Origin: Lentisphaerota bacterium | Lineage (GTDB): Bacteria > Verrucomicrobiota > Lentisphaeria > Victivallales > Victivallaceae | Length of the DNA stretch: 41,923 nt | Direction: 5' to 3' | Assembly (NCBI GenBank): GCA_015061865.1 | Contig: SUVU01000005.1 | Location: 1-41,923 of the forward strand | Shown here: positions 1 to 41,923 of the stretch, one piece after another | Layout: the number at the start of each line of letters is the position of its first letter | Position numbering within the stretch: position 1 is the first letter of the stretch | Made by a program: the position numbers and the translations under genes | The notes under the pieces: generated by a model | Database searches by the model: none | What the model was told of the DNA's origin: nothing | The model's input: only the letters and a program-made list of their open reading frames with translations

Positions 1-566
1 TGATAAAAACGGGCGAGCAACCGGAAAAACTTGATGGTTTTCAAAAGTTTACGCAATTCCGTGCGGTCGGTGTCCGTGATGGTTAGCTTCAGGGTTTGAG
101 CGTGACAGATCAATCCCTGTGCCTGGGCGAGATTCAAGCGGTGGAGCAAAGCTTGCGGAGAGACCGGTTTCCACGTTTGGACAGTTTCAAAATCGGGCAG
201 ATCGCCGTAAAAATCCACTTCAGGTTCAGCCGGTTGGAGCGTGCCGGAACGCAATAATTGTGCCGAACGCAAAAAAGTTTCATGGCGCAACTCCGGGTAA
301 TCCAGCTCTATGGGGACGGCAAAATCCGTCCGGTCAAGCAGCAGTTTATTCAATGCCGAAGCCGTTTTGACATCTTTTTCCCCCCGGATGAGCGCCGCAG
401 CTGCCGTTTCCAGTTCGCCGCGGCGCATGGCGGCACCGGCGGCTTGGGAATACAACGAAATCAACCGTTCCGCCAGCGCCAGCAGTGCCGGATCGGCAGG
501 GTCGATCAGTTTGGGTTTTACGGCACTTCCGGAGATCCGGAACGAAAGATGTTCTTTTTTCAGCAT
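1..566 (-). CDS. Bax1-like nuclease (DUF790), 3' end beyond the window
   Basis: Reading the minus strand from the ATG at 566 gives about 188 residues without a stop, running off the left edge. The protein begins MLKKEHLSF and contains LIDPADPALLALAERLI, a GELETA segment, a KLLLDRTDF segment and LLHRLNLAQAQGLI. These match my recollection of the N-terminal half of the DUF790 family, whose archaeal member Bax1 is the nuclease partner of XPB. The catalytic PD-(D/E)XK part would lie beyond the edge and is not visible. The gene starts 19 bases after the XPB-type helicase stop on the same strand, which is the expected Bax1 neighbour and the best support for the call. A weak GGAG lies about 12 bases before the ATG, so translation may be coupled. 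The likely role is structure-specific DNA incision in repair together with the helicase; this is inferred from the family. Confidence 0.75.
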   Translation of the reverse strand, partial: MLKKEHLSFRISGSAVKPKLIDPADPALLALAERLISLYSQAAGAAMRRGELETAAAALIRGEKDVKTASALNKLLLDRTDFAVPIELDYPELRHETFLRSAQLLRSGTLQPAEPEVDFYGDLPDFETVQTWKPVSPQALLHRLNLAQAQGLICHAQTLKLTITDTDRTELRKLLKTIKFFRLLARFY

Positions 567-585
567 GATGGATCCCGGCTCCGGT

Positions 586-1965
586 TCAAATTTTATACCG
601 GTATGCCCGGTGTTCCCGGCGGCGGGAACTGGTTGACTCTTCTGACGTGTTGATACTGACCAATTCATACAGCACCGCCTGCGGTTTGCCTGCCGCAGGA
701 CGGAGGATCCTCCCCAGCCGCTGAACGTGTTCCCTGACACTGCCGGAGCCGGAAACCACGATCCCCACGGCGGCGGCAGGGACATCCACACCCTCGTTGA
801 GGACTTTACTGGTGACCAGTACCGGGTAAGTGCCGGTGCGGAAGTGGTCGAGAAAGGCTTTGCGTTCCGCCGCTTTGGTGTGATGGGTGATGACCGGCAG
901 GGCAAATTTTCTGCCGATCTCATAAGCCGCATCATTGTCGGCGGTAAAAATGATCGTGCTTTCCCCGGCGTGGCGGGTCAGTATCGTGGTGATGGCATCC
1001 AGTTTCGCTTTGCCGGCTCTGGCGATCCGCCGCTGGGTCAGGAACGCTTGAAACGCCTCTTTGCCGCCGGGAAAACGGGCGGTGGCGATCAGAAAATCCG
1101 CCCATCCGGACGGCCGGGCAAAGTTTATCCCCCAGCGCCGTAAAAATGCGGTGTAGACGGTGCGGTTTTGGGCGTAGCGGGCAAATTCTTCGCCGGAAAG
1201 TTCCACCGGAATTTTTTTGACCTGATACGGAGAGAGGATTTTACCTGCCAGTTCCGTGATGTCGATTTCGCAGACGATACCGCCGAGCAGATCGTCCATG
1301 ACGGCGGTGTATTCGGCGTTGAGTTCCGGGGTGGCGGACAGCCCCAGCCGGAACGGTGCGATCGCCATGGCGGCACCGAGGCGGTTTTCCGGGGAGGGCA
1401 GATGGTGGCACTCGTCGGCGATGAGAAAGGCGAACCGGTCGCCGATGAATTCAATATTGAGCAGTGCCGAATCATAAGTGCTGACCGTGATCTCCCGGAT
1501 CTCATGCGCCCCGCCGCCAAGCATCCCCGGAGTGATGCCGAAAGATCTTTCGATCACGCCGCACCATTGGGTCAGCAGGTCGATCGTCGGCACCAGGATC
1601 AGCGTACTGCGGCGCACATGAAAAATCGCCAGCATGGCAAGGATCGTTTTGCCCGCCCCCGTAGGCAGGGCGGTAATGCCACGGCAGTCGTGATTTATCC
1701 AGGCGCTCAATGCCTGCTGCTGATGGGGGTGCGGAGTAATTTCCGTGCGCCACGTCAAATCGTCAAGTTTCCGGTAATTGCGTGCCGCATCGTGAAACGG
1801 GATATTTGCCGCCCGCAGTGCCATTACCACCGCCGCATAATCACACGCTCTGGCACGGAATATGCCCGATCTGGGATCAAGTTGTGCCAGACCGGTGAGG
1901 CAGGGGGGCAGTTCGGCAAGCCCGCTGATTACCAACGTGCCGCTTTGAAAGGCGAGCCGGAGCAT
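586..1965 (-). CDS. XPB/Ssl2-type superfamily 2 DNA helicase
   Basis: A 459-residue DEAD/DEAH-box helicase. Visible motifs in order are an HQQQAL segment near residue 81, Walker A LPTGAGKT at 100-107, motif II DECHH at 184-188, motif III SATPE at 210-214, and a C-terminal RecA fold with GVDVPAA and the motif VI segment VQRLGRILRP. The N-terminal 70 residues correspond to the damage-recognition-like region of short prokaryotic XPB proteins. These are about 450-500 residues, so the length fits. It lies directly upstream of a DUF790 gene, the XPB-Bax1 arrangement known from archaea and some bacteria, so a role as a DNA repair translocase is likely. The start at 1965 is one base after the stop of the upstream small membrane protein, with no clear Shine-Dalgarno, which suggests coupling. 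Confidence 0.9.
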   Translation of the reverse strand: MLRLAFQSGTLVISGLAELPPCLTGLAQLDPRSGIFRARACDYAAVVMALRAANIPFHDAARNYRKLDDLTWRTEITPHPHQQQALSAWINHDCRGITALPTGAGKTILAMLAIFHVRRSTLILVPTIDLLTQWCGVIERSFGITPGMLGGGAHEIREITVSTYDSALLNIEFIGDRFAFLIADECHHLPSPENRLGAAMAIAPFRLGLSATPELNAEYTAVMDDLLGGIVCEIDITELAGKILSPYQVKKIPVELSGEEFARYAQNRTVYTAFLRRWGINFARPSGWADFLIATARFPGGKEAFQAFLTQRRIARAGKAKLDAITTILTRHAGESTIIFTADNDAAYEIGRKFALPVITHHTKAAERKAFLDHFRTGTYPVLVTSKVLNEGVDVPAAAVGIVVSGSGSVREHVQRLGRILRPAAGKPQAVLYELVSINTSEESTSSRRREHRAYRYKI

Positions 1966-1966
1966 G

Positions 1967-2224
1967 TTATTTCTGCTGCTTTTTGGGCGGGCGCTGGACG
2001 GCGCCGCTGAAAAAGCCGACGATGCCGCCGAAAACGGAAAATAGCAGCGAATTGAGGATGCCGCCGCGGAAAATCAGCCCGAATGCCAGAAAAAGTCCCA
2101 GACTGATGATGCCGATGGTCACGCCCCGTTCGATGTTGAAACGGGAATTTTTTTTGGCTTCTTCCTCGACTTCCAGCAGTTTCATCCGCAGCTCTGCGGA
2201 AAGTTCTTTGTTTTCCTCGTCCAT
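1967..2224 (-). CDS. Small two-helix membrane protein, unknown function
   Basis: An 85-residue protein. It has a charged, probably helical N-terminus (residues 1-32, rich in Glu and Lys), two hydrophobic segments at about 34-52 and 57-74, and a basic tail ending PPKKQQK. AAAGGG lies 8 bases before the ATG and supports the start. It sits between the pseudouridine synthase gene and the XPB helicase gene in a tight minus-strand operon; its stop is one base from the helicase ATG. I do not recognise a family and assign no function. The opposite-strand reading at the same place is best treated as a shadow. Confidence 0.7.
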   Translation of the reverse strand: MDEENKELSAELRMKLLEVEEEAKKNSRFNIERGVTIGIISLGLFLAFGLIFRGGILNSLLFSVFGGIVGFFSGAVQRPPKKQQK

Positions 2225-2236
2225 ATTTTTACCCTT

Positions 2237-3190
2237 TCACATTTGGTCAACAAATTTTTGCAGTTCATCCGGCAGCGGTGAGGCGAAATGGTGCGCTGTT
2301 CCGGTCGCCGGATCGGTGAAATCAAGTTCGCAGGAGTGCAGTGCCTGCCGGGAAAAAATCAAACGCTCCCGGTCGGTTGCGGTGAGTTCTTCACTGCGCT
2401 GTTTCAGGTAGAAATTCTCATTGACTCCGTAAAGTTTATCCCCTGTTACCGGAAAACCCAGCGAACAGAGCGTCGCCCGGATCTGGTGCATCCTGCCGGT
2501 TCCCAGCTGCGCCTGCACCAGCGAAAAACCGCCGCCGCGTTTCAGACAGGTAAAGGTGGTGGCGGCAGTTTCAAACGGCGGGACTGCGGGCATTTCAGCG
2601 GTGAAAAGGCGCTTTTTGCGGATGACACCGCCGGCGCGGGAGAGAAAACCGTCTGCCTGACAGGTTGCCGGGAAATCGCCGTGGACGATCACCTGATAAG
2701 TTTTGGCGCTGACGTTGCGCTGTTTGGCAAATGCCGCCGCTGCCGGCGCATTTTTTGCCGCCAGCAGCAAGCCGCTGGTTTCCCGGTCGAGCCGGTTGAT
2801 GAAGTGGATCTCGCCGTAACGGGAGCAGAGCAGATGCCATAACGTGTGTTTGAAAAACGGCCCTGCCGGGTGCATGCAGAGATTGCCCGGTTTGTCAATG
2901 ACCAGAAATGTCTCCGTTTCGGCGACGATCCGGTAGTTGAGGTCGGCGGGCGGTTCCACGATGTCGCCGGGACGGTACTCGATCACATCGTGGAGTGCAA
3001 GCACCGTTTCCGGCGTGACGGATTTGCCGTTGAGAGTGATCTCGCCGGATGCGATCCGTTGACACCACTCCTCCCGGCTGCGGTAGGTGAACCGTCCGGC
3101 AAGCATATCTGCCAGCAGCAAACCGGCACTGCTCCAATCTGCTGCCGTGCGGATGATGCGCTCGTTGAGCGACTGGACAGAGTGTTTCAT
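2237..3190 (-). CDS. RluA-family RNA pseudouridine synthase with N-terminal S4 domain
   Basis: A 317-residue enzyme that isomerises uridine to pseudouridine in rRNA or tRNA. An S4-type RNA-binding segment covers about residues 25-75 (REEWCQRIASGEITLNG). The catalytic motif is INRLDRETSG with the aspartate at residue 135. Downstream lie the KTYQVIVHG segment and GRMHQIRATLCSLGFPVTGD, both typical of RluA/RluC/RluD proteins. The exact target site cannot be read from the sequence, so no symbol is given. The start at 3190 is three bases after the rdgB stop, so it is probably coupled to rdgB. Length and domain order are normal for the family. Confidence 0.92.
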   Translation of the reverse strand: MKHSVQSLNERIIRTAADWSSAGLLLADMLAGRFTYRSREEWCQRIASGEITLNGKSVTPETVLALHDVIEYRPGDIVEPPADLNYRIVAETETFLVIDKPGNLCMHPAGPFFKHTLWHLLCSRYGEIHFINRLDRETSGLLLAAKNAPAAAAFAKQRNVSAKTYQVIVHGDFPATCQADGFLSRAGGVIRKKRLFTAEMPAVPPFETAATTFTCLKRGGGFSLVQAQLGTGRMHQIRATLCSLGFPVTGDKLYGVNENFYLKQRSEELTATDRERLIFSRQALHSCELDFTDPATGTAHHFASPLPDELQKFVDQM

Positions 3191-3193
3191 CCC

Positions 3194-3793
3194 TTAAAAT
3201 TCATCATCCAGAATGGACATTTCGTCTTCGACAAATTCCAACGCTTTGGCGTAGGCTCTGGCACGGTGGCTGATGCGGTTTTTCTCCTCCTGAGTGAGTT
3301 CGGCAAAACTTTTGTCGAATCCCTCCGGCTGGAAAACCGGATCGTACCCGAAACCGTTTTCGCCCCGGGGGGCGGTGAGGATCGTACCTTTGACTTCGCC
3401 TTCAAAAGTTTCGATGACTTCGCCGTTGGCGGCGATGGCGATGACGCAGACGAAACGGGCGCTGCGGTCGGTGACACCCTCCATTTCGCCGAGCAGTTTG
3501 GCGATGCGCTCACTGTCAGTGGCGGCGTAACGGGAGGAGTGGATACCGGGTCTGCCGTCAAGTGCGGCAACTTCCAGACCGGAATCATCGGCAAACGCCG
3601 GGACGTCGCAGTATTTGCAGGCGGCGACGGCTTTGATCGAAGCGTTTTCTTTGAAAGTGGAGCCGTTTTCCTCCGGTTCAGTGTAGTTCGGGTAATCCAG
3701 CAGGGATTTCAATTCCACATTCTGTCCGTCCAAAAGCTGGCGGTATTCCTCAAGTTTGTGTTTGTTTCCGGTAGCGGCGACGATATATGCCAT
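3194..3793 (-). CDS. rdgB: RdgB/HAM1-type dITP/XTP pyrophosphatase
   Basis: A 199-residue non-canonical purine NTP pyrophosphatase that hydrolyses dITP, dXTP and ITP to the monophosphate and so keeps these bases out of nucleic acid. The N-terminus AATGNKHKLEEY, the metal-site segment FADDSGLEVAALDGRPG and the C-terminal SHRARA segment are diagnostic. I chose the ATG at 3793 because GGAGAAG lies just upstream and family proteins begin with this strand. A longer in-frame reading to 3958 would run through the promoter and into tilS. It is the first gene of the minus-strand operon and has a TTGAAA-17-TATAAT promoter immediately upstream. Confidence 0.94.
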   Translation of the reverse strand: MAYIVAATGNKHKLEEYRQLLDGQNVELKSLLDYPNYTEPEENGSTFKENASIKAVAACKYCDVPAFADDSGLEVAALDGRPGIHSSRYAATDSERIAKLLGEMEGVTDRSARFVCVIAIAANGEVIETFEGEVKGTILTAPRGENGFGYDPVFQPEGFDKSFAELTQEEKNRISHRARAYAKALEFVEDEMSILDDEF

Positions 3794-3822
3794 GATCTTC
3801 TCCAAAAAATTACTGTAATTGA

Positions 3823-3850
3823 TTGCATAACGCTTTGACAACGTTATATT
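3823..3850 (+). promoter_or_regulatory. Candidate promoter for tilS
   Basis: TTGCAT (3823-3828), a 16-base spacer and TATATT (3845-3850) on the plus strand, 27 bases before the tilS ATG. The -10 overlaps the -10 of the divergent rdgB promoter. A better -35 (TTGACA, 3835-3840) is present but has no matching -10 at a normal distance. Confidence 0.45.
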
Positions 3851-3876
3851 ATAAAGCATAAAGGATGTAATTTCAA
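3848..3876 (-). promoter_or_regulatory. Promoter for the rdgB operon
   Basis: On the minus strand the -35 TTGAAA (3871-3876) and -10 TATAAT (3848-3853) are separated by exactly 17 bases. It lies about 55 bases upstream of the rdgB ATG. The -35 overlaps the leader of tilS on the other strand, so the two genes share a back-to-back promoter region. Confidence 0.75.
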
Positions 3877-5166
3877 ATGGATCAGGCGAAAAAAACATAT
3901 TTGGTGGGGTTTTCCGGCGGTGCGGACAGCACTGCGGCGCTGCTGTGGGCGGCGGCACAGGCGCAGAAATGCGGCAGCAGAGTCGTGGCAGTTCACTTCA
4001 ATCACCATCTCCGGGGCAGTGAATCCGATGCTGAAGCGGCGCATGCCGCTGCATTTGCTGCTGCCAGAAAAGTGGAATTCCGGCTGATCGACCTCGATAT
4101 CGCTCCGGGCGGCAATCTGGAATCCCGTGCCCGTCATGCCCGGTTGGAGGCGTGGAAAAACTTGTGCGGCGAATATGATGATCCGGTGGTCATTACCGGA
4201 CATCATCAGGATGACCGTATCGAAAATATGTTTCTGCGCATCGGCAGGGGAAGCAATGTTTCCGGCTTGACCGGGCTGCAGGAGTGTGCTGAAGTCGGAG
4301 GGGTGAAGTTTTTCCGCCCGTTGCTGCATTGGAGCCGGATGGAGATCGAGGAATTTCTCCGGTCGGAAAATGTGGACACCTGGGCGGTGGATTCCAGCAA
4401 TCTGACGTGCGATTATGCCCGCAATGCCCTGCGCAATAAAATTCTGCCGGAGCTGTACCGCCTCTTTCCCGGCGGCAGAAACGCCGTGGCACAGACGCTG
4501 GATAATCTGGCGGCAGATGCGGAGTATCTGGAGCGCGAAACGTACCGGCTTTACCGGGATGGTGAGCCGGAAACAGTGGATTTCTGGCAGCAATTGCCTC
4601 CGGCATTGTTGCCCCGGGCGGCGCAGATGTTTGTCGCTGAAAAGTGCGGCGGCAAATTGCCGCTGAACCGGAGCAGTCTGCAGCGGTTCAGCGATGCCGT
4701 GAGAGCCGGCAGCAGCGGGATCGTTCCGTTAAGCGGCAGCCGGATGTTGCGGATCTCCGGCGGACGGTTGAGCGTCAATGCTGATACCCCCCCCGCTCTG
4801 GTCTGGAACCGGTGCGAACAAGCGGAAGTGCGCTGGGGCGGATGGATACTTGCGGCGGAACCGGCGGCGGAAATCCCGGCATCAACGGGGCGGTTTGAGG
4901 CGTATTTTGATGGTGAAACATTGCCGGAAATATTGACCGTCGGGGCGGCAGAGCCGGGGGAGAAAATGCTCCCGTTCGGCGGTACAGCGGCGGTCAAAAT
5001 CAAAAAATTGCGGATCGACCGCAAAATCCCGGCGTTTCCGGCAGTCCCGGTGGTGCGGGATGGTGACGGCAGGGTGTTGTGGGTGGCGGGAGTGCGCCAT
5101 TCCGACCACTGCAAGGTGGAAAAAAATCGCCGCTGTATCCGGATTTTTGCTGAAAAAGCGGAATAA
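3877..5166 (+). CDS. tilS: tRNA(Ile)-lysidine synthetase TilS
   Basis: A 429-residue enzyme that uses ATP and lysine to convert C34 of tRNA-Ile(CAU) to lysidine, so that it reads AUA instead of AUG; normally essential. The N-type PP-loop is SGGADST at residues 13-19. It is followed by FNHHLRGSESD, the ITGHHQDDRIENMFLRI segment and the RNALRNKILPEL segment, all standard for TilS. The C-terminal half (about 210-429) is the less conserved tRNA-binding region and ends with the TilS C-domain-like segment. An AAGGAT lies about 11 bases before the ATG. It is transcribed divergently from rdgB. Confidence 0.95.
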   Translation: MDQAKKTYLVGFSGGADSTAALLWAAAQAQKCGSRVVAVHFNHHLRGSESDAEAAHAAAFAAARKVEFRLIDLDIAPGGNLESRARHARLEAWKNLCGEYDDPVVITGHHQDDRIENMFLRIGRGSNVSGLTGLQECAEVGGVKFFRPLLHWSRMEIEEFLRSENVDTWAVDSSNLTCDYARNALRNKILPELYRLFPGGRNAVAQTLDNLAADAEYLERETYRLYRDGEPETVDFWQQLPPALLPRAAQMFVAEKCGGKLPLNRSSLQRFSDAVRAGSSGIVPLSGSRMLRISGGRLSVNADTPPALVWNRCEQAEVRWGGWILAAEPAAEIPASTGRFEAYFDGETLPEILTVGAAEPGEKMLPFGGTAAVKIKKLRIDRKIPAFPAVPVVRDGDGRVLWVAGVRHSDHCKVEKNRRCIRIFAEKAE

Positions 5167-5180
5167 TCGGGCGTAAAAAC

Positions 5181-5209
5181 TTGCAAAAAGCGCTCAGAGG
5201 TGATATTTT
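5181..5209 (+). promoter_or_regulatory. Candidate promoter for the nagB-like/deacetylase pair
   Basis: TTGCAA (5181-5186), a 17-base spacer and TATTTT (5204-5209). It lies 44 bases before the ATG at 5253, which has a good AGGAG at 5241-5245. Both hexamers are imperfect. Confidence 0.4.
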
Positions 5210-5252
5210 GTTATCGTACAAGCCCTTTATCAATAAAACAAGGAGTTGAAAA

Positions 5253-6182
5253 ATGAGAGCTTATTCCAAAATTTCTGCCGATTGGTGGGATTACACGACC
5301 CTCGATCGCGAGATCCTCGATGCCGCATCCCGGATCACCATCGAAAACCTGAAAAGTTTTGAACGTCCCGGCTTCAAAATCAACCTGTTTGATACCCTGC
5401 AGGAGTTCTACTGCGCCGAAGCTCTGGAATATATCAGCTGCTGGAAAAAAGCCACCGCTGACAATCCCTGCGGTATCTGCGGCCCGATCGGTCCGACCGA
5501 ACAGCTCCCGCTGGTCGCCCAGATCGTCAACGAAACCGGTCTGAATCTGAAACACGCCCACTTCTGGGGCATGGATGAATGGGCGCTGGACGGCGACGTG
5601 CCCGCCGGAATGGACTTCCCGCTGGGTTTTGCCAAAGCCGACTGGGATCTCTGCTTCTCCCGCATCCGTCCGGAATTGCGTATGCCCATGGAAAATATGC
5701 ACTTCCCCAACGGCGATCTCGCCGCATATGAAAAATCCTATGATGAAGCCAAATGTCTGCTGATGCAGGGCGGTCAGGGCGAAACCAAACACTGGGCGTT
5801 CAATGACCCCGTGCCCCGCAAAGGCGAATATAAAGACAATCCGCCCAGCCCCGAGGAATACCGCAAAAAAGGTACCCGTCTGGTCGAGTTGCACCCGATC
5901 ACGCTGATCCAGAATGCCCGTACTTCCGGCGGCGGTACCGTGCAGAACGTGCCGAACCGTGCTTTCACCGTCGGGCCGGTGCAGACCTGGAAATCCGACC
6001 GGGTCTCCATCTGGCATCCGGGCCACCACGACAATCCGTTCGGTATGCGGTTGACCACGTTTATGATCTCCCAGAAAATTGCGGACAGTGCCGTGCCGAT
6101 GTCGTTGTTGAGCGACCACGACGATGTGGTTTTCAACTTCTACCGCCCGGGCTTCGGTGTTTGTGACGTGGAGATGCATTGA
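5253..6182 (+). CDS. Divergent glucosamine-6-phosphate deaminase (NagB)-like protein
   Basis: A 309-residue protein of the NagB/6-phosphogluconolactonase superfamily. NagB converts glucosamine-6-phosphate to fructose-6-phosphate and ammonia. The family's FxMDEY segment appears as FWGMDEW (Asp108, Glu109), which places the catalytic base. The second active-site loop, GxGxDGHxAFNE in E. coli NagB, appears as [12 protein letters not shown]. The histidine is kept (His180), but the positions of E. coli Asp141 and Glu148 are Thr178 and Asp185. The substrate may therefore differ from glucosamine-6-phosphate. Residues 186-215 form a family-atypical insertion rich in Pro and Lys. Its stop lies two bases before the ATG of a PIG-L-type deacetylase, so the two products probably act in one amino-sugar pathway; this is inference. 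Confidence 0.75.
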
Positions 6183-6184
6183 TC

Positions 6185-6946
6185 ATGGCTAAAAGAGCGA
6201 TTGCAATCGCCTGTCATCCTGACGATATCGAATTCATGATGGCGGGTACTCTCATCCGGCTCAAAGAAGCCGGTTACGAGATCCATTATATGAATATTGC
6301 CGACGGTGCGCTCGGCGGCAATATGCTTTGCCACAGCGAACTTGCCGCCCGCCGCCGTTCGGAAGCGATGGCTGCGGCGAAGATCATCGGTGCGGTCTAT
6401 CACGAATCCATCGCCCATGATATCGAGGTTTTCTACAATACCGAACAGCTGACCAAAGTTGTCCGGGTCATCCGTGAAGTCGATCCGGAAATCGTGCTGA
6501 CCCACGGGCCGTTTGACTATATGGAAGACCATATCAACGCCGGCCGTCTTGCCACCAGCGCCGCATTCTGCCGCGGCATGGGCAACTTCCGCGGTGCGGA
6601 AGACCTCAAACCGGTGATGACCGATGTGTGTGTCTATCACTCATTGCCGCTGTCACTGTGCGACCAGCTCAACCGCCCGGTCGTGCCGGATGTCTTTGTG
6701 GATGTGACTTCGACGATCCCGACCAAACGGGAGATGTTGAATTGCCACCAGACCCAGAAGCAGTGGCTGGATGAGAGCCAGTGCATGGATGCGTATCTGG
6801 ACGACATGGTTTCCCGTGCCAAAACGATGGGCGACCTGTGCGGTTTCTGCGAATACGCTGAGGGCTGGATCCGTCATAACCCCAATGGTTTCTGTCCGGC
6901 GGATTTTGATCCGCTGAGCATAATTTCCCGTCCGGCAGTCAAGTAA
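6185..6946 (+). CDS. PIG-L/LmbE-family deacetylase
   Basis: A 253-residue zinc-dependent N-deacetylase of the LmbE/PIG-L family, which removes acetyl groups from N-acetylglucosamine-containing compounds. It opens with the metal motif CHPDDIE at residues 9-15, then ARRRSEAMAAAKIIG (family helix), and has the third ligand region MEDHINAG. I chose the ATG at 6185, which has GGAG about 11 bases upstream; an in-frame TTG at 6179 is less likely. The stop overlaps the leader of ispD. Pairing with the NagB-like gene suggests deacetylation followed by deamination or isomerisation of an amino sugar. The true substrate (free sugar, sugar phosphate or glycoconjugate) cannot be told from the sequence. Confidence 0.85.
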   Translation: MAKRAIAIACHPDDIEFMMAGTLIRLKEAGYEIHYMNIADGALGGNMLCHSELAARRRSEAMAAAKIIGAVYHESIAHDIEVFYNTEQLTKVVRVIREVDPEIVLTHGPFDYMEDHINAGRLATSAAFCRGMGNFRGAEDLKPVMTDVCVYHSLPLSLCDQLNRPVVPDVFVDVTSTIPTKREMLNCHQTQKQWLDESQCMDAYLDDMVSRAKTMGDLCGFCEYAEGWIRHNPNGFCPADFDPLSIISRPAVK

Positions 6947-6947
6947 A

Positions 6948-7628
6948 ATGATTCCGGATCTGGGGGTGGTCATCGCTGCGGGCGGCAGTTCGCAGCGGTA
7001 CGGGGCAAAAAATAAATTGACCGAAATGCTCGGTTCATTGCCGGTATTGCTGCACAGCATCCGGGCATTTGCCCCGCTGGCCGCCCCCGGAAATATGATC
7101 GTCGCCGCCGGGCGCGGAGTATTGGATGAATACGCTGCGCTGGCGGCAGAGTATCTGCCGGACGTGGACGTGCGTTTCGTCCCCGGCGGCAGTACCCGCA
7201 CTGAATCAGTGCGTAATGCTCTGGCAGCATTGCCGCTGCAGCAGGGAGTCGTTGCCGTGCATGATGCGGCACGGCCTCTGGCGACAGCAGAGTTGCTGGA
7301 GCGTCTGGTTGCGCGCGCCCGTGTGTGCGGGGGCGCGATCGCCGCAAGCAGGGTGGTTGACAGTTTGAAACGGGTCAGTGCCGATGGCGTGACGATCGCC
7401 GCTCCGGTGTCGAGAGATGGTCTGTTTCAGGCGGAAACCCCGCAAGTTTTTGATTTGGAAAAGTTCCGTTATGCCTGTGAGCAGTTGGGGGATGTCACCC
7501 CGACTGACGATGCCGAAGTCATGCGTTTGGCGGGGTATCAGGTGGAGCTGGTGATTTCGGGGCAGTGGAATCTCAAATTGACCTCCCCGGATGATTTGGA
7601 TAAGTTGCGCCGCATTTACACGGAGTGA
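6948..7628 (+). CDS. ispD: 2-C-methyl-D-erythritol 4-phosphate cytidylyltransferase IspD
   Basis: A 226-residue cytidylyltransferase of the MEP isoprenoid pathway, joining CTP and methylerythritol phosphate. The nucleotide-binding N-terminus IAAGGSSQRYG is present with its downstream lysine (NKLTE). The VHDAARPL segment, the TPTDDAEVM segment and the C-terminal KLTSPDDL are the standard IspD landmarks. The length matches the family (about 230). The ATG at 6948 begins one base after the deacetylase stop, so the genes are almost certainly cotranscribed although unrelated in pathway. The stop is 6 bases before the next ATG. Confidence 0.94.
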   Translation: MIPDLGVVIAAGGSSQRYGAKNKLTEMLGSLPVLLHSIRAFAPLAAPGNMIVAAGRGVLDEYAALAAEYLPDVDVRFVPGGSTRTESVRNALAALPLQQGVVAVHDAARPLATAELLERLVARARVCGGAIAASRVVDSLKRVSADGVTIAAPVSRDGLFQAETPQVFDLEKFRYACEQLGDVTPTDDAEVMRLAGYQVELVISGQWNLKLTSPDDLDKLRRIYTE

Positions 7629-7634
7629 GCAGTT

Positions 7635-8975
7635 ATGGGCAAGCAGAGACCGCAATATTACAACGACGGGGATTCCGGTGCGTTGCAGAGTTATTTGCGT
7701 CAGATAGCTGCGGTGGAACTGCTGCCTCCGGATGAGCTGCAGAAGTTGAGCAACGATTTTGAAGCCGCCGCTGCTGCGGTGCGGGCGCGGATATCCGGAT
7801 TTGCGCTGGTTGCCAGAGAGCGTCTGGTGCTGTTGGAAAACGGCTTATCCGGTGAATGTGAACTTACCGAAGTATTTTTACCCTCCTCATTCGGCGGCAG
7901 GAAAAATCCGCCGCACAATTTACTGACCGCCTGGAAAGATGACATCCAACGGGGATTGGATGAATTGGCCGCCGCCGCCGACCGCACGGGGGCCCGGCGT
8001 AAACTGGCTGAAACTGTGAACCGCTACGGGATCCAGACTTTCATGGTCGAGGAGTATATCAGCATCATCGATGGTTATGTGCAGATGCTTGCCGATGGAT
8101 ATTCCCTGCGGGGGCGCGGCGGGAAATTTGTGATCCGCAACCGCGAGCAGTGGGATCTGATCGCGGACAAAATGCTGATGGACGAAGCCGAATTCACCAC
8201 TGAATTGCAGGCACTGGCAGAGGAGTACCGGGTTTTGTGCCGGCTGCGTGACCGGATGGTGGAAGCGAATTTGCGGCTGGTCGTCAGTATTGCCCAGAAA
8301 TACCGCAACCGGGGAATACCTTTCAACGACCTCATTCAGGAGGGCAATCTGGGGTTGATCAAAGCGCTGGAGCGTTTTGACTTCAATCTGGGATTCAAAT
8401 TCAGCACCTATGCCGGCTGGTGGATACGGCATAAAATTTTTCGCATTATTGCGGCGCAGTCCCGGGTGATCCGGCTGCCGATGCACATGATCCGGCTGAT
8501 CCAGGACATCCGCCGGGCGGAACAGCGTTTTATCCAGTTCAACGGCAGGGAGCCGGAAACTTCAGAACTGGCAAAATTCATGGAACTTCCGGAAGCCCGG
8601 ATCAGCGCCGTGCGTAAAATGGCGATGCAGACGATCAGTTTGCAGACTCCGATCGGCGATGAAGATGACGGCGGGGTGCTGGAAGAACTGGTCGCAGACG
8701 GCACATCCTACGAACCGGCGGGCGAATTTGCCCGCAAAATCCTCTACGACCGTTTTTACGAGATGCTGCGCTCTTTGCCGGAGCGTGAACAGCAGATCAT
8801 CATTATGCGTTTCGGACTTTTCGGCAGCAAACCGATGCCGCTGGGAGTCATCAGTGAACAACTGCACCTGACGCGGGAACGGGTGCGGCAATTGGAGATA
8901 AAAATTCTCGCTACGTTGCGTTCGCCGGAGAAGTTGAAATTCATTGACGGATGCATCCATCCGGGAGGTTTTTGA
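7635..8975 (+). CDS. Sigma-70 family factor with altered -10-recognition helix
   Basis: A 446-residue RNA polymerase sigma factor. Region 1.2 is near residues 12-40 ([13 protein letters not shown]), with a non-conserved segment to about 195. Regions 2.1-2.4 are [25 protein letters not shown] and [11 protein letters not shown]. Region 3 follows, then 4.1 to 4.2 (ERVRQLE). Region 1.1 is absent. Aligned without gaps to E. coli sigma-70, the residues that contact the first base of the -10 element, Gln437 and Thr440, are His266 and Phe269 here, and Thr432 is Gly. The -35-reading helix TRERVRQLE is conserved. This points to a group 2 or otherwise alternative sigma rather than the housekeeping one. 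GGAG lies 9 bases before the ATG. It is followed by the ABC transporter genes with only a 5-base gap. Confidence 0.88.
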
Positions 8976-8980
8976 GCGAT

Positions 8981-10006
8981 ATGGCAGCGGTGAAAATTGA
9001 GAATATCTGCAAAAGTTTTGTGCCGGGCAAGCCGGTGCTGGATAATGTTTCTTTGGAGGTGACTCCGGGGGAATTGTTTTTTTTACTGGGACCGTCCGGG
9101 TGCGGCAAATCGACGCTGCTGCGTATTCTTGCCGGACTGGTGAAAGCGGATGCGGGCAGGATTTGTTTTGACGGCGTGGATATTACCGAACTGCCGCCGG
9201 AAAAACGGCAGGCGGCGATGGTGTTTCAGAATTATGCGCTCTGGCCGCATTTGAGCGTTTTTGAAAACGTGGCATTCGGCTTGCGTATTCTGGGGGTGAA
9301 AGGCAAAAAACTGCAGAGCGAAGTCATGGATGCGCTGGATACGGTGCATCTGGCGGATATGGCGGAACGCAGAGTTCCGTCGCTTTCCGGCGGTCAGCAG
9401 CAGCGGGTCGCATTGGCGCGGGCGCTGGCGGTCAGACCGGCGGTGCTGCTGCTGGATGAACCGCTGTCCAATCTGGATGCCCGGCTGCGGGACAGTATGC
9501 GCAGTGAGATCAGCCGGATCTGCCGGGAACGTCAGCAGACGGCGATCTATGTCACACACGACCGGCAGGAGGCTTTGAGCATGGCAGACCGGATGGCGGT
9601 GCTGCAAAACGGCGGGATCTCGCAGCTGGGGACTCCGCGTGAACTTTACGATCACCCTGCCAACCGTTTTTGCGGCTCGTTTCTGGGCGACATCAACTTT
9701 TTTGAAGGTACGGTCGCTGACGGTATGATCACGACTGCTTTCGGAAAATTTCCGCTTGCCGGAGCAGTGGCAGGGGCAAATTGTGCCGCCATCCGTCCGG
9801 AACGGATCCGGTTTGTGGATGCCGGAACTTGCGGTGCGTTTGCGGCGACGGTGATTTCAGGCAGTTTCGGCGGTGACAATACCCAGTGGCAGTGCGAAGC
9901 CGGCGGGGTCAGATTTGCCGTGCTTGAAACTGCGTCCCCGGAACGGCATAGCGGGGATACGGTGTATTTGAAATTTGATCCGGATTTTCTGTTGGCGATG
10001 AAGTGA
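8981..10006 (+). CDS. ABC importer ATP-binding protein (FbpC/PotA-like)
   Basis: A 341-residue ATPase that powers uptake through the permease encoded two genes on. Walker A GPSGCGKST is at 37-45, followed by the Q-loop FQNYALWPHLSV, signature LSGGQQQR, Walker B LLLDEPLSNLDA and the H-loop YVTHDR. The last 100 residues form a TOBE-like regulatory domain, as in the CUT1/PotA/FbpC group. I chose the ATG at 8981 because GGGAGG (8963-8968) is well placed for it; the in-frame ATG at 8951 lies inside the sigma gene and before that site. The operon partners (single binding protein, fused permease) resemble iron(III), phosphonate or polyamine systems. The substrate is not determined by the sequence. 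Confidence 0.9.
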   Translation: MAAVKIENICKSFVPGKPVLDNVSLEVTPGELFFLLGPSGCGKSTLLRILAGLVKADAGRICFDGVDITELPPEKRQAAMVFQNYALWPHLSVFENVAFGLRILGVKGKKLQSEVMDALDTVHLADMAERRVPSLSGGQQQRVALARALAVRPAVLLLDEPLSNLDARLRDSMRSEISRICRERQQTAIYVTHDRQEALSMADRMAVLQNGGISQLGTPRELYDHPANRFCGSFLGDINFFEGTVADGMITTAFGKFPLAGAVAGANCAAIRPERIRFVDAGTCGAFAATVISGSFGGDNTQWQCEAGGVRFAVLETASPERHSGDTVYLKFDPDFLLAMK

Positions 10007-10016
10007 GGAGCTGATA

Positions 10017-11555
10017 ATGTTTTACCGGCTTGGAATATGTCTGGTGCTGCTGGGTTGTCTGCTCGCATTGCCGTTTTATTTCCGCAAAGATGAGCAGCTG
10101 CCGCCGCCAGCGTCGGATTGTGACGTGGTGGTGGTGATTTCGGCACATAATAAAAGCGTGCGGGATGAATATGAACTGGCGTTCCGCAAATATTACCGCA
10201 GTAAATTCGGGCGGGATGTCAGTATCGACTTCCGTTCGCCGGGCGGGACTTCAGATATCGACCGCTATATCAACGACCGCTTTATCAATGAATTCCGCTT
10301 GTTTTGCGGTGAAAACTGGCAGCCGGAGTATGCGGAAATTTTCAACGACCCGAAACAGGCGGCACATCCGGTGCGGCAGCAGTTTCTGAATTCCGATGTC
10401 GGCATCGGGATCGACGTGTTTGCCGGCGGCGGTACATTTGTGCATCAGCGCATGGCAAGCCGGGGCTACGCCGTGGATGGCGGGGTGAAAGAGCGCCATC
10501 CGGAATATCTCGCCGCTATTCCGGCGAAATTCGGCGGTGAAACGATTTATGACCCGCAAGGCAGGTATTACGGGGTGGTGCTGTCAACATTCGGCATCTT
10601 GTGCAATTACGACCGGTTGAATGAATTGAGCGATAAATCGGTGCCGCAGCGTTGGAGCGATCTGGCGCAGGCACGGTTTTTTAACGCTCTGGTGGTGGCT
10701 GATCCCAGTAAGTCCGGTTCTGCCAACAAGTGTTATGAGATCATCGTCCAGCAGTGTATGGCGCAGGCGGGAAATCCGGCGGACGGGTGGCGCCACGGTT
10801 TGAATTTGTTGAAACGCATTTTTGCCAACGCCCGCAACGTCACGGATTCGGCATCCAAAGTTGTCGGTGATGTCGCCCGCGGCGAAGCGGCTGCCGGTAC
10901 GGCGATCGACACTTACGGCTTTGCCGAGGAGAATTGGAGCGGACATTGTTTTGACAGTTCCAAAGTCGTCTACATCACCCCGAAAGGCGGGACTGCAGTC
11001 GGCGCTGACCCGGTGCAGATATTGCGCGGCGCCCCGAACCGCAAAGTTGCCGAGGCGTTTGTGGATTTTCTGCTCTCTCCGGCAGGACAGAAACTGCATT
11101 GTTTTCAGGCCGGTACCGATGGCGGGCCGGCGAAAACCACCCTCAACCGTCCGCCGGTGCGGCAGGATCTGTATGTTGACAAATACCGTGACCGCATGTT
11201 CCGTCCCGGCTATAATCCCTACGCTTCAGGGGCGGATTTTGAGTACCGTCCGCAGTGGACGGGCAGATATTATTCGCTGTTGAGCCGGGTGATAAAGAGT
11301 ATCATGCTTGATCCGCAGCCGGAATTGCAGGCGGCGTGGCGGGCGATTCTGCGTGCCGGCGGCCCGGAAAAAGTTCCGGAAGCAATGGTGTATTTCAATG
11401 CGCTGCCGTTTGAGTATCAGGATGCCCAAAAAGCGGCGGCGTCGCTGAAACGGGCGGATGCTCCGGCGGCGGCTGCGGCGGTGCTGCGGCAGTGGAGCGT
11501 GGATGCGGCGGCGAATTACCGCATGGCAGAGAAGCTGGCAAAGGAGGGCAGGTAA
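10017..11555 (+). CDS. ABC importer extracellular solute-binding protein
   Basis: A 512-residue protein with a hydrophobic N-terminal signal or anchor (residues 3-20). A class D/F binding fold follows, with a VVVVISAHN strand at the start and a type 1 binding-protein hallmark, VAEAFVDFLLSPAGQKL, near 345-360. It is longer than usual iron-binding proteins (about 340). The C-terminal 120 residues, rich in Ala and Arg, have no counterpart I recognise. RBS GAGGAGC precedes the ATG by 5-8 bases. It is placed between the ATPase and the permease genes and would deliver substrate in the periplasm. I see an LLGC at residues 11-14 that could be a short lipobox, but the preceding signal is very short. 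Substrate unknown. Confidence 0.8.
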   Translation: MFYRLGICLVLLGCLLALPFYFRKDEQLPPPASDCDVVVVISAHNKSVRDEYELAFRKYYRSKFGRDVSIDFRSPGGTSDIDRYINDRFINEFRLFCGENWQPEYAEIFNDPKQAAHPVRQQFLNSDVGIGIDVFAGGGTFVHQRMASRGYAVDGGVKERHPEYLAAIPAKFGGETIYDPQGRYYGVVLSTFGILCNYDRLNELSDKSVPQRWSDLAQARFFNALVVADPSKSGSANKCYEIIVQQCMAQAGNPADGWRHGLNLLKRIFANARNVTDSASKVVGDVARGEAAAGTAIDTYGFAEENWSGHCFDSSKVVYITPKGGTAVGADPVQILRGAPNRKVAEAFVDFLLSPAGQKLHCFQAGTDGGPAKTTLNRPPVRQDLYVDKYRDRMFRPGYNPYASGADFEYRPQWTGRYYSLLSRVIKSIMLDPQPELQAAWRAILRAGGPEKVPEAMVYFNALPFEYQDAQKAAASLKRADAPAAAAAVLRQWSVDAAANYRMAEKLAKEGR

Positions 11556-13229
11556 ATGAATTACCGCCGGATGATACAATATGTGTTGATGGTGCTGATG
11601 GCACTGTTTTTGGGGGCGTTTCTGCTGCTGCCGGTTTTTACGGTGGTGCGGACGGGGTGTGATCTATCGCTGTTCAAAGAGCTGCTGCTTTCTCCGGTCT
11701 GCCGGGAAGGATTGCTGAACAGTCTGCTGGTTGCGGTGACGACTACGGCGATGGTGGCGGTGATTTCACTGGTGCTGGCACTGCTGTATGACCGGTTTGA
11801 GTTTGCCGGTAAAGAGTATTGCTCACTGCTGATGCTGCTGCCGATGATCTTGCCGCCGTTTGTCGGGGCGCTGGGATTTCAGCAGATACTCGGTCATTAC
11901 GGCGTGGTCAATACGATTCTGGTTTCATGCGGCATGGAACGGGTGGATTTCCTCGGCGGGCAGGGTAAATTTTTCTCGGTATGCCTGATCGAAGCATTGC
12001 ATTTGTTTCCGATATTTTACTTGAATTTGATCACGGCACTGGGCAATATCGACCCGGCGCTGGATGAAGCCGGGGCCAATCTGGGGGCTTCCCGGTGGCA
12101 GCGGTTTGTGCGGATCAGATTGCCGCTGCTGCGCAGTGGTTTCCTTGCCGGCGGCAGTATTGTGCTGGTGTGGAGTTTTACCGAATTGGGGACACCGCTG
12201 ATGTTCGGCTACAACCGGGTGATGCCGGTACAGGTTTTCAACGGCTTGAACGAGTTGGAGAGTAATCCGCTGCCCTATGCGCTGGTCGTGGTGATGCTGA
12301 CGGTATCGGCACTGCTGTATGCGCTGATGAAGTATCTGCTCCGCACGGACGGGGCGAATTCTGCGGTCAAAGGCAGTATGGGGTCGCGCGGAACGCAGTT
12401 GCACTCCTGGAAAAGATTTCTGCCGACGCTGGTGTTTCTGCTTGTGGCACTGGCATCGATCCTGCCGCATCTGGCATTGATCGGAGCGGCGTTTTCAGTG
12501 CGCTGGTATAATACGGTATTGCCGGAACACTTTACGCTGGAACACTTTGACAACGCTCTCTCCAATCCGCTGGTGCTGCCGTCGATCGTCAACAGTTTGC
12601 GTTACTCGGCTCTGGCAATGCTGATCGCGGTGGTGTTGGGTGTGCTGGCGGCATTGATGGTATCCCGCTGGAAATTGCGCGGGGCGTGGGCGCTGGATGT
12701 GTTGACGATGCTGCCGCTGGCGATCCCCGGTTTGGTGATCGCATTCGGTTATCTGGGCATGACCGGTCGCTACGCCTGGGCGCGGGCGATGTTTGATCCG
12801 GTGGCTAATCCCCTGTGGCTGCTGGCGATCGCTTATGCGGTCAGGCGGATACCGTATGTGGTGCGGGCAGTGAGTTCCGGTTTGGAGCAGACTCCGGAGG
12901 AGTTGGAAAATGCCGCCCGCAACTTCGGTGCCGGGCCGGTGCGGACATTGGTAAAAGTTACGCTGCCGCTGGTGGCGGCGAACTTGCTGGTCGGGGCGCT
13001 GTTTGCATTCAGTTTCTCCATGCTGGAAGTCTCTGATTCGCTGATTTTGGCGCAGAAAAGTATTTTCTATCCCATTACCAAAGCGCTGATGGAATTGTCG
13101 CAGATCCTCGGTTCCGGCCCGGCATCGGCGTGTGCATTCGGGGTGTGGGCGATGGTGTTTCTGGCGTTGACGCTGGCTTCAGCCGGGATATTGCTGGGGC
13201 GTAAAATCGGCGCAATATTCAAATTTTAG
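11556..13229 (+). CDS. ABC importer permease, two fused membrane domains
   Basis: A 557-residue inner-membrane permease made of two binding-protein-dependent transport domains in one chain, as in ThiP and some iron(III) permeases. Each half has about six hydrophobic helices and one EAA-type coupling loop: LDEAGANLGASRWQ in the first half, ELENAARNFGAGPVRT in the second. The join falls near residues 265-290, a charged segment with no membrane helix. The ATG directly follows the binding protein's stop (TAAATG), with AAGGAGGG upstream. With the two preceding genes it forms a complete importer. A short AT-rich gap of 29 bases separates it from rsmE. Confidence 0.9.
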   Translation: MNYRRMIQYVLMVLMALFLGAFLLLPVFTVVRTGCDLSLFKELLLSPVCREGLLNSLLVAVTTTAMVAVISLVLALLYDRFEFAGKEYCSLLMLLPMILPPFVGALGFQQILGHYGVVNTILVSCGMERVDFLGGQGKFFSVCLIEALHLFPIFYLNLITALGNIDPALDEAGANLGASRWQRFVRIRLPLLRSGFLAGGSIVLVWSFTELGTPLMFGYNRVMPVQVFNGLNELESNPLPYALVVVMLTVSALLYALMKYLLRTDGANSAVKGSMGSRGTQLHSWKRFLPTLVFLLVALASILPHLALIGAAFSVRWYNTVLPEHFTLEHFDNALSNPLVLPSIVNSLRYSALAMLIAVVLGVLAALMVSRWKLRGAWALDVLTMLPLAIPGLVIAFGYLGMTGRYAWARAMFDPVANPLWLLAIAYAVRRIPYVVRAVSSGLEQTPEELENAARNFGAGPVRTLVKVTLPLVAANLLVGALFAFSFSMLEVSDSLILAQKSIFYPITKALMELSQILGSGPASACAFGVWAMVFLALTLASAGILLGRKIGAIFKF

Positions 13230-13258
13230 CATATATATTATATAAGGTATAAAAAATC

Positions 13259-14431
13259 ATGCATCGGGTTTTCTGTGCAGAAATACCCCCGGCCGGGGAG
13301 ATCGCCGGGATCGAGAGCAGAGAAAAGGAACATCTTTTCAAAGTTTTCCGTGCCGCTTGCGGCGAGGAGGTCGAATTGCTGGACGGTCACGGCAAAATTG
13401 CCCGCGGTACGGTGGAAAGCGGCAAAGTTATCCGGATCAATTCGGTAAAAGTCTTTCCGGAACCGGAGTTGAAACTGCATTTGTGCTGTGCGTTGCCCCG
13501 GAAACAGAAATTGGATCAGATGTTGAAACAGGCTGCTGAACTGGGCGCCTGGAGCATCCGGCCGCTGCGTTGTATCCGGTCGGTGGCGGAGGGCGGCCCC
13601 AAAGAACGGTGGGATCTGCTGTTGCGTGAAGCATGCAAGCAGTCCGGAAATCCGTTTATGCCGGAATTGTTTCCGGAAGAAAAACTTCCTGCGGCATTGG
13701 AGAGATTGGAAAAGGCGCAGATCCAAAGTTATTACGGCGACGTCGTGCCGGATGGTCAGACTCCGGCAGGGATCGGCAGGGATCGGGCGCTGCTGATCGG
13801 CCCGGAAGGAGGCTTCGCTCCGGAGGAGATCGAATTGATGAAAGCCAAAGGTGCGCTGCCGTTTAATTTTGCTCCTTATATCCTGCGGCTGGAAACGGCG
13901 GCGATATGCGGACTGACTGCGTTGCGGATGCTCGGGATGCTGCTGTTGACGGCGGCGGTGATCTTTACTGCCGGCTGCGGCGAAGAGTCGATCGAAAAAA
14001 ATCCGCTGATGATCAAAGGGGCAAAGATGTTGGAAAAGGGGGATTTGGAATCTTCCCGGAGATATTTCCGGCAGGTCGTGGCAGTGCATCCGGAACGCCC
14101 CGAACCGTATCTGGCGCTGGCAAAATTGTGTGATGAATATCTGGATGATCCGCTGGAGGCGTTGTATTGTTACCGGATGTATTTGCAGTTCACCCCGGAA
14201 AGCAGTCCGGATCGGCAGAGTATTGAAAATATCGTTGCCAGATTGAAACAGCGCACCGGAGAGCAATTCGGCGGCGGCAAAAAAGATGCGGATGCTGAAA
14301 AAATCGCTTATTTGCAGGAACGGGTGCGGCTGCGGGAGCGGAAAATCGTGCAGCAGCAGCAGATAATCAACCGTTTGCATAATGAACTTATGGCAGAAAA
14401 ACAGAAACATAACAGGAGGAATAGACGATGA
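13259..14431 (+). CDS. rsmE: RsmE 16S rRNA methyltransferase joined in frame to a TPR lipoprotein
   Basis: A single 390-residue reading frame holding two proteins. Residues 1 to about 223 are RsmE, which methylates N3 of U1498 in 16S rRNA: MHRVF start, the KLDQMLKQAAELG segment, REACKQSG, the knot motif LIGPEGGFAPEE and ILRLETAA. RsmE proteins normally stop about 15-20 residues after the ILRxETA motif. Here the frame continues without a stop into MLGMLLLTAAVIFTAGC, a lipoprotein signal with lipobox at about residues 238-241, and then a TPR-like repeat (residues 250-340) and a coiled coil to the end. A cytoplasmic enzyme and a lipoprotein are not compatible in one chain unless the hydrophobic segment spans the membrane. 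An internal start (see the next entry) or a lost frameshift are alternatives. Its stop overlaps the next ATG (ATGA). Confidence 0.85.
   Translation: MHRVFCAEIPPAGEIAGIESREKEHLFKVFRAACGEEVELLDGHGKIARGTVESGKVIRINSVKVFPEPELKLHLCCALPRKQKLDQMLKQAAELGAWSIRPLRCIRSVAEGGPKERWDLLLREACKQSGNPFMPELFPEEKLPAALERLEKAQIQSYYGDVVPDGQTPAGIGRDRALLIGPEGGFAPEEIELMKAKGALPFNFAPYILRLETAAICGLTALRMLGMLLLTAAVIFTAGCGEESIEKNPLMIKGAKMLEKGDLESSRRYFRQVVAVHPERPEPYLALAKLCDEYLDDPLEALYCYRMYLQFTPESSPDRQSIENIVARLKQRTGEQFGGGKKDADAEKIAYLQERVRLRERKIVQQQQIINRLHNELMAEKQKHNRRNRR
13922..14431 (+). CDS. Possible internal in-frame start: TPR lipoprotein
   Basis: Starting at the TTG at 13922 gives MRMLGMLLLTAAVIFTAGC, which would be a proper lipoprotein signal with one arginine and an AGC lipobox. 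The ATG at 13928 lacks the arginine. The mature part has one or two TPR-like repeats (KGAKMLEKGDLESSRRYFRQ and the alanine-rich helix after it) and a charged coiled-coil tail. I see no good Shine-Dalgarno, so initiation would depend on translation through rsmE. This reading is an alternative to the fused protein and is not proven. Confidence 0.4.
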   Translation: MRMLGMLLLTAAVIFTAGCGEESIEKNPLMIKGAKMLEKGDLESSRRYFRQVVAVHPERPEPYLALAKLCDEYLDDPLEALYCYRMYLQFTPESSPDRQSIENIVARLKQRTGEQFGGGKKDADAEKIAYLQERVRLRERKIVQQQQIINRLHNELMAEKQKHNRRNRR

Positions 14432-14847
14432 AAAAAATATTGGCGGCAGTTGCCGTGCTGGTGTTGACAGCCGGATGTCAGCATACCTCAACTTTGACCT
14501 GGACTCCGGGAGAACCGGGACAGGTGACTGCCAGCGGCAAAAAAGTGAAGTGGAATCTGACCGGCGTCAATAACGGGATGTATCTGTTCAACTGTATTCC
14601 GCTGTGGTGCGGGTATCCCACCCGGCCGAACCGGCATGATTACGAATTGTTTCAGCATTTGCTGACGGTGCCGGAAATGCGCAAACTGCTGGATGATAAA
14701 CTTAAAGAATTGGGTGCAGATGCTGTGGAGGATATCAAAATCACAGAAACATCCAGCGGCGCCGCCGGATTGTGGATCGTTTGGAAAAGATCGATGCGTG
14801 CAACCGGTTATGCCGTCGAAAATAAGGGTGCCGGACAGAAAAAATAA
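14428..14847 (+). CDS. Small lipoprotein, unknown function
   Basis: A 139-residue protein beginning MKKILAAVAVLVLTAGC, a clear lipoprotein signal with lipobox TAGC (Cys17). The mature domain has a WNLTGVNNGMYLF strand, two cysteines in CIPLWCG, a helical middle (LFQHLLTVPEMRKLLDDKL) and a C-terminal KITETSSGAAGLWIVW. I do not recognise the family. The ATG overlaps the preceding stop and AGGAGGA lies 8 bases upstream, so it is coupled to the preceding gene. It probably sits in the outer or inner membrane facing the periplasm. Confidence 0.8.
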   Translation: MKKILAAVAVLVLTAGCQHTSTLTWTPGEPGQVTASGKKVKWNLTGVNNGMYLFNCIPLWCGYPTRPNRHDYELFQHLLTVPEMRKLLDDKLKELGADAVEDIKITETSSGAAGLWIVWKRSMRATGYAVENKGAGQKK

Positions 14848-14900
14848 CTGCTTTGTTTGCAGGATAATAAAAAAAACTGCATGACAGTTGCCGGATGTGC

Positions 14901-14928
14901 TTGACAAACGGCGTTGTTATGCTATATT
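14901..14928 (+). promoter_or_regulatory. Promoter of the tpiA-secG-pilus operon
   Basis: TTGACA (14901-14906), a 16-base spacer and TATATT (14923-14928). The tpiA RBS follows about 60 bases downstream. No later strong promoter or terminator is seen before 26532, so this promoter may drive tpiA, secG and all six pilus-like genes. The 50 bases before it hold no convincing terminator for the upstream lipoprotein gene. Confidence 0.7.
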
Positions 14929-15003
14929 TTCTTGTTCGCATATTGTCGTGAGTTGCGGATCGTAGAATCATTTTAAATAAATCAGATGAAGGAAACGTTG
15001 AAA

Positions 15004-15777
15004 ATGAGCCGTAAAGTCATTATCGCCGGTAACTGGAAAATGAACAAAAACGCCGCCGAAGGCGTCGCTCTGGTCGAAGATCTGAAAAAGATTTGCAGCG
15101 GTTGCTGCTGCTGCGGTGAAGCAGACGTCGTGGTCTGTCCGCCGTTCACCACCATCGCCGCCGTCGTCGAAGCCGCCAAAGGTACTGCCATCAAAGTCGG
15201 TGCGCAGAATATCCACTGGGCTGACAATGGTGCGTTCACCGGTGAGATTTCCGGTGATATGCTCAAAACCGCCGGTGTCGAATACGTCATCATCGGTCAC
15301 AGCGAACGCCGTCAGTATTTCGGCGAAACCGATGCCACGGTCAACGCCCGTTTGAAAGCTGCGCTGAAATATGACTTGATCCCGATCGTTTGCGTCGGTG
15401 AATTGCTTGATGAACGTGAAAGCGGCAAAACTGAAGCCGTGCTGACCACCCAGATCCGGGGCGGATTCGACGGCATCACCGGTGCGGAAATGGAAAAAAT
15501 CGTGGTTGCTTATGAACCGGTCTGGGCGATCGGTACCGGCAAAACCGCTACTCCGGAAATCGCCGAAGCCGCTCACGCTCACATCCGCAAAGAACTTGCT
15601 GCGATGTTCGGCAATGAAGTCGCTGAAAAAGTCCGCATCCAGTACGGCGGCAGCATGAAATCTGCCAACGCCCGTGAACTGGTCGCTCAGAAAGATATCG
15701 ACGGCGGTCTGATCGGCGGTGCGGCTCTCAAAGCAGAGGAATTCTCCGCTTTGATCCGCGAAGCTCTGGGTAAATGA
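15004..15777 (+). CDS. tpiA: Triosephosphate isomerase TpiA
   Basis: A 257-residue glycolytic enzyme that interconverts dihydroxyacetone phosphate and glyceraldehyde 3-phosphate. Catalytic residues are visible: Lys12 in GNWKMNK, His99 in IIGHSERR and Glu171 in AYEPVWAIGTG, followed by the phosphate-binding loop and YGGSMK near the C-terminus. AAGGAA at 14989-14994 supports the ATG at 15004 rather than the in-frame ATG at 14986. An oddity is a cysteine cluster between the first helix and second strand (CSGCCCC, residues 31-37), not a feature I associate with the family. It leads an operon with secG. Confidence 0.96.
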   Translation: MSRKVIIAGNWKMNKNAAEGVALVEDLKKICSGCCCCGEADVVVCPPFTTIAAVVEAAKGTAIKVGAQNIHWADNGAFTGEISGDMLKTAGVEYVIIGHSERRQYFGETDATVNARLKAALKYDLIPIVCVGELLDERESGKTEAVLTTQIRGGFDGITGAEMEKIVVAYEPVWAIGTGKTATPEIAEAAHAHIRKELAAMFGNEVAEKVRIQYGGSMKSANARELVAQKDIDGGLIGGAALKAEEFSALIREALGK

Positions 15778-15808
15778 TCCGGAGTGATCCGGCAAAATTG
15801 AGGTAAAT

Positions 15809-16222
15809 ATGACTGCGATAACCATTTTGCTTTATGTGATGATCTTCATCATTTCACTGCTGTTGATCGCACTGATCCTGATCCAGCCGTCAAAATCCGG
15901 CGGGATGGGAGCGGCATTCGGCGGTGTCGGTGAGTCGGCATTCGGCGGTAAAGCCGGCAGCCATCTTACCAAAACCACGGTGGTCATGACCGCGATATTC
16001 TTTGTTTTCGCATTGCTGTTGGCGATGTTTATCGGTCACGGTCTGGGCGAGAAAAAAGAGGGATACCGCAAACACATGACTGAAACTGTGGAGAAAAGCA
16101 GTGAAGTCGAAGCTCCGGCTGAGAAGGCCGCAGTGAAAGCTGAAGCTGCCGCCAAACCGGCGGAAGCCAAAAAAGTTGATAAAGCTGCCGCCAAACCGGC
16201 GACAGAAACGAAAGTGAAGTAA
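15809..16222 (+). CDS. secG: Preprotein translocase subunit SecG
   Basis: A 137-residue protein with two membrane helices (about 3-24 and 52-74) joined by the conserved QPSKSGGMGAAFGG loop. SecG assists the SecYE channel in protein export. After the second helix is a 60-residue cytoplasmic or periplasmic tail rich in Ala, Lys and Glu, longer than in E. coli SecG (110). The tail contains a near-repeat of AAAKPAEAKKVDKAAAKPA type. RBS GAGG sits 8 bases upstream. It lies 31 bases after tpiA, a common tpiA-secG neighbourhood in bacteria. Confidence 0.93.
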   Translation: MTAITILLYVMIFIISLLLIALILIQPSKSGGMGAAFGGVGESAFGGKAGSHLTKTTVVMTAIFFVFALLLAMFIGHGLGEKKEGYRKHMTETVEKSSEVEAPAEKAAVKAEAAAKPAEAKKVDKAAAKPATETKVK

Positions 16223-16246
16223 AGTACTTCGTACGGAGTGGATGAG

Positions 16247-16981
16247 ATGAAAACGGTTAAAATTTTTCTGATGGCATTGGTGGCGGTGTGCGGGATGATC
16301 GTGTCCGGCGCTGATATGCCGGTCAAAAAAATGAGCGTCGAGGCAGTGATGACCGCTGTTCCCGATGTTGCATACCGCAATCATAGCGCATTCACTCCGA
16401 AAAATCCCTCCGTTAACAAATGGCTGATGATCAAAGTCAAATATACGATGGATTCATGCAGCAGTTTTACTCCGGAGGTCAAGTACAGCCGGCAGTCCGG
16501 GGTGGCGGTTTCGTTCCCCGGCTGGCTGGAAAATGTCGAATTGCGGGTGCAGGTGATTTTTGATACCGGTGTCAGTGTGAAAAGTGTGCCGGTCCGGGTG
16601 CTTTTTACCGGCAGCAGCGTGTTTCATTCGATCAAGCGCAATGGCAAAGAGCATTTGGCAGTGATGTTTGTGCCGGCGAAAGTGTTGGATAGATATTGTT
16701 CGCACTGGGGCGGCGCTGCCAAAGTCAGCAAGGGAATGTTTTCCGTGAAAGCAGAGATGTTTGTCGGCGGCAGAGCGTTGGCAACAGCTTTCAGCAGCAA
16801 TATCCCCGGCAAAAGTGAATCCGGCAAAGATACCGGATTCGAAAAGATGTTGAAACTGATCCCCAAACAGTTGAGTCTTGAAAATGCGGTGTTGCCGCGA
16901 TCCCGTTCCCCATGGGCGCTGCTTTCACCGGATGACTATGATTGGGAAGTGGATAAAAGTGTGGGTTCTGTGCAGGAATGA
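16247..16981 (+). CDS. Amuc_1102-like secreted pilus-associated protein
   Basis: A 244-residue protein with a Sec signal (MKTVKIFLMALVAVCGMIVSGA). The ATG at 16247 has CGGAG 8 bases upstream; an in-frame GTG at 16238 overlaps that site. The mature part is predicted mostly beta (for example VKYSRQSGVAVSFPG), consistent with an immunoglobulin-like fold. A tail rich in acidic residues follows. By itself I would call it hypothetical. The assignment rests on being directly upstream of the PilM-like gene, the position of Amuc_1102 in the Akkermansia pilus-like cluster, and on approximate size. It would be periplasmic or secreted. Confidence 0.6.
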   Translation: MKTVKIFLMALVAVCGMIVSGADMPVKKMSVEAVMTAVPDVAYRNHSAFTPKNPSVNKWLMIKVKYTMDSCSSFTPEVKYSRQSGVAVSFPGWLENVELRVQVIFDTGVSVKSVPVRVLFTGSSVFHSIKRNGKEHLAVMFVPAKVLDRYCSHWGGAAKVSKGMFSVKAEMFVGGRALATAFSSNIPGKSESGKDTGFEKMLKLIPKQLSLENAVLPRSRSPWALLSPDDYDWEVDKSVGSVQE

Positions 16982-17040
16982 AGTGAAAACTTCATCTCCT
17001 GCCGTTGATATTTTTTGAGAAAAACGTGTGGAAACAAGTT

Positions 17041-18810
17041 ATGGCGAAAGAAAACAAGATACTGGCAGTTGATATCGGCGGCAGCAGTCTGAAAATGGCT
17101 GAATTTGCCTTCCCCGGCGACAGCATCCAGATGACGAAATGCCTGTTCCGGAAAATTGAGAAACTTGAAGGCGAGAGCGACAGTGAGTGCTTTGAACGCA
17201 ATTATCTGGAAATGCTCGCTGAGGGCGGATTTACTGCCGCATCTGTACGGTTGCTTCTTTCTGCAAGTAATTCTTTCCAGCGGTTGAGCAAATTGCCGCC
17301 GGTTCTCGGCAGCAGCGCCGCAGTTTCCCGCCTGATCGAGTTTGAAGCCTCCCAGGCTGTTCCTTATTCCATGGCGGAGGTCGAGTGGGGCTATCAGCTG
17401 CTCCAGCACCGTTGGCAGGAAACTGTCCGGGAAACAGAGGAAGATGGCTCGGTCGTCGAATCGACGGTCAATAATGAGGAATATGAAGCGCTTTTCGTGG
17501 CGATGAAAAGCGATGATGTCATCAGCTATACCGATGTGATCGAGCGTTCCGGTAAAACACTGATTTCGGTGGAACTGGCATCGCTGGCACTGTTCAATGC
17601 CGCTGTGGTGAGCCAGATCCGGGAAGACGAGAGCGTGCTGCTGCTGGATATCGGCGCCCGCTGTACCAGCTTGATGATCGCCGATCAGCGGCGGATCTTT
17701 ATCCGCAATATTCCTATCGGCGGCGACACGATCAATACCCAGATCATCCGGGAATTCGGGGTTGGTGAAGCCGAAGCGGAGGATTTCAAACGCCGTTACG
17801 GTTTCGTCGCTCTCGGCGGTGCTTATGATGAACCGGATTCAGAACTGGCGGCGACGATTTCCAAACTTGCCCGTAACACGATGACCCGTCTGCATGGAGA
17901 AATCAGCCGTTCCATCAGCGTGTGGCGCGCCCAGCACGGCGGCAATGCTCCGGTGCGGGTGCTGCTCGCCGGCGGCGGCAGCACGATGCAGTATACGACG
18001 GACTTTTTCCAGGAAAAATTGCGTTTGCCGGTGGAGTACCTCAATACTTTCGGTCTGGTTTCGATCTCTCCGGAAGTGGATGTGGCGCAATTGCAGAGTG
18101 TGGCATCCATGGTTCAGCCGCTTATCGGTACGGCGCTGCACGAGATCGGTACCTTGCCGGTTGATATATCGCTGCTGCCGCGGGTGATCCGCAATCAGGT
18201 CGATTTCACCGCCCGCAAACCTTATCTGTTTGCTTCGGCGGCGGCACTGGTCTGCTGTATGATCATCAGTCTGGTCGGTGTCAACCGGGTGGCGAGTGCG
18301 GAGCAGGAGCGCTCCAAACGGGTGATCGACAATATCGCTACGGCGAAACGTGAGGTCGCCAGCGTGCAGAGAGTCAACAGCGAAATGATGTCTGCCAAAG
18401 GCAAATATGATACCGCATGCAGATTTTACAGCGAACGCAATAAATTCACCAATCTTCTCAATGAACTTCAGCAGTTCATGCCTGACCAGATGTGGCTGGT
18501 TTCGCTGATGCCGAAATTTCAGGAAAGAAGCTATGATGAGAATGAAAACCGTGACCGCAGCGAAGGCGGCAACGATGTCGATCGTACTGCGGCAAAAGTC
18601 AACGAATTGCGTGATGTCGACGAGTTCGTGCTGACCGGGTATGTGCTGAATATCGACGGTTTTGACGCCATCGGTCACTTTAAAGAAAATATTCGTAAAA
18701 AATCGCAGTATTTCTCTGATAAAGTTTACGGCGAACCCAAATTGTCCGGCCAGAGCAACCTCAGCTATTTTGAAATCACGCTGAGTCTGAAAGAAAAAAT
18801 CAAAAAATAG
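17041..18810 (+). CDS. PilM-like (Amuc_1101-like) protein fused to a PilN-like domain
   Basis: A 589-residue protein. The first 370 residues are an actin-like PilM/FtsA-type ATPase domain: DIGGSSLKMAEF at the start, a LLLDIGARCTSLMIAD segment and LLAGGGSTMQ. Then comes a single membrane helix at about 394-414 (LFASAAALVCCMIISLVGV), a coiled coil, and a periplasmic PilN-like domain (NLLNELQQFMPDQMWLVSL). In type IV pili PilM is cytoplasmic and binds PilN; here both are in one chain, as I recall for Amuc_1101-type proteins. The ATG at 17041 is preferred over an upstream in-frame TTG at 17005 because actin-like domains begin near the start codon. The downstream gene begins after 15 bases. Confidence 0.8.
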   Translation: MAKENKILAVDIGGSSLKMAEFAFPGDSIQMTKCLFRKIEKLEGESDSECFERNYLEMLAEGGFTAASVRLLLSASNSFQRLSKLPPVLGSSAAVSRLIEFEASQAVPYSMAEVEWGYQLLQHRWQETVRETEEDGSVVESTVNNEEYEALFVAMKSDDVISYTDVIERSGKTLISVELASLALFNAAVVSQIREDESVLLLDIGARCTSLMIADQRRIFIRNIPIGGDTINTQIIREFGVGEAEAEDFKRRYGFVALGGAYDEPDSELAATISKLARNTMTRLHGEISRSISVWRAQHGGNAPVRVLLAGGGSTMQYTTDFFQEKLRLPVEYLNTFGLVSISPEVDVAQLQSVASMVQPLIGTALHEIGTLPVDISLLPRVIRNQVDFTARKPYLFASAAALVCCMIISLVGVNRVASAEQERSKRVIDNIATAKREVASVQRVNSEMMSAKGKYDTACRFYSERNKFTNLLNELQQFMPDQMWLVSLMPKFQERSYDENENRDRSEGGNDVDRTAAKVNELRDVDEFVLTGYVLNIDGFDAIGHFKENIRKKSQYFSDKVYGEPKLSGQSNLSYFEITLSLKEKIKK

Positions 18811-18825
18811 CAGGGGATGAACAAT

Positions 18826-20271
18826 ATGTTGCAGAATAAACTTATTAAAGATAACCGCCTGACATTTTTGATTCTGGCAGTTTCGGCGCTGGTATCGTTG
18901 GTGATGCTTGTTTTTGTTACGATTCAGGCTCTCCGCTGGAGTTCTTATAAAGAGCAGACGGAAAATGCCCGCAGTGAAATCGCTTCGCTGATCAAAAAAC
19001 GTCCCAGCCCCGGCAAAGAAAACGAAAAACGGCTCAAAGAAGATGCCGAACTTTACAAAGCACGGGTGAAAGAACTGGTGCTGCCCGATCCGTTGCAGCC
19101 TGCGGTGGATAAATTCTTTGAAACTTTGGAGCCGCCGCTGGAGAGCGCATTTTCTTCTCCGTCCGAGCTGGCGAAATACAAAGTCCCCGGCACCGGTATC
19201 AAAGCTGATCCGAAAAAAGGTACTCCGGCAGTGCCGGTCAAGATCCGCAAGCTGACCCAGCGGGAGTTTCTGGAGTTTTTCAAAAAACGGTTTGACGATT
19301 ATTGCAATAAAAACGTCGCCAGAGAAGACCGCAAGTGGGCGTCGGCATTGAACGGTTTTATGCTCTCGTACAATCACAAATTTTTCCCCGCCGGCAATTG
19401 GGATAAGGCGGTGAAAGCATTTGTCAACGAGGCGAAAAAAGCAACTTTTGAGCCGATCAACGATGCTACGAAAGTTTCTATTTTGCTGATGGCGATCGGA
19501 TTTGAGCGCAAAGTTGAAAAAGAACTTGCTTCATCGCAGGCGCATATTGATAACATGAAAATTGGCATCAATAAATATGCCGTGGGCAAAAAAATGAGTC
19601 TTTTCAGCTCTGCGGAAGCATTTATCGGCGGCGGCTCCGGCGATGCGGTTTCCGGTCGCGGCAGTGAAGATTCCGGTTATAAAGCAGAAGATTATCCGGC
19701 GTTGCTTTTCCACTGGGATGTGTATGGTGACATCGTCAAACGTCTGGCGGATGCCAATGTGGCGACGTTGAATCAGATCGTGGTGCGTGCCAGAAAAAAC
19801 AGCGAAGAAAAACGCAGCGATGTGATCGATTTGAGAAGTTCTGTGGAAAATGCCGGTGACTTCCGGGTTTCCCATTATACTGTTGTGATTACCGGTAAAA
19901 TGTCTGCCATCCGTGATGCGGTGCGCAATTTCGATGCGGCGGTGAAAGATAACCGGATGTATGTGGTGCGTTCGGTATTTCTGCAAGCCAAAGAAAATGG
20001 CGCCGCCGCCTTGATGGGGCAGGGAGATGAAACTTCGCAGCTGAATGAAGCAGATAAAGAGCAGCCGCGCAGAGTTTCGACTTCCAGACGCAGCGGTCAG
20101 CGCCGCGAGGCTTCTGCAGAACGGAGCCGGAGCGAGGAGGAGCAGGCGCGTCTTGACAGGGATGCCAAGCTGCCGCCGGAAAAACGCTCAGATTATGGGA
20201 TGATTTATGTCGGCGGTGATGAAGAAAGTATCGCTTATATCGACATTGATTATATCGTGTTGGCGAAATAA
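18826..20271 (+). CDS. Amuc_1100-like (PilO-type) membrane-anchored protein
   Basis: A protein of about 481 residues. It has an N-terminal membrane helix (about 12-32, LIFLAVSAL-type hydrophobic run), a coiled coil to about 80, and a long periplasmic part. The carboxy-terminal half has an Ala/Arg/Glu-rich low-complexity stretch (SRRSGQRREASAERSR) before a short C-terminal strand. The start at 18826 is better than the ATG at 18817 because AGGGG at 18812-18816 touches the latter. The position after the PilM-PilN fusion and this topology fit PilO-type proteins; Amuc_1100 is the Akkermansia counterpart (about 317 residues), so this one is longer. Identification is by position and architecture, not by motif. 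Confidence 0.65.
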   Translation: MLQNKLIKDNRLTFLILAVSALVSLVMLVFVTIQALRWSSYKEQTENARSEIASLIKKRPSPGKENEKRLKEDAELYKARVKELVLPDPLQPAVDKFFETLEPPLESAFSSPSELAKYKVPGTGIKADPKKGTPAVPVKIRKLTQREFLEFFKKRFDDYCNKNVAREDRKWASALNGFMLSYNHKFFPAGNWDKAVKAFVNEAKKATFEPINDATKVSILLMAIGFERKVEKELASSQAHIDNMKIGINKYAVGKKMSLFSSAEAFIGGGSGDAVSGRGSEDSGYKAEDYPALLFHWDVYGDIVKRLADANVATLNQIVVRARKNSEEKRSDVIDLRSSVENAGDFRVSHYTVVITGKMSAIRDAVRNFDAAVKDNRMYVVRSVFLQAKENGAAALMGQGDETSQLNEADKEQPRRVSTSRRSGQRREASAERSRSEEEQARLDRDAKLPPEKRSDYGMIYVGGDEESIAYIDIDYIVLAK

Positions 20272-20291
20272 GGAATTCCGGAGATATAATT

Positions 20292-21578
20292 ATGAAAGAC
20301 TTTTTGAAAGAGCACTACGACAAAATTCTCCTGTTGGGGTTGTTTTGTGTGTTTATCGGTTTGATGTTCACGGTTCAGGGTATTATCAGCAGTACCAAAG
20401 AGATCACTGAGGAGTCCCTGCAGATCCCGAAACGCAAAGCAGATCATAAAAAAGCCGATCCCGACAGTGAATATCTCAATGTCAGTGTGCAGAAAAGCAA
20501 AGGCGCATTGAAATGGGACGATAATCACTCCCGCAACACTGAAATCGAGGCTAAAGCATTCAACGGTTTCAGCGATTTGACGTTTGTGTTCCCGATCGCC
20601 AAATGCCCCTATTGTAAAGGTGAAAAGGCGATTTATATCCCGCTGGATAATTTTTCGTCCAAAGACCAGAAACGCAATTGTCTGATTTGCGGCACTTATC
20701 TGCCGACGCCTCCGGAAAGACGCAAAGCCAAAGTGTTGACTGCCTCTGAAAACGACAGTGATGGCGATGGAATTTCCAATGATGATGAAAGAAAATACGG
20801 TCTGGATCCGAATAATCCGGATGATGCATTGGCTGATAATGATAATGACGGATTTTCCAATGTGTTTGAAATCGCCAATAATTCCGATCCCCGCAATGGC
20901 CGGATCCATCCTCCGCACTGGTGGCGTCTGGTGCTGGCGGATGTCGCCCAGATCGAATTGCCGATCAAATTTATGAAACTTAATGACAATAATTCTGACG
21001 ATAAAACCAAATGGGAGCTGCAGTTCAACGTCAAGCGAAAAAAACGTGAACAGACCCAGTTCTATGCTTTGAATGAAGTGGTGAGCATTGATCGCCGTGA
21101 TTATAAAATTGTAGAAATCGTGCGGGATATCAAAGTTGTCAAAGCCGCAGGTGAAAATGGCAAGGAAACGGTGGAAGATAAGAGCAAAATCTTCCTGGTC
21201 GAGGAGCTTTATGGCGAGACCAACCGTCAGCCGGATAAATTGGTGATGTTTGCCGGACAACCGGCGTATTCTTCTGATAAACGCCCGATTTTGAAAGACG
21301 TGGGCTTCTATCCGCCGTTGGAACATGCATTGACGATCGGCGGAGAGGTGAGAGTCGGCGCCGTTAATAATGAAAACCGTGGCGGCAAGCGGTATCTGGT
21401 TGCCAAAGTCGATGTCGAAAAAATGATCGTCTGGATCGTTGACCGGAATGAACGTGCCGATGAAAACGGCAACCGGACTTTGATCGAGATCACTAAAGAT
21501 GGTAAGATCCCGCAGGAAATGCGGGTCGGAGAGAAAAAGAAAGATGCTTCCGAAACAGGGGGGGATGAAACTTTTTAA
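20292..21578 (+). CDS. Amuc_1099-like membrane protein with zinc ribbon and calcium-loop repeats
   Basis: A 428-residue protein with one N-terminal membrane helix (about 13-34). A four-cysteine zinc-ribbon pair follows, CPYC and CLIC (about residues 110-140). Then come acidic loops with the form DSDGDGISNDDE and DNDNDGFSNVFE (about 153-195), like thrombospondin type-3 or EF-hand calcium sites, and a beta-rich C-terminal domain. Its position (fourth in the pilus-like cluster, before the secretin) matches Amuc_1099-type pilus-system proteins. RBS GGAG is about 10 bases before the ATG. A role in linking platform and secretin across the periplasm is inference. Cysteine zinc sites in a periplasmic protein are uncommon. 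Confidence 0.65.
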   Translation: MKDFLKEHYDKILLLGLFCVFIGLMFTVQGIISSTKEITEESLQIPKRKADHKKADPDSEYLNVSVQKSKGALKWDDNHSRNTEIEAKAFNGFSDLTFVFPIAKCPYCKGEKAIYIPLDNFSSKDQKRNCLICGTYLPTPPERRKAKVLTASENDSDGDGISNDDERKYGLDPNNPDDALADNDNDGFSNVFEIANNSDPRNGRIHPPHWWRLVLADVAQIELPIKFMKLNDNNSDDKTKWELQFNVKRKKREQTQFYALNEVVSIDRRDYKIVEIVRDIKVVKAAGENGKETVEDKSKIFLVEELYGETNRQPDKLVMFAGQPAYSSDKRPILKDVGFYPPLEHALTIGGEVRVGAVNNENRGGKRYLVAKVDVEKMIVWIVDRNERADENGNRTLIEITKDGKIPQEMRVGEKKKDASETGGDETF

Positions 21579-21636
21579 GTTCAGTAGCGGGTTGAAATAA
21601 ACAATTTCAAAAATATATAAAAAGGAAGTCAAACGA

Positions 21637-24139
21637 ATGAAAAAAACAACCTTGATTCAGTGTCCGTTGATGTTCTGTCTGGCGACGGCGTTGGGATTTT
21701 CGACGTTGACTGCGGCAGAGAATATGACCGCAGAACACGAGAAAATGCAGAACGATTACTACGCAACACAGGATCGGTATGCCAGCAAGAGCGAAGCGCT
21801 TGCGGCTGCCGGGAAATTCGATCAGGCAATTGAAATCCTGGACAACAGGGTCGTTAAAGAGTTGCAGGATGAACTCAAAAGAAGCGACAGCTGGCGTGCC
21901 AAACGGCGCCTGGCAGAGTATTCCGCCAAATTGCGGGCGTTGCGCCTGAAATATGGTACGATCAAATTGCGCAGTGCGGAAAAGGCGTATGCCGAGGGCC
22001 GCTATGCTGACGCGATGAAGTTTGCGTTGGAGGCAAAAGGTGTTTGTGATGAGTTGACTGCCGAGTCTGATGAGATCGCCGCCGCCGCCCGCAGCCGTCA
22101 GACTGCCAATGAGTATCGTGATAAGACCAATCCCGAAAAAATTGATGCCAAACTCGTGGAGAAAGAAAAACAGATCAAAGCTGCGCTTGCCGCTGCCCGT
22201 ACCCTGATCAAACACGGCAGATACGAGGCCGCCAGTGCCGAGATCGAAAAAGTTTATGTGATCGATCCATTTAACGCTGAAGCCGGTCAGCTGGCGAATA
22301 CTCTCTATAAAGCATATTATACTACCGGTGTGAAACGTCGTGATGCGGATGTCGCCGGTCAGCTGGCTTATGAAGCGTGGCAGTGGGTGGAGCCGCAGTT
22401 CCCGCGGGAAATCGACAATGTCAAAAAAGTCGATGCGATGACCAAATCCGCCGACGATACCGGTTTGCAGGCTAAACTTGACAGAATTATTTTCCCGAAA
22501 GTTCAATTTGCCGAAGCCGACCTTAACGGTGTGGCTGATTTTATGACCAAGCGCAGCAAAAATTATTCTCCTGACAACAAAGGAGTTATGGTTCAGTACG
22601 TTCCCCCGAGTCTTCAGAACGCCAATGCCGGGAGTGCCGACGGCGAAACTGATCCGGAAGCAGAACAGACTGCTTCCAGAAGAAAAAACTCCGGCGATCA
22701 GGCAGACGTTGCGCAGAAAAGCGAAACTCAAATCACTCTGGAGTTGAAAAATGTTTCCATGCGTGATTTGATCAATTATGTTTGCTATCTGGCTGATATT
22801 TCCTATGAAATCAGAGACGACCGGGTCGTGTTGGGTACTATCGGCAAACCTGTTTCCAAAGATTATGCGGTGAGTTCGACTTTGCAGCCGTTGATCAATG
22901 CCTTTTTCAAAGGTACTGATCCGGACGCTTCTTCGGAAAAAAGCGAGGAAGATGAGGCGGCTGATTCCAAAGCCAAAAGCGCCGACGAGCTTCAGGATGG
23001 CCAGTTGAAAAGCTTTTTCAAAATGTACGGTGTGGAATTCCCGGAAGAAATTTCTGCCAGCATTGAACTTGACGGTAACGTGCTTACGATGAGAAATTCC
23101 GCTGCGAACCATCAGCGTTTGGAAGCGCTGTTGCGGGAGCTGAACGAAGATAAACCGATGGTTCAGATCGAAGTGAAAAGTATCGAGCTGAATGAAAACG
23201 ATATGGAAGAACTCGGTTTCAACTGGGCGCTGAGTGAGTTGAGCAATAAAAAATTGGACTCCAAAGGATATTACACCGGCAGTGGTATTTACACTGGCGA
23301 CAATACAAGGTACTCCGATGGTTCTGCCAAAGCTCTTTCCATGTTGAGTAACATGCTCAGCGGTGTGGACAGCCGTATGATCAGCAACCTGAATATTTTC
23401 CCGGACTTGCTGGGGTCATTCAAACCTTTCGGTGGAAATCAGGAGTTCAGTTTGTCGCTGACGATCAATGCGCTTGACCGCAGTGACCGTACTGAAATGA
23501 TTTCTGCTCCGAAAGTTCTGGTCAGCAGCGGTGAAGAAGCCGAAGTTAAAATGGGCAAAGGTTACTTTTTCCCGACCGACTGGGATGAATTGGAAATCGA
23601 GATCGAGGACAGCGATGGTGACAATGGATGCCTATACGCTGACGCTGCCGACCCCGTCATTTAACGACGAACCGGATATGATGGGGACGAATTTCAAAGT
23701 TACGCCGCGGGTACTGGCTGATAACAGAACGATCCGTCTGGACATCAGACCGGAAATCAAAAGTTATACCGGCAAAGATGAATATTTCATGGATGTGCTG
23801 GTTTACCGCAGCGGAAAACTCTCTGAGGAGGAAAGCCGTCGCAATCTGGCGATCTGGCGCCCGGTGATCTCCACCCGTTCGATTGACGTGCAGGTTGACG
23901 TTTACCATGGCGAAACAATGGTGCTGGGCGGTTTGTCCGACAGTATTTCGCAGTCACGGCTGGACAAAATTCCGATTTTGGGAGACATCCCTTTCATCGG
24001 CAGATTGTTCCAGTCCCACAGCGAAGTATCCACCCGCCGCAATATGTTGATTTTTGTGACTGCCAGATTGATGAACAGTTCCGGCGAACCGATCCGGAAG
24101 CTGCAGAACAATTTCGGTATTCCTGAAATGGGTCGTTAA
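21637..24139 (+). pseudogene. First Amuc_1098-like secretin, frameshifted near the 3' end
   Basis: An outer-membrane secretin of the GspD/PilQ family, split into two frames. The first frame runs from 21637 to a stop at 23662-23664 (675 residues); the second, homologous to the rest, runs to 24139. Removing one base near 23617-23625 would give one protein of about 833 residues. Signal peptide at 1-24, then a helical TPR-like N-terminal region (about 30-260), an N1-like domain (SMRDLINYVCYLADIS, about 370-400) and the secretin domain (from about 505). The secretin C-terminal signature, VLGGLSDSISQSRLDKIPILGDIPFIGRLF, lies in the second frame. The residues at the break align smoothly with the intact paralogue downstream, so the shift is in sequence or is real. 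I cannot tell mutation, assembly error or programmed shift apart. Confidence 0.85.
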
Positions 24140-24162
24140 GTTGAAGCCGGAGGATGAAAAAT

Positions 24163-26520
24163 ATGGATAAGAAAATGATGTTTCTGGTGCCCGGCATGGT
24201 TCTGGGTGCGATGGTGACCGCAGCGGAGGTTCAGATCCCGGCGGATAAAGCTGACAATACTGAAGTCAGAGTGAATCTTGGCAGACAGCAGGTGTTGTTT
24301 GACAGCAGTGTAAAAATGCGCAACGCCAATGAAAAGGCTGTTGCCGGTGATTTTGACGGTGCGATTACCGGTTACCGTGAAGTTATTTCGACGATGGAGA
24401 GATTCCCCAGCGGTGAGAAATTCCGGGAACGGATCGCTGTTTGCAAAAAACGTATTGCCGAGTGCTATCAGCAGAAAGCTGATGCGGCGGTCAGACGTGC
24501 GGACAAAAAATTGACCAGCAACGATTTTGAAGATGCGATCAAAATTTGTACCGAAGCTATTGAATATTGCCCGGAACGGCGTGAAGAATTGCAGAAAAAA
24601 ATCGAATTTTACACGATCCGCCGCAATGCCGCACTGGAAATGGAGAATGCCGGGATCAATAAACTGAATCCGAAATATTCCATGCAGGAATATGAAATCC
24701 AGCTGCTTTTGGAGCAGGGGCGTACTCTGGCAGGCAGAAATCAGCTGGTGCAGGCCAGACGTAAATTTGAGGAAGCGCTGCTGATCGACCCGTTTAATGA
24801 GGATGCGATCCAGAATTTGCATGGTATCAATAACCGTATCCGCAAAGATGCCAAACTGCGCGCTCATGCCACTGCCCGCCGGATGACCGGTAAAGTGGAG
24901 TGGGACGGTGCGATTCCGATCGTGCAGGATGTTACGATCGGCACTCCGGATAACCAGATCAAAAAAGGTAAAGTTAAAAAAGTTGCCGGTACGGAGTCCA
25001 AACTTGCAGCTAAAATGAACGAGATCATTATTCCCAACTTTGATGTTGAGGAGGTGACTTTTGAAGAGTTGATGAAAACGCTCAGCGATGATGCAATGCG
25101 TTTTGATAAAAGCGGGGATGCCGCCAATCGCGGAGTCAACTTCGTGGTCAAACTTGATAGTGATGAGAAAAGCCGCAAAGAAATCCTGCCCAAACCGGTT
25201 TCAATCTCCAAAGGATCTGTTTATTTCATTTTGGAATCTTTGAAACATGATTACAAATTTTTGGATTATACGATCACTGATAATGCCGTGCTGGTTGCTC
25301 CCATTAAAGTTCAGTTGGAAAAAATGGAAACCAGAGTGTTTCCATATTCACTCCAGAAAAATGATAATGCCGACAAATTCAAAAGAAAATTTAATGCCCG
25401 CGGTATTGCTTTCGGCAAAGGTTCATCTGTTAAATTGGTGCCGCAGCGCAACCATGTGATCGTGACGAATACTCCTGCCAATCTGGACAAAGTCGGTGAG
25501 GCACTGGAGTATATGCGTGAAGCGGAACCGATGGTTCAGGTCATGTTCAAATTTATCGAAGTTGCCCAGAGCGATCTGGATGAGCTCGGTTTCAACTGGG
25601 CGTACAGCAGTTTCGGTCCCAATGGTAAAGCCAACGGTTCTTTCAATACCAATAATTTGCTCCGTCATTACGATCCCTCTGAAGCCAATGACCGTTATTC
25701 CGGTGTGAATAAAAACGGGCAGGGTTACGAATATAATTCACCGGTGTATAAACATACACATACCACCACGAATAAAGAAGGTGAAGTGATTACGGTTAAT
25801 GAAATCAATGAGCCGGAGCCGGATGCTGATGCCACGGTGCAGGCGATGTGGTATGATCGCAGAAATCTGCTTTCTTTCAGCGTGTATGCGCTGGATTGGG
25901 CGGATTCCAGTGATATTCTCTACTCTCCCCGGGTGACGACGCTCTCCGGTACGACGGCTAAAATCGACATGAGTGAGCTGCATTACTATCCGGATGAATG
26001 GGAAACGATCGATACCGAGTCCAACAATGACTTCCGGATCGAAGTGCCGATCCCGCAGCCGGATTTGAGTTACGAGAAAAAACTCGGCGTATGGTTTGAA
26101 ATCACTCCGAAAGCGAACAGAAAGACCGGTTTGATCGAAGTGCCGATCAATATTCCGATCACGCAGTTTGCCGGCTGGATGGTCGTTGATACGCGTACCG
26201 GTGGAGAGGATGATGACGGTGAATATATCCGCAAACCGATTTTCACTGAACGCAGCATCAAAACCCATGTAATCGTGAAAGATGGTGAAACTGTGCTGAT
26301 CGGTGGCGTGACTCAGGATTTGAGCAAAAGCATCGATGACAAAGTTCCGATTCTGGGCGATATTCCGTTTATCGGCAGATTTTTCCAGAGCAAATACGTG
26401 AACTCCCAGAAAAATCACCTGCTGGTGTTCATGACCTGCCGGATGATCAAGCCGGACGGCGCACCGCTGCTGCCGGCTGAGAGAGAGCACGGTTTGCCGG
26501 AATTTCCGCGCACTATGTAA
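24163..26520 (+). CDS. Second Amuc_1098-like secretin (outer-membrane channel)
   Basis: A protein of 785 residues if it starts at the ATG at 24163 (GGAGG at 24149-24153 touches the alternative ATG at 24154). Signal peptide MDKKMMFLVPGMVLGAMVTA. Then a TPR-like helical region with KRIAECYQQKADAAVRRAD (about 90-120), a periplasmic N-domain region (PNFDVEEVTFEELMKTL) and the secretin domain (about 420 on) with FRIEVPIPQPDL and the closing VLIGGVTQDLSKSIDDKVPILGDIPFIGRFF. It parallels the frameshifted gene immediately upstream in domain order. A 10-base gap separates it from that gene's end. The terminator at 26532 ends the operon. It would form the outer-membrane ring of a pilus-like or secretion machine. 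Confidence 0.85.
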   Translation: MDKKMMFLVPGMVLGAMVTAAEVQIPADKADNTEVRVNLGRQQVLFDSSVKMRNANEKAVAGDFDGAITGYREVISTMERFPSGEKFRERIAVCKKRIAECYQQKADAAVRRADKKLTSNDFEDAIKICTEAIEYCPERREELQKKIEFYTIRRNAALEMENAGINKLNPKYSMQEYEIQLLLEQGRTLAGRNQLVQARRKFEEALLIDPFNEDAIQNLHGINNRIRKDAKLRAHATARRMTGKVEWDGAIPIVQDVTIGTPDNQIKKGKVKKVAGTESKLAAKMNEIIIPNFDVEEVTFEELMKTLSDDAMRFDKSGDAANRGVNFVVKLDSDEKSRKEILPKPVSISKGSVYFILESLKHDYKFLDYTITDNAVLVAPIKVQLEKMETRVFPYSLQKNDNADKFKRKFNARGIAFGKGSSVKLVPQRNHVIVTNTPANLDKVGEALEYMREAEPMVQVMFKFIEVAQSDLDELGFNWAYSSFGPNGKANGSFNTNNLLRHYDPSEANDRYSGVNKNGQGYEYNSPVYKHTHTTTNKEGEVITVNEINEPEPDADATVQAMWYDRRNLLSFSVYALDWADSSDILYSPRVTTLSGTTAKIDMSELHYYPDEWETIDTESNNDFRIEVPIPQPDLSYEKKLGVWFEITPKANRKTGLIEVPINIPITQFAGWMVVDTRTGGEDDDGEYIRKPIFTERSIKTHVIVKDGETVLIGGVTQDLSKSIDDKVPILGDIPFIGRFFQSKYVNSQKNHLLVFMTCRMIKPDGAPLLPAEREHGLPEFPRTM

Positions 26521-26531
26521 TAAACAAGCCT

Positions 26532-26559
26532 CCCGGAGCTTAACGGCTCCGGGTTTTTT
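26532..26559 (+). terminator. Rho-independent terminator after the pilus-like operon
   Basis: Perfect 8-base stem CCCGGAGC (26532-26539) and GCTCCGGG (26546-26553), six-base loop, followed by six T residues (26554-26559). It lies 11 bases after the second secretin stop. The trmO ATG is only 6 bases beyond the T-tract. Confidence 0.93.
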
Positions 26560-26565
26560 ATTGGT

Positions 26566-27372
26566 ATGGACAGCGAATATATTTTCAAACCGATCGGCAC
26601 GGTGCATACTGCCGGGAAATATCGTTTTGAGGCGCCGCGCCAGGGGGTGTTCAGTACCGCCGACGGAGTGTTGGAACTGCTGCCGGAATATGGCGGTGAT
26701 GCGATCGCCGATCTTGCCGGATTTGACCGGATCTGGCTGATATTCTGTTTCCATCTGAATATGGGGCATCACTGGAAATCCAAAGTGCGCCCGCCGTTTC
26801 CGGCTGACGGTATTTGCCGCAGTTTGTTTGCCACCCGGTCGCCGTACCGGGTCAACCCCATCGGTTTAAGCTGTGCTGAAATCGTGGCGGTGGAGTCCCG
26901 GCGCATTATTTTGCGGGGCATTGATCTGCTGGATGGGACCCCGGTGCTGGATATAAAGCCGTATATTCCGGAAGCGGATTCGTTTCCGGATGCAGCGGTC
27001 GGGTGGCGCAATGTGCCGGATGCAGATAACGTGTGGCAAATCGTGCCGACGGCGGAATTTACCCGGCGGGCGGAGTTGATAAAGCAGCTTTGCGGCTTGG
27101 ATATGGCGAATTTCTGCCGGGTGCAGCTGTGCCGGGCTCCGCTGGATTCCTCGCGCAAGCGGCTCTATTGGCAAAACGACGGCAGTGTGGAGCTGGGATG
27201 CCGGACGTGGCGGATCAAATTTATTTGTGATGAAGCGGAACAGCGGGTGACTTTGCAGAGCATCAAGTCCAATTATACTGCCGATGAATTATTGCCCGAT
27301 GCGGTTGACCGTTATGGCGATAAGGATTTTCATCGGGAATTTTTGAAGGTTTTCCCCGGAGTATGCAGTTGA
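26566..27372 (+). CDS. trmO: tRNA (N6-threonylcarbamoyladenosine-N6)-methyltransferase TrmO
   Basis: A 268-residue enzyme that methylates t6A37 in tRNA-Thr. The first 150 residues form the TrmO (UPF0066/YaeB) domain: PIGTVHT, FDRIWLIFCFHLN and the family signature TRSPYRVNPIGLS, then DLLDGTPVLDIKPYIPEAD. The rest (about 160-268) is the C-terminal domain seen in E. coli TrmO (235 residues in total). The ATG at 26566 has no Shine-Dalgarno and lies just behind the terminator's T-tract, so it may be leaderless, read by read-through, or begin elsewhere. The stop at 27370-27372 falls within the -35 box of the next gene's promoter. Confidence 0.9.
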   Translation: MDSEYIFKPIGTVHTAGKYRFEAPRQGVFSTADGVLELLPEYGGDAIADLAGFDRIWLIFCFHLNMGHHWKSKVRPPFPADGICRSLFATRSPYRVNPIGLSCAEIVAVESRRIILRGIDLLDGTPVLDIKPYIPEADSFPDAAVGWRNVPDADNVWQIVPTAEFTRRAELIKQLCGLDMANFCRVQLCRAPLDSSRKRLYWQNDGSVELGCRTWRIKFICDEAEQRVTLQSIKSNYTADELLPDAVDRYGDKDFHREFLKVFPGVCS

Positions 27373-27396
27373 CAATCACTGCGCTGGTAGTATATT
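27369..27396 (+). promoter_or_regulatory. Promoter of the Gfo/Idh/MocA oxidoreductase gene
   Basis: TTGACA (27369-27374), a 16-base spacer and TATATT (27391-27396), the same spacing and hexamers as the tpiA promoter. The -35 overlaps the trmO stop. AAAGGAG lies 8 bases before the ATG at 27427. Confidence 0.7.
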
Positions 27397-27426
27397 AAGT
27401 GAAGTTAAAGACAAAGGAGTCTGAAA

Positions 27427-28671
27427 ATGAAAACAGTAAAAGTCGGCATGATCGGAGTCGGAGCGCGCGCCGAAACGCTTTTGGCTACGATATTCAGTTT
27501 TGATCGCAGTGAAGTGTTGGTGACTGCGATTTGTGACATTAATCCGGCGCAGCTCGACCGGATGCTGGGGATCATGAAAGCACATGATTATCCCACGCCG
27601 TTGACTTTCACGGATTATCGGGAGTTGATCGCCTGCGATCAGGTCGATGCAGTGCTGGTGCCGACATCGTGGAACAGCCACTTGCGGATCGCTGAAGAAG
27701 CGATGAAAAACGGTAAATATGCCGGTATCGAAGTCGGCGGCGCCTCCTCTCTGGATGAGTTGTGGCACCTCGTGCGGGCGGCAGAATCCACCGGCGTTTC
27801 CTGTATGATGCTGGAAAATTGCTGTTACGGCCGTAACGAATTGCTCTGTTTGAATCTCGCCCGCAAAGGTCTTTTGGGGGAATTGATCCACTGCGAATGC
27901 GGTTATGAGCATACCCTGTCTGAAATGGCTCGCGCCGATGGCAGACGGGCGGAGCGTGAAGTCCATAACTTGCGCCGCAACGGTGACTTGTATCCGACCC
28001 ACGGCATCGGGCCGGTGGCAAAAATTCTGCGCATCAACCGCGGCAACCGTTTTATGACTTTGACCAGTACCGCCAGCAAAGGGCGCGGATTCATGCGTGA
28101 AGCAGAGCGTTCCGGCCGCGGTCAGGTGTTTTATGCCGCCGGTGACGTGGTGACGACGGTGATCAAATGTGCCAACGGCGAAACGGTTACGATGACCCAC
28201 TGCGTGTCACTGCCCCGTCCGTATACCCGGGATTTGCGGGTGCAGGGTACCAAAGGTATCTTTCTGGAAGATGTCAAATCTGTCCATATCGAAGGCATCA
28301 GTCCCGTGCGTGAAGAGATCGACGTCGCCGGAAATCCCTACACTGTCCACGACTGGACTCCGGTGGCGGATATTTATGAAAAATATGACCACCCGATCTG
28401 GAAAACTTACAAAGATCAGCTCATCGGCGGTCACGGCGGTATGGATGGTTTGATCCTGCAGGCGTTTTTTGATGCGGTGCGCAACCGCACGGCTCCGCCG
28501 ATCGACGTGTACGATTGTGCCGCATGGATGGCAATTACCTGCCTGAGTGAAGAATCTATTGCCATGGGCGGTGCGCCGGTGGCGTTCCCGGATTTCACCG
28601 ACGGCAAATGGATTTACGAAGGCTGGGGCGCCAAAGGCAAATGGGCTTTGGACGAAGTCGAAGAAGATTAA
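27427..28671 (+). CDS. Gfo/Idh/MocA-family oxidoreductase
   Basis: A 414-residue NAD(P)-dependent dehydrogenase family member. The N-terminal Rossmann segment is VGMIGVGARAETLL (residues 6-19), followed by an acidic strand end (TAICDINPAQL) and the conserved VPTSWNSHLRIAEEAMKNG segment with EVGGASSLDELWHLV. The C-terminal domain has VHNLRRNGDLYPTHGIGPVAKIL. The family mostly acts on sugars, inositols and amino-sugar derivatives; some members open glycosidic bonds by oxidation. Substrate cannot be assigned here. The gene stands alone with its own promoter and ends at a bidirectional hairpin. Confidence 0.9.
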   Translation: MKTVKVGMIGVGARAETLLATIFSFDRSEVLVTAICDINPAQLDRMLGIMKAHDYPTPLTFTDYRELIACDQVDAVLVPTSWNSHLRIAEEAMKNGKYAGIEVGGASSLDELWHLVRAAESTGVSCMMLENCCYGRNELLCLNLARKGLLGELIHCECGYEHTLSEMARADGRRAEREVHNLRRNGDLYPTHGIGPVAKILRINRGNRFMTLTSTASKGRGFMREAERSGRGQVFYAAGDVVTTVIKCANGETVTMTHCVSLPRPYTRDLRVQGTKGIFLEDVKSVHIEGISPVREEIDVAGNPYTVHDWTPVADIYEKYDHPIWKTYKDQLIGGHGGMDGLILQAFFDAVRNRTAPPIDVYDCAAWMAITCLSEESIAMGGAPVAFPDFTDGKWIYEGWGAKGKWALDEVEED

Positions 28672-28732
28672 GTATGAGGTGCGGCGGTCAAAGTGTGCCG
28701 CCTGCAGATTTCCCCTGCGGGGATGATAAAAT

Positions 28733-28763
28733 AGACCCGGAACTGAAATTCAGTTCCGGGTCT
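28733..28763. terminator. Perfect-palindrome hairpin between convergent genes
   Basis: A 15-base perfect inverted repeat with one central base: 28733-28747 pairs with 28749-28763. On the minus strand it is followed by a T-rich run (TATTTTATC); on the plus strand the downstream run is TCTTGTTG. It lies between the oxidoreductase gene (plus) and the nitronate monooxygenase-like gene (minus) and can serve as a terminator for both. Confidence 0.75.
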
Positions 28764-28779
28764 TGTTGTGCTGACTGCT

Positions 28780-28826
28780 GATTTTACCGTGATATTCCCC
28801 CTCGCATTACTGCTGACGGTAAAATC
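28780..28826. repeat. 11-base inverted repeat at the monooxygenase stop
   Basis: GATTTTACCGT (28780-28790) pairs with ACGGTAAAATC (28816-28826), separated by 25 bases, overlapping the stop codon of the minus-strand gene. No T-tract follows on either strand. It could assist the adjacent hairpin or protect the mRNA end. Confidence 0.5.
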
Positions 28827-29850
28827 AACTGAGTTTGGCGTGAACTTGTGCCAGTTCGGCTTCCGCATCGGTGAGCAATTCAGCGACCATGTCTTTGATC
28901 GGCATGATCTTATCCACCAGTCCGACGGATTGTCCTGCCATCAGCGAACCCATAGCCACATCGCCGTCGATGGCGGCTTTGCGCAGGGCGCCGATCCAGA
29001 ATTTCTCCACCTGTTCCTGGGCTTCCTGACGGTGAATTTCACCGGCTTCGAGTTTTTTGAGCAGAGCCAGCTGCAATTTGCCGAATTCATCCGTGCCTTT
29101 GTTGCGCAACGCACGGACAGCGACCACCGGCAGCCGGGAGTCGAACTGCGGCGTGGATACCGCATCCCGGGCATTGGCACGGGCAAAGGCATCTTTGAAA
29201 TTCTGATGCACATTACATTCCTCGGTCATCACAAACCGGGTGCCGAGCTGCACTCCGGCGGCGCCCATCAGCATCGTGTGGGCGATCATTTTGCCCGTGG
29301 CGATACCACCGGCGCAGAACATCGGCAGCTGATCGGCGAAGCGGAACAAAACCTGCTGCATCAGCACGACCGATGAGACGTGACCGATGTGACCGCCGGC
29401 TTCACTGCCCTCGAGAATGATCGCATCCGCACCGAATTTGATCATCCGTTCAGCAATGGAGACCGTGGAGGCGAAGCACAGGACTTTCGCTCCGGTGGCT
29501 TTGGCGGCGGCGACCTCTTTTTCTTTAGGGAAGCTGCCGGCAAACACGATATACGGGACGTGCATTTCGCTTAACATCGCCAGATGATCCTGATACGCCG
29601 GAGCGATCGTGATCAAATTGACCGCAAACGGTTTGTCGGTTAGAGTTCTGAGTTCCTGGATCTGCCGGCGCAGCACTTCCGTCGGCGCATTGCCCCCGGC
29701 AAGGCAGCCGAAACAGCCGGAATTACAAACTGCGGCGACCAGTTTCGGTTCGGAAACCCAGGTCATTGCACCGCATATGATCGGATAACGGCACTGCAGA
29801 AAATCTCTGCCGCGCTGCATTAACGGATCTAAAAATTTCAACTCATCCAT
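28825..29850 (-). CDS. Nitronate monooxygenase / FabK-like FMN protein
   Basis: A 341-residue TIM-barrel flavoprotein of the 2-nitropropane dioxygenase family, which includes nitronate monooxygenase and the FabK enoyl-ACP reductase. Visible motifs are PIICGAMTWVSEPKLVAAV (N-terminal FMN region), GSEAGGHIGH (His in the active site region), AGGIATGKMIAH (phosphate of FMN) and GVQLGTRFV. The two activities cannot be told apart from these motifs. The ATG at 29850 has GAGGGG 8 bases upstream; an in-frame start at 29889 has none. Promoter at 29890-29918. Its downstream end meets the 28733 hairpin. Confidence 0.85.
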   Translation of the reverse strand: MDELKFLDPLMQRGRDFLQCRYPIICGAMTWVSEPKLVAAVCNSGCFGCLAGGNAPTEVLRRQIQELRTLTDKPFAVNLITIAPAYQDHLAMLSEMHVPYIVFAGSFPKEKEVAAAKATGAKVLCFASTVSIAERMIKFGADAIILEGSEAGGHIGHVSSVVLMQQVLFRFADQLPMFCAGGIATGKMIAHTMLMGAAGVQLGTRFVMTEECNVHQNFKDAFARANARDAVSTPQFDSRLPVVAVRALRNKGTDEFGKLQLALLKKLEAGEIHRQEAQEQVEKFWIGALRKAAIDGDVAMGSLMAGQSVGLVDKIMPIKDMVAELLTDAEAELAQVHAKLS

Positions 29851-29889
29851 AAGTAAACCCCTCGCTTTCTGGTTGGTTGTCCGGCACAT

Positions 29890-29918
29890 AATATAGCCGT
29901 TGCCCCGGAAAAAATCAA
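29890..29918 (-). promoter_or_regulatory. Promoter of the nitronate monooxygenase-like gene
   Basis: Minus strand: -35 TTGATT (29913-29918), 17-base spacer, -10 TATATT (29890-29895). The ATG lies 40 bases downstream. It sits in the gap after the E1-beta gene. Confidence 0.65.
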
Positions 29919-29944
29919 GTTTTACCCTGAATCCGGGGGCGTTG

Positions 29945-30922
29945 TTACTTGCGGAACGAGTCCCGGATCAGCTCAATGACATCGGCAGTTTGCGGGACGA
30001 CGACATCCTCTAAAACTGCGCTGAAAGGAGTGGCAACATCTTTGCCGCCAAGCACTAATGGCGGCGCATCCAGCAGGTCGAATCCTGTTGCGGTGATACG
30101 GCGCACGATCTCGGCACCGACTCCGCCGGTTTCCGGGGCTTCGTGGGCGATGACGACATGGCCGGTTTTTTGCAGCGATTGCAGGATCAGCGGCATATCC
30201 AGCGGCTTGACCGAACGCAGATCAATGACTTCGACATCCAGTTCGCCGCGCAATGCTTCGGCGGCTTCAAGGGCTTTGGTACGCATATAGCCCATGGTCA
30301 GCAGGGTGACATCTTTGCCGGAACGGATGATCTGACCGCAGCCGAACGGGATCGGTTCAAATTTATCCGGCACCTCCTGTTCGGTGTAATAATCCCGGCG
30401 GCTCTCAATGAAAATCACCGGATGCGGCGTGCGGAGCGCCGTCAGCATCAAACCGGCGGCATCGGTCGCCGTGGCGGGCATGACCACACTCATTCCCGGC
30501 ATGTGGTTGAACCACGCTTCCAGATTCTGGGAGTGCTGGGCGGCTTCCCGGGTGCCGGTACCGGCGGCGCAGAGGCGCATGGTCACGCCCATTTGAGCCT
30601 GATTGCCGAACATTAATTCGGCTTTGGCGATCTGGTTGACCACCTGATCCATGGCGACGTGGATAAAGTCCGGATACATGAACTCCACCACCGGATGCAG
30701 ACCGCAGAGGGCGGCACCTGCCGCAAGTCCGGTGAAGCCGGCTTCTGAAATCGGGGTGCCGACGACCCGCATGGCGCCGAAACGCTCCGGCAGTCCGGCG
30801 GTTTCGTTCCAGACGCCGCCGTCCACATCGACATCTTCACCGATGATGAAAATATCGGGATTGCGCTCCATTTCCTGTGCCAAAACTTCTCTGACAGCAT
30901 CGATATAGGTCATTTTTCTCAT
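29945..30922 (-). CDS. 2-oxoacid dehydrogenase E1 component, beta subunit
   Basis: A 325-residue transketolase-like subunit that with the alpha subunit decarboxylates a 2-oxo acid using thiamine pyrophosphate. Motifs are IDAVREVLAQEME, IIGEDVDVDGGVW, the GTPISEAGFTGLAAGAA segment, PVVEFMYPDF and the C-terminal HEAPETGGVGAEI. It resembles the beta subunits of acetoin, pyruvate and branched-chain enzymes. The ATG at 30922 has GGAG 9 bases upstream and overlaps the alpha subunit stop region; a longer reading to 31093 lies inside the alpha gene. No E2 or E3 gene is seen nearby in this window. Confidence 0.93.
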   Translation of the reverse strand: MRKMTYIDAVREVLAQEMERNPDIFIIGEDVDVDGGVWNETAGLPERFGAMRVVGTPISEAGFTGLAAGAALCGLHPVVEFMYPDFIHVAMDQVVNQIAKAELMFGNQAQMGVTMRLCAAGTGTREAAQHSQNLEAWFNHMPGMSVVMPATATDAAGLMLTALRTPHPVIFIESRRDYYTEQEVPDKFEPIPFGCGQIIRSGKDVTLLTMGYMRTKALEAAEALRGELDVEVIDLRSVKPLDMPLILQSLQKTGHVVIAHEAPETGGVGAEIVRRITATGFDLLDAPPLVLGGKDVATPFSAVLEDVVVPQTADVIELIRDSFRK

Positions 30923-30923
30923 T

Positions 30924-31883
30924 TCAGCACACTCCAAAATTCTGTTTGAAAAGTTCCGGATCCGGCATCGGTGCCGCCAGAGCTTTGGTAATGGCACTTT
31001 CCACTCTGGATTCGGCGAGGGATTGCAAATTCGCCAACTCTTTTTCTGTGAAAATATCCGGATGCCGTCTGGCGGTGATAAGCAGCGGATCAAATTCGGT
31101 CACTTGCCGGTGGTGGATTTCCGGATCGCGGTTGTCTTTGATGATCCCGCAATGCGGCTCCATGCGGTAACTGCGCAGGTCAAGCAGGCGGGGGGATCCG
31201 GTTTTGCGGATCGCTTTGACAGCTCTGGCGGCGGCATCGCAAACGGCTTCCAGATCGTTGCCATCGACAGTTTCAGCGGCGATGCCGTAGGCGGCGGCAA
31301 GTTTGCACCGATCCTGTTCGGCGGTGGAACGGGTGGTCAAAGTGGTTGCTGCCACGCCGTTGTTTTCGCAGATCGCCAACAGCGGCAGTTTGAGCAAAGC
31401 GCACATATTGAGAGTTTCGTGCAGTACGCCCTGATTGGCGGCACCGTCGCCGAAAAATGTGGCTCCGATGGCATCGGTGTGGCGGTATTTAGCGGCAAAA
31501 GCCGCCCCCATTGCCAGCGGGATGCCGCCGCCGACGATACCGTTGCTGCCGAGGAAACCTTTATTGCGGTTGAACATGTGCATCGAACCGCCGTGTCCCC
31601 GGGAACAGCCGGTGGCACGGCCGAGCAATTCCGCCATGGCACCATCGACGTCGTGAGTTTTTGCCAGATAGTGACCGTGACTGCGGTGGGTGCTGAAAAT
31701 GCAGTCGTCGTCCCGCAGTGCCGAGCAGACACCGACGGCAATCGCCTCTTCGCCGATGTACAAGTGCAATGCGCCTTTGACCAGACTTGCCCGGTACAAC
31801 TCTTTGGCCCGCCGTTCAAAATGGCGGATGGTCAACATCCACGAATAACGGTCAAGCAGATCTTTTTTGCTTATTTTTGCCAT
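30924..31883 (-). CDS. 2-oxoacid dehydrogenase E1 component, alpha subunit
   Basis: A 319-residue thiamine pyrophosphate-binding subunit. SHGHYLAKTHD and RGHGGSMHMFN are the family's phosphorylation-loop region. The TPP motif FFGDGAANQGVLHE to CENNGVAATT (GDG followed about 25 residues later by NN) is intact. AcoA, PdhA and BkdA types all share it; the short length and SMHMFNRNKGFLG segment lean towards the acetoin or pyruvate type. RBS GAGGAAA lies about 7 bases before the ATG. It is the first gene of a two-gene operon and is divergent from the DUF805 gene. A weak promoter, TTGCAT-16-TTATCT, lies upstream. Confidence 0.93.
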   Translation of the reverse strand: MAKISKKDLLDRYSWMLTIRHFERRAKELYRASLVKGALHLYIGEEAIAVGVCSALRDDDCIFSTHRSHGHYLAKTHDVDGAMAELLGRATGCSRGHGGSMHMFNRNKGFLGSNGIVGGGIPLAMGAAFAAKYRHTDAIGATFFGDGAANQGVLHETLNMCALLKLPLLAICENNGVAATTLTTRSTAEQDRCKLAAAYGIAAETVDGNDLEAVCDAAARAVKAIRKTGSPRLLDLRSYRMEPHCGIIKDNRDPEIHHRQVTEFDPLLITARRHPDIFTEKELANLQSLAESRVESAITKALAAPMPDPELFKQNFGVC

Positions 31884-31973
31884 ATTGATTTCCTCGAAAA
31901 TGAGTTATTTGTCCGTGAGTATAAGATAAAGCACGGTTTTATTTTATGCAAGGGGTGCAATCAAAAAAGGGGA

Positions 31974-32002
31974 TTGAAAAATAAATCCGGCAGTGTTATA
32001 TT
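31974..32002 (+). promoter_or_regulatory. Promoter of the DUF805-like gene
   Basis: TTGAAA (31974-31979), a 17-base spacer and TATATT (31997-32002). The ATG at 32067 lies 64 bases downstream with only a weak GAAG before it. The 183-base gap at 31884-32066 between the divergent genes otherwise shows no feature. Confidence 0.6.
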
Positions 32003-32066
32003 AAAAGTATGATTATAAAAGGAAAACTTTGATTAAAGAATTGCTGCCCGTTGTTATTGAAGAAAT

Positions 32067-32618
32067 ATGAAATGTCAGTATTGCAATAGTAAAATTCCTG
32101 AAAATGCGGTGGTTTGCCCGGTGTGCGGGGCGATTTCGCCCGGTCCAGGAGCCGTGGATATGGAACCGGTGATGCCGGATACTCCGCCGGTTCAGCAGGT
32201 TATGGCGGAGGAAAATATCACGCCGTTTACGGCGCTGAAAAAATATGCAGTTTTTTCCGGCAGGGCGCGGCGGAAAGAGTTCTGGCTGTTCAAATTGTTG
32301 ACGTTTGCGGTGATGATGGTCGGGCAGCTGGTGCTTGCCAATGTCGTTTCCTCGCCGGTGGTGCTGCTGGTGGCTGGGGTGATTTCGCTATTGCTGATCG
32401 TCCCGGAAATCGCCGTATTCTGCCGCCGGATGCACGATGTGGGCAAAAGCGGTTTGATGTGGTTCTGGAACCTGCTGCCGCTGGCGGGATTGCTGATCCC
32501 GATACCCGGAAGTGTGCAGGTTTTGTCACTGATAAGTACCGGAATACTGCTCTTTTACGAGCTGAAAGATTCCCAGCCCGGAACCAATAAATACGGCCCC
32601 AATCCCAAAGGGAAATAA
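32067..32618 (+). CDS. DUF805 membrane protein with an N-terminal zinc ribbon
   Basis: A 183-residue protein. Residues 1-25 form a zinc ribbon with two CxxC pairs (CQYC and CPVC). A proline-rich linker follows, then the DUF805 domain: the YAVFSGRARRKEFWLF start, three or four membrane helices, and RRMHDVGKSGLMWFW. The short C-terminal tail SQPGTNKYGPNPKGK is typical of the family. The function of DUF805 is unknown. The zinc ribbon would face the cytoplasm. It lies 12 bases before the next gene and is probably cotranscribed with it. Confidence 0.88.
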   Translation: MKCQYCNSKIPENAVVCPVCGAISPGPGAVDMEPVMPDTPPVQQVMAEENITPFTALKKYAVFSGRARRKEFWLFKLLTFAVMMVGQLVLANVVSSPVVLLVAGVISLLLIVPEIAVFCRRMHDVGKSGLMWFWNLLPLAGLLIPIPGSVQVLSLISTGILLFYELKDSQPGTNKYGPNPKGK

Positions 32619-32630
32619 CAGGAGGAAAGT

Positions 32631-33008
32631 ATGAAAAAATCGTTATTGTGGTGCATGGCGGCAGCAATGATCGTTGGCGGAATTGCCGGTTGCGGTAAAG
32701 AGATCCGACTCGGAGCAAAAAAAGCAAACGAAAGGGCGGCGTGCATGAACGGTTTGAAAATACTCGCCACTGGCGTTTTAATGTATTGCGATGAAAATGA
32801 CGGATATTTCCCGGCAAATCTCGATTCGGTAAGCAAAAGCTGGGAGGTGAGTAAATCCTGTCCGGCGGGGGATAAAAAAGAATATGTTTATACTCCGCCG
32901 AAAGTCAAAATACATGATGTGAAAAATCAGGATACCACACCGCTTGCCCGTTGCGATCAGCACGGGGCAGTTGTATTTGCGGATGGACATGCTGAAATCC
33001 GCAAATAA
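32631..33008 (+). CDS. Pseudopilin-like lipoprotein
   Basis: A 125-residue protein with lipoprotein signal MKKSLLWCMAAAMIVGGIAGC. The mature part matches the body of Lentisphaerota/Planctomycetota pseudopilins: a KKANERAACMNGLK segment, LATGVLMYCDENDGYFP (compare the familiar NLKQIG...YADDNDGYFP) and the closing CDQHGAVVFADGHAE, a His-X-Asp-Gly tail. The prepilin methylation helix (FTLIELLVV type) is missing and replaced by the lipobox. RBS AGGAGG is 6 bases before the ATG. It follows the DUF805 gene. Localisation would be membrane-anchored facing the periplasm or cell surface. Function unknown. Confidence 0.8.
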   Translation: MKKSLLWCMAAAMIVGGIAGCGKEIRLGAKKANERAACMNGLKILATGVLMYCDENDGYFPANLDSVSKSWEVSKSCPAGDKKEYVYTPPKVKIHDVKNQDTTPLARCDQHGAVVFADGHAEIRK

Positions 33009-33054
33009 GCGCGAGCCACGCTGAATATCCGCCTGAACCATCGGCGGTATGGTG

Positions 33055-33957
33055 TTATGCCTGCCGGGAGCGCAGGGTACGGAATTCCCGCGGCGAAAGG
33101 TGATAGACTTTGCGGAAAGCTCTGGAAAAATAATTGCTGTCCTCAAATCCGGAGGCAACGGCGATCTCAGTAATGGAAGTGTCGGTGTGAGTCAATAAAC
33201 TGGCGGCGTGTTCCAGACGCAGTTTGAGCAGATAACGCATCGGCGTTTCACCGGTGGCACGCACGAAATTGCGGTTCAGCGTACTGCGGGACATCGGCAC
33301 TTTATCCAACAGTTCAGTGAAATCTATTTTGCGGTGAAATTCCCGGTTCATAAACGCCACCAGTCCGCACAACTGCCCGGTTTCGCTCTGGCGGGAACTG
33401 CCGGTTGATTCCGGATACGCTGCCGCCAGATTGCCCAGTAATGACATGAAAAGCCCCATCAGCCGGAAATTCACCCCCGGCTGCGGTTTTTGGCACTCCT
33501 GACGCATCATTTGCAGGAGATTTTCCAGAGTGCCGTATAGTTCTGGCGCCAGGCTGAAGCCGGGAAAAGTTTTCTGATCGGCAAAAAAATCATTGCGCAG
33601 CATAAACAGCGCATGGTATCCGGGCAGCAGCGGCAGATCCAGTTTCGGCATGGGCAGCCGGCGGGGGGAAAACATCAGATTTGCCAGCGATAACCCGGCA
33701 GTTTTTTCGTAGCGGTGACATGCTCCGGGCGGGATGACAAAAACATCTCTGGCGGTGATCGCCCGGCTGACATTATTGCAGACCAGCACCCCCGTTCCCT
33801 GCCGCACGATCACCAGTTCGGCAAAATCGTGAGTGTGATCCTCACATTCCGTCTGGGAATCCAAAATTTTGACAAACAGCGGCAGCTCGATCTCCGGGGC
33901 ATCCTCAAAACGGCCATGCGACAGATAGAGCGCCAAACTTTTTTCTTTTACATTCAT
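33055..33957 (-). CDS. AraC-family transcriptional regulator
   Basis: A 300-residue regulator. An N-terminal cupin-like sensing domain (CEDHTHDFAELVIVRQGTG, about residues 35-60) is followed by a helical linker. The C-terminal AraC/XylS domain has two helix-turn-helix motifs, from MSRSTLNRNFVRATGETPM to ITEIAVASGFEDSNYFSRAFRKVY. The ATG at 33957 has GGAG 8 bases upstream; upstream in-frame residues to 34023 lack a site. It is divergent from the glycoside hydrolase gene at 34362 across a region with repeats, so it probably controls that gene and the ones after it. The ligand would be a sugar or glycan fragment; this is inference. Confidence 0.9.
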   Translation of the reverse strand: MNVKEKSLALYLSHGRFEDAPEIELPLFVKILDSQTECEDHTHDFAELVIVRQGTGVLVCNNVSRAITARDVFVIPPGACHRYEKTAGLSLANLMFSPRRLPMPKLDLPLLPGYHALFMLRNDFFADQKTFPGFSLAPELYGTLENLLQMMRQECQKPQPGVNFRLMGLFMSLLGNLAAAYPESTGSSRQSETGQLCGLVAFMNREFHRKIDFTELLDKVPMSRSTLNRNFVRATGETPMRYLLKLRLEHAASLLTHTDTSITEIAVASGFEDSNYFSRAFRKVYHLSPREFRTLRSRQA

Positions 33958-34111
33958 CCTGCGGTCTCCGGTGCCAAACTTGCGTTCTGCAAGTAAACTA
34001 CACCATATAAATATCATTGTCAAACTATTGCAGAAATAAATTTATAAAATTGCTTTTTTTGTGCTTTTTTTTGATTTTTCTGTCAAGGTCACTGCCGCAA
34101 TTTTGTTATAT

Positions 34112-34140
34112 ATTATAGGTAAAGTTGACAAAAACTTCAA
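34112..34140 (-). promoter_or_regulatory. Promoter of the AraC-family regulator gene
   Basis: Minus strand: -35 TTGAAG (34135-34140), 17-base spacer, -10 TATAAT (34112-34117). The leader to the ATG at 33957 would be about 150 bases. It includes long A/T runs (34051-34080). Confidence 0.6.
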
Positions 34141-34165
34141 AATTCCGGTAATGACCTCCGGAATT
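34141..34165. repeat. Inverted repeat beside the regulator promoter
   Basis: AATTCCGG (34141-34148), nine bases, CCGGAATT (34158-34165). It touches the -35 box of the regulator promoter, so it may be an operator or upstream site. No T-tract is present, so it is not a terminator. Confidence 0.5.
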
Positions 34166-34190
34166 GTAAGACGAAAAGAGCATTTGAGCG

Positions 34191-34224
34191 CAAAAAGTGA
34201 TTGTGAAACGATCAAAAAGTGATT
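34191..34224. repeat. Direct repeat CAAAAAGTGATT, 22-base period
   Basis: Two identical 12-base copies at 34191-34202 and 34213-34224, spaced 22 bases start to start (about two helical turns). This is the usual geometry of AraC-type half-sites. A weaker third copy (GTGATT, 34238-34243) follows at a different phase. Confidence 0.5.
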
Positions 34225-34361
34225 CAAACAATCATTTGTGATTAAAAAACATAAAAAAATGATTTTTTTTCTCAAAAACAGTGGAAAAAATTATGCAGGC
34301 GGTGTATTGTAAGGCATGTACTGATTGAAAACCACCGGATGAATCAGGGAGAGATGATAAA

Positions 34362-36692
34362 ATGATCAAAAAAGCCGGTTTCCGCACGCCTCCGGCACGG
34401 AGGACGCCGGGATATTTCTGGACATTGTCAGAGAAACTTGAAGTGCCGCATTTGCAAAAGCAGTTGGAGGATATGGCTGCCAAAGGGGCGCGTTCGGTCT
34501 GTCTGCATCCATTGCCGCCAGAATTCCGTCCGGATATTTTTTCCCGGATGTCGCCGCGCTATTTGAGCGAGGAATACAACGCCATTATCGCGCAGGTCGT
34601 GGAGATCTGTGCGGAGTTGAAAATGAAATTTTTCCTCTATGACGAGGGCGGCTGGCCCAGCGGCAGTGCCTGCGGGCAGGTGGTGCGGAGCGATCCGGAA
34701 AAATTTGCCCCCAAATTTGCCGTTTATGACGGTGAGAATTCCTACAAAATCATCAGCACTGCCGTCACCCCCGGCGGGGCGGCACGGATGCCCAATGTGC
34801 TGGCGCCCGGGGCGACGGAAAAGTTTCTGGAGCTGACCCACGAGGCATTCAAGCGTCATTTCGGGAAACATTTCGGCAAAACGGTGCATATTGCTTTTAC
34901 CGACGAGCCGACCATGCCGGGATCGAATAAGGAGCGTCTGGCGTGGGTGGATGATCTGCCGGAGGAGTTTATCAAACGCAAAGGCTACGATCTGCGGCCG
35001 TATCTGGGCAGATTGCTCGACCCGGCGCAGGATACCAATTTCACCCTCCGCAACAACAGCGAACTGGCGGAGGTGCGGACGGATTACTGCGAAGTGATGG
35101 GCGAACTTTTCAAAGAACGCTATCTGCTGCCGATCCGCAACTGGTGCCGCAAAAATAAGATACGTTCCGGCGGTCACTTCGGCGGCGAGGATATGTGGTA
35201 CAATTGCTCCCGCAACGGTTTCGGCCATTTATTCAGTTCACTGCGGGCATTTGATTGTCCGGGGGTCGATACCATCTGGCGGCAGCTGCACCGCACCGGC
35301 AGACAGCATCCGTTCCCGAAACTTGCCAGTTCAGCGGCGCATTTGAACGGCAATAAAGATGTGCTGGCGGAAGTTTTTGCCATCTACGGCAGCGGAATAA
35401 CGCCGGAAGAGATGAAATTTGTGCTGGATTACATGATGGTTTGCGGTGTCAATACCTTTGTTTTCAGTGCCATGTCGCAGAACAGCAAAGCGATTGCCGG
35501 CGGACGTCCCGGATTCGGTGAATCTTCGCCGCTGTGGAAGTATTTCGGGGAGATCCACACTTATACCGGACGCATGGCGCATCTGACCAGTCTGGGCAGA
35601 CCCGGGGCGAAAACGGCGCTGTTTTTTGATATGCGGTCGCTGTATCTGGAGTGTCACGACCGTTTTTACTCGACTTATGAGCAGATCAGTGTGGCGGACC
35701 GGTTGCGGCGCAGTCAGCGGGATTTTGAATATATTTCCGATGACGAGGTCAAAGAGGCAAAATTGCGCGGCGGCGAATTGAAAATCGGCAAAATGTCGTT
35801 TACTTCGCTGGTTCTGCCCCGACTCTGCCGGTTGGGCAAAAAAGTTCAGGCGAAACTTGACCGGCTCCGTGCCGCCGGATTCCCGGTGCTTGGCGCAGAA
35901 GAATTGGATCGCGCCGAAGTGACTCTGGCAGCCTCGCCGTCATCATGGAATCTGCTGGTCAACAAGCGGATCTTAAGCAACGGTGAAGCATTGTATATGG
36001 TGATGAATACTTCCGGTACCACGGTCAAAGCGCAGTTCAATGCCCGGGAAAAGCGTCCGGTAGCGTATGCCGATGCGGTCAAAGGGGAGTTTTTTGCTGT
36101 CCCCGGCAGCGGCGACGGCGTGTGGTCGTGGGATTTCGCTCCGTATGAAGCCCGGGTGTTCATCGTCGGGGAGGCGGAAGTTTCCCCGGCTCCGGCGGTG
36201 ATGCAGAGCGTGGTGAAAACGCTTGACCATTGGCAGCTGGCTCCGGTGGTGCGTTATGATGGTTTTGATGCTTCATGTCAACCGGTGTCAGCATCGGCAG
36301 TGCCGGTGAAATTGGGAAATTGGCAGGAGGTATTGGGGGCGGATTTTTCCGGGGATGCGTGTTACAGCACGAGTTTCCGGCATGACGGCAGTGACGTCGG
36401 ATTTCTGGATCTGGGCGAAGTCAAATACGCCTGTGAGGTCAGACTCAACGGCAAATCGCTGGGAATGAAAATGCTGCCGCCGTTTGTCTTTGATATTCGC
36501 GGTAAATTGCGGCGTGGACTCAACCGTCTGGAGGTGGTGGTGACCAATACTTTAAGCAACGCCATTACTCCGGAAGTCGAACAGAAATGGGCGGAAACTT
36601 TCCCCGCTTCAGCGTATCATACGGTGCAGCGGGAATTTGAAAAAGAGAGCCGTGAATCAGGTTTGTATGGGCCGGTAAGAATTTTGAAATAA
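34362..36692 (+). CDS. GH106-like glycoside hydrolase, cytoplasmic
   Basis: A 776-residue protein. The first 350 residues look like a GH106-type (alpha-L-rhamnosidase) or related (alpha/beta)8 barrel: KQLEDMAAKGARSV, then MKFFLYDEGGWPSGSA, a typical GW motif, and IAFTDEPTMPGS. The C-terminal part (about 660-760) is a galactose-binding-like jelly roll, FLDLGEVKYACEVRLNGKSLG to LEVVVTNTL, with the asparagine-glycine loop of GH2/GH106 enzymes. No signal peptide is seen, so it should be intracellular and act on imported oligosaccharides. The GH family is assigned by architecture and remembered motifs; another rhamnosidase-like family is possible. It lies 9 bases before the next gene and is probably in one operon with it. 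Confidence 0.7.
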   Translation: MIKKAGFRTPPARRTPGYFWTLSEKLEVPHLQKQLEDMAAKGARSVCLHPLPPEFRPDIFSRMSPRYLSEEYNAIIAQVVEICAELKMKFFLYDEGGWPSGSACGQVVRSDPEKFAPKFAVYDGENSYKIISTAVTPGGAARMPNVLAPGATEKFLELTHEAFKRHFGKHFGKTVHIAFTDEPTMPGSNKERLAWVDDLPEEFIKRKGYDLRPYLGRLLDPAQDTNFTLRNNSELAEVRTDYCEVMGELFKERYLLPIRNWCRKNKIRSGGHFGGEDMWYNCSRNGFGHLFSSLRAFDCPGVDTIWRQLHRTGRQHPFPKLASSAAHLNGNKDVLAEVFAIYGSGITPEEMKFVLDYMMVCGVNTFVFSAMSQNSKAIAGGRPGFGESSPLWKYFGEIHTYTGRMAHLTSLGRPGAKTALFFDMRSLYLECHDRFYSTYEQISVADRLRRSQRDFEYISDDEVKEAKLRGGELKIGKMSFTSLVLPRLCRLGKKVQAKLDRLRAAGFPVLGAEELDRAEVTLAASPSSWNLLVNKRILSNGEALYMVMNTSGTTVKAQFNAREKRPVAYADAVKGEFFAVPGSGDGVWSWDFAPYEARVFIVGEAEVSPAPAVMQSVVKTLDHWQLAPVVRYDGFDASCQPVSASAVPVKLGNWQEVLGADFSGDACYSTSFRHDGSDVGFLDLGEVKYACEVRLNGKSLGMKMLPPFVFDIRGKLRRGLNRLEVVVTNTLSNAITPEVEQKWAETFPASAYHTVQREFEKESRESGLYGPVRILK

Positions 36693-36701
36693 GGAGGAAA
36701 T

Positions 36702-39700
36702 ATGAAAAAATTGTGTTTGGCGGCAATGATGTTTGCCGGGATATTGCTCTGTGGAGCAACCGTATTCACCCATGCTGAATACGATGCTACGGCAAAGGGG
36801 ATCAAATTTCCGGCGGCAAAAGGGATGCTGGATCCGGCAGGAGGCAGTATTGAATTTACTTTTACCGGAAATTTCAGCAAAAACGCTCCTGGAAAATCGC
36901 AGCTTTACATGCTCTGTTACTCCGGTCGTACCCAGATCGGGGTAAACCGCTTCGCCAGCGGCAGAATGAGATTATTTTTCTTCACCCGCAACAGTGAGGG
37001 CAAAAATGCCGGAGTGGAAAAAGTCGTAAAAATTTCTGCGGGCAAGCCGTTTCAGGTCAAACTGGTCTGGGGCAACGGTGAAAGCACGCTTTACTGTGAC
37101 GGTAAAAAACTCGGCACCGCCGCTGCCGTGCCGCAGTTCAGCAATTATATCGCTTTCGGCGGGCAGGGGAAAGAGTTCACCTACCGGCTGGCTGACGGGG
37201 TATTCAAAAATATTGCGATCAGCAATGATGGCGGTAAACCTGCCGCCCCCGCCCCGGCAGTCAAAGTCCCCGTCCCGCAAAAAAGTTCCGTCAAAGTCAC
37301 TTTTACCCATGCGGAATACGATGCCGCGGCAAAGGGGATCAAATTTCCGGCGGTAAAAGGGATGCTGAATCCGGCAGGAGGCAGTATTGAATTTACCTTT
37401 ACCGGGAATTTCAGCAAAGGTACTCCGGGCAAATTGCAGACTTACATGCTCTGTTACTCCGGGCGCACCCAGATCGGGGTCAATCAGATCGGCAGCGGCA
37501 AACTGCGGCTCTTTTTCATCACCCGCAACAGTGAAAATAAAGGCGTCAGCGTGGAAAAAGTCGTGAAAATCGCCGCTGGAAAAGCGTTTCAGGTCAAAGT
37601 CGTCTGGGGCAACGGAGTAAGTACGCTTTATTGTGACGGCAAAAAGATCGGTACGGTCGCTGCCGTGCCGCAATTCAGCAATTATATCGCTTTCGGCGGA
37701 CAGGGGGCGGATTTTACCTACCGTCTGGCAGACGGGGTTTTCAAAAATATCGTCATCACCGCTGATACTGCCGCCGTCGCAGCTCCTGCTGTTAAAAAAA
37801 CAGCAGGAGTGCGCTCATGGGCAGAGGATTTTGAGTCCGTAAATCTGAAAGCATGGGAAATGGATTCCGCCGAGGGCGATGCCACCGTGGTAAAAATCGA
37901 CCGGCGTGAGTCATATACCGGCAAACGGTCGCTCCGGGTGGAAAAAGGGGCGTATCCCGGCGATTTTGAGTTGATTTCACCCGTGGCGATTTCTGTCAGA
38001 AAAGGTGAAGTTTACGAGTTGAGTTGCCGTTATCGTTTGGAGAGTATAAAAGACGGGTATATCTCCTTCGGTTTCCGGGAAGAGAATACCAATGGCAGAG
38101 TGATCGGTTTTAAATCTCTTGCGGGGAATGGAAGAAGAGCTGTCCGTAATTACATCCGTCATATCGGTTTATTGCCGGAACACTCCTGGCGGGAATTCAA
38201 AGTCACCTATAAAGCCGCATCCGACCGGATATTGCGCTTTACGGTGTGCGGCGGTGACGGATTGTTCAAATTCAATATCGACCGCATTGCCGCAGTTCCG
38301 GCGGTGGAACCGGGCGACCGGATTTTTTCAGAAAACTTTGCCGAATTGAATCTTGCCAGCCGCGATGCGCTGGCGGGGCGGGATTTTCATGTTGACAGCG
38401 GCAGTTTGACGGCGGTTCCCGGCGGGGCGCATTTGACATTGCCGGGACAGTTCCGCTGGACGACGGAATGGCTGATGCCGGAGGTCAGTTACCGTTTGAA
38501 ACTGCACACATCCGGTGCGGCAAATAACGGCAAGGTAAAATTGATCTTTGCCGATGCCGGGGAAAAGGTCCTGGCGCAGTATGAAAAAGATCTGACCGCT
38601 GAAACCGTAATGGATTTCACCGTACCGGCGACCGCATCGCTGTCAACATTGACCGTCAGCGGCAAAAACGGCAGTGTGCTGTTGAAAAATCTGACCGTGG
38701 ACAAAAATTTTACCGTCGATTCCCAACGCGGTATTTACCACAATGAGTGGCAGGGATGGGCCCTCTGGGGCGGTGTGGAGCGCGGATTTACCGGGATGCG
38801 GCGCACGTTTACGCTGGATGCCGCTCCGGCGGAGGCGTATATCCGTTATCTGGGGCATAATGGCGCAATACTGTTTGTCAACGGCAGAAATTTCGGCAAC
38901 GGTTCGCAGTTTCAACCGGCAGTTGCGGATGTGACCGGGGCGTTGCAGGCGGGCAAAAATGTGCTGGCTCTGCTGGTGAAATGCACCAGCGGCGGGATGA
39001 AAGGGATGTTTGAATTGTTTGTCCGGGATGTCAACGGCAAAGAGTATTTCATTGTTTCTGACCCGCAGACCAAAGTGTGGGGTGATAAACTGCCGGATAA
39101 CTGGACGGCGGTCGATTTTGACGATACGGCGTGGCTTGCGGCGCAGACCCGGCAGGGTTCGGCACGGGATTTCGGCAACGGAGCCACGGCGGCGATCGTC
39201 AATACCAAACAGGAGTCGCTTTACATCGGGCCCCGGACGGAATTGACGGTGTCGGAAAAGAAAATGAGTGCATCCATTCCGGAAGACGGTACACTTGAAA
39301 TCGCTCTTGACGGGAACTTCCCGGTGAAAAATATTATCGGCGGCAGAGTGGTGTTTACGCAAAACGGGGTGATTTTCCGCATGGATATAGACGCGGATGA
39401 GATCGAACTCAATGAAAAAACTCTCACGGTGAAATTTGCGCCGCGTTTCCTGATGAAAGGCGAATATCAGGCCGCGCTGGAAATTTTCCGCACCCGGTGG
39501 AAAAATGGCAGCACGACTTTGGATCTGGGCAAATTGCAGGTCACACCGGCGGTCAACCCCGTGGCTCTGCCCAAAGCTGAAATGCGCCGTGTCAACGGCA
39601 AACCGGTACTTCACGTCAACGGCAAACCGCAGGCGGCATCGTGGTTCTGCCACGGCAGACCGTACAGCCGCGAGGTGTCGGTGATGAATAAGCAGGTCGG

Positions 39701-41831
39701 GATCAAAATCCACCAGATGTGGACAAATTTGCGCGACGGAAAACCCTATGTCAGCAACGGTGCCAGTTTTGATGACGGCAAAGGCGGATATAAATTTGAC
39801 GAAGCATATCCGGTGGTGTTTGATGCTGCGGCGCAGCTGCGGCGCGATCCGGATGCTTATATCATTGCGATAATAAATTGTGAGCCGCCGATGAGTTTTG
39901 CCCGCGACCCGGAACGGCAGAAAGAACTGCTGCTTTCCAGCAAAGGTTTCCATTTCAGTACCAACGCCCGCAAAAACAAAATCGGCAAATGGGGGGTGGC
40001 GTACCGTACTTTGGCAGATTTCCCGGCAGACGGGACACGGGCATCGGTTTCCCCGGCATCTCCTGCCAAACGCGAAGCGTACGATAAATTGGTGCGGCAG
40101 GCGGTACGGTATTTTGAAAGCACTCCGCTGGCGCAGAAAATAATCGGTTATGCTGTCGCCGGTGAAATGGATCAGCAGTTGTATCCCTACATCCCCTACG
40201 CCGCCGGAGTCGGAAAATTCGGACGCTTTGATTACAGCCCGGTTATGCTGCAGTATTTCCGCAATTATCTCAAACAGCTTTACCGTACCGATGCGGCATT
40301 GCAGCAGGCATGGCAGGACCCGTCAGTGACGCTGGAAAACGCCATGATCCCGGCACATGAGGAGCATGAAGGCAAAAACTTTTTTATCAGCCGTGCAGCG
40401 GCGGATTATTATGCGGCATTTGCCCAGGCCGGATTTGAAGCTGTTACCAATTTGACCCGGGCGATGAAAGAAGAATGCGGCAACCGGGCGATAGTCTGGT
40501 CATATCCCAAAGACAATGCCGCTATTTCAGGAACGATGCACTTCGGCGGCAAAAACTTCGGCACCCACTGCGGTTACAGTCAGTATACGGAAAAAAGTGT
40601 GGACAGTTTCGGCAATCCCGGCGACTATACCATGCGCCGCAACGGTCTGCCCAGTGCCAATTACGGTGCGCCGGCAAGTGCGAGATTCCACAACAAAGTG
40701 CTTGCCCCGGAAATGGATCTGCGCAGTTTCGTCATCGGCGCGTACAGTACGAGTTTCAATCCGGCTACTCTTTTTATCAGCCGTGCCCACTGGGCGAAAG
40801 AGACGATGGATACTTTGAAAAACCACATGGGATTCCGTATTTACACTTTCTGGCCCGGCTGGCTCAACAATGCCGGGGTGATGGATGAAGTGCGGATATT
40901 GCAGAACATCCTGACCGACCAGATGAGCAAAGATATCCGCTGGAAACCGCAGGTCTGTCTGCTGTTTGATGCCGAAAGCGGCAGAAGCGTCGGGGATTTC
41001 ACCAGAGGCAGGATGCACTTTTACAACGGCAGTGTCGGCGCATTTGCGCTCAATGAAGTAAGTGTCGCCGGAGCCGGTTTTGATGTCCACTATCTGCAGG
41101 ATATTCTGCACGATGATTTCCCTGCCGACCAGTACAAAGTGTTTATTTTCATCAACGCTTATCAAGTTTCCGCACCGCTCCGGGCAGCGATCCATGCCAA
41201 ACTGCACGCGCCGGGTAAATTCATCATCTGGCGGTGGGGCGACGGCTATCTCAATGAAAAAAATCAACTTGACGCGGCAAGCGTGGAGAGTTTGACCGGC
41301 TTCAAAGTCCGTCCGTTCAAACCCGGCAATATGCTGCCGCTGGCAGAGGTGAAAAAATCTGTTTCCCCGTGGACAAATGAGTTGACCGGTGCTACATTAT
41401 GCGGCAGATACCGTTACAACTGCGATCCGGCACTGCCGTATTTCACGCTGAATGATCCTGACGCGCAGATACTGGCGGAATTTACCGGCGGAGAGGATGT
41501 GCTCGGGGTGAAAAAAGTGCGGGGTGCGACCGGGATTTATGCGGCTTTACCGGCGGTTCCGGCGCAGTTTGTACGCAATGTTTACCGCGCCGCCGGAGTG
41601 CATACATACACGGATAACGAGTATGATTTTGTCAATACGGACGGTCATTATTTGAGTGTTCACTCCGGAGTCGGCGGTGAAAAAATCATCCGCCTGCCGG
41701 AAAAAGTTGCCCGGATCATCAATGTTCATTCCGGCAAAGTCGTGGCGGAGCATACGGATGTGCTGAAGTTTGTGTTGCGCGCCAATGGGACAGAAATATT
41801 TTTAATGCAATATGAGGATAACGGAAAATGA
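36702..41831 (+). CDS. Large secreted multi-domain GH-A type glycoside hydrolase
   Basis: A 1709-residue protein with Sec signal MKKLCLAAMMFAGILLCGA. Two tandem LamG-like beta-sandwich domains (about residues 20-175 and 200-355) are joined by a Pro/Ala/Val linker. A carbohydrate-binding-like domain (about 375-535) and a second beta domain follow. A GH2-type N-domain (about 670-830) is next, with RRTFTLDAAPAEAYIRYLGHNG and DFDDTAWLAAQ. The GH-A barrel (about 965-1400) has MWTNLRDGKPY, IIGYAVAGEMDQ (candidate acid/base Glu), YFRNYLKQLYRTDAALQQAW as in GH42 beta-galactosidases, and APEMDLRSF (candidate nucleophile Glu). A C-terminal trimerisation-like and beta tail complete it. RBS AAGGAGG. The family is GH42-like by pattern; the substrate is unknown. 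Confidence 0.75.
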   Translation: MKKLCLAAMMFAGILLCGATVFTHAEYDATAKGIKFPAAKGMLDPAGGSIEFTFTGNFSKNAPGKSQLYMLCYSGRTQIGVNRFASGRMRLFFFTRNSEGKNAGVEKVVKISAGKPFQVKLVWGNGESTLYCDGKKLGTAAAVPQFSNYIAFGGQGKEFTYRLADGVFKNIAISNDGGKPAAPAPAVKVPVPQKSSVKVTFTHAEYDAAAKGIKFPAVKGMLNPAGGSIEFTFTGNFSKGTPGKLQTYMLCYSGRTQIGVNQIGSGKLRLFFITRNSENKGVSVEKVVKIAAGKAFQVKVVWGNGVSTLYCDGKKIGTVAAVPQFSNYIAFGGQGADFTYRLADGVFKNIVITADTAAVAAPAVKKTAGVRSWAEDFESVNLKAWEMDSAEGDATVVKIDRRESYTGKRSLRVEKGAYPGDFELISPVAISVRKGEVYELSCRYRLESIKDGYISFGFREENTNGRVIGFKSLAGNGRRAVRNYIRHIGLLPEHSWREFKVTYKAASDRILRFTVCGGDGLFKFNIDRIAAVPAVEPGDRIFSENFAELNLASRDALAGRDFHVDSGSLTAVPGGAHLTLPGQFRWTTEWLMPEVSYRLKLHTSGAANNGKVKLIFADAGEKVLAQYEKDLTAETVMDFTVPATASLSTLTVSGKNGSVLLKNLTVDKNFTVDSQRGIYHNEWQGWALWGGVERGFTGMRRTFTLDAAPAEAYIRYLGHNGAILFVNGRNFGNGSQFQPAVADVTGALQAGKNVLALLVKCTSGGMKGMFELFVRDVNGKEYFIVSDPQTKVWGDKLPDNWTAVDFDDTAWLAAQTRQGSARDFGNGATAAIVNTKQESLYIGPRTELTVSEKKMSASIPEDGTLEIALDGNFPVKNIIGGRVVFTQNGVIFRMDIDADEIELNEKTLTVKFAPRFLMKGEYQAALEIFRTRWKNGSTTLDLGKLQVTPAVNPVALPKAEMRRVNGKPVLHVNGKPQAASWFCHGRPYSREVSVMNKQVGIKIHQMWTNLRDGKPYVSNGASFDDGKGGYKFDEAYPVVFDAAAQLRRDPDAYIIAIINCEPPMSFARDPERQKELLLSSKGFHFSTNARKNKIGKWGVAYRTLADFPADGTRASVSPASPAKREAYDKLVRQAVRYFESTPLAQKIIGYAVAGEMDQQLYPYIPYAAGVGKFGRFDYSPVMLQYFRNYLKQLYRTDAALQQAWQDPSVTLENAMIPAHEEHEGKNFFISRAAADYYAAFAQAGFEAVTNLTRAMKEECGNRAIVWSYPKDNAAISGTMHFGGKNFGTHCGYSQYTEKSVDSFGNPGDYTMRRNGLPSANYGAPASARFHNKVLAPEMDLRSFVIGAYSTSFNPATLFISRAHWAKETMDTLKNHMGFRIYTFWPGWLNNAGVMDEVRILQNILTDQMSKDIRWKPQVCLLFDAESGRSVGDFTRGRMHFYNGSVGAFALNEVSVAGAGFDVHYLQDILHDDFPADQYKVFIFINAYQVSAPLRAAIHAKLHAPGKFIIWRWGDGYLNEKNQLDAASVESLTGFKVRPFKPGNMLPLAEVKKSVSPWTNELTGATLCGRYRYNCDPALPYFTLNDPDAQILAEFTGGEDVLGVKKVRGATGIYAALPAVPAQFVRNVYRAAGVHTYTDNEYDFVNTDGHYLSVHSGVGGEKIIRLPEKVARIINVHSGKVVAEHTDVLKFVLRANGTEIFLMQYEDNGK
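36765..37221 (+). repeat. LamG-like domain repeat, unit 1
   Basis: First copy of an approximately 457-base unit encoding a LamG-like domain; the second copy begins 537 bases later with no insertions or deletions in the register I checked. Nucleotide identity is very high at the start, for example over 36790-36870, and falls towards the end. Confidence 0.85.
37302..37758 (+). repeat. LamG-like domain repeat, unit 2
   Basis: Second copy, 537 bases (179 codons) after unit 1. The encoded domains share long runs such as GGSIEFTFTGNFSK, MLCYSGRTQIGVN and AAVPQFSNYIAFGGQG. Confidence 0.85.
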
Positions 41832-41923
41832 AAAAAAGTTTCACTTTGATCGCATTGCCGGTGAGCAAAACTGGTCAAATATGTGTTTCGCTGTGGTGTT
41901 TTTTTCAAAAAAGTATTTCGCTT
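41828..41923 (+). CDS. Start of a prepilin-like ORF, 3' end beyond the window
   Basis: An open frame from ATG 41828 to the window end, 32 residues: MKKSFTLIALPVSKTGQICV then SLWCFFQKSISL. The MKKSFTLI start is like the prepilin leader of PVC bacteria (KxFTLIELLVV), but it does not continue into the usual hydrophobic helix within the window. The ATG overlaps the glycosidase stop (ATGA), so it is translationally coupled. A typical prepilin segment might follow further on. The product and length are unknown. Confidence 0.5.
   Translation, partial: MKKSFTLIALPVSKTGQICVSLWCFFQKSISL

Follow-up and report, generated by a model that had tools for sequence, protein, structure and literature searches.

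In the window, by which we mean the whole 41,923-nucleotide stretch of Lentisphaerota contig SUVU01000005.1 that was analysed, a gene for an RsmE-family rRNA methyltransferase runs without interruption into a gene for a TPR lipoprotein, and the same fused frame is conserved across the genus. The fusion itself is well supported. In the reading that we favour, with a probability of roughly 0.6, the gene would give rise to a single precursor whose mid-chain signal is probably lipidated and cut by Lgt and LspA. The first-pass annotation had described one frame passing from RsmE into a TPR lipoprotein, with the RsmE motifs ending at ILRLETAA and a lipobox near residue 240, and all of this was borne out: the ORF listing and translation give a single 390-residue frame at 13259-14431 on the plus strand, from ATG to TGA, in which ILRLETAA occupies residues 208-215 and the lipobox, TAGC, ends at Cys240. 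The features of the locus are as follows.

13244..13247, plus strand: AAGG, the likely ribosome-binding site of the fused gene, read from the sequence
13259..13933, plus strand: RsmE half, residues 1-225, with PUA domain and SPOUT methyltransferase, complete through the C-terminal helix
13925..13975, plus strand: mid-chain lipoprotein signal, R223-G239, which opens with an Arg from the end of RsmE and goes on with 16 residues, all uncharged and for the most part hydrophobic
13976..13978, plus strand: lipobox cysteine C240, predicted site of lipidation and of the LspA cut, invariant in 32/32 loci
14030..14131, plus strand: TPR repeat of the lipoprotein half, residues 258-291, from Pfam (weak) and AF2
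14279..14425, plus strand: long C-terminal helix, residues 341-389, in the AF2 model, a probable coiled coil
14414..14419, plus strand: AGGAGG, Shine-Dalgarno (SD) sequence of the next gene, within the 3' end of the fused gene, read from the sequence (-10.3 kcal/mol)
14428..14847, plus strand: 139-residue lipoprotein with an ordinary N-terminal signal, its start forming a 4-base ATGA overlap with the fused gene

The N-terminal half shares the full domain set, motifs and fold of RsmE, the PUA-SPOUT methyltransferase that forms m3U1498 in 16S rRNA (TIGR00046; structures 4e8b and 5o95). In the window protein, Pfam Methyltrans_RNA matched residues 68-222 (8.9e-31, 107.1 bits against a cut-off of 23.9) and the TIGR00046 subfamily model scored 98.4 bits against a cut-off of 41; Methyltrans_RNA also matched all 32 proteins of the genus at E <= 0.01. 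The PUA_4 domain was likewise found in 32/32 relatives at that threshold and scored 22.6 bits in the window protein, slightly below its cut-off of 23.9, and the AF2 model of residues 1-231 aligned with whole RsmE structures, N-terminal PUA domain included. The best solved relatives were Lpg2936 (5o95, 6.1e-21) and TTHA0657 (1v6z, 1.3e-20). None of the NCBIfam equivalog cut-offs for the 16S U1498 methyltransferase was reached, the best being NF008697 at 110.9 bits against 234; the RsmE subfamily assignment stands, with U1498 of 16S rRNA as the putative substrate. Structure alignment A2, of 40 rows in all, drew on part of the 80 loci fetched. Among the best 11 structure matches, the aligned part of the solved RsmE chains stopped near model residue 225-235, whereas in the window protein the last helix is prolonged into a lipoprotein signal, after which comes an export domain of 150 residues.

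This second half has the pattern of a Sec/SPII signal, i.e., a hydrophobic stretch, a lipobox and an invariant cysteine, in each of the 32 fused loci, but its placement is not the usual N-terminal one, as 222 RsmE residues come first. Beyond the cysteine, TPR_14 was matched weakly in the window protein (residues 258-290, E 0.0062) and in 30 of the 32 members of the genus at E <= 0.01, and the helices of the lipoprotein half in the AF2 model go on to residue 333. Ten of the 32 fused proteins, e.g., L029-L032, additionally matched LysM at the C-terminus, while the other branches, that of the window included, lacked it; this branch-specific domain suggests that the lipoprotein half may be located near the peptidoglycan.

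Conservation of the fusion was examined in 34 genomes of the genus (G000-G033), 31 of which carry the uninterrupted RsmE-lipoprotein frame, in 32 loci altogether, at 34-66% protein identity to the window. One genome (G025), with 8% contamination, contributed two fused copies, and a full copy was not found in G005, G019 and G020, which are 83, 71 and 76% complete. No stop codon was present at the join in any of the 32 loci; a TAA flagged in G030 proved to be the terminal stop of the fused gene itself. The residues that were invariant in all 32 alignment rows included, among others, Cys240, C126-K-Q-S, G181-P-E-G-G-F and R210-L-E. Over ten pairs of relatives, the pooled pN/pS was 0.20 in the RsmE half, 0.55 in the join and 0.32 in the lipoprotein half; purifying selection thus acts on each half, with the constraint loosened at the join, as it is in signal peptides.

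These results bear directly on the possibility that an assembly or base-calling artefact hides a stop codon or a change of frame at the join. The genome of the window is a fragmented draft of 165 contigs and 76% completeness, which lends the idea some initial appeal; however, the same open frame recurs in 32 loci as divergent as stated above, with purifying selection on each side of the join, and we regard an artefact as hardly credible. The missing base that the first-pass annotation had listed among its options was rejected on the same ground, i.e., the shared open frame in 31 of the 34 genomes, which excludes chance as well. The TGA that it had noticed in the +1 frame close to the join does exist, at 13947, about 14 bases past the join, and has no bearing once the relatives are compared.

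The fused gene evolves fast within a stable neighbourhood: between the window (11556-15777) and eleven relatives (L004-L014), the fused protein is 49-66% identical and the adjoining ABC permease and tpiA are 79-92% identical. In 12 loci (L015-L018, L022, L026, L029-L032, L045 and L046), a further gene of 163-192 residues, whose product has a lipoprotein-like beginning, stands immediately downstream of the fused gene and upstream of that of the 139-residue lipoprotein.

Outside the genus, the two genes are separate. The family's other genera were represented by 44 genomes. No rsmE locus that could be used was obtained from five of them (G065, G069, G070, G075 and G089), which were left unclassified, and RsmE had its own stop codon in 39/39 loci that were read; the same was true of 15/15 loci read in other families of the order. 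Four further loci, L170-L172 and L052, were left out of the analysis. In 32 of the 39 separate loci the start of the lipoprotein gene was located, the filter having assigned none in the other seven; 23 of these starts formed a 4-base stop-start overlap, and the mean anti-SD pairing was -7.25 kcal/mol, a value biased toward strength because the SD sequence was part of the start choice. The cultured Victivallis vadensis DSM 14823 (L053, NZ_QEKH01000013.1), which belongs to the same family as the window but to another genus, exemplifies this arrangement: its RsmE stop lies within GGAGGCGGGCCGATGAAATATGG, where ATGA serves as both the stop and the lipoprotein start. The downstream gene (L053 6687-7367) encodes the same lipoprotein in the same gene order, with a TPR followed by a charged helix, and LysM in some members of the family. 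The lipoprotein of the sister genera thus has its own SD sequence, start codon and N-terminal signal, whereas the version in the fused genus lacks all three. The refuting condition named in the first-pass annotation, a stop or base difference near 13930 in related genomes that cleanly divides the two genes, has a split outcome: such a stop occurs in all 39 loci read from other genera and in none of the 32 loci of the genus of the window itself.

Since the join is free of stops in the 32 loci of the genus and RsmE ends with its own stop in the 39 loci of other genera, the fusion is real and, judged by the sequences sampled, it is a derived state confined to one genus. In a phylum-wide sample of 387 genomes, 85 matched at E <= 1e-35, a threshold at which weaker, more distant fusions would be missed, and the 23 matches that spanned both halves all came from the fused genus; three other matches, in G059, G063 and G135, extended beyond residue 231, each through a stop codon. 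No match outside the genus covered both halves in the order sample either (E <= 0.001), and no relative was found among viral contigs. Two open frames, of 490 residues in G041 and 520 residues in G081, were considered as fusions and rejected, there being a stop between the genes in the sequence.

A tree of RsmE placed all 32 fused rows on the same side of one branch, with support of 84/85 and recovery in 82% of bootstrap trees, the bootstrap having yet to settle; the fusion therefore likely arose once, with moderate support. The distance from the Arg of the R-x-E motif to the lipobox cysteine suggests how. It is 28-32 codons in the fused loci, except for two at 37 and 38, and at least 33.7 codons in the separate loci (two values, of L138 and L140, were wrong, an earlier motif having been taken), where it is nearly always a non-whole number because the two frames differ. 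The ancestral state would have been an adjacent rsmE and TPR lipoprotein gene with an ATGA overlap and an SD sequence within the end of rsmE. With V. vadensis, in which the distance is 37.67 codons (113 bases), as a stand-in for the ancestor, and with 30 codons (90 bases) as the commonest fused span, we infer a net deletion of about 23 bases in the ancestor of the genus. Such a deletion would have taken the rsmE stop, the SD sequence and start codon of the lipoprotein gene, and most of the charged n-region of its signal. The C-terminal helix of RsmE would now continue directly into the hydrophobic core of the signal, and the positive n-region would be supplied by the terminal Arg or Lys of RsmE. 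The charged residue that most closely precedes the hydrophobic core is indeed Arg or Lys in 31 of the 32 loci and a His behind an Arg in the other, and it belongs to the end of RsmE itself except in L019 and L023, where it lies within a short extra basic stretch. Deletion as a route to gene fusion, by the joining of two reading frames, is described in a preprint (PMC12803068) and resembles the event proposed here. However, the fusions described there unite fragments of distant genes and have lost catalytic domains, with no clear new function so far, whereas the present fusion consists of two complete neighbouring genes that have been held under purifying selection through a genus.

An internal start at TTG 13922 or ATG 13928 was another option raised in the first-pass annotation, and both codons are in frame (at L222 and M224), as is a further candidate, ATG 13937 (M227). 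If ribosomes also started at one of these, and at other codons in other genomes, a lipoprotein with an ordinary signal would be made beside RsmE or the fusion, a reading that we consider unlikely. A start at TTG 13922 would indeed yield a well-formed lipoprotein signal of 18 residues, and an ATG, GTG or TTG occurs 14-24 codons before the cysteine in 30 of the 32 loci and within 40 codons in all; however, no start codon around the join, the two proposed ones included, is conserved across the genus, and L030 and L032 have none of the three codons at -24 to -14. Certain loci offered a fair SD score, namely -5.7 in L020-L022, at -16 or -17 codons from the cysteine, and -9.5 in L018, though at 39 codons before it; but the best candidate site per locus averaged -3.70 kcal/mol against -3.63 in a synonymous resampling null, which gives no sign of a selected SD sequence, and the candidate start codons numbered 105 against about 98 expected under that null (by hand sum). 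Single candidates at a normal signal-peptide distance averaged -2.03 kcal/mol (59 sites). In a clade of six loci an ATG, which encodes the M of MRLES, is indeed kept 31-33 codons upstream of the cysteine; its SD sequence was weak wherever that ATG was the best site, and since the separate RsmE of G035 also has Met there (IMRLET), this codon need not be a start. Nor was synonymous change reduced in the RsmE tail, being 0.58 against 0.50 in the preceding 40 codons (13 pairs).

The neighbouring start sites served as controls for this comparison, the anti-SD score throughout assuming a canonical 16S tail. At the rsmE starts of the genus, pairing averaged -4.74 kcal/mol (32 loci). The next junction on the same DNA has retained its SD sequence, with a mean of -7.40 kcal/mol that carries the same bias as that of the separate loci; a start was located there in 24 of the 32 loci, eight being without an assigned start, and ten of the 24 showed a 4-base overlap. 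SD strength differed between fused and separate loci with p = 1.6e-9, a descriptive value as the rows share ancestry. In short, these genomes use SD sequences and overlapping stop-start codons, and the fused junction has neither: the ATGA pair, which is the arrangement of the sister genera and is kept at the next junction of the fused genus, has here lost both stop and start. Without a stop codon there would be no termination for a second start to be coupled to, and a full-length chain is expected in any case. Overall, internal initiation is disfavoured by these comparisons.

Translation would thus yield one precursor chain, since the stop, the SD sequence and the start codon have all been lost at the junction. 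In the favoured reading, the mid-chain signal would then insert into the membrane, with RsmE remaining cytoplasmic and the TPR part facing outward; the invariant cysteine would be lipidated by Lgt, and LspA would cut just before it. Two products would result: a TPR protein that carries lipid, and an RsmE whose hydrophobic C-terminal tail would keep it at the membrane unless the tail is trimmed off. The genes for both enzymes are at hand, lspA in 33 and lgt in 31 of the 34 genomes of the genus, and the genome of the window has both. As a more tentative proposal, the fused gene may encode a two-protein precursor split by LspA; the cut would free the lipoprotein, and what is left of the signal would retain the methyltransferase at the membrane. 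The two would then be fixed in equal numbers, and one step of ribosome maturation could perhaps take place at the envelope.

Alternatively, the chain may stay whole in the inner membrane, which it would cross once, by a single helix between a cytoplasmic RsmE and an external TPR part, so that the methyltransferase is held at the membrane. The AF2 model, in which residues 211-239 form one unbroken helix, is compatible with this, and a second RsmE-family gene elsewhere in all 31 genomes that carry the fusion means that tethering of one copy could be tolerated. Nonetheless, the invariant cysteine is preceded by Gly in 31 loci and by Ala in one, while the hydrophobic residues ahead of it vary freely, which is what is expected of a signal that is cut, and the 13-19 uncharged residues leading up to the cysteine across the 32 loci are short for a permanent anchor; we therefore find an uncut chain quite unlikely. 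Certain points also weigh against the favoured reading. The fusion forces equal output of an enzyme and an envelope lipoprotein, and constraint at position -3 of the lipobox is loose in the window, which has T there, and in several relatives. Among the open-licence papers listed, we found neither an RsmE-lipoprotein fusion, nor LspA cutting a mid-chain signal, nor a precedent for LspA accepting a substrate with a folded cytosolic N-terminal domain, here of 225 residues.

The first-pass annotation had argued that an rRNA methyltransferase and a lipidated protein should not share one chain. Of its options, that of a genuine fusion joined through a transmembrane segment is supported, but the premise takes no account of signal peptides located mid-chain, by which the translated chain could be split. 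FbcH, the cytochrome b/c1 precursor of Bradyrhizobium, is a bacterial polyprotein that is cut at a mid-chain signal peptide; it joins two membrane partners of one complex and is processed by signal peptidase I. The window protein is like FbcH in being one chain with a mid-chain signal and expected processing by a signal peptidase, and differs in that it would join a cytosolic RNA enzyme to a lipoprotein, via a lipobox. Mid-chain lipoprotein signals showed no sign of being a general habit in 258 kb of the genome of the window (213 model ORFs): the pattern was hit three times, the fused gene included, and of the other two hits one protein was scored as having eight hydrophobic segments and the other as having none.

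The fused chain leaves the cell with two courses, to cleave it or to have the enzyme anchored at the membrane. Cleavage by LspA would mean that a lipoprotein signal can lie elsewhere than at the N-terminus, and predictors confined to the N-terminus would miss the class; an uncut chain would mean membrane tethering of an RsmE-family methyltransferase. The fused genus and its separate sister genera, cultured V. vadensis among them, together constitute a natural experiment in which a coupled gene pair has become one chain, and the comparison also bears on how joined cytosolic and exported proteins survive. Gene finders, for their part, may misread the fused frame as an ordinary rRNA methyltransferase or as an error.

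Two minor observations were made in the genome and the window. Stand-alone RsmE-family genes of 242 residues each, nearly alike, were found on two separate contigs of the genome (L002, 1492-2220, minus strand; L003, 1276-2004, plus strand) with different neighbours, judged by eye to be a transporter in one and a sugar-phosphate isomerase in the other; the pair reflects either a duplication or a mixture of strains in the draft genome. In the window, an antisense frame of 417 residues (13238-14491, minus strand) spans the whole fused gene and exceeds it in length, such that a length-based gene picker is misled by it; this frame is probably a by-product of codon usage.
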